Source: Clostridiales bacterium (GTDB lineage: Bacteria > Bacillota > Clostridia > Christensenellales > Christensenellaceae). Taken from it: DNA of 64,000 nucleotides. The translations under genes and the position numbers were made by a program. How positions within the stretch are numbered: the stretch's first letter is position 1; every line of letters starts with the position of its first letter. The stretch is taken from assembly GCA_015056045.1 (NCBI GenBank), contig SVGZ01000006.1, forward strand, positions 1 to 64,000, in the 5' to 3' direction. The notes below the pieces were generated by a model that was given only the letters and a program-made list of their open reading frames with translations, had not been told where the DNA came from and ran no database searches. This document shows positions 1-64,000 of the stretch, in pieces.

Positions 1-1398
1 AAGGTTGGAAACCTTGGAGAGGTAACCTGTGTAACCGTACTGGATGAGCATGAATGCGTTGTAGCCAAGGGAATAGCAATAGTCAGCGTCGAAGTTGGAC
101 GGGAATGCGCATCTGCCTTCATAACCGAAGAAGTGGTGCAGCGGGCTGAACTTGCCGTTATAGGTTCCTGCGGCTTTTCTTGCCTTGAGGTTGTCTTTAA
201 CGAGAGCAGAGAACAGTTTTTCGGATTCGATAAGGGATACCTGAACGTTGCCGTGCGGGTCTCTTTCGAGGAAGAGCTGCTGCTGAATGCCTTCGGGAAG
301 GATCTCAAATACAGACATGGACTCTTTTGTCAGACCGTTTTCGATGAAAGCATATTTTTCTTCCCATGTCGGGAGTGCGTTGAATGCAGCTGTCTTTTCG
401 CCTGCAAGAAGTTCGTTGATCTCAGCGATGAGTACGGAGAATTCCGGAACGAATTCAACGATGCCTTCGGGGATGATGGCAACGCCGAAGTTCATGCCGT
501 TTGCAGCTCTTGTGGCAACGGAATCAGCGATATAGTTTGCGATTTCTGCGAGAGACATTTTCTTTGCAGCAACTTCTTCGCCGATGAGGCAGATGTTGGG
601 CTGTGTTTCAAGAGCACATTCAAGCGCTACATGAGAAGCGGAACGGCCCATAACCTTAACGAAGTGCCAGTATTTCTTTGCGGAGTTTGCGTCTCTGCCG
701 ATGTTGCCGATGACTTCGCTGTATGTCTTTGTTGCTGTGTCAAAACCAAAGGAAATTTCGATATCTTCGTTCTTGAGGTCACCGTCGATCGTCTTCGGGC
801 AACCGATAACCTGAACGCCGCTGTTGTGTGCAGCGAAGTATTCAGCTAAAACTGCAGCGTTTGTATTGGAGTCGTCGCCGCCGATGATAACGATAGCGGT
901 GATGCCGTGCTTTTTGCAGACGCCTTCAACGATTGCGAACTGTTCTTCTGTTTCGAGCTTTGTTCTGCCGGAACCGATGATGTCGAAACCGCCTGTGTTT
1001 CTGTACTGATCGATGTATTCATCATCGAAAATGATGTAATCGTCGTTAATAAGACCGCTCGGGCCGCCTTTGAAGCCGTAAAGAACATTGTCTTTGCTTG
1101 TTGCTTTTAAGGCATCGTAAAGACCGCAGATAACATTATGTCCACCGGGAGCCTGACCGCCGGAAAGGATAACGCCGACTGTCTGCTTCTTGGATTCGGA
1201 AGTATTTGTGCCTTTTTCAAAGGTGATTTCGTTTTTGCCATACGTATTGGGGAAAAGCGCTTTGATCTTTTCCTGGTCAGCAACGCTTTCGGTTGCATTG
1301 CCGTTCTTTACGCAGATCTCAGCGATGCCGTTTCTGAGCATGCCGGGCAGTTTGGGCTGATACTGATATCTTGCCACCTGCAAAGGGGATAATTTCAT
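1..1398 (-). CDS. pfp: Diphosphate--fructose-6-phosphate 1-phosphotransferase (PPi-dependent phosphofructokinase, long form), 3' end outside window
   Basis: Reverse-strand translation from ATG at 1398 ([19 protein letters not shown]...) is open to the window edge. It has the PPi-type signature GGDDSNTNA and PKTIDGDLK. Not in the ORF track because there is no stop codon in the window. Confidence 0.93.
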
Positions 1399-1676
1399 GA
1401 TAAACACTCCTTAAGAATTAAAAATTCATCATACTGCTCCTATTATAATCAATTTCACCGGAAAGGTAAACCGTTTTTTGTGAATTTACTCACCATAAGC
1501 GCCGGAAAAGAGAGTTTTTCAGAGAAAAACGCTCAAATAGAATATCTATAAGAGTTTATCCGTTCATAAAACGCCCTGAAATGTAATATATTTGTGGCAT
1601 TGCTTGCGGCAAAACACGGCTGCTGATATAATATCATTGAAGTAATATGATTTTGATCAAAGAAAGGATGGATCAT

Positions 1677-2504
1677 ATGAACATATTTGAGGGTATTTTG
1701 CTTGGCATCCTGCAGGGTTTAACCGAATTTCTGCCTGTTTCTTCAAGCGGACATCTCGTGCTGTTCAGGGGTCTTCTTGGCATAGAAGGGGAGTTCCTCT
1801 TTTTCGATACGATGCTTCATGTCGGTACTTTGGCGGCTGTCTGCCTTGTTTTTTATAAAGATATCGTCAAAATTTTAAAGAAACCTTTCCAGAAGCTGAC
1901 CTATATGCTGGCTTTGGCAACGGTTCCGGCTGTGCTTTTTACGCTGCTTTTCGATAGCTTCTTTGAAGGCGCTTTTGAGGGCAAATACCTCGGTTTCGGT
2001 TTCCTTATGACTTCGCTTGTGCTGACGCTTTCGGAAAAGCTTTTCGATCTGTATAAGCTTTCGGGCGTTTACGGTGAAGGCAAGCGCATAAAATTCCCCG
2101 ATTACAAAGAAGCGCTTATCATGGGCGTGGCGCAGGGTTTTGCCATTGTCCCCGGTCTTTCCCGTTCGGGTTCGACGATCGCCGGCGGCATCATTTCCAA
2201 AGTGGAAAGAGAAGGAGCAGCAAGATTTTCCTTCCTGATGAGTATTCCCGCCATTTTGGGTTCGGTCGTTCTGCAGAGCTTTGACCTGATCAAAAACGGT
2301 GCACCTGAAGGGCTTTTCTTCTGGCCGACATTTTTCGGAACGATCTTTGCGGCAGTTTCGGGTTTCTTTGCGATCCGTTTCATGTATAATCTCGTTAAAA
2401 ATAAAAAGCTCTATGGCTTTGCGATCTATACGGCAATTCTTGGCGCGCTCGTCATCCTCGATCAGTTCGTGTTCAATTTCGTCCTCACAAACCCGTTGAT
2501 GTAA
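1677..2504 (+). CDS. uppP: Undecaprenyl-diphosphatase
   Basis: MNIFEGILLGILQGLTEFLPVSSSGHLVL and PGLSRSGSTIAGG motifs of UppP/BacA; SD AGAAAGGA upstream of ATG 1677 favours this start over 1647. Confidence 0.95.
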   Translation: MNIFEGILLGILQGLTEFLPVSSSGHLVLFRGLLGIEGEFLFFDTMLHVGTLAAVCLVFYKDIVKILKKPFQKLTYMLALATVPAVLFTLLFDSFFEGAFEGKYLGFGFLMTSLVLTLSEKLFDLYKLSGVYGEGKRIKFPDYKEALIMGVAQGFAIVPGLSRSGSTIAGGIISKVEREGAARFSFLMSIPAILGSVVLQSFDLIKNGAPEGLFFWPTFFGTIFAAVSGFFAIRFMYNLVKNKKLYGFAIYTAILGALVILDQFVFNFVLTNPLM

Positions 2505-2514
2505 GGAGCCTGTT

Positions 2515-3378
2515 TTGGGAAAAGAAGAATTGCAGCTCCGCGCTTTTGCAAAGATCAATCTGTTTCTTGATATTAAAGGAATCTTGAAAGACGGTATGCA
2601 TGAGCTTGATATGCTGATGCGCCTGATCGATATCTATGATGAAGTAAGCCTCAAAAAAGACGCTTCGATCTCTGTTTCGGGTGTAGAAGGCGTCGATATG
2701 GAAAAGAATATCGCATATCGTGCGGCAAAACTCTTTTTCAATGAAACGGGTATCAGCGGCGGTGTTTTGATCAAAATTAAAAAGAACATCCCGATGATGA
2801 GCGGTATGGGCGGTGGTTCTGCGGATGCTGCTGCGGTTCTTTTGGGGCTTGATGTTCTCTATGAAACCTCGCTCGGACTCGAAAGACTCATGCAAATGGG
2901 CAAAAGCTTGGGAGCGGATGTGCCTTTTATGCTGTTCGGCGGTTGCGCAAGGGCAGGCGGTATTGGCGAAAAACTCATCCCGATCAAAGATAAGATCGAC
3001 CCATATTACCTGATCGCAAAACCGCATGGCGGAATTCCTACGGCAGATTGCTTCCGTTTATATGACGAAATGCCTTCGGAAGAAATCAAAAAAGGCGATA
3101 TCAACGCCTGCATCAAAGCGCTTGAAACGGGGGATTTATCGCTTCTTGCCATTTATAATGCGCTCGAAGAACCGGCAAAAAAGCTTCTTCCGGAAATCGG
3201 GTCGCTTCTTGAAAAAATTCGATCAACAGCGGATGCTGCTTTTATGACAGGCAGCGGAAGCACCTGCATCGGGCTTTTTACCGATGAAGCAAGGGCAAAA
3301 AATGCTCTTGAACACTTAAAAGGAGAATGTGCCTTTATTGCGATCGCCAAAGGCACGGACAAGATCACTTATGCTTAA
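2515..3378 (+). CDS. ispE: 4-diphosphocytidyl-2-C-methyl-D-erythritol kinase
   Basis: AFAKINLFLDI...PMMSGMGGGSADAAAVL GHMP kinase motifs; TTG start. Confidence 0.93.
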   Translation: MGKEELQLRAFAKINLFLDIKGILKDGMHELDMLMRLIDIYDEVSLKKDASISVSGVEGVDMEKNIAYRAAKLFFNETGISGGVLIKIKKNIPMMSGMGGGSADAAAVLLGLDVLYETSLGLERLMQMGKSLGADVPFMLFGGCARAGGIGEKLIPIKDKIDPYYLIAKPHGGIPTADCFRLYDEMPSEEIKKGDINACIKALETGDLSLLAIYNALEEPAKKLLPEIGSLLEKIRSTADAAFMTGSGSTCIGLFTDEARAKNALEHLKGECAFIAIAKGTDKITYA

Positions 3379-4219
3379 CGAAAAAAGAACAGCGATGATC
3401 GAAATGCTCATCTGTGCGGTGCTCTGGAGCATCGGCGGCATTCTGATCAAGCTGGTTAAATGGAATCCTTTTGCGATTGCCGGTGTGCGCAGTCTGTTTT
3501 CTGCGCTGACGGTTCTTATTTATACAAAGATCGGCAAAATGCCGCTTCGCTTAACAAAACAGGTCGCTGTAAGCTCGGTTTTGATGGCGCTTGCCTTTAT
3601 TGCTTTTGTTTCGGCAAATAAGCTCACAACAGCAGCCAATGCGATCGTCATTCAATATACGCTGCCGCTGTTTATCATGATCTTTTCCGTTCTCTTCTTT
3701 AAGGAAAAGTTCGTCAGAAAAGACGTTTTTGCCGTTGTTTTCACTTTCGGCGGTATCCTTCTTTTCTTCTTTGATCAGCTCGATATGGGAAAGATATGGG
3801 GCAACATCATCGCGATCTTTTCGGGAATGTTTTTGGCCGGCATGTATATCGGCATGGGCAGAGCGCCTGCGGAAGATAAGATCTCCATTACATTTTTCGG
3901 GCATCTTTTTACAGCGATCATCGGGATCCCATTCCTCTTTGTTCCGGGAAATGAGATCACGGCAATGTCTGTTTTCTATATCGTCATTCTTGGCGTATTT
4001 CAGCTGGGCATTCCCTATATCCTTTTTGCACACGCTTCAAGGACATGCCCGCCGCTTGCATGCTCGCTGCTCTCTGCAATAGAACCGATTTTAAACCCGC
4101 TTTGGGTACTGATATTTGATGGCGAAAAGCCGGGTGTTTTTGCGCTTATTGGCGGTGTCATCGTTATACTTACGGTAACGCTTTGGTGTTTACCCGGAAA
4201 AAAGGAGAAAAAAGCATGA
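3371..4219 (+). CDS. DMT superfamily (EamA) transporter
   Basis: Ten-TM hydrophobic protein with two EamA-like halves; start ATG 3371 overlaps the ispE stop. Confidence 0.85.
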   Translation: MLNEKRTAMIEMLICAVLWSIGGILIKLVKWNPFAIAGVRSLFSALTVLIYTKIGKMPLRLTKQVAVSSVLMALAFIAFVSANKLTTAANAIVIQYTLPLFIMIFSVLFFKEKFVRKDVFAVVFTFGGILLFFFDQLDMGKIWGNIIAIFSGMFLAGMYIGMGRAPAEDKISITFFGHLFTAIIGIPFLFVPGNEITAMSVFYIVILGVFQLGIPYILFAHASRTCPPLACSLLSAIEPILNPLWVLIFDGEKPGVFALIGGVIVILTVTLWCLPGKKEKKA

Positions 4220-5103
4220 TTTTAGGAATTGACGTCGGCGGAACATGGGTCCGCTTTGGGTATGTAGACAAGAATAAAGAAATCAGACATGAAGCACGCT
4301 TCCCGATGCCGGAAGTTTTCGGCAGCAGCGTTGCCGATTTTGCAGATTATATCGAAAACTATATCCATGATTGCGGGGAAAAACCGCTTGCCGTTGCGAT
4401 CGGTCTGCCTTCGATCTTAGATAAGAAAAAGAGAAGAGTCCTCTCCACGGCTAATATCGCTATGCTGCAGGATATTCCGCTTGCCGATCTTCTTGAGGAA
4501 AAACTTGGCATTCCCTGCTTTTTAAATCACGATGTCAAGAGCCTCCTTGAATTTGATATCGATCTTTTCGGCCTCGAAACGGAAGATACAACGATCATCG
4601 CTTTCTATGTTGGTACAGGCTTCGGCAATTCCGTCTGCATCGACGGCAAATATCTTTCTGGCAAAAACGGCGGAGCAGGCGAAGTTGCGCATATGCCTTT
4701 CCCGGGTGCATCGGGTCAGTGCGGCTGCGGAAACAAAGGCTGTGCGGAAACCGTTGCAGCGGGAAAAAGACTTGCTGCCATCAGGGAAGAATACTTCCCC
4801 GAAACGGATTTTTCCGAGCTTTTCATCAAGCATAAAAATGAAGCCGTCATCGAAGAATTCATTTCCAATATTGCCGTTGTTATCGCAACGGAAGTCAGCA
4901 TTTTTGATCCGGATCATATTATTCTTGGCGGCGGCGTTATCAATATGCCCGGTTTCCCGCGAGAAATGCTCGAAGAAAAGGTCTATCATTTCGCAAGAAA
5001 ACCGCTGCCTGCCAACAATCTTTCCTATCGCTATACGCCCGACGGACAGATGAACGGCATCATCGGTTCTGCGATCTATGCGAGAAAGCAGCTGAATAAA
5101 TAA
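4216..5103 (+). CDS. ROK family sugar kinase, AlsK (allose kinase)-like
   Basis: DVGGTWVRFG N-terminus, ROK zinc motif CGCGNKGCAE, and AlsK-like segment GLPSILDKKKRRVLSTANI; ATGA overlap with the upstream gene. Confidence 0.85.
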   Translation: MILGIDVGGTWVRFGYVDKNKEIRHEARFPMPEVFGSSVADFADYIENYIHDCGEKPLAVAIGLPSILDKKKRRVLSTANIAMLQDIPLADLLEEKLGIPCFLNHDVKSLLEFDIDLFGLETEDTTIIAFYVGTGFGNSVCIDGKYLSGKNGGAGEVAHMPFPGASGQCGCGNKGCAETVAAGKRLAAIREEYFPETDFSELFIKHKNEAVIEEFISNIAVVIATEVSIFDPDHIILGGGVINMPGFPREMLEEKVYHFARKPLPANNLSYRYTPDGQMNGIIGSAIYARKQLNK

Positions 5104-5107
5104 AACC

Positions 5108-5134
5108 AAAAGCCCTGTATCAGGGCTTTTTTTG
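5108..5134 (+). terminator. Intrinsic terminator after ROK kinase
   Basis: AAGCCCTGtatCAGGGCTTTTTTT hairpin plus T-tract. Confidence 0.85.
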
Positions 5135-5153
5135 TGCGCAGATTTCCCAAAAC

Positions 5154-5182
5154 TTGACAAGAAAAACACATAGGTGTAAAAT
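5154..5182 (+). promoter_or_regulatory. Promoter of marR-ABC operon
   Basis: TTGACA (5154-5159), 17 bp spacer, TAAAAT (5177-5182). Confidence 0.75.
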
Positions 5183-5184
5183 TT

Positions 5185-5208
5185 AATTAGTTGCACGAGC
5201 AACGAATT
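5185..5208. promoter_or_regulatory. Candidate MarR operator
   Basis: 24-bp imperfect palindrome AATTaGTTGCacgaGCAACgAATT immediately downstream of the -10 box. Confidence 0.65.
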
Positions 5209-5256
5209 TTGAAACCAACCATTTCACCGATAGAATTTCATAAAAAGAGGAAAATC

Positions 5257-5685
5257 ATGCCGAATTTTACCCGCAACTTAAATATTCTGGCGCGATGTTC
5301 CGCCTTATACCGTGGGAAAGCCTTTGAAGAGCTTGGCATCGGCGCCAATCAATACAGCTATATCCTTCGTGTCTGCAGTAATCCCGGTGTTTCGCAGGAT
5401 ACGCTGGCAAAAATGCTTTTTGTCAATAAGAGCAATGCCGCAAGGCAGCTCGCAGACCTCGAAAAAAATGGTTTTGTTGCACGCAGACAAGGCGAAGATA
5501 AGCGTGTGCTTCTCGTTTACCCGACGGAAAAGGCAATCGAAACACGCCCGAAGATCATTGCGATCCTGACAAACTGGAATAACTATTTAACAGAAGGCTT
5601 CAGCGAAGAGGAGACTGAAAAGCTGAATGATATGCTTGGGCTCATCCTCGAGCGTGCAAAAGCCTATGTGGAAAGGAAAGACTGA
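5257..5685 (+). CDS. MarR family transcriptional regulator
   Basis: Winged-helix MarR pattern (QDTLAKMLFVNKSNAARQLADLEKNGFVARRQGEDKRVLLVYPTEK); SD AAAAGAGGA before ATG 5257. Confidence 0.9.
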   Translation: MPNFTRNLNILARCSALYRGKAFEELGIGANQYSYILRVCSNPGVSQDTLAKMLFVNKSNAARQLADLEKNGFVARRQGEDKRVLLVYPTEKAIETRPKIIAILTNWNNYLTEGFSEEETEKLNDMLGLILERAKAYVERKD

Positions 5686-7391
5686 TGCGGACGATCATCC
5701 GATACTTAAAACCCTATAAAAATAAAATGATCATTGGCACTTCGATCAAGTTTATCGGCGCTGTCATGGACCTTTTTATTCCGTATATCCTGGCCTATAT
5801 CATCGATAATGTCGTCCCGCAGAAAGACCCGAAGCTGATCTATCTCTGGGGCGCAGGAATGATCCTCTTTTCTGTTCTTGCGTGGGTAACGAACGTCAAC
5901 GCAAATCAGCGTGCAAGCCGAATCGCAGCCGATGCGACAAGGGCGATCCGCCACGATACATTCTCAAAAATTTCTTATCTTTCGAGCAAACAGATGGACG
6001 ATTTTACCGTTCCTTCGCTTGTTTCTCGCCTCACATCGGATACATACAACATCCACAGATTTTTGGGCATGATGCAGAGGCTCGGCGTTCGTGCACCATT
6101 TTTGCTCATCGGCGGCATCATCATCACCTTTACCCTTGAACCCGTTCTCACGTGGATCCAGGTCGCTATCCTGCCGTTTATCTGTATCGTTGTGTTCCTT
6201 GTTTCGAGGAAAGGTATTCCGCTTTTCAACGACCTGCACAGATCCGTAGACTCGCTTGTCCGCGTTGTGCAGGAAAATGCCGTCGGCATCCGCGTTATCA
6301 AGGCGCTTTCCAAGACGGATTACGAAAAGAACCATTTTGACGATGTCAACGATGAAGTGGCGAAAAAAGAAGAGCATGCCAATGCCGTTATGTCGATCAC
6401 GAGCCCCTGCATGAACTTCCTGCTCAATTTTGGCGTTACGATCATCCTGATCGTCGGCGCATACCGTGTCAATGCCGGTTTATCGCAGGTCGGTAAGCTA
6501 ATCGCATTCCAGACCTATGTCACGATCATCTTAAACGCCATGCTTTCCGTTACGCGCATCTTTATGATGTATTCGAGGGCATCTTCTTCTGCAGACCGCA
6601 TCGAGCGTGTGTTATCCGCAAATGACGGTCTTCCCATCAAAGAAGCCGATCATATTGACAGCGAATACCATATCGAATTTGACCACGTCAGCTTCTCCTA
6701 TAACCGTGTAAAAAATAATGTCGATGATCTCTCTTTCAAATTGAAACATGGCGAAACGCTGGGCATCATCGGTGCAACCGGTTCGGGAAAATCGACGATC
6801 ATTCAGCTGCTCATGCGCTTCTACGATCCGCAGTCGGGCAAGATCCGCATAGATGGCGATAATATTACGGGCATCAAACCGGAAGTTTTATATAAAAAAT
6901 TCGGTGTCGCATTTCAGAATGATATTCTTCTTGCCGATACGATCCGTGAGAACATCGTTTACGGCAGGGAAGAGCTCACAGATGAAGATGTCGAATCGGC
7001 GATCGCTTCCGCACAGGCAAAGGAATTTATCGACGGCTTAAAAGAGCGTACCCTGCATAAACTGACGATCAAAGGCGCCAATATCAGCGGCGGTCAGAAA
7101 CAGAGAGTCCTGATCTCAAGAGCGCTTGCCGGAGATCCTGAAATTATTATTCTCGATGACAGCTCGAGTGCACTCGACTATAAAACGGATTCCGCTCTCA
7201 GAAAAGCCATTCATGATAATTTTTCGGGAACGACGGCGATCATCGTTGCACAGCGCATCAGCTCCATTATGAATGCAGATCAGATCATCGTCATCGAAAA
7301 CGGCAAGGTCGTTGGCCAAGGCAAGCATGAGGAACTCATGGAAAGCTGCCCGATCTACCTCGATATTTATAAAACGCAGATGGGAGGTTAA
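5685..7391 (+). CDS. ABC transporter permease/ATP-binding subunit, degenerate-site half of heterodimeric exporter
   Basis: ABC transmembrane domain, Walker A GATGSGKST, signature ISGGQ, Walker B IIILDDSSSALD (D for catalytic E), Q-for-H in the H-loop (IIVAQRIS). Confidence 0.92.
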   Translation: MRTIIRYLKPYKNKMIIGTSIKFIGAVMDLFIPYILAYIIDNVVPQKDPKLIYLWGAGMILFSVLAWVTNVNANQRASRIAADATRAIRHDTFSKISYLSSKQMDDFTVPSLVSRLTSDTYNIHRFLGMMQRLGVRAPFLLIGGIIITFTLEPVLTWIQVAILPFICIVVFLVSRKGIPLFNDLHRSVDSLVRVVQENAVGIRVIKALSKTDYEKNHFDDVNDEVAKKEEHANAVMSITSPCMNFLLNFGVTIILIVGAYRVNAGLSQVGKLIAFQTYVTIILNAMLSVTRIFMMYSRASSSADRIERVLSANDGLPIKEADHIDSEYHIEFDHVSFSYNRVKNNVDDLSFKLKHGETLGIIGATGSGKSTIIQLLMRFYDPQSGKIRIDGDNITGIKPEVLYKKFGVAFQNDILLADTIRENIVYGREELTDEDVESAIASAQAKEFIDGLKERTLHKLTIKGANISGGQKQRVLISRALAGDPEIIILDDSSSALDYKTDSALRKAIHDNFSGTTAIIVAQRISSIMNADQIIVIENGKVVGQGKHEELMESCPIYLDIYKTQMGG

Positions 7392-7394
7392 GGT

Positions 7395-9167
7395 ATGGAA
7401 AGAGAAGAAAGATCAAGAAGAAATTACACGACAAAACAGATCCTGCTTCGCCTTCTAAAATATATGGCAAGGCATAAGCTCCTTCTTGCTTTGAGTCTCA
7501 TATTGACGGTCGCAAGCAACCTTTTTAACCTGATCGGACCGACGCTTTCGGGCTATGCGGTCAATGCAATCGAACCGGGTGTTGGCAAGGTCGATTTTGA
7601 AAAGGTCATTTATTACTGTGTGCTGATGATCATTCTCTATGCGGTTTCTTCTGTTATGCAGTATATTCTTGGCAGAGTCATGCAGCGGATGTCCATGCGC
7701 GTTTCCTATCAGCTCCGAAAAGACGTTTTTGAAAAGCTTGTCGATCTTCCTGTCGGCTTCTTTGATAAAACGCAGACGGGCGATATCATCAGCGTCATCA
7801 ACTACGATGTCGATACGATCTCCGCATCGCTTTCAACGGACTTGCTGCAGGTTTCGACAAGCATCATCACGGTTTTGGGTTCACTTTTTGCCATGATCGC
7901 CATTTCTCCGCCGCTTGTTCTCGTTTTCTGCTTTACGATCCCCGTTTCGATCCTCTTTACGATCTATAAATCAAAGACCATGCGCCCGCTTTTCCGCAAA
8001 CGTAGCAAAAAACTGGGTGAAATGAACGGCTTTGTTGAAGAAGTCACTTCGGGTCAGAAAACGACAAAGGCATATCATCAGGAACAGACGATGATCGACA
8101 GATTTGATGTCAAAAATCACGAAGCGGTCGAAGCCTTCTTTGATACGGAATACTATGGCGCTATGATGGGTCCGACGGTCAACTTTATCAATAATATTTC
8201 GCTTTCGCTCGTCAGCGTTTTCGGCGCATTGATGTACCTCGGCAGCAGATTATCTTTGGGTGATCTTTCCTCTTTTGTTCTGTATTCGAGGAAATTTTCC
8301 GGACCGATCAACGAAGCAGCCAATATCTTCTCTGAATTACAGAGCTGTTTTTCCGCATCAAACCGTGTATTCACGCTGATCGATTCCGCACCCGAACCGG
8401 AAGATAGGGAAGATGCAATCGAGCTTTCGGATGTCCGGGGAAATGTAAAAATCGATCATGTCCGCTTTGGCTATGATCCGGATGTGACGATCATCAAAGA
8501 TTTCAGCCTTGATGTCAAAGAAGGCAGTCTCATCGCCATTGTCGGGCCGACAGGTGCAGGAAAAACGACGATCGTCAATCTTCTTATGCGCTTCTACGAT
8601 GTCAACGACGGTGCGATCTATATCGACGGGCACGATATCCGCGATATTAAGCGAAAGAGCCTGCGTTTATCCTATTCGATGGTTCTGCAGGACACATGGC
8701 TCTTCTATGGAACAATTTATGAAAATATCGCCTACGGCAAAGAAGGTGTCACAAAAGAAGAAGTCATCGAAGCGGCTAAGGCGGCAAAAATACACGATTT
8801 CATCATGTCGCTGCCAAAAGGCTATGATACGCTTCTTTCCGATAACGCCGTCAATATTTCCAAAGGGCAGAAACAGCTTCTGACGATCGCCCGTGCGATG
8901 CTGCTCGATTCAAAGATGCTCATCCTCGATGAAGCAACCTCCAACGTTGATACGCAGACCGAACGCCTGATCCAGGATGCGATGTATAAGCTGATGGAAG
9001 GCAAGACCTGTTTCGTCATTGCACACAGACTCTCGACGATCCGCAACGCAGATACGATCCTCGTCATGAACGGCGGCGAAGTCATCGAACAGGGTTCGCA
9101 CGATGAACTGATGGAGAAAAACGGCTTCTATGCCAATATGTATTATTCGCAGTTTGCAGCGTATTAA
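7395..9167 (+). CDS. ABC transporter permease/ATP-binding subunit, canonical half
   Basis: Walker A GPTGAGKTT, signature ISKGQ, Walker B MLILDEATSNVD, H-loop VIAHRLS. Confidence 0.92.
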   Translation: MEREERSRRNYTTKQILLRLLKYMARHKLLLALSLILTVASNLFNLIGPTLSGYAVNAIEPGVGKVDFEKVIYYCVLMIILYAVSSVMQYILGRVMQRMSMRVSYQLRKDVFEKLVDLPVGFFDKTQTGDIISVINYDVDTISASLSTDLLQVSTSIITVLGSLFAMIAISPPLVLVFCFTIPVSILFTIYKSKTMRPLFRKRSKKLGEMNGFVEEVTSGQKTTKAYHQEQTMIDRFDVKNHEAVEAFFDTEYYGAMMGPTVNFINNISLSLVSVFGALMYLGSRLSLGDLSSFVLYSRKFSGPINEAANIFSELQSCFSASNRVFTLIDSAPEPEDREDAIELSDVRGNVKIDHVRFGYDPDVTIIKDFSLDVKEGSLIAIVGPTGAGKTTIVNLLMRFYDVNDGAIYIDGHDIRDIKRKSLRLSYSMVLQDTWLFYGTIYENIAYGKEGVTKEEVIEAAKAAKIHDFIMSLPKGYDTLLSDNAVNISKGQKQLLTIARAMLLDSKMLILDEATSNVDTQTERLIQDAMYKLMEGKTCFVIAHRLSTIRNADTILVMNGGEVIEQGSHDELMEKNGFYANMYYSQFAAY

Positions 9168-9185
9168 AAAAAGATGTACCAAAAA

Positions 9186-9216
9186 GCGGCTACGGGCTTA
9201 CCGAAGCCGTTTTTTA
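9186..9216 (+). terminator. Intrinsic terminator
   Basis: CGGCTacgggcttaccgaAGCCGTTTTTT. Confidence 0.6.
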
Positions 9217-9290
9217 CCGTTAAATTCGCATTTTCCCGTATTCAAATGAGAAGCACTATGCTATAATTATAGGATAGGCAGGTGCTTTTG

Positions 9291-11366
9291 ATGAAGTTCG
9301 AGGAATACGAGATCGAAGGAAAAGGCAGAGGAAAATTCACTCTTCCCGAAAAAAAGAATAAGCCGATGGCTGCTGCAGAAAGGGAAAAAACCGCTGCGGA
9401 TGGGCAGCCTGTGTTTGATGAAAACAAAGCCCTTTTCATGGCAGAAACTGCGGAGGCAAAGGGTGGTTTTGTCGTGCCGGAAAAGAACCTCCAGATCGAT
9501 GAATTCAAAAAGAAAAAAGAAGCTTTCGAAAAAAAGTACCGCAGCTTCAAAGAAGAATTTGAAGCGGGAAAAACACCCGAAGCAGAAAAAAGCGAACTTC
9601 TTTATTATATTTACGAAATTTTATCAAAAACAGACGATATTCGGCAGACAAGTATGAAACTCCAGACTCTTTCCCGTGTATATGATATAAAAGAGGGAAA
9701 AGAGGAGGAAGCACCTACGTTTGAAAATGACTTTTTGTGGGAAATGGGTGAAGAGAAAAGCCGAAGTTTTACCATTCCTGCAAAGAAAACAAAAACAGAA
9801 GAAAAAAATACCGAAAAATATACGGAAAAACCAAGGGAAAACCGTTATCAGATCCTTGCGCAATCGGTCGAAGATCGCTTTATGAACGATGCCCTGCGCT
9901 ATCTTCATGTAAGCGCAAAAGAGGCGCCTTTTGTTGCTTTCAGGTGCTATCTGCCGACTTTTGACCGCATGGATGAACGGCAGCTTGCCTATTATCTCTA
10001 TTGGCGCAGCGAAGCGAAAAAGAATCATTTCCTCAAAACTTCCGAAGCCTATATCGAGCTTTATGCTTATGAGATCATCAATAACATCGGCTTTTTTGCG
10101 GAGGAAGGTTTTGATGAGCTGGTGTCGCTATACCTCGCATACCGTGCGGATTTCCCGAAGCTTGATCAGTATTTTCCCGGCTGGCTGCTCGATTATACCT
10201 TTTCGTTCAGGATCGACCGCGATATTTCGGAGTATCTCGGTTATGCTTCGCAATATACTTACGGCAATATTCTGGACAGGATATTGGAATATGGGCTTAA
10301 GCATACGCCGCTTTCGCTCAATTATGCGATGATCTCGCTGCTTTCCGATTATGACCCGGCGGATAACAAATTTTATGCGGAAAACGAAGCACTTTTCCAT
10401 GAAACGATTCCGAAACTGCTTATTCTTGTCGATTCCTATCTCGAAAAGAAACAGGGCAAGCGTGTTTTTGAGCTATATCAGCCTCGCGAAACTTTGCGTG
10501 ACAGAACGCTTTTCCAAAATGCCGTTTTCTGTTATGAACGCCTGTTGAAAAAGCATCCCTATCGCAGTTATGTGGCGGATTTCCGTCTGCGGGAATTTAT
10601 TACACAATTCATGCGTGCTTCGGAAAACGCCTTAAGAGAAAAAATGGGCTACCGTTCCAAACTGCGTGCGGTAACTTTTGATCCTGAACTGAAAAAATTG
10701 ATCACGAGCTACCTGATCAAGGATACGAAAGAAGTCAAAAAAGAGGAAGAAAAGCTCGACCTCAGCATTCGCATCGATAAAAAACTGCTCATCAAGGCGG
10801 AAAAGGACATTGCAGAAACGATCGAGATGCTTTCCGTGGAGGATACGCCAAAGAATACTGCCTTTACCGAAAAAGAATCGGCATTGATCGCATTTTTCGC
10901 GGAACATGGCGGCAAGCTGAAAGAGGAAGAGCTCTATCAGCGAGATGCGGAGTTTATCCTCACGATCGACAGCATCAATGAAAAAACGCTCTACCAAACG
11001 GGCAGACTGTTACTCGTGGAAAACCGAGGTATTTACACAATGAATCAGCTCGATCTGCCGGAGCTTAAAACGAAAACAAAACTGGAAAAACAGGCAGAGA
11101 TTAAGACAGAAATCAAACAAACAGAACCGACAGAAAAAGAAGAAAGTCCTTTTTCTACGGAAGAAAGGGCCTATATCGCAGCAGCTCTGCGGCTTGATGA
11201 AGCGGAAATGGAGCGCATTGCAGAGGCTGCAGGCTCAATGCCGGAGCTTTTTGAAGAAGCGATCAACGATAAAGCCATGGAGCTCTATGGCGATATCCTG
11301 ATCGAAAGCGGCATGATCATCGAAGATTATCAGGAAACAGCGCTCAGATTAACGGGGGTATTATGA
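9291..11366 (+). CDS. TerB-N / TerB-C domain protein (stress/defence module component 1)
   Basis: Central region RFMNDALRYLHVSAKEAPFVAFRCYLPTFDRMDERQLAYYLYWRSEAKKNHFLKTSEAYIELYAYEIINNIG matches the TerB-N pattern. The C-terminus (FSTEERAYIAAALRLDEAEMERIAEAAGSMPELFEEAINDKAMELYGDILIE) matches the TerB-C pattern. Confidence 0.78.
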   Translation: MKFEEYEIEGKGRGKFTLPEKKNKPMAAAEREKTAADGQPVFDENKALFMAETAEAKGGFVVPEKNLQIDEFKKKKEAFEKKYRSFKEEFEAGKTPEAEKSELLYYIYEILSKTDDIRQTSMKLQTLSRVYDIKEGKEEEAPTFENDFLWEMGEEKSRSFTIPAKKTKTEEKNTEKYTEKPRENRYQILAQSVEDRFMNDALRYLHVSAKEAPFVAFRCYLPTFDRMDERQLAYYLYWRSEAKKNHFLKTSEAYIELYAYEIINNIGFFAEEGFDELVSLYLAYRADFPKLDQYFPGWLLDYTFSFRIDRDISEYLGYASQYTYGNILDRILEYGLKHTPLSLNYAMISLLSDYDPADNKFYAENEALFHETIPKLLILVDSYLEKKQGKRVFELYQPRETLRDRTLFQNAVFCYERLLKKHPYRSYVADFRLREFITQFMRASENALREKMGYRSKLRAVTFDPELKKLITSYLIKDTKEVKKEEEKLDLSIRIDKKLLIKAEKDIAETIEMLSVEDTPKNTAFTEKESALIAFFAEHGGKLKEEELYQRDAEFILTIDSINEKTLYQTGRLLLVENRGIYTMNQLDLPELKTKTKLEKQAEIKTEIKQTEPTEKEESPFSTEERAYIAAALRLDEAEMERIAEAAGSMPELFEEAINDKAMELYGDILIESGMIIEDYQETALRLTGVL

Positions 11367-12676
11367 TAACAAAGATTCCAAAAAGAATATCAACGGCATT
11401 GATCCACTCGCTTTCGAGCGGTGTTGTGCCTCGCACTGGACTTGGCTATATTACGGTCGGCCGTCGTGCGGAAACGGAGGCTTTGACAAAAGATCTCGCC
11501 AGTATTGAGGCAGGTGCAGGCGGTTTCAGGGTCGTCTGCGGTCGATACGGCAGCGGCAAGAGCTTCCTTTTACAGACGATCCGCAGCTATTCGCTTGAGA
11601 AAGGCTTCATCACCGCAGATGCAGACCTTTCGCCCGAAAGAAGGCTTGTCGGCACAAAAGGGCAGGGTCTTGCGACATATCGTGAGCTGATGATCAATTT
11701 TGCCACACGAACAAGACCCGATGGCGGTGCATTGGAGCTGATTTTGCAGAAATGGATCGCAGCACTCCGTCAGGAAGTCGAAGCGGAAAACTCCGGCATT
11801 GCGGATGAAGATCTGATCATCCTCGTTGGCGAAAAGATCGAAGAAACAGCAGGCGAAATGGTCGAGCTCATCCACGGCTTCGATTTTGCAAAGGTCATGG
11901 TCGGCTATTGGCAGGCTTATAAAACAGGCGATACGGAAAAACGACAGGCAGCTTTGCGTTGGCTCAGGGGCGAATATACGACAAAAACAGAAGCAAAACG
12001 CGCGCTTAACGTCGGTTCGATCATCACGGATGAAAACTGGTATGATTTCATCAAGCTTTGGGCAAAATTCGTCACAAAAATCGGCTACAAGGGGCTCGTC
12101 GTCTTTATCGATGAAGCGGTCAACCTCTATAAGATCCCCAATTCGCAGTCCCGAACAGCCAATTACGAAAAGATCCTTTCGATCTTTAACGATACGATGC
12201 AGGGAAAAGCTGAACACCTCTATTTCCTTATGGGCGGTACACCGCAGTTTGTTGAAGATGAACGCCGCGGACTATTTTCCTATGAAGCGCTTCGCAGCAG
12301 GCTCATGCAGGGTCGTTACGCAACGGAAGAACTCCGCAACCTTTCTGCGCCGGTTATCCGCTTAAAACAGCTGACCGATGAAGAGGTTTTCCTGCTTCTC
12401 AAGAAATTAAGGGAGCTTCATGCCGAGCATCATGGCTATGAAATGAATGCAAGCGACGAAGAGCTGATCTCTTTCCTTGAAAATGCCGTCGGCAGAATGG
12501 GCGCAAAAACCCTACTTACACCGCGTGAAGTCATCCGTGATTTCCTCGATACGCTGGATCTCCTCCAACAGAACCCGGAAATGCGCATGGCCGATATTTT
12601 GAAAGATCATAAAGTTGAAGCAGCAAAGGAAGACCCCGATGAGGTAGACGATTTCCTCATGGGCTTTGAAATTTAG
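11363..12676 (+). CDS. BrxD-like P-loop ATPase (DUF2791 family; module component 2)
   Basis: Walker A GRYGSGKSFLLQTI, GQGLATYRELM, Walker B LVVFIDEAVNLY; ATGA overlap with the upstream gene. Confidence 0.82.
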   Translation: MITKIPKRISTALIHSLSSGVVPRTGLGYITVGRRAETEALTKDLASIEAGAGGFRVVCGRYGSGKSFLLQTIRSYSLEKGFITADADLSPERRLVGTKGQGLATYRELMINFATRTRPDGGALELILQKWIAALRQEVEAENSGIADEDLIILVGEKIEETAGEMVELIHGFDFAKVMVGYWQAYKTGDTEKRQAALRWLRGEYTTKTEAKRALNVGSIITDENWYDFIKLWAKFVTKIGYKGLVVFIDEAVNLYKIPNSQSRTANYEKILSIFNDTMQGKAEHLYFLMGGTPQFVEDERRGLFSYEALRSRLMQGRYATEELRNLSAPVIRLKQLTDEEVFLLLKKLRELHAEHHGYEMNASDEELISFLENAVGRMGAKTLLTPREVIRDFLDTLDLLQQNPEMRMADILKDHKVEAAKEDPDEVDDFLMGFEI

Positions 12677-12686
12677 GGGATAACAT

Positions 12687-14861
12687 ATGAGTATGGAAAA
12701 CACTTTTGATCGCCTGGCGCCTTTTATTCAGGAATATATTTATAAAAAAGGCTGGTCTGAACTCAGGGAAGTACAGGTCGAAGCGGCAAAGACACTTTTT
12801 GAAACGGATCATCACCTGCTTTTAGCTTCGGGAACGGCAAGCGGCAAGACGGAAGCTGCTTTTTTCCCGACTTTGACGAAGCTCTATGAAAACCCTTCGG
12901 CAAGCATCGGCATCCTCTATATCGGGCCGTTAAAAGCGCTGATCAATGACCAGTTTGAAAGGCTTTCCGATCTTTTGGAAGAAGCGCATATCAAAGTCAC
13001 GCATTGGCATGGCGATGCGCCGCAATCCGAAAAAACAAAGCTCGTTAAAAACCCGAGCGGTGTTTTGCAGATCACGCCCGAATCTTTGGAAAGCCTTCTC
13101 ATGAACAAGGCAAACGCCGTTCCGCAGATGTTCCATGACCTGCGCTATATCATCATCGACGAAGTACATGCCTTTATGGGCAAAGACAGAGGCGCACAGC
13201 TTTTGTGTGATCTCAACCGTCTTGAGGCAATGGCAGGCGTTCACCCGACGAGGATCGGTCTTTCCGCAACCTTAAAGGATTACGAAGGTGCAGCCGAATG
13301 GCTCCGCAGCGGTACAGGCAATGCCGTCGATGTCAATGACCTCGATATCAAGCGCAGCCTGCGCATCGCCGTTGAGCATTTTATGATCCCAGATGCCAAA
13401 ACGACCGAAGAAACCGAACTCGCCGCACAGGCAGAAGCTGCTTATAACGGTTTTGTCTATGATGCCACGCACAAGAAAAAGTGCATCATCTTTACAAACA
13501 GCCGCGATACAGCGGAGGAAGTCATCCGCAATATGCGCCGAATCGCTGCACAGAGAAACGACCGAGATGTTTTCTATGTGCATCATGGCAGTATTTCGGC
13601 GGCATTGCGCGAAGAAGCGGAGTTTGCTCTGCGTGAAGGAACTGGTCCTGCCGTTTCTGCGGCAACTTTAACGCTCGAACTCGGTATCGATATCGGCGGA
13701 ATGGACAGAACTTTGCAGATCGGTGCGCCGTATTCCGCATCAAGCTTTGTGCAAAGGCTCGGCCGTTCGGGAAGGCGTGGTAATGCGGCGGAAATGATCT
13801 TTGTTTCTGCGGAAGAATTTGACGATATGGCGGCTCTTCCGGCAAAGATCCCGTGGACGCTGCTGCGTTCGATCGCCGTTATCGAGCTGTATCTGAAAGA
13901 AAAATGGGTCGAACCCATTATCGAAAAAAAGATGCCTATGGGCCTTTTGTATCATCAGACCATGAGCATCTTAAAAAGCCATACCAATATGCTCCCGCAG
14001 GATCTTGCAAAAGAAGTTTTGCTTCTCCCGCCATTTGAAAATATTTCGCTTGGCGATTACGGCAATTTCTTAAAACACCTCATCCTGACCGGTCATATCG
14101 AAAAAATGGACGAAGGTGATCTCATCGTCGGTGAAACGGGCGAGCGCATCATCAACAATTTCCATTTTTATGCGATGTTTGAAGATGAAGAGGAATACGC
14201 CGTCTATTGTGAAAGCGAAGAGATCGGCAGTATTATGACGATTCCGCCGCCGGGTTATGCAATGACGCTTGCAGGCCGTTCCTGGCGCATACTGGAGGTT
14301 GACCACAGGCATAAAACCGTACAGGTCGAGCTGATCAACGGCAAATCCGATACGCTTTGGACAGGCGGTACAGGCGATATCGATCCGAGAATTCTGAAAA
14401 AGATGAAGGAGATCCTCGCAGGCAGCGAAATGTATCCCTATCTTCGCCCGAATGCACAGAACAGGCTCAAAAAAGCACGCAGACTTGTGCAGGAAACAGG
14501 TCTTCTTGCAAGTCCTGTTATAGCGGCAGGCGGTGACACGATGTTTATTATCCCCTGGGTCGGCAGCAAGCAGTTCAGAACGATCGGCAGAGGACTCAAG
14601 CATATGTTCAAAGATGAATTGAAGCTCCGACGCTGTGTTCCGACGGAACCGTATTATTTCTCTGTTGCCGGCGAAGTCAGCCCGGAAAGACTCCTTGAAG
14701 CGGTCAATTTCATCGGTTCGGGTGATTATGATCCCTATCAGCTTTTAGCGGATGATGAAGCGCCTTTGAACGGCAAAAACGATGAATTTGCGCCGGATGA
14801 TCTTCTTCGCAAAGCCTTTATCCTCGATGGCATTGACAATAAATTCGGAAAAATCGGATAA
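12687..14861 (+). CDS. Lhr/BrxHI-like DEAD/DEAH-box superfamily II helicase (module component 3)
   Basis: Motif I ASGTASGKTEAAF, motif II DEVHAF, motif III SATL, motif VI QRLGRSGRRG. Confidence 0.9.
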   Translation: MSMENTFDRLAPFIQEYIYKKGWSELREVQVEAAKTLFETDHHLLLASGTASGKTEAAFFPTLTKLYENPSASIGILYIGPLKALINDQFERLSDLLEEAHIKVTHWHGDAPQSEKTKLVKNPSGVLQITPESLESLLMNKANAVPQMFHDLRYIIIDEVHAFMGKDRGAQLLCDLNRLEAMAGVHPTRIGLSATLKDYEGAAEWLRSGTGNAVDVNDLDIKRSLRIAVEHFMIPDAKTTEETELAAQAEAAYNGFVYDATHKKKCIIFTNSRDTAEEVIRNMRRIAAQRNDRDVFYVHHGSISAALREEAEFALREGTGPAVSAATLTLELGIDIGGMDRTLQIGAPYSASSFVQRLGRSGRRGNAAEMIFVSAEEFDDMAALPAKIPWTLLRSIAVIELYLKEKWVEPIIEKKMPMGLLYHQTMSILKSHTNMLPQDLAKEVLLLPPFENISLGDYGNFLKHLILTGHIEKMDEGDLIVGETGERIINNFHFYAMFEDEEEYAVYCESEEIGSIMTIPPPGYAMTLAGRSWRILEVDHRHKTVQVELINGKSDTLWTGGTGDIDPRILKKMKEILAGSEMYPYLRPNAQNRLKKARRLVQETGLLASPVIAAGGDTMFIIPWVGSKQFRTIGRGLKHMFKDELKLRRCVPTEPYYFSVAGEVSPERLLEAVNFIGSGDYDPYQLLADDEAPLNGKNDEFAPDDLLRKAFILDGIDNKFGKIG

Positions 14862-14867
14862 TAAAGA

Positions 14868-14896
14868 AGAGACTTCTTTCCCGAAGTCTCTTTTTT
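14868..14896 (+). terminator. Intrinsic terminator closing the TerB/ATPase/helicase operon
   Basis: AGAGACTTCtttcccGAAGTCTCTTTTTT, 9-bp stem. Confidence 0.85.
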
Positions 14897-14903
14897 ATTG
14901 CTG

Positions 14904-15359
14904 TTATGAAAAAATGAGTGCGGTAATGATGCCGATGATACCGCCGACGTGTACCTGAAAGGGTGTGTGCCCGATGATCTCTTTTAAGAGTTCGACATCT
15001 TCAAAGGGTTTGCTGCCCTGTTCCTTGAGCGAAGCGATGATGCGGTTCAAAACCTGTGCCTGATAACCTGCCTGCAGGCGAACGCCTCTGGCATCGTGCA
15101 TAACGACAAGCGCCAAAACAAGGCTGATCGCAAAATAGGGTGAAGCCGGTCCGTAAAGCTTTGCCGCAGAAACACAAAGCGCACAAACTGCCGCAGAGTG
15201 AGAGCTGGGCATTCCACCGGGACCGAAAAGCCTTTCCGCGTCCATTTTTTTATTGACCCAAAAATCAATGATAAATTTAATGACCTGTGCCGCTGTCCAT
15301 GCAATACCGGCGCTGATCAGCATTTTATTTGAAAAAAGTTCTGTAAAAAATTCTGCCAT
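14904..15359 (-). CDS. Divergent PAP2 family membrane protein (DUF212, YuiD-like)
   Basis: GPGGMPSSHSAAVCAL and VVMHDARGVRLQAGYQAQVLN motifs. Confidence 0.88.
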   Translation of the reverse strand: MAEFFTELFSNKMLISAGIAWTAAQVIKFIIDFWVNKKMDAERLFGPGGMPSSHSAAVCALCVSAAKLYGPASPYFAISLVLALVVMHDARGVRLQAGYQAQVLNRIIASLKEQGSKPFEDVELLKEIIGHTPFQVHVGGIIGIITALIFS

Positions 15360-15488
15360 GATCGCTCCAAGATAAAAAGTATATTCCCTATGATACCCTA
15401 AAAAACGGCGTTTGACAAAGCTTTTATTGTAAAATTATCCTTAATGCGTTATTATTTATAGTATAGAGTAAAAATCGGATGGAGTGAA

Positions 15489-16541
15489 ATGGAAGAATTA
15501 AGCAAAAACAGGCTTTTTCTCGTGCTTGGTGATCGTGCCTTTGCGGAAGATAACCTGCCCGAAGCCTATGCATATTATAAAAAAGCAGTTGAAGAAGCAT
15601 ATGATGACCCCGAATCCATGCTGAAAAAAGGTTATGCGGCTCTTGTTCTTTCGGAAAAAGGTCAATTCCGCTTAAAAGAAATGCTGTTTGCCATTCAGCG
15701 CTCGGAAAAAGACGCAGAACTTGCACAAATCTATTTGGAAAAGATGCTTGCCTTTGCGGAAAATTTCATGCGCGAAAGAATAGGTGAGTTTTATGCACAG
15801 CAGGCAACAGGTTTCATGTGCAAAAAAGAGCTGTATTTGCTCGAAAATGCAGATAAAGCCGCTCTTTTAACGCTCGAAGCGGCCCGTTATGCCATGGAAA
15901 AATATAAAGACGATGCGGAAAAGCTCATGGCTGCACGTAAGCTTGCCTGTGAAGCGATTCATTTTATCTGCATCGACTATTATTATTTCACGGACACAAA
16001 CTTGCTGGAAAAATGTTTTGGCGGTCGTGCATATCCCGATAAAAAAGCCTATATCGCCGAATATGACGAGCTTTGCTATCAGATCCGCGCGGATGAACCC
16101 AAATATCGCAAGGAAGATGAAAACCCGATCAACCGCATCATGCCGCAGAAGGAAGAAGAAAAGTATGAGCTGCAGCGTGCAAGGGTACTTTCCGTTTTCC
16201 AGCGTCATAAAGACAGAGAGTTTGAAATGCGCCGCCGTGAGGAAAAATATCAGCAGGAAATGGAGCAGAAAAAACTCTTCTGGAAAGATCACCCCGAAGA
16301 ATATCAGAAGTATCTGGATGAACTCGCCGAAATGCGCGATAAACATCAGCGTCTCCTGAAAAAGCTTAAAGAGTATGATGAGATCATCGATATGATCTAT
16401 GATCAGCGGCAGATCATGATTTTGAATGCAGGCCCGATCTGGGGCAAAAAAGCCCGTGCAAGAAAAGAAGCGGAGATCAAGATCGCAGAGCTTAATTACC
16501 GCCTGATGAACGAATTCAGCGATTGGAGCGAATACAGATGA
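15489..16541 (+). CDS. Hypothetical protein, N-terminal TPR-like helices and C-terminal coiled coil
   Basis: Helix-turn-helix repeats (AFAEDNLPEAYAYYKKAVEEAYDDPESMLKKGYAAL), followed by a charged coiled-coil region. Confidence 0.6.
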   Translation: MEELSKNRLFLVLGDRAFAEDNLPEAYAYYKKAVEEAYDDPESMLKKGYAALVLSEKGQFRLKEMLFAIQRSEKDAELAQIYLEKMLAFAENFMRERIGEFYAQQATGFMCKKELYLLENADKAALLTLEAARYAMEKYKDDAEKLMAARKLACEAIHFICIDYYYFTDTNLLEKCFGGRAYPDKKAYIAEYDELCYQIRADEPKYRKEDENPINRIMPQKEEEKYELQRARVLSVFQRHKDREFEMRRREEKYQQEMEQKKLFWKDHPEEYQKYLDELAEMRDKHQRLLKKLKEYDEIIDMIYDQRQIMILNAGPIWGKKARARKEAEIKIAELNYRLMNEFSDWSEYR

Positions 16542-17083
16542 TTTATGAACCAAAAGAGATCCACTTAAAAGACGGCAGAAAAGCTGTTTTCAGGAGCCCT
16601 TTGCCAAAAGATGCCGCTGCTTTGCTCGTCTTTCTTCGTGATATCTGCGCCGAAACGGATAATCTGCTCCGTATGGCTGATGAATGTACCGAAACCGTCG
16701 AACAGGAGCTCATGTTCATTACCAATCTCAATGCCGCATCTTATGCACAGATGATCATCTGCGAGATCGATGGCGAAATCGCCGGAAATTGTCAGGTCAC
16801 TTTCAATACAAGGAAAAAGATCGCGCATCGTGCAGAAATTGCGCTTGGTATCCGCAGAAAATACTGGAATTTAGGCATCGGCAAAGCCTTTTTCACCGCT
16901 ATGGAAGAAACGGCAAGGGAATACGGCGCAGAGCTTCTCGAGCTTTCCTATATCGAAGGCAACGAACGCGGCCGCATCCTTTATGAGAAATGCGGTTTTG
17001 AGGTTGTTGCCGAAAGACCGAATGCTTTCCTGCAGCCGGATGGGCATTTTGCCGCGGAGATCATGATGCAGAAAAAACTATAA
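16538..17083 (+). CDS. GNAT family N-acetyltransferase
   Basis: RAEIALGIRRKYWNLGIGKAFFTAMEETAREYGAELLELSYIEGNERGRILYEKCGFEV; ATGA overlap with the upstream gene. Confidence 0.92.
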   Translation: MIYEPKEIHLKDGRKAVFRSPLPKDAAALLVFLRDICAETDNLLRMADECTETVEQELMFITNLNAASYAQMIICEIDGEIAGNCQVTFNTRKKIAHRAEIALGIRRKYWNLGIGKAFFTAMEETAREYGAELLELSYIEGNERGRILYEKCGFEVVAERPNAFLQPDGHFAAEIMMQKKL

Positions 17084-17162
17084 GGGAAAGAAAGTATATT
17101 CAACGGGTTATTGGTGGATATATTTCTGTCTGATACAACAAAACATAAAGGGGAATACAGGT

Positions 17163-17570
17163 ATGAAAAAAGTGTGTTTTGTGTTGGTACTGATATTTAC
17201 ATTATTTATGCTCTGTAGTTGCGGGGGATATATAAAGAGTTATTCTGCAACCATTTTGATTACATCCTGTCAAGGTGACGAAGCAAGTATGGCATTTGAT
17301 ACCTTTAAGGGAAAGTATAATTTTAAATTAAGAAGAGATGGTATTGCTGAGCATACACTTGATTTTGATGCAAGTCTTGCTGAAGGTGAGATGAATGTTT
17401 ATATCGGTGTTGATGGTGAAAAAGAATTGCTCCATACTGTCAAAGGCGGCGAATCTTACGACGAAACTATTATACTTGCTGATAAATATGATGACGAAAA
17501 ATCAATTTACATTATTCTCGAATCGTCAGGCAAATGTATGGATGGTGATTTTGAGTTTGAGTACAATTGA
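17163..17570 (+). CDS. Small putative lipoprotein, unknown function
   Basis: Signal peptide with lipobox-like LCSCGG; no recognisable domain. Confidence 0.55.
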   Translation: MKKVCFVLVLIFTLFMLCSCGGYIKSYSATILITSCQGDEASMAFDTFKGKYNFKLRRDGIAEHTLDFDASLAEGEMNVYIGVDGEKELLHTVKGGESYDETIILADKYDDEKSIYIILESSGKCMDGDFEFEYN

Positions 17571-17640
17571 TATAAATTAAGAAAACAAATTCCAATTTAC
17601 CAAACAGTAAGGGTACATTTTGTTATATAGTGCGAAAAGA

Positions 17641-17676
17641 AAAAAGCCGGACTGCAAAGCGCAGTCCGGCTTTTAC
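17641..17676. terminator. Bidirectional intrinsic terminator
   Basis: AAAAAGCCGGACTGCaaagcGCAGTCCGGCTTTT perfect stem with A and T tracts. Confidence 0.9.
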
Positions 17677-17684
17677 TTTCTGAT

Positions 17685-18011
17685 TTACCAGCGGTTGATA
17701 TTCCTCTTGAATTTTTCCGTGTAGGATTTTTTTAATTCTTCTTCCGTGATCCCGTAGCAAAGCAGGACATCATTATAATACATGAGCACATCTGCCAGTT
17801 CTTCGATCAGATCTCTTCTCAAAGTTTCATCGCTGCAGGCAGTTTCCGCACCGTTCTTTTTGATGATGTCGATCACTTCGCCGATCTCGCCGATCATATA
17901 GAGCAGTTTATCCGCACCCGTTTCGGGAACGTTAGGCTTCCATCTACCTTTGTATTTTTCCTGCAGGCACTTTTGCATTTCCTGCATTTCGCCGATACTG
18001 AATTTTTCCAT
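17685..18011 (-). CDS. MazG-like nucleotide pyrophosphohydrolase
   Basis: GEIGEVIDIIKKNG...LIEELADVLMYYNDV (EExx...ExxD MazG pattern). Confidence 0.8.
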   Translation of the reverse strand: MEKFSIGEMQEMQKCLQEKYKGRWKPNVPETGADKLLYMIGEIGEVIDIIKKNGAETACSDETLRRDLIEELADVLMYYNDVLLCYGITEEELKKSYTEKFKRNINRW

Positions 18012-18059
18012 GATCATTCCTTTTTTAAGAGAAAGCCCCGAATTGCTTCGGGGTTCTTC

Positions 18060-18470
18060 TTATTCATTAACCGTCGCAACCTTGCCCAAAGCCCAGTTTG
18101 TGAGCCAACGGCGGAGGAGCTCTGCGTTCATTTTTTTATTCGGTTCTTCTGTTTCTTCCATCGAAAGGCGTTCCGCTTCGCTCGTGATAACGGCAACCGC
18201 TTTTTCCTGCGTTGTTTCGTCGATCTTTACCAGCTCGATGAGGCAGATCGCTGCCCAGCGGCGGACGAAACCGCTTTCATCATCAAGATATTCCACAAGC
18301 TTCGGAATACGGTCGGGATAATAGCGGTTGATCTCCGATGCGGCGTTGCGCATATCGTCGATCGCGCGGTTATAATCGCCGAAAGAAAAGGGATCGGCAT
18401 AATTCAGCTTTGCAGTCGCAAGTGCATTTTCGCGGAAAGCTTCAACATATAAATCTGCGATATGGGGCAT
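18060..18470 (-). CDS. Hypothetical HEAT-like repeat protein
   Basis: Helical repeat-like segment KLVEYLDDESGFVRRWAAICLIEL; no firm family. Confidence 0.5.
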   Translation of the reverse strand: MPHIADLYVEAFRENALATAKLNYADPFSFGDYNRAIDDMRNAASEINRYYPDRIPKLVEYLDDESGFVRRWAAICLIELVKIDETTQEKAVAVITSEAERLSMEETEEPNKKMNAELLRRWLTNWALGKVATVNE

Positions 18471-18479
18471 ATAAACTCC

Positions 18480-19451
18480 TTATTTCAAAACGTTTTTGAG
18501 GAATGTGTCGCAAAGAACAGGCCAGATCTTCAGGCTTTCGTTGACTTCTGCATCGGCACTCGGGTAAAGAGAAGCCTTCTGCAGTGCGATCGCTTCCTCG
18601 GGATCGGTAATTTTTTCAATATCAAAAAGTGCGGAACGGAAACTGCCGTCACGATGTTCGATTTCGTGGCGAATTGCCTCTGCATACTGTGCAACGGCAT
18701 CGTCAGAGGGATAGTTTCCTGCTTTCCATTCTTCTGTGGCAAGGCTCTGCCCATGGTGTCCTGTGGCAAAAATATGCAGTTCGTGGAAAATGCCTTTTTC
18801 AGCCAGTGCCCGCTCGAGGATGATGCTGTTTTCCGGCGGAACGTGAATATCGCCGTTTGTGTGCCAGATAAAACATGGCGGCGCATCGGCAGGAATATTT
18901 TTTACTGCGGAGACCCAGTTCATTTCTTCTTCTGTCGGTTCGTCGCCAAAGAGGCATTTTTTCACAGCATCGAATTTCTCTGTGTCAATAACAGGGTAGG
19001 AGAATACGAAAGCATTCGGTTTTGCGGAAATGCCGTCTTCTTTTCCTTCTTCATCTGCATGGCAAAGGAGTGTTGCCGCAATATGACCGCCGCCGGAGAA
19101 TCCGTGAACGACAACTTTTTCCGGATCGATATGGAAGCGTTCGTGTTCTTTTCTGATGAAACGGACGGCTTTTTCAAGATCGTGGAAAGGCTGTTTGCGA
19201 AGTGGTGCAAGCATACCGTTGACGTTCATTGTTGCCGTCAGAACAAAACAATTATAGCCAAGATCACGGAATTTCTGAGCAATCAGGATGCCTTCTGCGG
19301 GTGAGACCGTCAGGTAAGCGCCGCCGGGTACGATGATCATCGCAGGGCGTACGCTTTCATCTTCATTAAGAACGGCCGTCAGCGTCGGAACGAAATTGCC
19401 GGGTGTATTGTATGTGTAATCCTCTTTTTTATATAAAGGAATGATCTGCAT
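18480..19451 (-). CDS. Alpha/beta hydrolase (esterase/acetyl-xylan-esterase-like), paralogue A
   Basis: IVPGGAY, nucleophile elbow GFSGGGH, ATGHHGQSLA. Confidence 0.85.
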   Translation of the reverse strand: MQIIPLYKKEDYTYNTPGNFVPTLTAVLNEDESVRPAMIIVPGGAYLTVSPAEGILIAQKFRDLGYNCFVLTATMNVNGMLAPLRKQPFHDLEKAVRFIRKEHERFHIDPEKVVVHGFSGGGHIAATLLCHADEEGKEDGISAKPNAFVFSYPVIDTEKFDAVKKCLFGDEPTEEEMNWVSAVKNIPADAPPCFIWHTNGDIHVPPENSIILERALAEKGIFHELHIFATGHHGQSLATEEWKAGNYPSDDAVAQYAEAIRHEIEHRDGSFRSALFDIEKITDPEEAIALQKASLYPSADAEVNESLKIWPVLCDTFLKNVLK

Positions 19452-19460
19452 ATTCCTGCC

Positions 19461-20444
19461 TCATTTCTTCATGTAAAGGCGTTTTAAGAAGTTGTCCGCA
19501 AGGATCGGCCAGATCTGCAGGCTTTCGTTGACCTGTGCATCGGGACCGGGCATGACATTTTTCGCAAAAAGCGCAGCGCCTTCTTTTGCGTCTTTGATGT
19601 CTTCCATTTTGAAGGGAAGATTTTCACCGTAGCCTTCGTGATGCTCAAGCTCATAGGCGATCATCGCTTCATACTGTGCCATGACATCTTCATAGTAGTA
19701 ATTGCCGTCTTTCCAGAACTGTGTGGCAAGGCTCTGCCCATGGTGACCTGTCGCAAAAATGTGCATTTCACGCATGATATTCTTTTCCGCCAATGCACGC
19801 TCAAAGAGCAGGCTGTTTTCCGGCGGAACGAGTGTATCTTCAAAAGTATGCCAGAGGAAGCAAGGGCAGGTATTTTCATCGATCTGTGTTTCAAGGCTTG
19901 CCCACTGCATGAGCTCATCGGTCGGGTTTTTGCCGATCAGATTGTCAAAAGAACCTCTGTGTGCAAAATCGCCTGCGGAAATAACGGGGTAGGAAAGGAT
20001 CGCTGCATTCGGTCTTGCGGAAACACCGTCGGGAATGCCATCTTCATCGGCGTGAACAGCCATGCTTCCGGCTAAATGACCGCCTGCGGAAAAACCAACA
20101 ACACTGACACGATCGGGATCGATCTTAAATCTTTCGGGTTCGCTTCTGAGGAGCCTGATCGCGCGCGAAATATCGGCAATCGGCTGGCGCATAAGCGGAT
20201 CCAGTTTATCGTCAACACGGACCGTATAAGTAACGACAAAAGCATTATAGCCAAGGTCGCGGAATTTTTCTGCGATAAGAACGGCTTCTGTCGGCGAAAC
20301 AACGCCGTAACCGCCGCCGGGAATAACGACCATTGCCGGGCGGATCTTTTCGTCGTCGTGCATATAAAGCGTCATCTGCGGGATAAAGTCACCGGGTGTT
20401 TTGTAGGGATATTCCTCTTTGCTGTAAAGCCTGATGATCTCCAT
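19461..20444 (-). CDS. Alpha/beta hydrolase, paralogue B
   Basis: VIPGGGYGVVSPTEA, GFSAGGH, FATGHHGQSLAT; closely related to the adjacent ORF. Confidence 0.85.
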   Translation of the reverse strand: MEIIRLYSKEEYPYKTPGDFIPQMTLYMHDDEKIRPAMVVIPGGGYGVVSPTEAVLIAEKFRDLGYNAFVVTYTVRVDDKLDPLMRQPIADISRAIRLLRSEPERFKIDPDRVSVVGFSAGGHLAGSMAVHADEDGIPDGVSARPNAAILSYPVISAGDFAHRGSFDNLIGKNPTDELMQWASLETQIDENTCPCFLWHTFEDTLVPPENSLLFERALAEKNIMREMHIFATGHHGQSLATQFWKDGNYYYEDVMAQYEAMIAYELEHHEGYGENLPFKMEDIKDAKEGAALFAKNVMPGPDAQVNESLQIWPILADNFLKRLYMKK

Positions 20445-20468
20445 AATTCTTCCTTTCAAAAACAGGGT

Positions 20469-20870
20469 TCAAGATTTGCGGATAAACTTTTCGCGGCATT
20501 CGGGGCAGGTGATATTCACTTTGCCGATGCCCTTGGGAACGCGAAGCATTTTGTTGCATTTGGGACAGCGGAAATATTTGTGTGTCTTTCTTTCGCTGAA
20601 CCTCTTCTTTGTTATTTTAAACCAATTTTTGACAGGATTCCATACTTTTAGAAATTTCATGTTTTCGGCAACACGCGGCGCATGCTTTCGCGATAATATG
20701 CGGAAGAATCCATAGGCAAGAATCGCAAAACCGATAAGTTCAACGATCATTGCCGCAGCACCGGGCAGGAAACCCGAAATAAACGTCGTGAGCAAGGCAA
20801 GCAGCATCAGCGCCATGGAAAATTCATCAACGCCGTGTCTTCCCATTAAAAATCTTTGCAGCCAGTTCAT
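20469..20870 (-). CDS. Membrane protein with C-terminal zinc ribbon
   Basis: Two TM helices, then CPKC...CPEC. Confidence 0.6.
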   Translation of the reverse strand: MNWLQRFLMGRHGVDEFSMALMLLALLTTFISGFLPGAAAMIVELIGFAILAYGFFRILSRKHAPRVAENMKFLKVWNPVKNWFKITKKRFSERKTHKYFRCPKCNKMLRVPKGIGKVNITCPECREKFIRKS

Positions 20871-20973
20871 ATAGTAACTCCTTAGGATAATTTTTCATTT
20901 CAATAATATTATAGCGCAGAAATATGAACTGTGTATGAAAGTTTTTTAAGATAAAGTATTTTTTATGCGAAGA

Positions 20974-21003
20974 TTGACAGCATTGGCATAAACACTTTAC
21001 AAT
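20974..21003 (+). promoter_or_regulatory. Promoter of the 21038 ORF
   Basis: TTGACA, 18 bp, TACAAT. Confidence 0.6.
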
Positions 21004-21037
21004 AAAACCAGATTCAGCAGATTTACAGGATGATTTT

Positions 21038-22393
21038 ATGAAAAGGGTTTTATCTTTTATACTTGCTTTGGGGATGGTGTTTTTAACTGCGGCAAATGTA
21101 CCCGAAGAAGAAAAAACGATAGAAGAAATAATGGCGCAAATGACTGCGGATGAAATCGTTAGTATCAGCGGAGTAGGCAACCCACAGGATGCTTTGGCTG
21201 AAGTTTATCCCTATGGGATGGATAATACAACTGAGTTTTCTGAACTTCCTTTTTCTTCCTATCCGCTTTCTGTATTGCAGGATTATTTTGAACAAAACCT
21301 GACAAGATATGAAGAATTTGCATTTTGCGGCAAGGAAAGCTATGACTGCTTTATTAAAAGGTCTTTTTCAGAGATAAACAAGTGTTTTCCTGTCCAATTT
21401 GTCCGGCAAGCCAAAAATCCTTATCATTGTTATACGATCTATCAAGTGGATGAAGGCGGCTATTATTACGTCTTCTTCAAAGAAGAACACTATAATTTCA
21501 GGGAAAAAGATACGCAGTATGCACATTTGTACGCGTATCAAACGATGTATCTGCATGATGATCTGCCTCAGTTATCGGATTTTTTTGTAAAAGATATCCG
21601 GACATTGGCGGATGTTGAAGAAAAAGCAGACCTGAACGGAGAGTTTCGCTGCGGTTTGCATCAGGTCGAAGATGGAAAAGCTATCCTTCGCATATATTCG
21701 TTTCATGACCTTGGAAATGGTGCAAAAATATCTGTTGCCTATCGGCCAAAAGAAATCGAAGTCGAACCTGATGAAAATGGGTATTTCGGATATCAAACAG
21801 AAAAAACACATTCGAAAGAGGATTTTGTCATTGATCATATCAGTTTTCTTTCGGATGGAGCGCTTGCTGAACTGCCGAAAAAGGATATTGCAGCCGATAT
21901 TTTAGATGATCTTACCACATTACAGGAACTTCGTGTTGGTACAAAACTGAGTGATCTTAAATATATAGAAAACGATGTCTATCTGAAAAAAGTTTCCTCC
22001 AAAGAAAGCGATTTTGGAACTGTGCTTTTTGCTGCAGAGTATAACGACAGGGATGAAGGGAGTTCTTATCAGTTTATCTATGCGGCAGATCCGCTGAAAA
22101 ATCATGCCGTTACAGATGTGTTGATCATAAAAAACAACACGGAGGTCATACATAGCGAAGGTCATCTTCCCGTTATCGATCCGAATGCTTTGACTCATGT
22201 AATTGGTAAAAACACGCAAACTGTCCTTACGGATATTGGCGAAGAAAATGTATTCTACAAACAAAAAATGACGTCATCCATAGACGGAGGTGAAGTAACA
22301 AGTTATTTTTTCTATGCAAAATCGGGCTGTGTTTATGAAATGGTTGAAAAAAATGGGAGTATTGTGCGTTTATATGAGTATTCTTTAGTGTAA
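21038..22393 (+). CDS. Hypothetical secreted protein
   Basis: 451-aa ORF with N-terminal signal peptide; no recognised domain. Confidence 0.6.
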   Translation: MKRVLSFILALGMVFLTAANVPEEEKTIEEIMAQMTADEIVSISGVGNPQDALAEVYPYGMDNTTEFSELPFSSYPLSVLQDYFEQNLTRYEEFAFCGKESYDCFIKRSFSEINKCFPVQFVRQAKNPYHCYTIYQVDEGGYYYVFFKEEHYNFREKDTQYAHLYAYQTMYLHDDLPQLSDFFVKDIRTLADVEEKADLNGEFRCGLHQVEDGKAILRIYSFHDLGNGAKISVAYRPKEIEVEPDENGYFGYQTEKTHSKEDFVIDHISFLSDGALAELPKKDIAADILDDLTTLQELRVGTKLSDLKYIENDVYLKKVSSKESDFGTVLFAAEYNDRDEGSSYQFIYAADPLKNHAVTDVLIIKNNTEVIHSEGHLPVIDPNALTHVIGKNTQTVLTDIGEENVFYKQKMTSSIDGGEVTSYFFYAKSGCVYEMVEKNGSIVRLYEYSLV

Positions 22394-22395
22394 TT

Positions 22396-22423
22396 AAGCG
22401 AAGCAATAAGCTTCGCTTTTTCA
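22396..22423 (+). terminator. Intrinsic terminator
   Basis: AAGCGAAGCaataaGCTTCGCTTTTT. Confidence 0.8.
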
Positions 22424-22447
22424 TATTTCACCTTTATTCCGCATAAA

Positions 22448-24073
22448 ATGCCCCGAAGTAAATTTTCGGAGGACTCCTTGAAAAAGAATTTTCTATCGGG
22501 TGCATTGCTGCTCGTTTTTGCCGGTGTCTTGTCAAAACTCATCGGCGCTTTTTACCGCATACCGCTTGGCAATATGATCGGTGCGGAAGGTATGGCTTAT
22601 TATCAGGCGGCATATCCTGTTTATGCGCTCCTGCTCGTGCTTTCAACATCCGGTCTGCCAACGGCCGTTTCAAGGCTTGTTTCCGAGCGTATCGCAAAAG
22701 GTGAAGCTGCCGCTGCCAAAAAGCTTTTTCTTGTCGCACTTTTTTTGCTGTTTGTTCTGGGAATGCTGTTTTGTGCGGTTCTTTTTCTTTTTGCGCCAAA
22801 AATCTCGCAGCTCATCGGTATGGAAAATGCCGTTTACCCGATGCTGACGATCGCACCATCACTGCTTTTTGCTTCTATGGTCGCAGCTTTCCGTGGATAT
22901 TTTCAGGGCCTTCTCAATATGATCCCGACGGCGGTTTCTCAGCTTGTTGAGCAAAGCGTCAAGCTCATCACAGGGCTCTTTTTTGCAAAGAAATTCCTGC
23001 CTTATGGGGCTGCCTTTGCCGCAGCAGGTGCAACTCTTGGCGTGACGATCAGCGAATTTTCCGCATTTCTTGTCGTTGCGGGAAAATACATTTTTACCAA
23101 AAAAGAAAAGATGACGGAAAGAAACACCGAAAGTAAACGCAGTCTTTTGCATGAAATATTGCGTGTTTCCGTTCCTATAACGATCGGTTCCTGCGTGATG
23201 CCTATCGTTTCTTCGCTCGATTCTTTTGTCGTGACGAATGCGCTTCTTGCCAATGGAGAATCCGCATCAAGGGCAGCTTCGCTTTTCGGGCTGCTTTCGG
23301 GTTTTGCCGTTCCCGTTGCCAATATGCCGGGTATTCTCACGTCTTCGCTTGCAGCAGCCGTTGTGCCGGCATTGACGGCTTCTTCCGTTGGAAATCACAA
23401 AAATCATGCGGAAAAACAGGCGAAACTCTGTATAAAGATCGGTATCTTTTTCGGGCTTCCTGCGGCTTTCGGCTGCTATTTTTTAAGTCAGCCAATATTG
23501 ACGATGATGTATCCGCGTCTTTCTGCAGAAGAGCTTGAAATTGCATCGGGTTTGCTCAAAATGCTTTCACCTTCTATCCTTTCGCTTTCGATTTTTCAGA
23601 CGCTGACGGGCGTTTTGCAGGGTTTCGGGGAAATGCTCACGCCGATCAAAGGTCTTGTCATCGGTGCTGTTGTCAAGCTTTCTCTCTCTTGGTTCATGAT
23701 CCGCCGTATCGGGATCTATGGTGCGGCTTTCGGGACTTCTGCCTGTTATCTTGCCGCGGCTTTTTATGCCGGGATCAAAACGATCCGACTGCTGCAAATC
23801 AAACAGGGATACCTGCATCATTTCTTCCTGCCGCTTTTATCCGCATGGTTTATGGGGCTTTTTGCTTCTGTGATCGCAAAACTGATCGAAAACCCGTTTG
23901 CATCCGTTTTTGTTTCCGTGTTGGCAGCTGCGGTTATTTATGCTATACTTTTATTTGCGACGGGAAGCCTCAGGCTTTCGGAGATCAGAAAAGGAGCAGG
24001 AACAGATGACAAAGCTTTTGGCAGCCGGAATGGGCACAGGCAGACACGAAACGCTTACACTTGGCGTACTTGA
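22448..24073 (+). CDS. SpoVB/MurJ-like polysaccharide flippase (MATE/MVF superfamily)
   Basis: GALLLVFAGVLSKLIGAFYRIPLGNMIGAEGMAYYQAAYPVY start typical of SpoVB; 12-14 TM pattern. Confidence 0.88.
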   Translation: MPRSKFSEDSLKKNFLSGALLLVFAGVLSKLIGAFYRIPLGNMIGAEGMAYYQAAYPVYALLLVLSTSGLPTAVSRLVSERIAKGEAAAAKKLFLVALFLLFVLGMLFCAVLFLFAPKISQLIGMENAVYPMLTIAPSLLFASMVAAFRGYFQGLLNMIPTAVSQLVEQSVKLITGLFFAKKFLPYGAAFAAAGATLGVTISEFSAFLVVAGKYIFTKKEKMTERNTESKRSLLHEILRVSVPITIGSCVMPIVSSLDSFVVTNALLANGESASRAASLFGLLSGFAVPVANMPGILTSSLAAAVVPALTASSVGNHKNHAEKQAKLCIKIGIFFGLPAAFGCYFLSQPILTMMYPRLSAEELEIASGLLKMLSPSILSLSIFQTLTGVLQGFGEMLTPIKGLVIGAVVKLSLSWFMIRRIGIYGAAFGTSACYLAAAFYAGIKTIRLLQIKQGYLHHFFLPLLSAWFMGLFASVIAKLIENPFASVFVSVLAAAVIYAILLFATGSLRLSEIRKGAGTDDKAFGSRNGHRQTRNAYTWRT

Positions 24074-25292
24074 AGCCGCAAAACAGGCAGAAAGACTTGT
24101 TTTACAGACGGGTAACGTGGAAACAGCGGAGTATTTGTCCGAAATAGGGTTGTCTTTTGAAACGCTCGATGCACTTTATGACGAAAGCGAAGATTTTGAC
24201 GATTTCAACGAAAAAGCAGCGGCATTTCTGCTTTTAAAAGATGCGGTTTTCCTTACCTTGGGTCAGCCTTCGGATAATGAAGCGCTTCGCCTTGCTGTGG
24301 AAATCGATCCTTCTCTTGAACTTACGGTCATGGGTGGTCTTTCCGTTGAAAGTGAAGCGGCTGCTTTGGCAAAAATGAAAATGAACGCCGGTATGCGCTT
24401 ATACGATGCGGAAGAATTCTTAAATACCCGTTTTCAGGCAAACGATGCGATCCTGATCTCTGCGATCGATGATGCCTATACGGCTTCGGAGGTCATCTTA
24501 AAGCTCAAGCGCTGGTATAAACCGGAAACAGAGGTCGCGGTCATTAACGGCTCTAAATGCCGCTATATGCCGCTTGAAGAGGCTGAAAATGCCTTTTCCT
24601 ACGGCTATAACTGCTGCCTTGCGATCGATAAAAAGACGCTCTATGATAAGGAATGCTTCTCTTATGAAGATTTGAAACAGGTGCTCATCATGCTCCGTGA
24701 TGATTTTGATGGCTGCCCCTGGGATCGTGAACAGACGCATGAAAGCTTAAGACGTTACCTGATCGAAGAAGCTTTTGAAGCATCCGAAGCAATCGACCGT
24801 GACGATATGTTTGCGCTTTCCGATGAGCTTGGCGATGTCCTTCTGCAGATCATGTTCCATGCACAGATAGCCGATGAAATGCAGGATTTCGATGAATACG
24901 ACATCTGTACGGAGATCTGCAAAAAAATGATGCACCGTCATCCGCATATTTTCCTTGGCAGCAGCGGAGAAGGCTTTGCACCCGAAAACTGGGAAGAGAT
25001 CAAAAAGAAAGAAAAAAATATCCATTCTCTTGCGGAAGCACTCGAGGATATCCCGAAAGCGATGGACGTCCTTCTTCGTGCGGAAAAGCTCATCACACGT
25101 TCAGCAAAATACGGGAAAGAATTTGCTTATCTGACGGAAGCATTTATGACCTGCAAAACAGAAGAAGAAGCAGGAAATATGCTCATGGGTGCTGTTTATG
25201 CGCTCATAAAAAACGGCTTTTGTGCAGAGGCTTCGCTGGCATCTGCCTGCGGTCGCTACCTTGAATCGGTCAAAAATGAAAAAAACGAATAG
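24006..25292 (+). CDS. mazG: Tetrapyrrole-methylase-like/MazG fusion (YabN-type)
   Basis: MTKLLAAGMGTGRHETLTLG N-terminus, then MazG core CPWDREQTHESLRRYLIEEAFEASEAI...ELGDVLLQIMFHAQIA. Confidence 0.88.
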   Translation: MTKLLAAGMGTGRHETLTLGVLEAAKQAERLVLQTGNVETAEYLSEIGLSFETLDALYDESEDFDDFNEKAAAFLLLKDAVFLTLGQPSDNEALRLAVEIDPSLELTVMGGLSVESEAAALAKMKMNAGMRLYDAEEFLNTRFQANDAILISAIDDAYTASEVILKLKRWYKPETEVAVINGSKCRYMPLEEAENAFSYGYNCCLAIDKKTLYDKECFSYEDLKQVLIMLRDDFDGCPWDREQTHESLRRYLIEEAFEASEAIDRDDMFALSDELGDVLLQIMFHAQIADEMQDFDEYDICTEICKKMMHRHPHIFLGSSGEGFAPENWEEIKKKEKNIHSLAEALEDIPKAMDVLLRAEKLITRSAKYGKEFAYLTEAFMTCKTEEEAGNMLMGAVYALIKNGFCAEASLASACGRYLESVKNEKNE

Positions 25293-25453
25293 CTTTTCAC
25301 AAAAAGTTGCATATTATTCTTCAAAAAGAGCAGGAACTTTCAATAAGGGTATTGCATAATAGACCATTTTAGTAGTAAAATAGCTATCGGGTTCGCCGGA
25401 AGGTGAATTCAATTTGCAAAAATATGACATGTTTTTTTATAAGGAGTTAACAA

Positions 25454-25726
25454 ATGAAAAAAGCAGAACTGATCACGGCAATGGCAGAAAAAGCCGGCCT
25501 TTCCAAAAAAGATGCAGAAAAAGCACTGGTTGCATTCATCGATACAGTAACAGCTGAACTTCAGTCCGGTGAAAAAGTTCAGATCGTCGGCTTCGGCACA
25601 TTCGAAGCTCGCAAGAGAAATGCAAGAAAAGGCAACAACCCGCTCACAAGAGAGCCGATCGAAATCGCAGCTACAACAGTTCCCGCTTTCAAAGCCGGCA
25701 GAGGCCTTAAGGACGCTCTGAAATAA
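25454..25726 (+). CDS. hup: HU family DNA-binding protein
   Basis: MKKAELITAMAEKAGLSKKDAEKAL...GFGTFEARKRNARKGNNPLT. Confidence 0.97.
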   Translation: MKKAELITAMAEKAGLSKKDAEKALVAFIDTVTAELQSGEKVQIVGFGTFEARKRNARKGNNPLTREPIEIAATTVPAFKAGRGLKDALK

Positions 25727-25920
25727 GAATAAATGATAAAAAAGGGCTCAGCCGGCCAGTGAATCATGACCGACCGGGTCCTTTTTCATAAAAAAGCCTT
25801 TTCATCCCGATTTTTCGTGTAAAATAATGTCCGAATTGTGAAGCTTTCGGCATATAACTTGAAATGGACGCAAAAAAGATATAAAATATAAGTAACAATT
25901 ATTTTGGGAGGTTATGTTCC

Positions 25921-26277
25921 ATGGGTGCTATTTTGGAAAATGATAATGGCAAGATCACCTTTACGGATGAATATATCAGCAATATCGCCGGCCTTTCCGC
26001 AATGGAATGCTACGGCGTCGTCGGTATGACGGCCATAACCGCTAGAGAAGGCATCAATGAGATCTTAAAGAGAGAAGACTTCAGAAAGGGCGTTCGCATC
26101 ACGACAGATGAAACGCGCCAGCTTGCGATCCAGCTCAACATCGTCGTTGAATATGGTACCTCTCTTGCTGTGATCGGAAAGAGTATTATCGAAACCGTCA
26201 GATACAATGTCGAAAACGCAACAGGCCTTGTTGTGAGAGATATTGAAGTTGTCATCAGCGGGATCAGAGTGCATTAA
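25921..26277 (+). CDS. Asp23/Gls24 family envelope stress protein (YloU-like)
   Basis: ITFTDEYISNIAGLSAMECYGVVGM...VEYGTSLAVIGKSIIETVRYNVENATG. Confidence 0.93.
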   Translation: MGAILENDNGKITFTDEYISNIAGLSAMECYGVVGMTAITAREGINEILKREDFRKGVRITTDETRQLAIQLNIVVEYGTSLAVIGKSIIETVRYNVENATGLVVRDIEVVISGIRVH

Positions 26278-26304
26278 ACCGCGATTTGGAAGGAGACCAG
26301 TATT

Positions 26305-27957
26305 TTGGCTGATAAGTTGATAGGCGCAAAGCTGATGCGCGATATGGCAAACTCTGCTGCGGCCTATTTGGAACAGAATAAACAGATCTTAAACGATCTG
26401 AACGTATTCCCTGTACCCGATGGAGATACAGGAACAAACATGCTCATGACGATCGTTTCTTCTGCAAGGGAAGTCAACGCCTGCAAAGAAAACGCGACCG
26501 TTGGTGAGATCATGAAGGCAATGAGCAACGGCGCACTGCGTGGTGCAAGGGGTAACTCCGGCGTTATTTTATCGCAGCTTTTCCGTGGTTTTATGCAGGC
26601 GATCCCCGCAGAAACCGTAACGATCGGCAGTAATGAATTTGCATCGGCTATGGAAGCAGGTGTTGCCGCAGCATATAAAGCCGTTATGAGACCGAAGGAA
26701 GGTACGATTTTGACCGTTGCCAAAGCGATGGCAGAATCCGGCAGAAAATATGCGGATGAAGGCGTCAGCATTGAGCTGCTTTTAGACCGTGTCATCGAAG
26801 ACGGCATGGAAATGCTGAACCGCACACCGGAAATGCTTCCCGTATTAAAGGAAGCTGGTGTTGTTGACGCAGGCGGTGCAGGTCTTATTGCGATCTATAC
26901 AGGCTTTAAAATGGCTGTTTCCGGCATCGAGATCGAAACAACCCTTGACCTGAAACCGAAAAAAGTCGGTGAAGCTCCGGTTAAGGCTTCTGCAAAGAAC
27001 GATATTTCCACAGCAGAGATCGAATACGGCTATTGCTCCGAATTCTTCATCAAGAATTTCCACAAGGGTATTACCGAAAAAGATATTGATAAGCTGAGAG
27101 ATAAACTCCTCGCATTTGGCGATAGTCTCGTTGTCGTTGGCGATCTTGGTCTTTTAAAGGTACATGTCCACAGCAATATGCCGGGCAAAGTCCTGCAGTA
27201 TGCGCTTGGTCTTGGCGAGCTTTCCGATATCAAGATCGAAAATATGCGTGAACAGCATACAGAGCTTGCTTGGGAAGAAGAGGAAGAAGTTCCCGAAATT
27301 ACAAAGCCGATGGCACTCGTAACCGTTTCCGCAGGCGAAGGCTTGACGGCGATCTTCGGTGAATTTGAGATCGATGGTGTGATCTCCGGCGGTCAATCCA
27401 TGAACCCGAGTGCGGATGATATTGCCAATGCCGTTAAGAAAGCACCTTCGAATGATGTCATCGTTCTGCCGAACAACAAAAACATTATTCTGGCAGCACA
27501 GCAGGCTGGCGAACTTGCAGGAAAAACCGTTCATGTTATTCCTTCGAAGAGCTTCCCGCAGGGTCTTGCAGCGGTTCTTGCCTATAATCCCGAAGTAAGC
27601 CTTGAGGAAAACATCGAAGTCATGACGGAAGCGATCGGCAACGTCAAATCTGCAGAGATCACAGATGCCGTCCGTGATTCCCATATGAATGGCGAAACGA
27701 TCTTAAAAGGCGAAAAATTAGGCATCCTCGAAGGCGATATCGTTACGCACAAAGCAGACCTGATGGAAAGCTTCATGGAGCTCTTAGCCAAGATGGTTGG
27801 CGAAGATGACAGTATGATCTCCATCTACACAGGCGAAGATGCATCGGAAGACGTATCCGAAGCACTCCGTGCAGCTGCCGAAGAAGCTTACGATTGTGAT
27901 GTAGAGCTTTACGCAGGCAAACAGCCCGTTTACAGCTACATCATTTCTGTTGAATAA
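26305..27957 (+). CDS. fakA: DAK2 domain fatty acid kinase subunit FakA (YloV-like)
   Basis: LNVFPVPDGDTGTNMLMTI, GARGNSGVILSQLFRGF; TTG start; directly after asp23 as in many Firmicutes. Confidence 0.9.
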   Translation: MADKLIGAKLMRDMANSAAAYLEQNKQILNDLNVFPVPDGDTGTNMLMTIVSSAREVNACKENATVGEIMKAMSNGALRGARGNSGVILSQLFRGFMQAIPAETVTIGSNEFASAMEAGVAAAYKAVMRPKEGTILTVAKAMAESGRKYADEGVSIELLLDRVIEDGMEMLNRTPEMLPVLKEAGVVDAGGAGLIAIYTGFKMAVSGIEIETTLDLKPKKVGEAPVKASAKNDISTAEIEYGYCSEFFIKNFHKGITEKDIDKLRDKLLAFGDSLVVVGDLGLLKVHVHSNMPGKVLQYALGLGELSDIKIENMREQHTELAWEEEEEVPEITKPMALVTVSAGEGLTAIFGEFEIDGVISGGQSMNPSADDIANAVKKAPSNDVIVLPNNKNIILAAQQAGELAGKTVHVIPSKSFPQGLAAVLAYNPEVSLEENIEVMTEAIGNVKSAEITDAVRDSHMNGETILKGEKLGILEGDIVTHKADLMESFMELLAKMVGEDDSMISIYTGEDASEDVSEALRAAAEEAYDCDVELYAGKQPVYSYIISVE

Positions 27958-27978
27958 TTAAAATGAATTTGAAAGAAT

Positions 27979-28010
27979 CTGCATCTTTTTAATAAAGGTG
28001 CAGGTTTTTT
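27979..28010 (+). terminator. Intrinsic terminator between fakA and recG
   Basis: CTGCATCTTTttaatAAAGGTGCAGGTTTTTT, ends directly at ATG 28011. Confidence 0.8.
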
Positions 28011-28031
28011 ATGAGAAGGAATTTCCGCGGA

Positions 28032-30020
28032 ATGAAACTGACAGATCATGTAACAAGCATTAAAGGTGTTGGCGCAAAAGCAGCCGCTTTGCTCGCAAAA
28101 ATGCAGATCGAAACGGTCGGTGACCTTTTGATGAATCTGCCGATGCGCTATGCAGACCTTTCTATGCCGAAAAGCATCATCGAAATGGAAGAGAGCGATA
28201 CAGGCGCCGTTAAAGCGCGTGTGGTAAAGCCGCCAAGATGGATCAAGCGTGCCGGAAAAATGAGCATATTCTCCTTTGAAGTTTCCGATATGACGGAAGT
28301 CATGAGCATCACGATCTTCAATATGCCCTATAGCTTTACGAAGTTCAAAGTCGGTGAAGAATATGTCTTTGAAGGCAGAGTGCGCGTTTTCCGCAATCAG
28401 GTGCAGATGCAGAACCCGAATGTATATAAACCGGGCGATAACGGCATCATTCCGTATTATCATTTAACGGCAGGGATCTCACAGGCTTCCATGCGGAAGT
28501 TTATCGGTAATGCGCTGGATGAGGCAGAATGGGATGTTGATGATCTTTCCCGTGGCTTCATGAGAAAATACGGTATCCTGCCCAAAGAACAGGAGTTTTT
28601 TGCGATACACAGACCTGCCGATATGTCAGATGCAGAAGCCGCCAAACGAAGCATCATTCTGCGTGAACTCCTTTTATATGCGAAAATTACCGATCTTTTA
28701 TCCAGCGGAGGCGTTGCGGAAAAGATATCCGGCGGGAAAAAGCTCGTTTCCGAATTTATCGGCAAACTGCCGTTTACACCGACAGGCGCTCAGAAGCGCG
28801 CCATGGAAGAAATTGCTGCCGATATCGCAAAGACAGAACCCATGAACAGACTTTTGCAGGGTGATGTCGGTTCGGGCAAAACCGTTGTTGCGCTTTTTGC
28901 CATGTATGCTGCGGCAAAAGCAGGGAAGCTCTCGATCCTGATGGCACCGACGCAGATCCTTTGCGAACAGCATTATGAAAATGCAAAAAAACTATTGCCC
29001 GAAATGGGTGTTTATATGCTTTCGGGTTCGAGTACGAAAAAAGAACGCGATCTCCTGCGAGAAAAACTGATTTCCGGTGAGGTTCGCATTCTGATCGGAA
29101 CGCACGCCTTGCTTTATGGGATCATGGATGGGCTCAAAGCGGCCGTTATTATTACAGACGAACAGCATCGCTTTGGTGTTGCCCAAAGAGCCGCCTTAGC
29201 CGGCGGAGGAATGGATGGTGTGCATACGCTGATCATGTCTGCAACGCCGATCCCGAGGACACTTGCGCTTATTTTATATAATAAAGCGACGGTCAGCATC
29301 CTGGATGAACTCCCAAAAGGCAGGCAAAAGATCAAAACACATATCGTTTCGCAGGCAAAAAGAGCGGATATGTATCGCTTTATCAAGGAACATATCGCCA
29401 TGGGTGAACAGGCTTATGCCGTTTGCCCTTTGATCGAGGATAACCCCGATATTAACGCAAAAAGTGCCGTTTCCCTGATGGAGGATGTCGTTGGGCTGAT
29501 CCCCGAAACGGAGCTTCTCCATGGGCTCACGCCAAACAAAGCGGAAATTATGCAGCGCTTCAAAAACGGCGAAACCAAGATGCTCGTTTCCACAACCGTT
29601 GTCGAGGTAGGCGTTGATGTGCCGAATGCGACGATCATGGTCATCGAAAATGCAGAGCGATTTGGCTTGGCACAGCTTCATCAGCTTCGTGGGCGTGTCG
29701 GCAGAGGTAATAAAGAGAGCTTTTGTTTCCTCGTCAGCGGCGGAAAAACTGCTGAACGCTTAAAGATTATCCGTGACTCGACAGACGGCTTCTATATTGC
29801 GGAAAAAGATCTCGAAATGCGTGGCAGCGGCGATCTTATCGGTCAGCGACAGAGCGGAAAGGATGCCCTTTGTGCAGCGGATCTTATCCGTGATGCAGAG
29901 CTTTTGCAATTGGCAACAAAAATGCTTGAAGACGGTGAATTTGCTTCGGATGCCGCCTTTATCGAAAAAGAAGCGAGAGAAAAGATCAGCTCAGGCGAAT
30001 TTGGCGTCGTTTTGAATTAA
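28032..30020 (+). CDS. recG: ATP-dependent DNA helicase RecG
   Basis: Wedge domain plus motifs LLQGDVGSGKT, DEQHRFGV, QLRGRVGRG; start 28032 preferred (SD AGAAGGA) over 28011. Confidence 0.96.
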   Translation: MKLTDHVTSIKGVGAKAAALLAKMQIETVGDLLMNLPMRYADLSMPKSIIEMEESDTGAVKARVVKPPRWIKRAGKMSIFSFEVSDMTEVMSITIFNMPYSFTKFKVGEEYVFEGRVRVFRNQVQMQNPNVYKPGDNGIIPYYHLTAGISQASMRKFIGNALDEAEWDVDDLSRGFMRKYGILPKEQEFFAIHRPADMSDAEAAKRSIILRELLLYAKITDLLSSGGVAEKISGGKKLVSEFIGKLPFTPTGAQKRAMEEIAADIAKTEPMNRLLQGDVGSGKTVVALFAMYAAAKAGKLSILMAPTQILCEQHYENAKKLLPEMGVYMLSGSSTKKERDLLREKLISGEVRILIGTHALLYGIMDGLKAAVIITDEQHRFGVAQRAALAGGGMDGVHTLIMSATPIPRTLALILYNKATVSILDELPKGRQKIKTHIVSQAKRADMYRFIKEHIAMGEQAYAVCPLIEDNPDINAKSAVSLMEDVVGLIPETELLHGLTPNKAEIMQRFKNGETKMLVSTTVVEVGVDVPNATIMVIENAERFGLAQLHQLRGRVGRGNKESFCFLVSGGKTAERLKIIRDSTDGFYIAEKDLEMRGSGDLIGQRQSGKDALCAADLIRDAELLQLATKMLEDGEFASDAAFIEKEAREKISSGEFGVVLN

Positions 30021-30021
30021 C

Positions 30022-30339
30022 ATGGAAAAAGAAAGTTTTTATCAGAAAGTGTATGCGGTCGTTCGCCGTATTCCGAAAGGTAAAGTTGCCACTTACGGGC
30101 AGATCGCCGTTTTGGCAGGCAGTCCAAGGGCTTCGCGTGTTGTCGGCTATGCGCTTCATGTGAATCCCGAACCGGGGATCATCCCTTGTCATCGCGTGGT
30201 CAACCGTGAGGGAAGAGTAGCGCCGGCTTTTGCTTTTGGCGGCAGTGATGTGCAGGAAGAGATGCTCCGTGCAGAAGGCGTTATTTTTGCTGAAAAAGGC
30301 TATGTGCTGCTCGATGGGCAGCTTTGGGATGGCGAATAA
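30022..30339 (+). CDS. MGMT/Ogt C-terminal domain-only protein with PCHRVV motif
   Basis: KVATYGQIA...RVVGYALHVNPEPGIIPCHRVVNREGRV; 105 aa, no N-terminal MGMT domain. Confidence 0.88.
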   Translation: MEKESFYQKVYAVVRRIPKGKVATYGQIAVLAGSPRASRVVGYALHVNPEPGIIPCHRVVNREGRVAPAFAFGGSDVQEEMLRAEGVIFAEKGYVLLDGQLWDGE

Positions 30340-30448
30340 GTTGTTCAAAATTCGTTTATAATAAATTCAAGTATTGGATAAGGATTCTTTTCGGGGGTTT
30401 GTGTTATAGTATTCCTATAAAGAAAACAAAGGAGTTTTGTGTCAATAG

Positions 30449-31696
30449 ATGAAACAGGATCAGAATTATGAAAAAGGGAACGGCGGCAGAATATTTTTGG
30501 TCATGGCCGTTGCCGTCATTGTCCTCGTGATGCTCGTTGCGGGCGTGGCGAAGCTTGCAGATGGATTCGGCAAACAAAACGAAGAACCTGCAAATACACC
30601 GGAACCCACGATTTCCATTGCAGCAATGGAAACTTTGCCGCAGTTAACGGAAGCGCCATCGGCTTTGCCAAAAGCAACACCCGAACCTGAAACAGAAAAT
30701 GCGAAAGAGGAACAGGGTTCATCCCTTACGATCTTCAAAAACGATATGGAACCTGAAGCAGTCGCCAAAAAGGTCATGCCTTCGGTCGTCTGCATACAGA
30801 ATTATCAGACCGTCAGCTATGGTTTCCCCTATGGCAACAGAGAAACCGTGGGAACGATCGAGCTTGCCGGTGAAGGCAGCGGTGTGATCTTGACGCAGGA
30901 TGGCTATATTGCAACCAATGCGCACGTCATCGACGGTGCGGAGCTTTTGAAAGTCATGCTTGCCGATGGCGAAGTGTACCAGGCAGAACTCATCGGTTCT
31001 GATCCGGATACAGACCTTGCGCTTGTCAAAATCGATGCGATGGGTCTTGATGCAGCGGAGATCGGCGATTCCGATTCGCTCGAAATTGCAGAAACCGTCA
31101 TGGCGATCGGCAATCCCGGTGGTTCGGAATATGCAAATTCCGTGACATTGGGTATCGTTTCCGCAAAAAACAGACAGCTCGATTATATCGGCGGCGGTTA
31201 TACGCTCGATATGATACAGACCGATGCTGCGATCAACCCCGGAAACAGCGGCGGTGCTTTGGTCAATATGCAGGGTGAAGTTGTCGGCATTTGCTCCATG
31301 AAATATGTCGATACACGCTATGAAGGTCTTGGCTTTGCGATCTCCACAAAGGAGGCTATGCCGATCTTAAACGAGCTCATGCAATACGGTAAAGTCGTTA
31401 CAAGAAGCGGCCTTGGCATCGAAGGTTATGTCTTTGATGAAACCATGGCGGAATATTACGGCGTTGTCGAAGGGATGTACGTTTCGGCAGTAAACAACAA
31501 AAATGCCGGTGATCTTGCCGTTGGCGATATCATCACGGCGATCAACGGTGAAAAAACTCTGACCTTACAGCAGTTAAAAGCAGCGCTGAAAAATAAAGCA
31601 CCCGGCGAAACGGTTGATATTACCTATTACCGTGCATCCGAAAAGAAAGAAATGACAACAAAACTGACGCTCGTAGCGCTTAATGCAGCGGAATAA
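30449..31696 (+). CDS. HtrA/DegP-like S1C serine protease with PDZ domain
   Basis: TM anchor; triad in TNAHVID, DLALVK, GNSGGALV; C-terminal PDZ. Confidence 0.93.
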   Translation: MKQDQNYEKGNGGRIFLVMAVAVIVLVMLVAGVAKLADGFGKQNEEPANTPEPTISIAAMETLPQLTEAPSALPKATPEPETENAKEEQGSSLTIFKNDMEPEAVAKKVMPSVVCIQNYQTVSYGFPYGNRETVGTIELAGEGSGVILTQDGYIATNAHVIDGAELLKVMLADGEVYQAELIGSDPDTDLALVKIDAMGLDAAEIGDSDSLEIAETVMAIGNPGGSEYANSVTLGIVSAKNRQLDYIGGGYTLDMIQTDAAINPGNSGGALVNMQGEVVGICSMKYVDTRYEGLGFAISTKEAMPILNELMQYGKVVTRSGLGIEGYVFDETMAEYYGVVEGMYVSAVNNKNAGDLAVGDIITAINGEKTLTLQQLKAALKNKAPGETVDITYYRASEKKEMTTKLTLVALNAAE

Positions 31697-31698
31697 AA

Positions 31699-31725
31699 AA
31701 GAGTCCCAAAAGGACTCTTCTTTAT
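31699..31725. terminator. Bidirectional intrinsic terminator
   Basis: AAGAGTCCcaaaaGGACTCTT flanked by A and T-rich tracts. Confidence 0.8.
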
Positions 31726-32531
31726 TTTTGGCTGATCTGCATTTTTTCTTCGTTCATGAGGATCTCAATATTGCCGTTTCTTGTTTCATAAACCTTTGCA
31801 CCGGCTTTTTTGAGGAGCGAAACGGTCTCTTTTTCCGGTGGATTCTTATCGCTGCAGGTGATGACGGCATATTTTGCGGATGTTCTGTTGATAAAATCTT
31901 CAGTTTCATCGTTGTATGAACCGTGGTGCGGAACTTTTAAGAAATCATAGCTGCCGAAATCTTTAAGCTCGGAAAGCCTTTCTTTTTCCGCATCGCCGGC
32001 AAAGAGCAGGCTGTTTTCCCCGTAAACGGCGCTGATGACAAGCGAAGAATTGTTATCGGCGTTTTTTTCGTATTCATTCTTTTCGGCAGGATAGACTTCA
32101 AAATCGATCCCTTCAAAATGAAAAGAGGTCTTATTGGCAATGATCTCCGTCTGCAGTTCCTTATGGAAAGCTGCTTCCATAAAGGCGTTGTATTCATCCG
32201 AACCGGAGGTGTAAACAGGCCTTAAAATGCGGCCGATCTCAAAATGATCGATGAGATAAGCAGCACCGCCAACATGATCTTTATCAAAATGCGTGATGAT
32301 GAGCGTATCGATGCGGTTGATATTATTTTCCTGCATGACGCTTACGATCTCCGCATCATCTTCGCTTTCGCCCGTATCGATCATGACGCAATCGTTATTT
32401 TTATAGATGATGATGCAGTCTGCCTTGCCGATCTTGGGGATGAGGATCTTTATGGCATCTTCACGTTCGATCAGGCATGCCGAAGAAAACATCAACAAAA
32501 AGGATATAAGTAAAAAAAGTAGTTTTTTCAT
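31722..32531 (-). CDS. ComEC-type metallo-beta-lactamase domain lipoprotein
   Basis: Signal/lipobox-like MKKLLFLLISFLLMFSSAC; HFDKDHVGG and VPHHGSYN metal motifs. Confidence 0.85.
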   Translation of the reverse strand: MKKLLFLLISFLLMFSSACLIEREDAIKILIPKIGKADCIIIYKNNDCVMIDTGESEDDAEIVSVMQENNINRIDTLIITHFDKDHVGGAAYLIDHFEIGRILRPVYTSGSDEYNAFMEAAFHKELQTEIIANKTSFHFEGIDFEVYPAEKNEYEKNADNNSSLVISAVYGENSLLFAGDAEKERLSELKDFGSYDFLKVPHHGSYNDETEDFINRTSAKYAVITCSDKNPPEKETVSLLKKAGAKVYETRNGNIEILMNEEKMQISQK

Positions 32532-32625
32532 AGCTTTCCTCCTGTTTCTATTGTAAACGAAATGCCCGCAATAGAAAAGAAGCAGCAAAAACTTGTTACA
32601 AAAATTTCATAGGAAAACCCTTTTA

Positions 32626-33624
32626 TCATGCCGCCCTGATGAGGATGAGCCTTGCTTCGTGCGTTTTACGGTCTTTTGCGGAAAAGAAAACAAGCGTAAC
32701 ATAGTCGCCGGGCTTTTTTTCGAGAGTCGTATCTTTGATGACAACAGGGGAGTCAATCGCATTCCCGTCAATTTCAAGAATAACGTCGCCTTTTTGCAGG
32801 AAAGCGGCGTTTTCGTTTCTTATGGAATCAACATAAAAACCGGCAGGCAAGCCGAATTCCTTTGCCGTTGCTTGATCGAGGCAGAAGCCCGAAACGCCCA
32901 AAACACTTCTTTCGGGAACTTCGCCGTATTTGATCAATGCATTTAAAATCGGGATCGCTTCATCGATCGAAATGGCAAATCCCATGCCCTCAAAACCGTC
33001 TTTGGCATATTTTGCCGAACAGATACCGACGACTTTCCCCTGTTTATCGACAAGAGGACCACCGCTGTTTCCGGGGTTGATCGCCGCATCGGTCTGTATC
33101 GTTGGTAAGGTATAACCGAATTCCGATAAGGCTATCGGTCTTTTGCTTGCGGAAACGATGCCCATGCTGACAGATCCCGCAAAATCATATCCGCCCGGGT
33201 TACCGATTGCCATAACAGTATCACCTGCGGAAAGCTGCTCTGTATTGCCGATTTTTACCGCAGGGCAGCCCATTTCGTCGATTTTGAGTGCCGCCAAATC
33301 CGTTCCTGTGTCTTGGCCCAAAAGCTTTGCTTCAAGGCTTCTGCCGTCGGATAAAATGACCTTCAGATGTGCAGCGTTTCGGACGACGTGCGCATTTGTT
33401 GCGATAAGCCCGTTTTCGGAAATAAAAAATCCCGAGCCTTCGGAAATGAGTTTCGGTTCATCATTTTCACCTTCCGCATAGTTCTGGATACAGACAACGC
33501 AGGGGATCATTGCCGCCGCAACTTCGGATGGATCGTGCGAAAATTGCGGCAATACAATAAAAAGCGAAAAGAAAAACATCAGGCAGCATATCAGCAAAAC
33601 GACAAAAGAAGCGTTCTTTTTCAT
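32626..33624 (-). CDS. HtrA/DegP-like S1C serine protease, second copy
   Basis: TNAHVV, DLAALK, GNSGGPLVD triad motifs; N-terminal TM; PDZ-like C-terminus. Confidence 0.92.
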   Translation of the reverse strand: MKKNASFVVLLICCLMFFFSLFIVLPQFSHDPSEVAAAMIPCVVCIQNYAEGENDEPKLISEGSGFFISENGLIATNAHVVRNAAHLKVILSDGRSLEAKLLGQDTGTDLAALKIDEMGCPAVKIGNTEQLSAGDTVMAIGNPGGYDFAGSVSMGIVSASKRPIALSEFGYTLPTIQTDAAINPGNSGGPLVDKQGKVVGICSAKYAKDGFEGMGFAISIDEAIPILNALIKYGEVPERSVLGVSGFCLDQATAKEFGLPAGFYVDSIRNENAAFLQKGDVILEIDGNAIDSPVVIKDTTLEKKPGDYVTLVFFSAKDRKTHEARLILIRAA

Positions 33625-33691
33625 TATTCCTCCATGTTTTTTTGTTATATGTACGGGAAAAAACAGGAAATTATGAATTATCGGCACAAAA

Positions 33692-33718
33692 AAACGGAAG
33701 CATTTTCAGCTTCCGTCT
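33692..33718 (-). terminator. Intrinsic terminator of the Gld-type ABC operon
   Basis: ACGGAAGCtgaaaatGCTTCCGTTTTTTT on the minus strand. Confidence 0.8.
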
Positions 33719-33728
33719 TTTCTTATTC

Positions 33729-35132
33729 TCAGAGGTCGAGCAGTACTTTAAAAGTTGCCGCGAGCTCTTCAACATCTCGCTTGGTAACGAGGATGTTGCG
33801 CATGCCGTTGAATTCAACGAGGTAATAGTTGATGTCGTAGGGGATGAATTTCAGCGTCATATTGCTGAATTTATCCGTATTGCGGACGAAATCGATCGTG
33901 AGATAAGGTTCATCCTGATATGCGGAGGAATCTTCGATCGTGTCTGCAGCGATCATTGCGGTCATTTCAATGATGAAGTTTGCGACCGGAATATGCGGGA
34001 CTTCCGTTCCGTCAACACGGTAGGTTGCTTCATCACCGCCATTTTCAACGGTCAGTGTGTGTGTTTCGCCTTCAATCGTGACGTCGGCATAGATGATTTC
34101 GTCAAGCCCGATGCTGCAGACAGATGCCGGGAGGAAATCTAAGACATCGTCATTGACGAGCTTTTCTGCAAAGGTCGTTGTGCATTCATAAATGAACTTG
34201 CTGCTTTCGAGCATGAAATAGATGCGTCCTTCATCGGTCGTATCGCCCATGACAAGACCCATAACAGGGCCATCCGCTGTGTGTACGCGGTAGATGCAGG
34301 AAGGTTCATCAAGACCGAAATCTTCGAGCTTTGTCGATTCGAAATCGGTATAACCGACGAGGTTTCTTAAAACAACGGTGAAGAGGTCATTCGTAAAGAT
34401 AAGGACCGCTGTTCCGTCTGCCGGTCTTATTACGCCGTTTTCAAGGGATTTCCAAAGGATCGTATCGGTATAGAAATCGCCGTCTTCGGGCTCAACCTTG
34501 CTGAATTTGAGGTTTGAGCCGGGTTTGATGATCTCGAGCGCTGTCAGTTCATTGGTACCGATCTGCGGAAGCTCTTCGGGGATAGAGAGTTCATAGATCG
34601 TTTTGAAGAAAGCCGCCATCGCATCTTCTTTGACCATATAAACCGCCGGATCACCTTCGATCTGGAAATAATAGGTCTTTGTCGTCGGGTTTAATGTGCC
34701 GATCTTATAATGTGCGGTCGATCCGTCTGTATAGGTAACGCCGATATCACAGAGAGGTTCATCAAAGTTGGCATATTCCGTGATCTCTGCATTATCCGTA
34801 AACATACGGGTGTAATTGATGTTGCTGACAGCGGTCAGGAGGTTATTGATATATGCCTGATAAAGCGGGTAATCCCTGTGTTCTTCATAAATCCAGATAC
34901 CGTCTTCCATCGTGAAGGTGTGCTTCATATCAAGAGAAGTGTAGCTGATCGATTTGACGCTTGTGCGGTCGATCGTAACGAGCGGTGTTAAGGTATCGGC
35001 CGTACCGATCTTGTCGTCAAGCGGAATAGGCCTTGTATCTTCTTTTTCTACAAAAGTATCAACGAGAAGATAAGCGCCAACGATGACGACAAGAGCGATG
35101 ATAAGAACGAAAAAGCTTTTTTTGCTTCTCAT
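33729..35132 (-). CDS. DUF4340 domain-containing protein
   Basis: N-terminal TM, repeated beta-rich DUF4340-like segments (YKIGTLNPTTKTYYFQIEGDPAVYMV); partner of GldG-like genes. Confidence 0.78.
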   Translation of the reverse strand: MRSKKSFFVLIIALVVIVGAYLLVDTFVEKEDTRPIPLDDKIGTADTLTPLVTIDRTSVKSISYTSLDMKHTFTMEDGIWIYEEHRDYPLYQAYINNLLTAVSNINYTRMFTDNAEITEYANFDEPLCDIGVTYTDGSTAHYKIGTLNPTTKTYYFQIEGDPAVYMVKEDAMAAFFKTIYELSIPEELPQIGTNELTALEIIKPGSNLKFSKVEPEDGDFYTDTILWKSLENGVIRPADGTAVLIFTNDLFTVVLRNLVGYTDFESTKLEDFGLDEPSCIYRVHTADGPVMGLVMGDTTDEGRIYFMLESSKFIYECTTTFAEKLVNDDVLDFLPASVCSIGLDEIIYADVTIEGETHTLTVENGGDEATYRVDGTEVPHIPVANFIIEMTAMIAADTIEDSSAYQDEPYLTIDFVRNTDKFSNMTLKFIPYDINYYLVEFNGMRNILVTKRDVEELAATFKVLLDL

Positions 35133-36577
35133 TTCTTACGCCTCCTGAGCCAGACGATGAAGCCGACAACGAGGAAACTCAGCGGAATAACGACTGCAAA
35201 GAGTACGCTCAAAGCTGTCTTATGCGTCGAAGGAACGATCAATGCTTCGATACCGACGTTCTTTGTGAAGCTCAGAATCGCCGTATCTGTATCGAGCATC
35301 CAGGAGAATGCGGATAAAACGAGGTTGGAGTTGCCGCCTGCAACATTTGCGTCAAATTCCGGGTCAAGGAGTGTCGATGCAGAGAACCAGACGATCTTTG
35401 TGTTTGTTCCGAAATAATCTTCGCTGATGGCAACGCCAAGGGAGAAAGGACCATCAATATCGCCTTCTTCTTTATCGAGTGTTGCCATTTCAAAGCCTGC
35501 AACCTTTGCATAAGCATCTGCCGAGGTATTAAGGATAGGCGTGCAGACTAAGGTCGAGCGTGTTTCATCAAGGAGTCTGATGCCGTGTGCAGCCGGTGTG
35601 CAGACGAGCGTGCGTTTTGCGATCAGTTTTTCCGTGATTTCGCCGGGCATAAGATCCGGAACGAGGTAATGCGGATATCCGGAGAGGCAATAGTTTGCGT
35701 TGCCTTCGATGACGATGCCGTCAACATATTCGCAGCCATAGTATTCCATGAGGCCCATAAGGTTGGGCTGTTCTTCCGATACCCAGTCTGTGATGAGCAT
35801 CATTCTGCCGCCGTCTTCGAGGTATTTACGGATCGTTTCGATTTCGCCGTTTGTATAGTCTGCTGTCGGCGCATTGATGATGATGCAGTCTGCTTTTGTG
35901 ATGTCAGCTTCGCTTGTGAGCAGGTTGACTGTTTCAAGCTCTGTGTTCTGACCTTTGATGTAGTTGACCCATGTATCGGAAAGTTCGGGTTCGCCGTGAC
36001 CGCTGAGGGAATAGATCAGCGGGAGCTCATCTTTGCAGAGATAATCCAGTGCGGAGGAGATCATACCTTCGCCGTTGAAGGTCGTGATATAAGTGCCGCT
36101 TGTGTAATAATCCGTCAGGTCGAACTGGAACATATCGCTGTAATTGACGATGCGGTAACGACCGTTGCCGACCATGATCAGGCTGTTTTCTTCGAGCTGT
36201 TCTTCGGTATATTGCTTGGTAAAGTCGATATAGACAGCCGGGTCAACATACTGGACCTGGATCTTGTCATTGATAGCGGTGTAGCGCTTTAAGAGTTCAA
36301 CGATCGTGTTGTTTTCGCCGCCTGTTTCAACAACGAGGTATGCGGTGATATCTGTATCGACAGCCGCTGCGATCTCTTTGGATTCTTCGGAGATCGTAAA
36401 GAGCTGTGTGTTTGTGATGTCATATTCCGTCATACCTGCAGGAAGCCTGTTGACAAGAAGGTTGATGACGATGAGGATGATGCCTAAAACGATGCAGGAA
36501 AGAACGGAGTAGGTTCCTGCACGGAAGCTCCTCGATTCAAATACCTTTTTTGCCTGTTCTTTCAGATTGAATTTCAT
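35129..36577 (-). CDS. GldG-like ABC auxiliary protein
   Basis: YDITNTQLFTISEESKEIAAAVDTDITAYLVVETG, C-terminal TM helix; next to ABC permease/ATPase. Confidence 0.82.
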   Translation of the reverse strand: MKFNLKEQAKKVFESRSFRAGTYSVLSCIVLGIILIVINLLVNRLPAGMTEYDITNTQLFTISEESKEIAAAVDTDITAYLVVETGGENNTIVELLKRYTAINDKIQVQYVDPAVYIDFTKQYTEEQLEENSLIMVGNGRYRIVNYSDMFQFDLTDYYTSGTYITTFNGEGMISSALDYLCKDELPLIYSLSGHGEPELSDTWVNYIKGQNTELETVNLLTSEADITKADCIIINAPTADYTNGEIETIRKYLEDGGRMMLITDWVSEEQPNLMGLMEYYGCEYVDGIVIEGNANYCLSGYPHYLVPDLMPGEITEKLIAKRTLVCTPAAHGIRLLDETRSTLVCTPILNTSADAYAKVAGFEMATLDKEEGDIDGPFSLGVAISEDYFGTNTKIVWFSASTLLDPEFDANVAGGNSNLVLSAFSWMLDTDTAILSFTKNVGIEALIVPSTHKTALSVLFAVVIPLSFLVVGFIVWLRRRKK

Positions 36578-36591
36578 AGTGCCTGCCTCCT

Positions 36592-37458
36592 TTAGCTCCA
36601 TCTGCGTTTGTCAATGGACTGTACGCAAAGGTAATTGAAGAAAAGGATGATCGAGAGATAATAGACGATGATATTCAGGTCGAAAATACCGCCGATGAAG
36701 TTTTCGATCTTGGTGAATGCTGCGAAAAGACCGACGAGCTTTGTAGCTGCATCACAGAGTGTTTCGGGCATCTTGAAATACATAAAGGCAACGCCTGCAA
36801 TGAGGATCGCAGCAAAACCAATGCCTGTGCCGATGCTTCTTGTGACTTTGCGGACGACGAAGCCAAAGATCGCTGCCACTGCACAGAAGAATGCTGCGGA
36901 GGAAAGCTCCGTTCTGCCGATGTAATACTGCAGCGAGCTTGCCGTATAGAGAAGGAAGAGCACGCCGAAGCTGATAACAGCAGAGAGGATCTGGCTTTCC
37001 GTCAGCGAGGAAACGAACATGCAGACCGCAATGAGAGAGCAGCCAAGCAGGAAGAAGGAAAACATCGATGCAAGGCAGGTCCAGATCGCAATGTTGCCAT
37101 AGGTCGTGAGGATAAAGGGATAGATCGCTGTGATGGCAAGCGGAATGAAGAGCACCGTGCACATTGCGAGGTATTTGCCCATGACGATCTTTGTGATGCT
37201 GACGGGCGATGTATAGAGCATCTGGTCGGTTTTATTTCTCATTTCGCCGGCGATCGTGTTCATCGCAAGGATCGGAATGATGATGATGTAGACGATCGGC
37301 ATATTGCCGTAGATGTATTCAAATGTGTTTGTCGGTTCAGGTCCTAAGCAATAGTCCATTGTGAGGACGCCCGCAACGACAAGAAGGAATGCACAGAAGA
37401 CATAGCCCATCATGCCGTTAAAGAAGCCTTTCAGTTCTTTTTTATATACTGCTAACAT
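36592..37458 (-). CDS. ABC-2 type permease, GldF-like
   Basis: MLAVYKKELKGFFNGMMGYVFCAFLL; six TM helices. Confidence 0.85.
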   Translation of the reverse strand: MLAVYKKELKGFFNGMMGYVFCAFLLVVAGVLTMDYCLGPEPTNTFEYIYGNMPIVYIIIIPILAMNTIAGEMRNKTDQMLYTSPVSITKIVMGKYLAMCTVLFIPLAITAIYPFILTTYGNIAIWTCLASMFSFFLLGCSLIAVCMFVSSLTESQILSAVISFGVLFLLYTASSLQYYIGRTELSSAAFFCAVAAIFGFVVRKVTRSIGTGIGFAAILIAGVAFMYFKMPETLCDAATKLVGLFAAFTKIENFIGGIFDLNIIVYYLSIILFFNYLCVQSIDKRRWS

Positions 37459-37470
37459 TGGCCTTCCTCC

Positions 37471-38409
37471 TTACTGATTGTTTTTGGTCAGCTCGATGAA
37501 GATATCTTCGAGCGTCATGTTCATGCCGGAGAATTCAAGGATCGGGAGCTTCGCTTCAGCCATCTTGTAGAAGATCTTTTCGCGGATATCCTTTTCGGGT
37601 TCGCATTCGATGAGCAGCTTCGATGTATTTGCCGCTTCGGAGCGGAGGAAGTCTGTCTTTGTGATCTCTTTGATGCCGGAAAGCGCTTCCATGATCGCTT
37701 TTCTTGTGCCTTTTGCCGTCAAGGAAAGGGAATTCTGTCCATACATCAAACGCATGAGGTTTGCGGGTTCATCGTTTGCGATGAGGTGTCCGTTTGCCAG
37801 AATGAGAAGCCTGTCGCAGACAGCGCTGATCTCCTGCATGATGTGGCTCGAAAGAATGACGGTGCGGTTTTTGCCGAGCTCTTTGATCAGGTCACGGATC
37901 TCGATGATCTGCAGCGGGTCAAGACCGACTGTCGGTTCGTCTAAAATGACGACTTTCGGGTCAGCGATGATCGCCTGTGCCAAGCCTGTCCTCTGGCGGT
38001 AGCCTTTGGAAAGGTTTTTGATGAGTCTTCCGCGCATTGGGGTTAAGCCTGTTGCTTCGAGGGCATACTCGATGCGGCTCTTGATCTGCGAGCGCTTGAT
38101 GCCCTTTAATTCCGCAGCGAAGCGAAGATATTCAACAGGCGTCATATCGAGGTAGACAGGCGGCTGTTCGGGCAAATAGCCGATGAGCTTTTTGGCTTCT
38201 TCGGGCTGTTCAAAAATATCGATGCCGTCTATTTTGACAGTACCGGATGTGGCGGAGATATAGCCCGTCATGATGTTCATGATGGTGCTCTTGCCTGCGC
38301 CGTTGTGGCCGAGGAGACCGTAGACCTTGTCATCCTCAACGGTGAAACTGACTGAATCGACTGCTTTTGCTTCAGTATATATCTTCGTCAGGTCAGTCAC
38401 TTCTATCAT
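37471..38409 (-). CDS. ABC transporter ATP-binding protein, GldA-like
   Basis: Walker A GHNGAGKST, LSKGYRQR, VILDEPTVGLDP; start MIEVTDLTKIY. Confidence 0.92.
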   Translation of the reverse strand: MIEVTDLTKIYTEAKAVDSVSFTVEDDKVYGLLGHNGAGKSTIMNIMTGYISATSGTVKIDGIDIFEQPEEAKKLIGYLPEQPPVYLDMTPVEYLRFAAELKGIKRSQIKSRIEYALEATGLTPMRGRLIKNLSKGYRQRTGLAQAIIADPKVVILDEPTVGLDPLQIIEIRDLIKELGKNRTVILSSHIMQEISAVCDRLLILANGHLIANDEPANLMRLMYGQNSLSLTAKGTRKAIMEALSGIKEITKTDFLRSEAANTSKLLIECEPEKDIREKIFYKMAEAKLPILEFSGMNMTLEDIFIELTKNNQ

Positions 38410-38590
38410 AAGTTTTCCTCCCTTTGATAGCATGGAAAAGCAGGTCATGCCTTCCATATAATTGTATTGTTTTTCTCGTGCTGCAAGCTGCAGCTTTACA
38501 TTATAATATAACACATTTTGCGCAGAATAGATATGAATAAAATGTGTATTTCTTCATTATATTGTCAGGATATTTTACAAAAAGAAAAAA

Positions 38591-38613
38591 GCTGCCGATT
38601 TGGCAGCAGTTTT
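38591..38613. terminator. Bidirectional terminator
   Basis: aaaaaaGCTGCCgatttGGCAGCagtttttt. Confidence 0.75.
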
Positions 38614-38627
38614 TTATGTGAGAATGA

Positions 38628-38987
38628 TCAGGTTGTTGTTACTTCAAGCCAGTAACCATCGGGATCTTCGACGAAATAGATGCCCATAGCCGGATTTTCG
38701 AAGCAGATAACGCCCATTTCTTTGTGATGCTGATAAGAAGCTTCGAAATCATCTGTCCAGAAGCAAAGGTGAATTTCGTTATCGCCGAGGTTATAAGGTT
38801 CTGTTCTGTCTTTTAACCATGTGAGCTCGATCTGGTGTTCGCCGTGTTCGTTTGCGATAAAGCAAAGTGTGAAATCATCGTTATCGACTCTGCGGACAAC
38901 CTTCAGACCGAAAGCTTCTTCATAGAATTTGAGGGATTTTTCGAGGTCGAGTACGTTGAAGTTATTGTGTACCATTTTATGGATCAT
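38628..38987 (-). CDS. VOC superfamily / lactoylglutathione lyase-like protein
   Basis: MVHNNFNVLDLEKSLKFYEEAFGLK...MGIYFVEDPDGYWLEV. Confidence 0.9.
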   Translation of the reverse strand: MIHKMVHNNFNVLDLEKSLKFYEEAFGLKVVRRVDNDDFTLCFIANEHGEHQIELTWLKDRTEPYNLGDNEIHLCFWTDDFEASYQHHKEMGVICFENPAMGIYFVEDPDGYWLEVTTT

Positions 38988-39089
38988 TTCAAATTCCTCC
39001 GTTGTATTTGCTGTGGTTTTATTATAAACGGGATGCCGGTCTTTTGTAAAGCGGAACGGCAAAAAATTGATTATTTGCGGTAATCCGCC

Positions 39090-39117
39090 TTGACTAAAAA
39101 TGGGAGTGGTATATAAT
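39090..39117 (+). promoter_or_regulatory. Promoter of the small-membrane-protein cluster
   Basis: TTGACT, 16 bp, TATAAT. Confidence 0.6.
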
Positions 39118-39205
39118 TAAACCATAAAGGTTTATAAAGAATATTTGCGGAAACTTTTGCTGAAGTGCGGTTTATTGGCATTGAAATAAACAGGAGGATC
39201 ACGAA

Positions 39206-39733
39206 ATGAAGAAAAAGATTCTGATGATCGTCGTCATCGTCTATGTCGTCGTCAGCGTATTGATGATCGCTTCCATGGATAAAAAAGTCAAAAGACTTGA
39301 AAAAGAAAAGCTCGAGCTTTCAGGCTCTGTGATAAATCGCAGCAGTCCGGATGTGGGTGAGATCATTTCGGAAGAAGAGGAAAAAACTTTCCGGCATAAT
39401 CTGTGGAAACTCAATCTCTATTTTCATTTGCTTGACGGTATTCCAAACAAAAGTGTTCATGCTTTTATCTCATACGGCTTACCATGCAAATGCGGTTCCT
39501 ATGTGGATATGGATACTCTTGTTAAATGGACTGAAGAAGGGGTTCCGTATAGTATTGCCGAATACTGCTTTCTTGAAAAACGTGCAGGCAGAATGCCTTC
39601 TTCGTGGATCGTAAGCATCAGGGAAGGCGAGGAAGTTTATGACAACGAACGCAGTATTATCGTTGAAATGGATGATGGAAATTGCTACAGACTAGGGTTT
39701 TTTGGTTATGTCTACGAGCTTGAAATGGAATGA
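39206..39733 (+). CDS. Hypothetical membrane-anchored protein
   Basis: Single N-terminal TM helix and SD AGGAGG; no recognised family. Confidence 0.55.
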   Translation: MKKKILMIVVIVYVVVSVLMIASMDKKVKRLEKEKLELSGSVINRSSPDVGEIISEEEEKTFRHNLWKLNLYFHLLDGIPNKSVHAFISYGLPCKCGSYVDMDTLVKWTEEGVPYSIAEYCFLEKRAGRMPSSWIVSIREGEEVYDNERSIIVEMDDGNCYRLGFFGYVYELEME

Positions 39734-39747
39734 GAGAAGGCATCTGC

Positions 39748-40272
39748 ATGAAAAAAGTTTTACTTTGGCTCATTCCGATCGTGATGCTTGCATTGCTGTT
39801 CGTCTTCCGATTCCATATCATTCCTTATGGTATTCACATGACGGACGAACAGTATGGCAGAGTTTTTGGATTATCAAAAAGAAATACCGATCTCGCTGAA
39901 ATCAAAACGGTTTTCGGTGAACCCGACAGCATTGCATATGTGAAGCGGGAATCATGGTGTCATACGATCGAGGTTTGTTATGAAGAGGAAGGACTTCTTT
40001 TTCGATGTTCGGCAAACCCGATAACAAAGGGGTTGCAGGATGTCGATTTTGGTGTTTCCCGTATCGAAATAACAAATGAAGATTATGTGTTCGGCCTTTT
40101 TGGTGCACACGTCGGCAGTACAAAAGAAGAAATCGAGAAGATTTACGGAAAACTGAACAAATCAGAGGATGATCGATACAGTTACTGCAATTTTGATTAT
40201 TTTACTTACATCGAGTTTGTGTATGATGAATATGATGTTGTGGAAAGAATTATCATTGGTAATATCTGCTGA
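39748..40272 (+). CDS. Hypothetical membrane-anchored protein
   Basis: Single N-terminal TM helix; SD GAGAAGG before ATG 39748. Confidence 0.55.
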   Translation: MKKVLLWLIPIVMLALLFVFRFHIIPYGIHMTDEQYGRVFGLSKRNTDLAEIKTVFGEPDSIAYVKRESWCHTIEVCYEEEGLLFRCSANPITKGLQDVDFGVSRIEITNEDYVFGLFGAHVGSTKEEIEKIYGKLNKSEDDRYSYCNFDYFTYIEFVYDEYDVVERIIIGNIC

Positions 40273-40284
40273 AAGGGGTTTTCT

Positions 40285-40701
40285 ATGAAAAAAACAAAAG
40301 TGCTCATGATCCTTCTGTGTGCAGGATTGCTGCTTTTTGTCTTGTTCTATAAACCTTTGTACAAAATAGGGACAGGCTCGTTTGATTTGGAGGATGAACA
40401 TTATCAATCATATATTCGGGATTATCCTGAACTGGCTGAAAGGCTCGACTGGCCTGTGCATGGTATAAAGATCAGCGATACAGAGGATCGTCGTACTATG
40501 GTTTTGGAAGCGGAAAAATTATGGATCGAGATTTATGGAGAAGATACCGTAGAGGAACGTCCTTATCGTGTGTTGTATGATGAGAAATATGGCGTGTATA
40601 TGATTCATGGAACATTGCCTCTGTTTTATGGCGGAGGAACGGCGTATATGCTTATCGAAGACGGAACTGGGGAAATCATTGCCATTTGGCATGAAAAATA
40701 A
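40285..40701 (+). CDS. Membrane-anchored NTF2-fold immunity-like protein (YbbC/YhhH-like)
   Basis: AEKLWIEIYGEDTVEERPYRVLYDEKYGVYMIHGTLPLFYGGGTAYMLIEDGTGEIIAIWHEK resembles the NTF2-fold immunity pattern. Confidence 0.6.
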   Translation: MKKTKVLMILLCAGLLLFVLFYKPLYKIGTGSFDLEDEHYQSYIRDYPELAERLDWPVHGIKISDTEDRRTMVLEAEKLWIEIYGEDTVEERPYRVLYDEKYGVYMIHGTLPLFYGGGTAYMLIEDGTGEIIAIWHEK

Positions 40702-40716
40702 GAACTTTAATAAAAG

Positions 40717-40750
40717 CAGCATGGTACTAACAAAACCATGCTGTTTTTGT
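40717..40750 (+). terminator. Intrinsic terminator
   Basis: CAGCATGGtactaacaaaaCCATGCTGTTTTTG. Confidence 0.8.
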
Positions 40751-40867
40751 TAAAAACTATTGTTAATTTTCTTTTTCTCATATATAATAAATTTGTGCAA
40801 TCAGTATAAAACTTAACATCTCCCGCTTTATGCGGAACAATATTGTTAACTTGAGAGAGGAAAGAAT

Positions 40868-41692
40868 ATGAGAGGAATCAGCGGAAAATCTGCGATCATC
40901 ACCGGCGGAACCAGCGGTATCGGCTTTGCTACGGCAGAAAGGCTCCTTTCGCTCGGCTGCAAAGTGATCATTACCGGCAGAAAACGTGAAAAAGGCGAGG
41001 CTGCCTTGGCTAAACTCAGGGAAGCTTACCCCGATACAGAGAGTGATATTTTTATCGGCGATATGGGCGTTGAACAGAATTGCATCGACCTTATGGCAAT
41101 GGGCATCGAGAAATTCGGTAAAGTCGATTTTCTTGTCAATAATGCCTTTGCGTTCACCCGTTGGGCTTGGACGGCAAGCAGATGGGATTGGGAACATGTT
41201 ATGGAATGCGGCCCGATCAACTATGCAACGATGATCCAGCAGTATTACCTCCAGCATCCGAAAGATCATAAGGGTGCGATCGTCAATGTTTCTTCTGTTT
41301 CTGCTTATGTTGCGCAGCCGAGAAGCTGGACCTATAACTCCGCAAAAGGCGCTGTCCGTCAGCTGACAAAATGCACAGCCATAGACCTTGCACCGAACAT
41401 CCGCGTCAACAGCGTTTCCCCGGCAAATGTTATGACGGATGAGATCACAAGACTTCACCCCGATAAGACGATGGAAGAGCTTCTTGCAGAAGAAGATAAA
41501 CAGCATCTCCATGGCAGACCGATCCGTTCGGATGAATGTGCGAGTGCGATCGTATTCCTTCTTTCCGACGATGCTTCGGCAATCACGGCAACAAACCTTC
41601 CTGTCGATTCCGGTTATACAGCGGTCGGTGCATGCGGTTATCCGGATCCGGATCTTGGTCCTTCGCTTACAGGCTACATCGGTTCGAACTAA
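40868..41692 (+). CDS. SDR family oxidoreductase, copy 1
   Basis: GGTSGIGFATAERL cofactor motif and YNSAKGA catalytic YxxxK. Confidence 0.93.
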   Translation: MRGISGKSAIITGGTSGIGFATAERLLSLGCKVIITGRKREKGEAALAKLREAYPDTESDIFIGDMGVEQNCIDLMAMGIEKFGKVDFLVNNAFAFTRWAWTASRWDWEHVMECGPINYATMIQQYYLQHPKDHKGAIVNVSSVSAYVAQPRSWTYNSAKGAVRQLTKCTAIDLAPNIRVNSVSPANVMTDEITRLHPDKTMEELLAEEDKQHLHGRPIRSDECASAIVFLLSDDASAITATNLPVDSGYTAVGACGYPDPDLGPSLTGYIGSN

Positions 41693-41721
41693 GCCGCTTT
41701 TTCTGAATTTGAGGTAAGATT

Positions 41722-42561
41722 ATGAAGAATTTTAAAGGTATTGAAGGAAAATCCGCGATCGTTACCGGCGGAACATCCGGCATCGGTTATGCAACGGCTG
41801 AACGCCTTGTCGAAGAAGGCTGCCTTGACATCATCATTTCCGGCAGAAATCAGGAAAAAGGCGAAAGAGCGCTTGCACAGTTCAAAAAAGATCATCCCGA
41901 AGCAAATATCCATCTTTTCATCGGCGATATGAGCAAGGAACAGACCTGTATCGACCTCATGGCAATGGGTATTAAACTTTTTGGTAAGGTCGATTTCCTC
42001 GTCAACAATGCGTTTGCCTTCACACGCTATGCATGGACTGCTACACGAGAAAACTGGATGAACGTTATGCGCGGCGGTGTCATCAATTATGCAACGATGA
42101 TCTCGCAGTATAAGCTGCAGCATCCCGATGATCACAAGGGTGCGATCGTCAATGTTTCTTCCATTTCCGCACACATCGCACAGCCGAGAAGCTGGACCTA
42201 CAACTCCGCAAAAGGTGCTGTCGATATGCTGACAAAACAGGCAGGCGTCGATTTAGCGCCGAATATCCGCGTCAACAGTATTTCTCCCGCAGGCGTTTTC
42301 TCCAACGAAACGGTCAAAAACTCCATGGCAAGAGGTGCAAAGGATGCTGAAGAAGTCAAAAATCAGCCGCAGCCGACGCATCTTATGGGCCGTATGATCA
42401 TGCCAGAAGAATGTGCAGGGCCGATCGTCTTCCTGCTTTCCGATGAGGCAAGCTCCATCAGCGCAACAGACCTTCCTGTTGATATGGGCTATATGGCTGT
42501 TGGTGCAGGCGGTTTCCCGAGGGAAGATATGGGCGATCTCCTTTGCCGCAGTACAGACTGA
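41722..42561 (+). CDS. SDR family oxidoreductase, copy 2
   Basis: GGTSGIGYATAERL, YNSAKGA; strongly similar to the preceding ORF. Confidence 0.93.
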   Translation: MKNFKGIEGKSAIVTGGTSGIGYATAERLVEEGCLDIIISGRNQEKGERALAQFKKDHPEANIHLFIGDMSKEQTCIDLMAMGIKLFGKVDFLVNNAFAFTRYAWTATRENWMNVMRGGVINYATMISQYKLQHPDDHKGAIVNVSSISAHIAQPRSWTYNSAKGAVDMLTKQAGVDLAPNIRVNSISPAGVFSNETVKNSMARGAKDAEEVKNQPQPTHLMGRMIMPEECAGPIVFLLSDEASSISATDLPVDMGYMAVGAGGFPREDMGDLLCRSTD

Positions 42562-42580
42562 TTTTAATAAAAATATACGG

Positions 42581-42609
42581 AATACCCGAATTAATTTCGG
42601 GTATTTTTT
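42581..42609 (+). terminator. Intrinsic terminator after SDR pair
   Basis: AATACCCGAAttaatTTCGGGTATTTTTT. Confidence 0.85.
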
Positions 42610-42636
42610 GTATTTTTATACAAATAGTGCTATAAT
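42608..42636 (+). promoter_or_regulatory. Possible distal pyr promoter (P1)
   Basis: TTGTAT, 17 bp, TATAAT. Confidence 0.45.
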
Positions 42637-42719
42637 AGCAAGTGAGGCAGGGTATAAAACCCAAGGTAATTTTACCGGGAAAATTTCTGTTGATTTATGG
42701 ACAATTAGGGGAAAATAAC

Positions 42720-42748
42720 TTGACATCGCAGGCCTCTTGTGATACATT
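42720..42748 (+). promoter_or_regulatory. Proximal pyr operon promoter (P2)
   Basis: TTGACA, 17 bp, TACATT. Confidence 0.7.
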
Positions 42749-42753
42749 AAATT

Positions 42754-42843
42754 GAAATGTATTTCCGGCGGTAACCGGATTTCAGCAAGCTGATAAAAAG
42801 CTTCGGACTGAAAATTCAACCTGCCGGCAGGCAGCTTTTTTTA
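42754..42843 (+). ncRNA. pyr operon leader with candidate transcription attenuator
   Basis: Hairpin GAAAT..TCCGG/CCGG..ATTTC, hairpin TTTCAG..AAGCT/AGCTT..CTGAAA, then terminator CTGCCggcaGGCAGCTTTTTTT 25 nt before the pyrC ATG. Confidence 0.65.
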
Positions 42844-42867
42844 TGTAAAGGATCAAAGGAGTCATTC

Positions 42868-44145
42868 ATGCAGTATTTGCTGAAAAATGCAAAAGTTTAT
42901 ATGGATCGTCAGTTCAAAAAGGCTGATATTCTTATAGACGGCGGTTTTGTTTCAAAAATTGAGGAAGTTATTCCTCATTGTTCGGAAGCAAAGGTATTTG
43001 ACTTTTCCGATTGTATTATTGTTCCCGGTTTGATAGATGTGCATGTTCACCTCAGAGAGCCGGGTTTTTTGTATAAAGAAACCATCGAAACAGGCACTAT
43101 GGCAGCAGCACATGGCGGTATTACGCATATCTGCCCGATGCCGAACCTAAACCCTGTTCCCGATAATGCGGAAAACCTCGAAGTGCAGCTTGATGCCATC
43201 AAGAAAACGGCAAAAGTCAGTGTCTATCCCTTTGCGGCGATCACAAAAGGGCAGAAAGGCGAAGAGCTTGCCGATCTTGAAGCAATGGCAGAAAATGCGA
43301 TCGGTTATTCCGATGACGGCAAAGGCGTACAGAGCGATGACATGATGCGCGAAGCGATGCGCCGTGCAAAGGCTTTGGGAAAGATCATTTCCGCACATTG
43401 CGAAGATGAATCCCTTCTCGAAGGCATCATCGTCCACGACGGTGAATTTGCAAGGTCGCTTGGCTTAAAAGGAATTTCCGATAAGAGCGAATGGATGCAG
43501 ATCGCAAGAGATATCGAGCTCGTCCGCGAAACAGGCGTCAAATATCATGTCTGCCATATTTCCTCGAAGGAAAGCATCCGCGTCATCCGAGAAGCGAAGA
43601 AACAGGGCATCGACATCACCTGTGAAACAGGTCCGCATTACCTTGTCCTCGATGATACCATGATCTGCGATGACGGTGGATTCAAAATGAACCCGCCGAT
43701 CCGCAGCAGAGAAGATAAGCTCGCATTGATCGAAGGCATCCTCGATGGAACGGTCGATATGATCGCAACAGACCACGCACCGCACAGCGCAGAGGAAAAG
43801 TCCAAAGGTCTGGGCTTCAGCATGAACGGTATCGTTGGCCTTGAGACATCCTTTGCCATGTCCTATACAGGGCTTGTAAAGACGGGGATCATAAGCTTAG
43901 AACAGTTAATGTCGCTTATGCACGATAACGCAAAAGAGCGTTTCGGCATCGGCGGTGAAATAGAGATCGGCAAAGCTGCAGACCTTGCGGTTTTCGACCT
44001 CACACATGAATATGAAATCAACCCGGAAGACTTCTTATCCAAAGGCAAGAGCACACCTTTTGCCGGCGTGAAAGCTTTTGGGAAATGTTTAATGACTTTT
44101 GCAAACGGAGGAATCGTATGGCAAGACAATTCGACAGAAAATTAG
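42868..44145 (+). CDS. pyrC: Dihydroorotase
   Basis: DVHVHLREPG metal motif, ATDHAPHSAEEK. Confidence 0.96.
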   Translation: MQYLLKNAKVYMDRQFKKADILIDGGFVSKIEEVIPHCSEAKVFDFSDCIIVPGLIDVHVHLREPGFLYKETIETGTMAAAHGGITHICPMPNLNPVPDNAENLEVQLDAIKKTAKVSVYPFAAITKGQKGEELADLEAMAENAIGYSDDGKGVQSDDMMREAMRRAKALGKIISAHCEDESLLEGIIVHDGEFARSLGLKGISDKSEWMQIARDIELVRETGVKYHVCHISSKESIRVIREAKKQGIDITCETGPHYLVLDDTMICDDGGFKMNPPIRSREDKLALIEGILDGTVDMIATDHAPHSAEEKSKGLGFSMNGIVGLETSFAMSYTGLVKTGIISLEQLMSLMHDNAKERFGIGGEIEIGKAADLAVFDLTHEYEINPEDFLSKGKSTPFAGVKAFGKCLMTFANGGIVWQDNSTEN

Positions 44146-45203
44146 TCCTTGAAAACGGCGATGTATATGCCGGCTATGCTTTCGGCGCAGATATCGAGCG
44201 CGTATGCGAACTCGTATACAATACAGCAGTAGTCGGTTATCAGGAGATCATTTCCGATCCTTCCTATACCTATCAGGCTGTCGTCATGACCTATCCGCTG
44301 ATCGGCAACTATGGCGTTACAGAGGAAGATAACGAAACAAACAATCCCCAGATCGGTGCGCTGATCGTTCGTGAATACAACGATTCGCCTTCCAACTTCC
44401 GCTATACCAAAACACTTGGCGAAACACTGGAAGAAGATAAAGTTCCCGGTCTTGAGGGCATCGATACAAGAAAGCTCACACGCTTCATCCGTGATAACGG
44501 CAGCATCAAAGGCATGATCTGCAATTTCGACAGACCGACCGAAGAAGCTCTCGAAATCATCAAAAATACAGAGATCAGAAAGAATGCTGTTTCCGTCGTC
44601 AGCTGCAAAAAGCGCTGGTATTCGAGAACATTCAACCCGAAATACAATGTTATCGCGATCGACTGCGGCATCAAGCACAGCATCATCAGAAGCCTTAACG
44701 CAAGAGGCTGCAACCTTACGATCGTTCCCTGGAACACAACGATCGAAGAGATCGAAAACATGAATCCGGATGGCATCCTCATTTCCAACGGCCCCGGAGA
44801 TCCGCACGAAGTCAAAGAAGTTATCGAACTCGTAAAAAAGCTCCGCGGAAGACACCCGATTTTTGGTATTGGCCTTGGCCATCTTCTGATCAACCTCGCA
44901 TACGGTGCGGAAGTTTATAAGATGAAAAACGGCCACAGAGGCGGCAATTACCCGGTCAAAGTCCTTGAAAACGGCAAAGTTCTTATCACAGGACAGAACC
45001 ACAGTTATGCCGTTTGCGCGGAAAGCCTCGAAGGTACAGGCCTTAGCGTAACCTGCAAGAATGTTGTTGATGGTTCCGTTGAAGGAACGGAAGCAAAAAC
45101 AGACCGCGTATTCAGCCTCCAGTATCATCCGGATGATACAGCAGGCCCCGAAGGTACGGTAAATCCCTTTGACAGATTTATCGCCATGATGGAGGAAAAA
45201 TAA
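44118..45203 (+). CDS. carA: Carbamoyl-phosphate synthase small subunit with altered glutaminase site
   Basis: CarA N-terminal domain LVLENGDVYAGYAFGA; GATase motif reads PIFGIGLGHLL and QYHPDD. Confidence 0.94.
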   Translation: MARQFDRKLVLENGDVYAGYAFGADIERVCELVYNTAVVGYQEIISDPSYTYQAVVMTYPLIGNYGVTEEDNETNNPQIGALIVREYNDSPSNFRYTKTLGETLEEDKVPGLEGIDTRKLTRFIRDNGSIKGMICNFDRPTEEALEIIKNTEIRKNAVSVVSCKKRWYSRTFNPKYNVIAIDCGIKHSIIRSLNARGCNLTIVPWNTTIEEIENMNPDGILISNGPGDPHEVKEVIELVKKLRGRHPIFGIGLGHLLINLAYGAEVYKMKNGHRGGNYPVKVLENGKVLITGQNHSYAVCAESLEGTGLSVTCKNVVDGSVEGTEAKTDRVFSLQYHPDDTAGPEGTVNPFDRFIAMMEEK

Positions 45204-45205
45204 TT

Positions 45206-48200
45206 ATGCCGAAAAGAACTGATATAAAGAAGATCCTTGTCATCGGCTCCGGTCCGATCGTTATCGGACAGGCTGCTGAGTTCGACTATGCCGGAACACA
45301 GGCTTGCCTTGCATTAAAAGAAGAAGGCTATGAAGTCATCCTCTGCAACTCCAACCCGGCAACGATCATGACAGACGTCAATATGGCCGATAAGGTCTAT
45401 ATGGAACCGCTCACACTCGAATATGTTGCCAAAGTTATCCGCCACGAAAGACCGGATGCGATCGTTCCCGGTATCGGCGGTCAGACAGGCCTCAACCTTG
45501 CGATGCAGCTTTATAAAAAAGGCGTCCTTCGCGAATGTCAGGTTGAACTTTTAGGCACAGACTATAAATCCATCGACCTCGCAGAAGACAGAGAACTCTT
45601 CAAAAACCTCTGCATCAGCATCGGCGAACCCGTTCTTCCTTCGAAAACGGTTTATTCCGTTGAAGAAGGCCTCGAAGCAGCTGAAGAGATCGGCTACCCG
45701 GTCGTTCTTCGCCCTGCATTTACACTCGGCGGCACAGGCGGCGGTTTTGCCGATAACGTAGATGAAATGGTCGAACTGATGAAGAATGCGCTTATGCGTT
45801 CGCCGGTTCATCAGGTTCTCGTTGAAAAGAGCATCAAAGGCTATAAAGAGATCGAATTCGAAGTCATGCGTGATGCCAATGACACGGCGATCACGATCTG
45901 CAGCATGGAAAATATCGACCCGATCGGTATCCATACAGGCGACTCTATGGTCGTTGCACCTTGCCAGACGCTCGCAAAGAAAGAATTCAATATGCTCCGC
46001 GACAGTGCGCTTAAGATCATCCGTGCGCTCAAGATCGAAGGCGGCTGCAACGTTCAGTTTGCACTTGACCCGCAGAGCTTCCAGTATTACCTTATCGAAG
46101 TCAACCCGCGAGTTTCGAGATCTTCCGCACTTGCTTCCAAGGCAAGCGGATTCCCGATCGCACGAGTTTCCGCAAAGATCGCCGTCGGTATGCATCTTGA
46201 TGAGATCATGCTCGCAAACACACCGGCTTGCTATGAACCGACCATCGACTATGTCGTCACAAAAGTCGCAAGATTCCCCTTCGATAAATTCGTTTCCGCA
46301 TCGAATGTCCTTTCGACACAGATGAAGGCAACAGGCGAAGTCATGAGCATCGGCAGAACACTCGAAGAAAGCCTCTTAAAAGCCGTCCGTTCGCTCGAGA
46401 TCGGTGTATGCCATGTCTACAATAAGAAATTTGACAATTATTCGAGAACGGAACTCCTTGAATACATCAAAGAAGGCAGAGACGACAGGCTTTATGCGAT
46501 CGCACAGCTCATCCGCATGGGTGTTGACCTCGGCATGATCTGCAATGCAACGCATATCGATATGTTCTTCATCGAAAAGATCCGCAACATCGTTCTTTTC
46601 GAAAACGTTGTCAAAGAAAACAAGGGCAATGTTGAGATCTTAAAAGATGCCAAGAAGATGGGCTTCTCCGATAAATTTATCGCACAGCTCTGGAATATGC
46701 CCGAAGATGATCTTTACATGATCCGTAAAGAAAACAATATCTTCCCGGTCTATAAGATGATCGACAGCTGCTCCGCAGAATATGACGGCTATGTTCCTTA
46801 CCTCTATTCCACCTATGAAGAAGAGGATGAGGCAAGAGTCAGTGATAAGAAAAAGATCATCGTTCTGGGTTCCGGTCCGATCCGTATCGGTCAGGGTATC
46901 GAATTTGACTATTCGACCGTTCACGCCGTTAAGACGATCAAGAACCTGAACTATGAATCCATCATCATCAACAACAACCCGGAGACAGTCTCCACAGACT
47001 ACACAACCTCCGATAAGCTCTATTTTGAACCGCTCACAGTCGAAGATGTTATGAACATCATCGAACATGAAAAGCCCGAAGGCGTTATCGCAACACTTGG
47101 CGGTCAGACAGCGATCAACCTCGCTGAACCGCTCATGAGAAGAGGCGTTAAGATCATCGGTACAGATGTTGAAGCGATCGACAGAGCAGAAGACAGAGAT
47201 GCTTTCGAAAACGTCATGACAAAGCTTGGTATTCCGCAGCCGAAAGGTGCAGCCGTTACCAATATCGAAGACGGCGTTGCAACAGCAGCAGCAATCGGTT
47301 ACCCGGTTCTTGTTCGTCCGTCCTATGTTCTTGGCGGCAGAGCGATGCAGATCGTTACCAATGAGGAAAGCCTCCGTCATTACCTCCGCACAGCAGTAGA
47401 GATCGATGCAGACAGACCTGTCCTTGTCGATAAATATGTTGTCGGCAAAGAAGTCGAAGTTGACGCTGCCTGCGACGGTAAAGATGTCTTCGTACCCGGC
47501 ATTATGGAACTCGTCGAAAGAACGGGCGTTCACAGCGGCGACTCCATCAGCGTATATCCCTCCTTCAGCTTATCGCAGAAAGTTAAGGATACGATCCTCG
47601 ATTATACAAAGAAGCTCGGTCTCGGCATCGGCATCATCGGCCTTTTCAACATCCAGTTCATCGTTGACAGAGAAGAAAATGTCTATGTTATCGAGGTCAA
47701 CCCGCGTTCTTCGAGAACGGTTCCCTTCCTTTCCAAAGCAACGGGCTATTCCCTTGCCGATATCGGTGCATTGGTCAACCTCGGCGTCAGCTTAAAGGAA
47801 CAGGGCATTGATATCATGTATCCCGAAGAAAAGAAACGCTGGTATGTCAAGGTTCCGGCATTCTCCTTCGCAAAACTTCACGGTATGGATACCTATCTCT
47901 CGCCTGAAATGAAATCCACTGGCGAAGCGATCGGTTATGATGACAGACTCAACCGCGCGATGTATAAGGCGATGCAGGCTTCGGGCATGAATATGCTCAA
48001 CTTCGGAACGCTTTTCGCAACGATCGCAGATGCAGATAAGGAAGAAGCACTCCCGCTGATCCGCAGATTCTATAAACTCGGCTTCAATATCGAGGCGACA
48101 AAGGGAACGGCAGACTTCCTCCGCAAAAACGGCATCCGTACACGTGAACGCAAAAAGATCAGCGAAGGCAGCGAAGAGATCCTCGAATCCATCCGCAACG

Positions 48201-48385
48201 GCTATGTATCCTATGTTATCAATACAAGAAGCATGGAATCCGCAAACCATATGTCCGACGGTTATGAGATCCGCAGCTGTGCCGCTGAAAACAACGTCAC
48301 CGTCTTCACAGCACTGGATACCGTTCGTGTATTGCTTGACGTCCTCGAAGAAACAACGCTTTCCGTTTCCACGATCGACGCCTGA
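45206..48385 (+). CDS. carB: Carbamoyl-phosphate synthase large subunit
   Basis: 1059 aa; duplicated ATP-grasp halves (KKILVIGSGPIVIGQAAEFDYAGTQA and KKIIVLGSGPIRIGQGIEFDYSTVHA). Confidence 0.98.
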   Translation: MPKRTDIKKILVIGSGPIVIGQAAEFDYAGTQACLALKEEGYEVILCNSNPATIMTDVNMADKVYMEPLTLEYVAKVIRHERPDAIVPGIGGQTGLNLAMQLYKKGVLRECQVELLGTDYKSIDLAEDRELFKNLCISIGEPVLPSKTVYSVEEGLEAAEEIGYPVVLRPAFTLGGTGGGFADNVDEMVELMKNALMRSPVHQVLVEKSIKGYKEIEFEVMRDANDTAITICSMENIDPIGIHTGDSMVVAPCQTLAKKEFNMLRDSALKIIRALKIEGGCNVQFALDPQSFQYYLIEVNPRVSRSSALASKASGFPIARVSAKIAVGMHLDEIMLANTPACYEPTIDYVVTKVARFPFDKFVSASNVLSTQMKATGEVMSIGRTLEESLLKAVRSLEIGVCHVYNKKFDNYSRTELLEYIKEGRDDRLYAIAQLIRMGVDLGMICNATHIDMFFIEKIRNIVLFENVVKENKGNVEILKDAKKMGFSDKFIAQLWNMPEDDLYMIRKENNIFPVYKMIDSCSAEYDGYVPYLYSTYEEEDEARVSDKKKIIVLGSGPIRIGQGIEFDYSTVHAVKTIKNLNYESIIINNNPETVSTDYTTSDKLYFEPLTVEDVMNIIEHEKPEGVIATLGGQTAINLAEPLMRRGVKIIGTDVEAIDRAEDRDAFENVMTKLGIPQPKGAAVTNIEDGVATAAAIGYPVLVRPSYVLGGRAMQIVTNEESLRHYLRTAVEIDADRPVLVDKYVVGKEVEVDAACDGKDVFVPGIMELVERTGVHSGDSISVYPSFSLSQKVKDTILDYTKKLGLGIGIIGLFNIQFIVDREENVYVIEVNPRSSRTVPFLSKATGYSLADIGALVNLGVSLKEQGIDIMYPEEKKRWYVKVPAFSFAKLHGMDTYLSPEMKSTGEAIGYDDRLNRAMYKAMQASGMNMLNFGTLFATIADADKEEALPLIRRFYKLGFNIEATKGTADFLRKNGIRTRERKKISEGSEEILESIRNGYVSYVINTRSMESANHMSDGYEIRSCAAENNVTVFTALDTVRVLLDVLEETTLSVSTIDA

Positions 48386-48397
48386 TGGAGTATAAAA

Positions 48398-49126
48398 TTG
48401 AAACAAAGCATATTTACGATCATCGAAAATAAAAAAATCGCAAAAGATGTTTACCTGATGCAGCTTATGGGGGATACTTCCTCCATAACCGCACCGGGGC
48501 AGTTCGTCAATATCCGGCTCGAAGGTCATTTCCTCAGAAGACCGATCTCTGTCTGTGACTGCGAAGGCGATGTCTTGACACTTATTTATAAAGTTGTCGG
48601 TAAAGGTACGGAACAGATGAGTGAAATGGAAAAAGGCGAAAAGCTCGACCTTTTAACAGGTCTCGGCAACGGCTTTGATACCGCAAAAAGCGGAGATAAA
48701 CCGCTTCTTATCGGCGGAGGTGTTGGTGTTCCGCCGATGTATCTGCTCGCAAAAAAGCTCATTGCAGAAGGCAAAAAGCCCAGCGTCATCGTTGGCTTCA
48801 ATAAGGAAGAAGAGATCTTCTTCGCCGATGAATTTGCAGCTCTCGGGATCGATGTTACCGTTGCTACGGCAGATGGAAGTGTTGGCGTCAAAGGTTTCGT
48901 TACCGATGCCTTACCCGAAGAGTACAGCTATTTCTATACCTGCGGTCCCGAACCGATGCTGAAAGCGCTGTATCATGCAACAAAAACAAGCGGTCAGCTT
49001 TCCTTTGAGGAAAGAATGGGCTGCGGTTTCGGTGCATGCATGGGCTGTTCCTGCAAGACGAAATACGGCAACAAGAGGATCTGCAAAGACGGTCCCGTCC
49101 TTGAAAAGGAGGAGATCATATGGTAA
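48398..49126 (+). CDS. pyrK: Dihydroorotate dehydrogenase electron transfer subunit
   Basis: FAD/NAD domain and FeS motif ERMGCGFGACMGCSCKT; TTG start. Confidence 0.94.
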   Translation: MKQSIFTIIENKKIAKDVYLMQLMGDTSSITAPGQFVNIRLEGHFLRRPISVCDCEGDVLTLIYKVVGKGTEQMSEMEKGEKLDLLTGLGNGFDTAKSGDKPLLIGGGVGVPPMYLLAKKLIAEGKKPSVIVGFNKEEEIFFADEFAALGIDVTVATADGSVGVKGFVTDALPEEYSYFYTCGPEPMLKALYHATKTSGQLSFEERMGCGFGACMGCSCKTKYGNKRICKDGPVLEKEEIIW

Positions 49127-50031
49127 ATACAAAAGTCGAACTCTGCGGTCTTACGCTCGATAACCCGATCATCCCTGCAAGCGGTGTTTTCGGTTTCGGT
49201 TATGAATTTGCAGAGCTTTACGATATCAATATTTTGGGAAGTTTTTCCTTTAAAGGCACGACAAAAGAACCCCGTTTCGGAAATCCGACACCTCGAATTG
49301 CCGAATGTGAAAGCGGTATGATCAACTCCGTCGGTCTGCAGAACCCGGGTATCGAAAAAGTCATTTCCGAAGAACTCCCGAAAATGAGAAAAGTCTTCCA
49401 TAAGCCGGTCGTCGCCAATATCAGCGGTTTTTCCGTAGATGAATATGTCTATTGCTGCGAAAAGATCGATAAGGAAGAACAGGTCGGGTTCATTGAAGTC
49501 AATGTTTCCTGCCCGAATGTCCACAACGGCGGTATGTCTTTCGGAACATCGCCCGAGGCAGCTGCAGAAGTAACAAAAGCAGTCAAAGCAGTTACGACAA
49601 AACCCGTTTTCATCAAGCTCACACCGAATGTTACCAACATCGTTGAGATCGCAGAAGCCTGTGCCAAAGCCGGTGCAGACGGCATTTCGCTTATCAATAC
49701 CATGCTCGGTATGCGCATTGACCTGAGGAAGAAGAAACCCGTTATCGCAAACAAAATGGGCGGATTTTCCGGTCCGGCAATTTTCCCGGTCGCAGTCCGT
49801 ATGGTTTATCAGGTCTATGATGCGGTAAAACTGCCGATCATCGGTATGGGCGGTGTTTCCACAGCGGAAGACGTCATCGAAATGATGCTCGCAGGTGCAA
49901 CGGCTGTTGAAATCGGCGCAGCAAACCTTGTCAACCCCTATGCATCGAGGGATATCATCCTTGATCTTCCCCGTGTCATGGAAAAATATGGTATCAATAG
50001 TTTAAGTGAAATTATAGGAGGCGCACACTGA
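49120..50031 (+). CDS. pyrD: Dihydroorotate dehydrogenase (class 1B)
   Basis: [13 protein letters not shown]...[12 protein letters not shown]; overlaps pyrK. Confidence 0.95.
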
Positions 50032-50729
50032 TGGGAAAAGATGTCATTATTGCTTGTGATTTTTCTTCGAAAGAAGCTACGCTCGAATTCCTTGATAAAT
50101 TCAAGGGCAAGAAACCCTTTATAAAGATCGGTATGGAACTCTTCTATGCAGAAGGTCCCGAAATCGTCCGTGAGATCAAAAAGAGAGGTCATAAGATCTT
50201 CCTCGATCTCAAACTCCACGATATTCCGAACACCGTAAAGAAAGCGATGAACTGCCTTTCCCGTCTTGATGTCGATATGACAAACCTCCACGCTGCCGGC
50301 GCATCCGCAATGATGAAAGGTGCGATCGAAGGCCTGACAAGACCCGATGGTACAAGACCGCTTCTTATCGCCGTTACACAGCTGACCTCTATCAGCGAAG
50401 AAGTGATGAATAAAGAGCTCCTGATCCCCGGAAAGATCGACGAAACCGTTATGAGCTATGCGAAAAACAGCATGGAATCCGGTCTTGACGGCGTTGTATG
50501 TTCTCCGCTCGAAGCAGGCAAAGTACACGAAGTCTGCGGCAAGAACTTCATCACCGTAACACCCGGCGTACGCTTCGCAGATGGCGATAAAGGCGACCAG
50601 GCAAGAGTCACAACACCCGCAAAGGCAAAAGAGATCGGTTCCGACTATATCGTCGTCGGCAGAGCGATCACAGCGGCAGAAGACCCGGTTGCAGCATACG
50701 AAAGATGTCTTAACGAATTTGTCGGATAA
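50031..50729 (+). CDS. pyrF: Orotidine-5'-phosphate decarboxylase
   Basis: [14 protein letters not shown] catalytic motif. Confidence 0.96.
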
Positions 50730-50744
50730 ACAGGGAGGATTACC

Positions 50745-51383
50745 ATGCAGAAACTTATCGCAAAAGACCTTTTAAGCATTGGCGCAGTATTTTTAAGACC
50801 CGATGAACCCTTCACATGGGCAAGCGGCATCAAGAGCCCGATCTATTGTGACAACAGACTGACCTTAACAGCACCTGCAGTCAGAAACGATATCGAAAAT
50901 GCTCTTGCAGAATTAATAAAAGAAAAATATCCGGAATGTGAAGTCCTGATGGGCACAAGCACAGCAGGCATCGCTCACGCAGCGATCACAGGCCACATTC
51001 TTGGTTTGCCCATGGGCTATGTCCGCTCCGGCGCAAAAGACCACGGCAGGCAGAACCAGATCGAAGGCAAGCTCGAAGCCGGTCAGAAAGTTGTCGTTGT
51101 TGAAGACCTCATCTCCACAGGCGGCAGCGTTATCGAAGTCGTCAACGTTCTTCGTGAAGCAGGCGCAGAAGTTCTGGGCATCGTTTCCATCTTCACCTAT
51201 GGCATGAAAAAAGGTCTCGACAGACTCGCAGCTGCTGAAGTTGAAAACACGAGCCTCACAAATTTCGATGTCATCATTCGCGTTGCAGCTGAACAGGGCT
51301 ACATCAAAGAATCCGACATTGAAAGACTCACCGCTTTCAGAAATAATCCTTCCGACGAAAGCTGGATCGGAGGCGCAAAATGA
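50745..51383 (+). CDS. pyrE: Orotate phosphoribosyltransferase
   Basis: PRPP motif [17 protein letters not shown]. Confidence 0.95.
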
Positions 51384-52456
51384 GAAGCATGATCGATATT
51401 CTTGAGTTATCGACAAAAGAGATCGACGAGCTTATCGATGTTGCCAATGATATTATCGCAAATCCTGCCGATTATGCTGAAAAATGCAAGGGCAAAAAGC
51501 TCGCAACGCTTTTCTATGAACCCTCGACAAGAACAAGACTGAGCTTCGAAGCGGCAATGTATGAGCTTGGCGGCAATGTTCTCGGTTTCTCCGAGGCAAA
51601 TACAAGCTCTGCATCCAAGGGTGAAACCGTTGCTGATACTGCAAAGATCATTTCCGGTTATGCCGATATTATGGCAATGCGTCATCCGAAAGAAGGCGCG
51701 CCTTATGTCGCATCGCAGAACGCCTATGTTCCGATCATCAACGCAGGCGATGGCGGTCATCATCACCCGACGCAGACATTGACAGACCTTTTCACCATCA
51801 AAAGAGAAAAGGGCAGACTGCATGATCTGACGATCGGTTTCTGCGGCGACTTAAAATTCGGAAGAACCGTTCATTCGCTGATCACGGCAATGGCAAGATA
51901 TGAAAATATCCGCTTTATCCTAATTGCTCCCGATGAATTAAAGCTTCCCGGTTACATCCGCTACGGCGTTCTTGAAAACAACGGCATCGCATATCGCGAA
52001 ACAACGAGCCTTGAAGAAGTCATGCCTGAGCTTGACATCCTCTATATGACCCGTGTTCAGCAGGAAAGATTCTCCAATATTGAAGATTATCTCGCACTCC
52101 GTGATACCTATATCCTGGGCGTGGATAAGCTTGCCACAGCAAAAGAAGACCTCTGCATCCTTCACCCGCTGCCGAGAGTCAATGAGATCGCTGTTGCAGT
52201 CGATGCGGATAAGAGAGCTTGCTATTTCAGGCAGGCTTTAAACGGCAAATACATCCGTATGGCGCTGATCTTAAAGCTTCTTGCGGAAAAAGATACCCCG
52301 ACGGCAAAACCCGAAGGTGCTGTTTCTTTCGAAGGTGCAGCCTGCATCAATCCCCGCTGCATCAGCTCGACGGAAAGAGACCTTCCGCATCTGTTCAAAG
52401 AAGTCGATAAAGGCATCTTCCGCTGCATCTACTGCGATACAAAACTCAATATTTAA
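51380..52456 (+). CDS. pyrB: Aspartate carbamoyltransferase catalytic chain fused to PyrI-type zinc ribbon
   Basis: [13 protein letters not shown], and C-terminal [36 protein letters not shown] with four cysteines. Confidence 0.93.
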
Positions 52457-52464
52457 CAAATACA

Positions 52465-52498
52465 GAGCCGGAATTTCCCGGCTCTTGTTTTTTTTTTG
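52465..52498 (+). terminator. Intrinsic terminator of pyr operon
   Basis: GAGCCGGaatttcCCGGCTCTTGTTTTTTTTTT. Confidence 0.9.
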
Positions 52499-52544
52499 TT
52501 TCAAATATGCTATACTGTTGCGGAAAGCTTTTGAAAGGAGGCAC

Positions 52545-53285
52545 ATGATGGAATATCTTCGTCGGGAAATAAAAGAATTCGCGGTTCTTATGCGCAGTGT
52601 TCCTGCAACTGTCGTGACATTGTTTGTCGTGAGCGTTATTTCAATGAACCTCCTTGCCAACAAAACCCTTGTGCAGACGGAGTTTATCGCCCTTGATGGC
52701 GGTATGCTTATCTCATGGCTTTCCTTTATGTGCATGGATGTGCTGACAAAGCATTTCGGTCCAAAAGCATCCAACAGTATTTCCGTTCTTGCTGCAGCGA
52801 TCAACCTGATGTGCTGCGTGATCTATGCGATCGCAGGCAGCATTCCTTCGACCGCGGCAGATTATACAGAGTTTGACCGCATCTTAAACGGAACCTGGTT
52901 CATTCTGCTCAGCAGTACGGCAGCATTCCTGCTTTCCGCCTGTATCAACAACGGCGTCAACTGGCTTTTGGGCAAGCTCTTAGCAAGCAATAAAAACGAA
53001 AAAAGGGTTTTTCTTATCCGCACCTATGTTTCCACGATGCTCGGGCAGTTCATGGATAATTTTATTTTTTCCATTTTGGTGTTTATGTTCTTTGCGCCGA
53101 GGTATTGGGATGGTTTTTCGTGGACGCTCCTGCAATGTACAAGCTGTGCCTTAACGGGCGCTTTGGCAGAGCTTTTGATGGAAATTCTGTTTTCGCCTTA
53201 TGCCTATCGTGTTGTTAAGCGATGGGAAAAGGATGAAGTCGGCAGAGAGTATTTCGCTTTTACTAAAAAAGGAGAAAAGATTTGA
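52545..53285 (+). CDS. VUT family / queuosine-precursor transporter-like membrane protein (YhhQ-like)
   Basis: MCMDVLTKHFGPKAS signature within 6 TM protein; SD AAAGGAGG. Confidence 0.8.
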   Translation: MMEYLRREIKEFAVLMRSVPATVVTLFVVSVISMNLLANKTLVQTEFIALDGGMLISWLSFMCMDVLTKHFGPKASNSISVLAAAINLMCCVIYAIAGSIPSTAADYTEFDRILNGTWFILLSSTAAFLLSACINNGVNWLLGKLLASNKNEKRVFLIRTYVSTMLGQFMDNFIFSILVFMFFAPRYWDGFSWTLLQCTSCALTGALAELLMEILFSPYAYRVVKRWEKDEVGREYFAFTKKGEKI

Positions 53286-53935
53286 ATATACTGGTAACAG
53301 GAAGCGCACAGGGCATCGGCAAAGCGATCGCAGAGCTTTTTTTAAGAGAAGGGCATACGGTTTTCGGTATCGACAGAAACGAAGCCTCGATCTGCCATGA
53401 AAACTATCAGCATTTTGTTCTTGATGTCCGAGAGATCGAAAAAATGCCGGAAATTCCGCCGGTCCATATTCTGATCAATAATGCCGGTACACAGAACGAA
53501 GATGATATTGCGATCAACTTAAACGCTTTGATCGATGTGACGGAAAAATACGGCATCCATGAAAATATTTTTTCCGTTCTCAATATCGGTTCGGCAAGCG
53601 GTCATACCGGTGCGGAGTTCCCCTTATACAGCGCAAGCAAAGGCGGTGTCATCGCCTATACAAAGAATGTTGCCATGCGCATTGCTAAATTTGGCGCAAC
53701 CTGCAACAGCCTTGATCCGGGCGGTGTTTTAACACCTCTTAATGATCCTGTTGTCTATGATCCCGTGCTTTGGGAAGAGATCATGGGCGAAACTCCGCTC
53801 AAGCGATGGGCAACTGCGGAGGAAATTGCGGAATGGGCATATTTCCTTACGGTCAAAAATCGCTTCTGCACGGGGCAGAGCATCATTGTCGATGGCGGCG
53901 AATCGATCAATTATCATTTTGTCTGGAAAGACTGA
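53282..53935 (+). CDS. SDR family oxidoreductase, copy 3 (divergent)
   Basis: TGSAQGIGKAIAELF, YSASKGG; TTG start overlapping the upstream gene. Confidence 0.9.
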   Translation: MNILVTGSAQGIGKAIAELFLREGHTVFGIDRNEASICHENYQHFVLDVREIEKMPEIPPVHILINNAGTQNEDDIAINLNALIDVTEKYGIHENIFSVLNIGSASGHTGAEFPLYSASKGGVIAYTKNVAMRIAKFGATCNSLDPGGVLTPLNDPVVYDPVLWEEIMGETPLKRWATAEEIAEWAYFLTVKNRFCTGQSIIVDGGESINYHFVWKD

Positions 53936-53953
53936 AAAAAGCATAATAAAAGA

Positions 53954-53986
53954 CACTTTCAGAGAGATTTGAAAGTGCCTTTTTGT
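53954..53986 (+). terminator. Intrinsic terminator
   Basis: CACTTTCagagagatttGAAAGTGccTTTTTG. Confidence 0.75.
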
Positions 53987-54751
53987 TTATGCGGTTTTAT
54001 TTGCCGAAACGATGGAGTAGGCAAAGTGATCGTTTGGCTGCGGAACAAGCTTCATTTCATAGACCGATAAGATCTCGTCCTCAGCGCTGCAATGGTAAAC
54101 GGTCAGCATGACCGAACCGTCGTCATTTTCCGTAAAGCTTTCGATCTCTGTATAATTGCTGCCAAGCTCGCTGCTTTTCATCGTGTAGCTGTCGTCTTGG
54201 CGCAAAATCAAGCCGAAAGCTTCGGGAATTACGGGCAGTTCAGAAAGATTATGGAAAAGGGCAAAACAAAAGCTTTCCATCAATTCGCCCGAAACGGTGA
54301 TCATACCGCCTTCAAAATCGGTTTCAAATTCACAACCCCAATAGGATGCCACGGAAAAAAGTGCTTCCCAAACATAGGTGTTTTCCGAAGAATAGGTCTT
54401 GCCGGTGCGTTCGTTTGTGCGGATGATGCTGTCCAAAACGGGTATCATTGCCGAAAGCTTTTCTTCGCTTGTTTGTTCAACCGGTGTGATCGTTGCCTGG
54501 GGTTCCATTTGGATAAATGTCGGGCTCGGTGTAGCTATGGGTGTTTCTGTGGGCAAAACTTCTTCTGTTTCCGCTGTTTCTTCCGTCGGAGTTGGTTCGG
54601 GTAAATCTTCGCTTTCTATCGGCTCAAAGGAAACCTCGGGTGTTCCGGTAAAAGCTTCGCTGGCTTCCTCTTCATAAAGCTCGAGGATCTTGCAGCCGCT
54701 TGCAGTAAACAAAAAGACAAGAGCAAGCAGGAAAGAAAGAATCTTTTTCAT
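53987..54751 (-). CDS. Hypothetical lipoprotein with P/E/T-rich linker
   Basis: Lipobox-like TASGCK; low-complexity PTPTEETAETEEVLPTETPIATPSPT. Confidence 0.65.
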   Translation of the reverse strand: MKKILSFLLALVFLFTASGCKILELYEEEASEAFTGTPEVSFEPIESEDLPEPTPTEETAETEEVLPTETPIATPSPTFIQMEPQATITPVEQTSEEKLSAMIPVLDSIIRTNERTGKTYSSENTYVWEALFSVASYWGCEFETDFEGGMITVSGELMESFCFALFHNLSELPVIPEAFGLILRQDDSYTMKSSELGSNYTEIESFTENDDGSVMLTVYHCSAEDEILSVYEMKLVPQPNDHFAYSIVSANKTA

Positions 54752-54760
54752 CGTATCACC

Positions 54761-55216
54761 TCAGCATTCGTGTTTGGCATAAACGAGCGTATCGCCTTCA
54801 TAAACGAGTTTCAGCGAGAAAAAAGGCGCATCTTCTGCCAAAAGCTTTAAGAAAATTTTATCGCCTTCCCAGATCGGGAGTTTGGTCACATCTTCCTTGT
54901 TTACCCAAACGAGTTCGCCTTCATCGCAATCGGTCATCGTGCCGGAAAATTCGTCTGCGGTAAAAAGGTGCATATATTCAGCCTCAGGCCATGCATCCGA
55001 AATAAAGGTAACGATGCCGCGGAAATGCAGTTTCTCAAGATCAAGACCTGTTTCTTCCTTTGCTTCGCGGAGGACACATTCATAAGGGCTTTCATTCTTT
55101 TCAAATTTGCCGCCGATGCCGATCCATTTATCGTGATTGAGGTCATTTTTCTTCTTTACCCGATGCAGCATCAGGTATTTGCCGTCTTTTTCAACGTAAC
55201 AAAGCGTTGTATTCAT
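54761..55216 (-). CDS. NUDIX hydrolase (MutT/8-oxo-dGTP diphosphatase-like)
   Basis: Nudix box GGKFEKNESPYECVLREAKEETGL. Confidence 0.93.
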   Translation of the reverse strand: MNTTLCYVEKDGKYLMLHRVKKKNDLNHDKWIGIGGKFEKNESPYECVLREAKEETGLDLEKLHFRGIVTFISDAWPEAEYMHLFTADEFSGTMTDCDEGELVWVNKEDVTKLPIWEGDKIFLKLLAEDAPFFSLKLVYEGDTLVYAKHEC

Positions 55217-55344
55217 GATTCCTCCTTATGTTCAACTTTAAGACCATTATAGCACAGAATTTTTTCCGAGATGGCACAAATTTATGTCTAAACTGTGACG
55301 AAAACTATGTTATAATATAGTGAAAACTTTTTTGAGGTGAAACA

Positions 55345-55557
55345 ATGCGTTGTGCTTGTCCGAATTGCGGTGTTTATATGGTCCATGCAGAGGATCTGAT
55401 TTCCGGATGTATCTGCCCGAATTGCCGTTCGCGCTGTAATGCCTGCCTGGGAACGGATTCTATTTTAACAAAAGATGATTTAAAACAGCTCGCAGACAGA
55501 CCGTGGTTTGATACGGAACCCCGTGAAGAAGAATATGAGGAAAATTGGGAGGATTAA
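55345..55557 (+). CDS. Small cysteine-rich (zinc-ribbon-like) protein
   Basis: 70 aa; CACPNC, CICPNC, CNAC motifs; SD GAGGTG. Confidence 0.6.
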   Translation: MRCACPNCGVYMVHAEDLISGCICPNCRSRCNACLGTDSILTKDDLKQLADRPWFDTEPREEEYEENWED

Positions 55558-56493
55558 ATGATGAAATTCCTGAAGAAATTTGCCGTATTCTTTATCGTGC
55601 TTGTTCTTTTGAACGGCTGTGGGCAAACAAAGCCCGAAGCAACCGTTCAGCCCGAACAAACCGAAAAAATACAGGAAGAGATCACGGAAGAAAAACTCCC
55701 TGAAGAAGAACCGAGCGAAATGACAGAAGAAAAGCCGCTTTTCTCTTTTATCGAGCTTGAAAATGCGGTTCCCGTTTCCTTTGATATCGACCTTGACGGC
55801 GAAATGGAAAAAGTCGCTTTCTATGAAACGGAAACAGGTGAATTCCCGACTGCCGTAACCGTCGAAGAAACGGACGGCGTGGTCTATGATTTCACAACGG
55901 AATTTCTCTATGAAACCAGAGTCTTTATCGGTAATTTTGATTTTGAGAATCAATATCTTCTTTTCAATGGCGATGTTGCCTCTGCGGATTATGAAAGCTA
56001 TTGCCTGCGCTATGCCGACGGGCAATTTGAAATCTGCGGTATGCAGGAAAATGCCCTCGAAGAAGCAGGATCCGTGTTATATGCCTATATCGACATGATC
56101 AACGAAGACGGTACGATCGTTTTCAAAAAAGCTATGGATTATCTGGGAACATGGATTGCGGAGAGAACTTTCGTGATGAAAGACGGTGCGATCGTGCCTT
56201 GTGAGGGAAGCCTTTGGGAGATCCATGATACGGAAACATACCACAGACCTTCCATCAAAACGATGATCGATATTCCCGTTGTCTATATGGAAAACGGTGT
56301 GGAAAAAGCGGGAAGCCTTGCCGCACAGACGGAAATCTATATCACAGCAGTCACCGATGACGATAAAGTCCTGTTTATAACTGCGATCGACGGGAAAGAA
56401 GGCTGTATTCAGCTTTCAGCGAAGGATTACGAATGGATGATCGAAGGCACCTCCGAATACGATTGCTTTGAATATTTACCTTATGCAGGATAA
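55558..56493 (+). CDS. Hypothetical lipoprotein
   Basis: Signal with LLNGCGQ lipobox and E/P-rich linker. Confidence 0.65.
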   Translation: MMKFLKKFAVFFIVLVLLNGCGQTKPEATVQPEQTEKIQEEITEEKLPEEEPSEMTEEKPLFSFIELENAVPVSFDIDLDGEMEKVAFYETETGEFPTAVTVEETDGVVYDFTTEFLYETRVFIGNFDFENQYLLFNGDVASADYESYCLRYADGQFEICGMQENALEEAGSVLYAYIDMINEDGTIVFKKAMDYLGTWIAERTFVMKDGAIVPCEGSLWEIHDTETYHRPSIKTMIDIPVVYMENGVEKAGSLAAQTEIYITAVTDDDKVLFITAIDGKEGCIQLSAKDYEWMIEGTSEYDCFEYLPYAG

Positions 56494-56498
56494 AAAAT

Positions 56499-56532
56499 GA
56501 CCCGATGGAGCATAAAACTCTATCGGGTTTTT
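56499..56532. terminator. Bidirectional intrinsic terminator
   Basis: ACCCGATgGAGcataaaaCTCtATCGGGTTTTT with A-rich left flank. Confidence 0.75.
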
Positions 56533-56537
56533 GTTTG

Positions 56538-56585
56538 TCAAAGATCGTCGGCATCAAAGATCGTCGACATCAAAGATCGTCGACA
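56538..56585. repeat. Tandem repeat, 3 x 16 bp
   Basis: TCAAAGATCGTCGGCA / TCAAAGATCGTCGACA / TCAAAGATCGTCGACA. Confidence 0.9.
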
Positions 56586-56680
56586 TCCTGTACAGGCTTT
56601 TCGTTCGGGTCCTCGGGTTTTCCTGTATAGCTGCCCTGCGGATCGGTTTTCGGCGCATAAAAATCTTTCTCTTTTTTCAT
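56570..56680 (-). CDS. Small 36-aa protein
   Basis: MKKEKDFYAPKTDPQGSYTGKPEDPNEKPVQDVDDL*, SD AAAGGAG; below the ORF-track size cutoff. Confidence 0.55.
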   Translation of the reverse strand: MKKEKDFYAPKTDPQGSYTGKPEDPNEKPVQDVDDL

Positions 56681-56710
56681 AAAAACTCCTTTTTTCTTTA
56701 GGATATCCGT

Positions 56711-57139
56711 TTATGCCCGTTTTATTCCTTTCTTTCTCTTTGTTTTTCCGCAGATCAATGCCGTGATAAGCCCGATCGCAGCACCCATCAGAAGGTCCAA
56801 AAAGAGCTTTTTGATATCTCCGAAACAGCCTTCGATCAGCGAAAAACTGAAATAGCCGAGTACGATATATAAAGTTCCGGCTGCAATGCCGCTCGGTATC
56901 ATATCTTCTGCGCTGTTTTTTGCCGCAAGATATGCGGATAAAAAGATCGAAATCATTTTAATTCCCTGATCAACAAGCGATATGATCTCGCCGCCGAGTC
57001 TTGTTTCCTTCAAAATCAGCGCAAAGGCAAGGATCATGGCGATCGTTAAAATCAAGCCGTAGAAAGAAGCTCTGATTGCGGCCATGACCGCATTTTTTCT
57101 TGAATGATTCGAATTTCTGTTATTTTTCTTTTTTGCCAT
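56711..57139 (-). CDS. TIGR04086-type membrane protein
   Basis: 4-TM protein with LSAYLAAKNSAEDMIPSGIAAG; start MAKKKNNRNS. Confidence 0.7.
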   Translation of the reverse strand: MAKKKNNRNSNHSRKNAVMAAIRASFYGLILTIAMILAFALILKETRLGGEIISLVDQGIKMISIFLSAYLAAKNSAEDMIPSGIAAGTLYIVLGYFSFSLIEGCFGDIKKLFLDLLMGAAIGLITALICGKTKRKKGIKRA

Positions 57140-57198
57140 CCATATCTCCTCCGATAATTTGTCATGCAGAAGATATATATGCAAACACATAAAAAAAT

Positions 57199-57225
57199 AG
57201 CCTTCCCGCAAAGAGAAGGCTGTTT
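57199..57225. terminator. Intrinsic terminator of argGH
   Basis: AGCCTTCccgcaaagaGAAGGCT; on the minus strand followed by ATTTTTTT. Confidence 0.8.
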
Positions 57226-57230
57226 TACTT

Positions 57231-58607
57231 TTATAAACCGAGGCGTTTTTTCATCAGCTCGATATGCGCTGTGACCTGCTGCTTTGCAGGACCACCGGGG
57301 ATGTTTCGCCTTGAAACGCAGGCTTCAAGGGAAATATTGTCATAAACATCGCTGCCGAAAAGCGGAGAGAATTCCGAAAGCTTTTCTTCGGAAAGATCTG
57401 CAATGGCGAGTCCGTTTGTTTCGCAGTAGAGAACGAGCTTGCCGATGACTTCGTGCGCATCGCGGAAGGGAAGCCCTTTTTTAACGAGGTAATCCGCAGC
57501 GTCCGTTGCATTGGTAAAGCCTCTGCCTGCCTGCATATACAGGGTTTCCTTATTGAAACGCAGGGTAGAGATCATCTTGGTGAAGACCTTGAGGCAGCTT
57601 GCAAGCGTATCTGCGGCGTCAAATACGCATTCCTTGTCTTCCTGCATATCTTTGTTATACGCAAGCGGAAGCCCTTTCATAACGGTCAGGAGCGTTACGA
57701 GGCTGCCGTAAACACGGCCTGTTTTGCCGCGGATAAGTTCTGCCATATCGGGGTTCTTTTTCTGCGGCATAATGGAAGAACCTGTGGAGTAGGCATCATC
57801 CATCGTGACGAATCTGAATTCATTCGTCGACCATAAGATCAGCTCTTCGCAGAAACGGGAAAGATGCATCATCGTGATCGAAGCAGCGGAAAGATATTCA
57901 ATGGCAAAATCACGGTCGGAAACACCGTCCATGCTGTTCATGGTGATGTTTTTGAAACCGAGTTCGCTTGCCGTCATATAGCGGTCAAGCGGGTAAGTCG
58001 TTGCGCAAAGAGCACCCGATCCAAGAGGCATATAGTCTGCACGCTCGAGGCAATCCGCAAAACGTGTGATGTCGCGCCAGAACATCTCTGCATAAGCCAT
58101 CATGTAATGACCGAGGGAAGTCGGCTGAGCTTTCTGCAGGTGCGTATAGGCGGGCATGATCGTCTCAAGGTTGTTTTCCGCAATATGAAGAAGTGCAGAG
58201 ATCAGATCTTTTAAGATGTTCTGTGTTTCTTCGCATTCTTCCTTGACGAACATTTTGAAATCGAGTGCGACCTGATCGTTACGGCTTCTGCCTGTGTGGA
58301 GTTTTTTGCCTGCTTCGCCGATGCGTTCTGTCAGGATCTTTTCCACATTCATGTGAATATCTTCATCATGCGGCGAAAACTCGATATTGCCCATGATCGC
58401 ATCTTCAAGGATCGTCTTTAAGCCTTCGATGATCTTTTCGGAATCTTCTTTGGCAATGATGCCCTGCTGGCCTAACATTCTTGCGTGTGCGATGCTGCCG
58501 GTAATATCCTGAACGGCAAGGCGTGAGTCAAAAGAAATGGAGGAATGGAAGCCTTCTGCAAATTCATCTGTTGTTTTGGTGAATCGGCCTCCCCAAAGTT
58601 TAGCCAT
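57231..58607 (-). CDS. argH: Argininosuccinate lyase
   Basis: MAKLWGGRFTK, GSSIMPQKKNPD. Confidence 0.98.
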   Translation of the reverse strand: MAKLWGGRFTKTTDEFAEGFHSSISFDSRLAVQDITGSIAHARMLGQQGIIAKEDSEKIIEGLKTILEDAIMGNIEFSPHDEDIHMNVEKILTERIGEAGKKLHTGRSRNDQVALDFKMFVKEECEETQNILKDLISALLHIAENNLETIMPAYTHLQKAQPTSLGHYMMAYAEMFWRDITRFADCLERADYMPLGSGALCATTYPLDRYMTASELGFKNITMNSMDGVSDRDFAIEYLSAASITMMHLSRFCEELILWSTNEFRFVTMDDAYSTGSSIMPQKKNPDMAELIRGKTGRVYGSLVTLLTVMKGLPLAYNKDMQEDKECVFDAADTLASCLKVFTKMISTLRFNKETLYMQAGRGFTNATDAADYLVKKGLPFRDAHEVIGKLVLYCETNGLAIADLSEEKLSEFSPLFGSDVYDNISLEACVSRRNIPGGPAKQQVTAHIELMKKRLGL

Positions 58608-58691
58608 AAATACCTCTTTTCTAAAACCGAAGGAACCGGTGCCATATTGGCAGGGGTTCCCTCATAGTCAGTTCAGTTTTTAGCTTGATGC

Positions 58692-59915
58692 TTATTTTGC
58701 ATCCGGATGGTTCTGCTTCATAAGAGCGCGGACTGTCAGCGGGAGAGACATGAGGTTGATGAAACCTTCTGCATCGCTCTGGTTGTAAACAGCGTCTTCG
58801 CCGAATGTAGCGTATTCTTCGTTATAGAGGGAATACGGGCTCTTTAAGCCAACAACTGTGCAGTTGCCTTTATAAAGTTTGATGCGGACTGTACCGGTAA
58901 CGTTCTGCTGTGTGCTGTCTACGAAAGCGGAGAGAGCTTCACGAAGCGGAGAATACCAGAAACCATCATAAACGAGTTCAGCAAATTTGGAAGCAACGCC
59001 TTCTTTATAGTGCATGGTCTGACGATCGAGTGTGATCTGTTCGAGGCCCTGATGCGCTGTGAAGAGGATTCTGCCGCCGGGATTTTCGTAAACACCGCGG
59101 GATTTCATACCGACGAGACGGTTTTCAACCATGTCATCGATGCCAACGCCATTTGCTGCGCCGAGTTCGTTGAGTTTTTCAACAAGGGCAACACTGCCGA
59201 GCTTTTCGCCGTTTATAGCTACCGGAATACCTTTTTCGAAATCGAGTTCGAGGTAGGTAGGTACATCGGGAGCATCTTCGGGAGCTACGCAGATGTGGAG
59301 CATTTCTTTCTTGGGTTCATTCCACGGATCTTCGAGGTCTTCGCCTTCGTGGGAAAGATGCCAGATGTTTGCGTCCATGCTGTAGTTGCTGTTCTTTTTA
59401 ACCGGAACCGGAATACCCATCTTGTTTGCATATTCGAGTTCTTCGTCACGGGATTTGATATCCCATTCACGCCAGGGAGCGATGATGCCGAGATGCGGAG
59501 CAAGAGCATGAACGGTCATTTCGAAACGAACCTGGTCATTGCCTTTGCCTGTTGCGCCGTGAGCGATCGCATCTGCACCTTCTGCGAGGGCGATCTCAAC
59601 GAGTCTCTTTGCGATAACGGGGCGTGCGAAAGATGTGCCTAAAAGGTATTTGCCTTCATACTGTGCGCCGGCTTTGATTGTGGGGAAGATCATATCTTCA
59701 ACGAATTCTTCAACGAGGTCTTCGATGTAAAGCTTGGAAGCGCCTGTCTTTAAAGCTTTTTCTTCAAGACCTTCGAGCTCAGCGCCCTGTCCAACGTTGC
59801 CGCAGACAGCGATTACTTCGCAGTTGTCATAGTTTTCTTTGAGCCACGGAATGATGATGGAAGTATCGAGACCGCCGCTGTAGGCGAGGACGACTTTCTT
59901 ATACTGTTTTTTCAT
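58692..59915 (-). CDS. argG: Argininosuccinate synthase
   Basis: [20 protein letters not shown]. Confidence 0.98.
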
Positions 59916-59949
59916 ATATATTCCTCCAAAAGGTTTTTATCCAAGAACT

Positions 59950-59978
59950 AATATACACCCGAATTTATAAATATGCAA
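59950..59978 (-). promoter_or_regulatory. argG promoter
   Basis: Minus strand TTGCAT, 17 bp, TATATT. Confidence 0.6.
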
Positions 59979-60130
59979 TACCTTTTTATAATTTTTTATA
60001 AATTCTTTTTTCCTTACGGATTTTGGGAAGTTTTCTTTAGTGGCCTTGTTTGACTTTGCATATAAAACATACTATACTAAGAATGATATAGTAGAGATAT
60101 TATGCAAAGAAGCGAAAAGCGAGGAATCGT

Positions 60131-60622
60131 ATGGTTATTTTGGGTATCGACCCAGGTCTTGCCATCGTCGGTTACGGCCTGATAAATTATGATAATGTCA
60201 AGATGAAACTGATCGATTACGGTGCGATCTTAACGCCTGCGGGCATGAAGATCCCCGAACGCCTTGATATTATCTATGACAGCATGACGGAGCTGATCAA
60301 AAAATATAAGCCCGATGCCATCGCTTTTGAAGAACTCTTCTTTGCAAAAAACGTAAAAACGGCAATCGCCGTCGCACAGGCAAGAGGTGCAGCCGTTACC
60401 GCTGCGTATAAACAAACGAAGGAATTGTATGAATATACACCGCTGCAGATCAAGCAGGCCATGACCGGTTACGGAAGAGCGGATAAAAACCAGATCCAGC
60501 AGATGGTCAAGCTCCTCCTTGGTTTAAAAGAGATCCCAAAGCCGGATGACGCTGCAGACGCTGTTGCCGTTGCCATGACACACGCACAGAGCCTCCATTT
60601 CGGGCAGGATTTCAGAATGTAA
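60131..60622 (+). CDS. ruvC: Holliday junction resolvase RuvC
   Basis: MVILGIDPGLAIVGYGLI, AFEELFFAKNVKTAI. Confidence 0.97.
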   Translation: MVILGIDPGLAIVGYGLINYDNVKMKLIDYGAILTPAGMKIPERLDIIYDSMTELIKKYKPDAIAFEELFFAKNVKTAIAVAQARGAAVTAAYKQTKELYEYTPLQIKQAMTGYGRADKNQIQQMVKLLLGLKEIPKPDDAADAVAVAMTHAQSLHFGQDFRM

Positions 60623-60631
60623 GGATCAATT

Positions 60632-61231
60632 ATGTACGAATATATCAGAGGAAAACTTGCATATTTACAGGAAAATTACGCAGCTGTTGAAGCCGGCGGT
60701 GTCGCTTACCGCATCTATATCACATCGAAAGCTTCGGGCGTTTTGAAAAGCGGAGAAGAGATCACGCTCTATACACATTTCATCGTCCGTGAAGATGAAA
60801 TGGCGCTTTATGGCTTCATGCAGCCTGCTGAACGCTCCATGTTTGAAAAACTGATTGGTGTTTCCGGCGTTGGCCCGAAAGCGGCAATGTCTATTTTATC
60901 CGCCATGGATCTTTCACAGATCGCAACGGCGCTTATGTCTTCGGACAGCAAAGCTTTTGCTAGAGCAAACGGCATCGGACCCAAAACGGCAAACCGCATT
61001 ATCCTAGAGCTTAAGGATAAAGTCGATATTGCCGATGTTTTGGGAAGCGATACACCGGCAGCGGCTGTTATTGACGCAGGGCAGAACAGCGCTGTTTCCG
61101 AAGCTCTGGAAGCACTCATTTCGCTTGGTTATAACCGTGCGGAAGCTGCACAGGCGATCGCTTCGGTAAAAGAACTCGCAGGAACGGCAGAAGAGCTCAC
61201 GCTCATGGCATTAAAACGCCTGAGCCTTTGA
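60632..61231 (+). CDS. ruvA: Holliday junction helicase subunit RuvA
   Basis: MYEYIRGKLAY, GVSGVGPKAAMSIL, GIGPKTANRIILELKDK. Confidence 0.96.
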   Translation: MYEYIRGKLAYLQENYAAVEAGGVAYRIYITSKASGVLKSGEEITLYTHFIVREDEMALYGFMQPAERSMFEKLIGVSGVGPKAAMSILSAMDLSQIATALMSSDSKAFARANGIGPKTANRIILELKDKVDIADVLGSDTPAAAVIDAGQNSAVSEALEALISLGYNRAEAAQAIASVKELAGTAEELTLMALKRLSL

Positions 61232-61246
61232 GGATAGGAGAGCATA

Positions 61247-62299
61247 ATGGAAGACGACAGAATTGTTTCCGGACAGATGCGCGGCGATGATGCGGCTGCA
61301 GAGCTCAGCATCAGACCAAAATCGATCGATGAATATATCGGTCAGAGCAGCGTCAAGGAAAAAATGAAAATATACATCGAGGCAGCGAAGAAAAGGGGAG
61401 AACCTCTCGACCATGTTTTGCTCTATGGACCTCCCGGTCTCGGCAAAACGACCCTTTCGCATATCATTGCCAACGAGATGGGTGTCAACATCCGCATCAC
61501 GACGGGTCCTGCGATCACAAGACAGGGCGATCTGGCTGCGCTTCTCACCAATCTTTCCGATGGCGATATCCTCTTTATTGACGAAATTCACCGCCTGAAT
61601 GCTTCCGTTGAGGAAATTTTATACCCCGCAATGGAAGATTATGCTTTGGATATCATCCTCGGCAAAGGACCTTCGGCAAGATCGCTCAGAATCGACCTTC
61701 CGCGTTTTACGCTCATCGGCGCAACGACAAGAGCCGGTATGCTGACTTCGCCTTTGCGTGACCGTTTCGGCATCATTAACCGCCTTGAAATGTATGAACC
61801 CGAAGATTTGACCACGATCGTCAACCGTTCCGCAGGGATTTTGGGAATCGCCATTGACCCGACGGGCGCATACGAGATCGCAAGAAGATCGAGAGGAACA
61901 CCTCGAATCGCCAACAGACTCTTAAGGCGTGTCCGCGACTTTGCACAGATCAAAGCAGAGGGCATCATTACTAAGCGTGTTGCGGATGAAGCGCTGGAAA
62001 TGCTCGAGATCGATAAAGAAGGTTTCGATAGTATCGATGCGATCATCTTAAAAACGATCATTGAAAAGTTTGCAGGCGGTCCTGTCGGTCTTGAAACGCT
62101 TGCCGCTGCAACCGGCGAAGAAGTCGGCACGATCGAAGATGTCTATGAACCCTATCTCATGCGTCAGGGATACATCATGCGTACACCAAGAGGACGAATC
62201 GCAACGGATGCTGCCTATCGTCATTTCGGTCTCGAAGCCATGAAACGCCCCGAAAAGCCCGAAAAACATAAACAGGGCACATTATTTGATGAAGAATAA
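61247..62299 (+). CDS. ruvB: Holliday junction helicase RuvB
   Basis: [47 protein letters not shown]. Confidence 0.98.
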
Positions 62300-62311
62300 A
62301 GAGGTCAGGTT

Positions 62312-63346
62312 TTGAATACAAGTGATTTTTATTACGATCTGCCCGAAGAGCTTATTGCGCAGACACCTGTCATGCCGAGAGATTCTTCGAGGCTGCTCGC
62401 ATTTAATATAGAAGAAGAAAAAATGGAACACCGCCATTTTCGTGATATCATCGAATATCTTGAAGAAGGCGATGTCCTTGTCATCAACGAAACAAAAGTC
62501 CTTCCCGCACGCCTTTTCGGTGTCAAAAAGGAAACAGGCGCTCATATTGAGATCCTGCTCTTAAACCGCAAAACCGCAGATGTTTGGGAAGCGCTCGGCA
62601 AACCGGGCAAACGTCTGCACATTGGCGATGTTGTGGAGTTTTCCCCGGAGCTTTCGCTCGTTATCAGGGGCAAAGGCGAAGAAGGCTTGATCGAAGTTGA
62701 ATTTTCCTATACGGGAATTTTTGAAGAAATTTTGGATAAGCTCGGTCAAATGCCGCTTCCGCCGTATATTAAGGAACAGCTTGGCGATCAGACTCGCTAT
62801 CAGACTGTTTACGCAAAAGAAGAAGGCTCCGCTGCTGCACCGACTGCAGGTCTCCATTTTACGCCCGAACTGATGCAGAAGATCCGCGATAAAGGTGTAG
62901 ATATTGTTCCTGTTTTGCTGCATGTTGGTCTCGGTACTTTTAGACCCGTCAAAGCGGAAAGCATCGAAGAACACCATATGCACAGCGAATTTTACAGTGT
63001 ATCTGCGGATGCTGCCGAGCGTATCAATGCGGCAAGAAAACGCGGCAAGCGCATCATCGCAACGGGAACGACGAGCGTCAGAACGCTTGAATCTTCTTCC
63101 GATGAAAACGGCATCGTTCATGCCGGCAGCGGAAACACACAGATTTTTATCTATCCCGGTTACCGTTATAAAGCAGTCGATGCTCTTATTACCAATTTCC
63201 ATTTGCCGGAAAGTACGCTGATCATGCTCGTTTCCGCATTTGCAGGCTATGAAAATACCATGCAGCTCTATAAAACTGCAGTTGAGATGAAATATCGCTT
63301 TTTCAGCTTTGGGGATGCTTGTTTCTTCCATCATCCGAAAAAGTGA
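62312..63346 (+). CDS. queA: S-adenosylmethionine:tRNA ribosyltransferase-isomerase
   Basis: [29 protein letters not shown] start. Confidence 0.97.

Positions 63347-64000
<654 letters not shown>

Follow-up and report, generated by a model that had tools for sequence, protein, structure and literature searches.

The three genes at positions 9291-14861 of the window (the whole 64,000-nucleotide stretch of Clostridiales bacterium DNA analysed here) very probably represent a complete and intact Shango operon of a TerB-less branch, with a role in defence. The PADLOC Shango models match all three encoded proteins, i.e., SngA (1.6e-55), SngB (6.3e-186) and SngC (2.1e-234), and the E. coli SngA, SngB and SngC proteins, used as a control, match the same models. 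Furthermore, the Shango SngB and SngC models score ahead of those for BrxD and BrxHI on the window proteins, the adjacent genes follow the sngA, sngB, sngC order of Shango, and the window SngB groups with known Shango ATPases, apart from BREX BrxD, with a support of 100/100 in the SngB tree. Pfam searches of the trio returned TerB_N (5.5e-20), TerB_C (2.6e-4, below the cut-off), BrxC_BrxD (2.7e-162) and DEAD/Helicase_C (3e-28 and 1e-15), which shows the domain calls of a first-pass annotation to be sound, that of TerB_C being sub-threshold.

Shango (SngABC) is known from E. coli (Millman et al. 2022, cited through PMC10250203). The system of P. aeruginosa PA14 protects against phages (Johnson et al. 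2023, PMC10250203). Phage protection has been shown for the Gammaproteobacterial systems of P. aeruginosa and E. coli only (PMC10250203), and a literature search returned no phage test of the TerB-less branch. The mechanism is listed as unknown in a 2026 review (PMC12926258), and a further literature search found no mechanistic paper. The first-pass annotation had read the trio as a stand-alone anti-phage or DNA-surveillance machine, which is a good reading. The sensor or adaptor role that it gave to the TerB protein is a putative one, and the TerB core itself is missing from this SngA. Its description as an under-described system is wrong for the trio as such, since Shango has been named and phage data exist for it (PMC10250203); what appears to be undescribed in the literature searched is the existence of two SngA architectures, the SngB tip and a partial TerB_N duplication in the genus.

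Operon organization and BREX kinship

All three genes lie on the forward strand as intact and tightly coupled open reading frames. The sngA gene (9291-11366; ATG start preferred, GTG at 9282 possible) encodes a 691-aa TerB_N/TerB_C protein without a central TerB domain (PF05099), sngB (11363-12676) a 437-aa AAA+ ATPase of the BrxC/BrxD family, and sngC (12687-14861) a 724-aa SF2 helicase of the BrxHI/Lhr-like group. The sngA and sngB genes are joined by an ATGA overlap at 11363-11366 and sngB is separated from sngC by a 10-bp gap (12677-12686), these coordinates, frames and junctions being exactly as first annotated. The -10-like TATAAT at 9262-9267 was likewise confirmed, and together with a TG at 9259-9260, separated from it by one base, it can be taken as an extended -10 element (TGcTATAAT, 9259-9267, forward strand); no good -35 was found. 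The ABC transporter gene upstream finishes, on the forward strand, in an intrinsic terminator-like stem-loop with a T run (9195-9216; stem-loop at 9195-9208), and a bidirectional intrinsic terminator (14867-14897; inverted repeat at 14867-14892, then T) is common to the trio and the convergent DUF212 (PAP2-like) gene downstream. Because stem-loops flank the trio on both sides, it constitutes its own transcription unit, which upholds the earlier view of a self-contained operon followed by a terminator. The upstream neighbours encode a MarR regulator and two ABC exporters.

In SngB and SngC, every Walker A/B and SF2 helicase motif was found to be intact. For SngB these include the Walker A motif GRYGSGKS (11540-11563) and the Walker B motif VVFIDE (12098-12115), and for SngC the Walker A motif SGKTE (12840-12854), motif II DEVH (13158-13169) and motif VI QRLGRSGR (13752-13775). 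Profile scans detected no nuclease domain or family in the trio, and any degradation would thus need a host enzyme.

The match of SngB to BREX_BrxD (8e-55; 186.6 bits, below the cut-off of 350) and that of SngC to BrxHI (7.5e-126) could indicate a relict or partial BREX type 2/6-like system (BrxD plus BrxHI) to which a TerB gene became attached by chance. However, the Shango models score far better, SngB falls outside the BrxD clade, its C-terminal tip is missing from BrxD-like proteins, this trio is encountered in many genomes, and there is no further BREX gene nearby, as first annotated: PADLOC searches of the 50 other ORFs of the window gave generic matches only. The PF10923 family has a single match in the genome (assembly of 2.07 Mb, about 80% complete), and no brxC, pglX or pglZ hit was obtained in the window. 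The profile scores, the SngB tree and the absence of BREX genes rule out this candidate, leaving it extremely improbable. The BREX kinship initially suggested is accordingly one of shared families only, SngB and BrxD falling in separate clades. Ter genes of the TerC/TerD/TerZ type were not detected by Pfam among the trio and ten neighbouring ORFs.

Two other ORFs of the window are without a Pfam or PADLOC match. One, near the operon (15489-16541), encodes a 350-aa charged, probably helical protein and has no DNA-level match in the fetched stretch of the congener; the other (21038-22393, 451 aa) coincides with the lowest local G+C content within the first 30 kb (38% versus ~46%).

Domain architecture of SngA

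The TerB core domain (PF05099) is listed for Shango in PMC10952713 and is missing from the window SngA. Pfam detected TerB_N and TerB_C in 24 of the 24 SngA proteins scanned from the wider group of the window and PF05099 in none of them (0/24), versus PF05099 in five of the six proteins of the E. coli-type set. A TerB-core profile built from these six E. coli-type proteins was searched against 83 sequences (E < 0.005), one of which, a Persicobacter ATPase frame, is no SngA; it matched its own six members and no other sequence, leaving 76 SngA proteins without the core, including that of the window. The SngB tree unites the six systems that bear TerB in a single clade (100/99), and the distance between TerB_N and TerB_C is ~140 residues in locus L009 compared to ~330 in the E. 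coli SngA. SngA thus exists as two architectures, i.e., TerB_N-TerB-TerB_C in the tested E. coli-type branch and a form without the TerB core. The core is here treated as variable because the PADLOC SngA profile matches the core-less form and the whole sampled Bacillota branch is without it; since that profile covers both forms, the difference represents an undescribed subdivision and no new system. That most sampled SngA proteins, chiefly from Bacillota, are core-less speaks against accounts of Shango based on TerB chemistry (e.g., metal or tellurite sensing), and suggests that TerB_N and TerB_C do the work.

In the window protein, Pfam places TerB_N at residues 185-388 (9843-10454) and the TerB_C match at residues 598-678 (11082-11324). 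The secondary structure of an AlphaFold2 model indicates a first winged-helix-like module at residues 527-586 (10869-11048; moderate confidence) and a second at residues 623-688. This model, derived from 33 sequences and with a mean pLDDT of 73, consists of a helical hairpin, a well-modelled TerB_N and the two C-terminal winged-helix-like modules; neither sequence nor Foldseek fold searches returned a significant PDB match. The low-confidence N-terminal part of the model holds three copies of a short repeat, namely FTLPEK (9336-9353), FVVPEK (9468-9485) and FTIPAK (9768-9785).

The helical hairpin (residues 72-127, 9504-9671; model helices at 68-91 and 97-114) resembles a partial TerB_N duplicate. 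With a TerB_N profile from which the genus had been left out, a second partial TerB_N was detected in the N-terminal extension of the SngA of a congener (residues 139-213, 35 bits; shuffle maximum 1.8). The corresponding window region reached 8.4 bits, the best of its shuffles 6.8. The partial TerB_N duplication in the SngA of this genus is thus clear in the congener and weak in the window. Of note, four Paenibacillaceae loci (L029, L052, L055 and L070) encode SngA proteins with an additional ~400-800 N-terminal residues before TerB_N, a region which is short in most relatives.

The SngB tip and a proposed mechanism

The modelled AAA+ fold of SngB resembles HslU, ORC/Cdc6, TnsC and BrxC, and the protein ends in a conserved, Shango-specific short linear motif (DDFLMGFEI in the window, 12647-12673). 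The consensus of this tip, acidic-[LF]-x-x-F-x-[LIV]-COOH, stands behind a non-conserved disordered linker, and residues 418-437 of the window SngB have a pLDDT below 50. Among the last 12 residues of 87 SngB proteins from Bacillota, Actinomycetota, Pseudomonadota and archaea, Phe is found at position -3 in 86, Leu, Ile or Val at position -1 in all 87, and Leu or Phe at position -6 in 85; acidic residues precede this stretch. In a class-wide scan of the BrxD family, the tip was present in 13 of the 13 proteins with an adjoining SngA and in none of the ten BrxD-like proteins without one. This marks the tip as a Shango trait and makes SngA, or else a face of SngC peculiar to Shango, a likelier docking partner than a surface shared by BrxHI helicases in general. 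Since Shango forms one clade, the contrast of 13/13 with 0/10 does not represent independent events, and we infer the docking partner from co-occurrence inside this one clade only. The near-invariant tail, missing from BrxD, offers a nine-residue handle on the Shango mechanism.

In the mechanism that we propose, SngA would act as a helical scaffold that is built on TerB_N and carries winged-helix modules in tandem, and the AAA+ ATPase SngB would assemble on DNA by analogy with BrxC, ORC/Cdc6 and TnsC-type ATPases, its disordered acidic C-terminal tip providing a tether that docks on SngA. The SngABC complex would then deliver or regulate the BrxHI-type helicase SngC on invading phage or plasmid DNA, and the helicase action would be the effector, disturbing replication or processing of that DNA. 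This detailed scheme, with SngB as a DNA-bound loader, the tail as a tether to SngA and SngC as the effector helicase, is possible and is put forward tentatively.

A finer form of this explanation is an auto-inhibitory switch, in which a FAEFEL/LATFTL motif of SngA would occupy the groove for the SngB tail until infection swaps the two. Consistent with such a switch, the same hexamer is found at the SngA N-terminus and the SngB C-terminus in several lineages, e.g., LATFTL and LANFRL in E. coli, and FAEFEL and LAEFEL in Paenibacillus, and an N-terminal copy was found in 28 of 50 SngA proteins at p<=0.05 versus shuffles. Many of these 28 are, however, close Paenibacillus relatives and thus not independent, and most Clostridia SngA proteins show no such copy. 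In the window, FEEYEI (residues 3-8, 9297-9314) occupies the site of the FAEFEL-like motif of other SngA proteins, yet is not significant (p 0.15), and a profile of the longer N-terminal bipartite motif gave no significant match (0.1 bits). The switch is consequently considered unlikely. In a broader reading, a shared short linear motif would keep the Shango complex together, with the SngB tip and, in several lineages, the SngA N-terminus using a common groove, their exchange acting as an on-switch and the TerB core being a dispensable add-on of one branch; this is regarded as unlikely.

Distribution and comparison with known systems

A search of 121 genomes identified a close form of the trio in its own genome and one congener, and a more distant form in two genomes from another family of the order; SngABC was found in none of the 15 other sampled family members, and nearly all of the order is without it. 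The congener carries the same MarR-ABC-ABC-SngABC block at the same place, which indicates that the locus is old in the genus and was acquired or lost elsewhere; local inheritance of the trio looks vertical. In the SngB trees, the window and congener proteins form their own branch, and the two order mates fall inside a Clostridia clade; as read from these trees, the order-level history is not one of simple vertical inheritance.

Relatives are encoded by at least 559 loci of the genome collection, and among the best 80 of these, together with other fetched loci, most show SngA, SngB and SngC in this order, across Bacillota, Actinomycetota, Pseudomonadota and archaea. The neighbourhood survey that the first-pass annotation had proposed thus finds the trio co-occurring in order across phyla; the defence-island context that it also raised is not seen in the window, where the other ORFs gave the generic PADLOC matches described above. 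No fourth conserved gene was detected among the neighbours of 86 loci; the neighbours change and the trio stays. Plasmid records with relatives number 691 (542 conjugative), and 480 of the 5426 E. coli genomes contain relatives as well; many Paenibacillus species carry Shango, with some shared neighbours within sub-clades.

These data also bear on a housekeeping or genome maintenance role, in which the trio would be a vertically inherited repair or stress helicase complex with a secondary anti-phage effect. Lhr-like helicases often act in repair, and such a role would fit the block shared by both genomes of the genus, the lack of other defence genes in the window, and the Paenibacillus carriers and their partly shared neighbours. 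Against this, the trio is absent from 15 of 15 other sampled family members and nearly all of the order, the order mates carry a differently related copy, relatives occur on many plasmids, and tested homologues block phages (PMC10250203), making a housekeeping role very unlikely and a defence role the preferred reading.

A phage-borne origin was ruled out, as the phage collection and viral contigs contain no SngB relative. Placement in a defence island or mobile element was rejected, as the window holds no tRNA, Rfam match or defence neighbours and there is no GC shift over the trio.

Several individual loci show particular features. A TAG stop splits the second of the ABC exporter genes that precede Shango in the congener into two ORFs (L008:5244-7046). 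A Eubacteriales MAG encodes two tandem SngC-like helicases after SngB (L099:11314-15880), an Atopobiaceae MAG has an SngC-like helicase on the opposite strand (L103:11403-13781), and in L092 such a helicase lies ~6 kb downstream. A Klebsiella plasmid carries SngB and SngC downstream of an IS4-type transposase, SngA being missing from an incomplete gene table (L107:4656-9311), and on a Sulfitobacter plasmid genes for a PD-(D/E)XK nuclease and a UvrD-like helicase directly follow the trio in the same direction (L109:6015-11775). The Shango of a Methanosarcina MAG (L086) is closest to Oscillospiraceae-group copies, reflecting transfer or bin contamination.

SngC was placed with BrxHI, DruE and DpdJ in a single clade of defence helicases (PMC12278908). 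The Dpd and Druantia systems, to which DpdJ and DruE belong, accordingly possess related helicases, but have other partner proteins and a different system organisation. The BrxD-BrxHI pair of BREX shares with the window an adjacent, homologous ATPase and helicase, but is without SngA, has a BrxD that lacks the SngB tip and falls in a separate clade, and requires other BREX genes. Relative to E. coli and PA14 Shango, the window system exhibits the same three genes, order, families, catalytic motifs and class of SngB tip (LANFRL in E. coli, LMGFEI in the window), while its SngA is devoid of the central TerB core and of some of the middle region, and is extended at the N-terminus by a segment that includes the partial TerB_N duplication; the window SngB is ~42% identical to a Klebsiella homologue. 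Paenibacillus Shango (e.g., L026 and L031) shares with the window the TerB-less SngA, the gene order and an SngB of ~60% identity, but differs from the window genus in that no TerB_N duplication is seen, and its SngA N-terminus displays a clear FAE[FI][ED]L plus IPxR motif.
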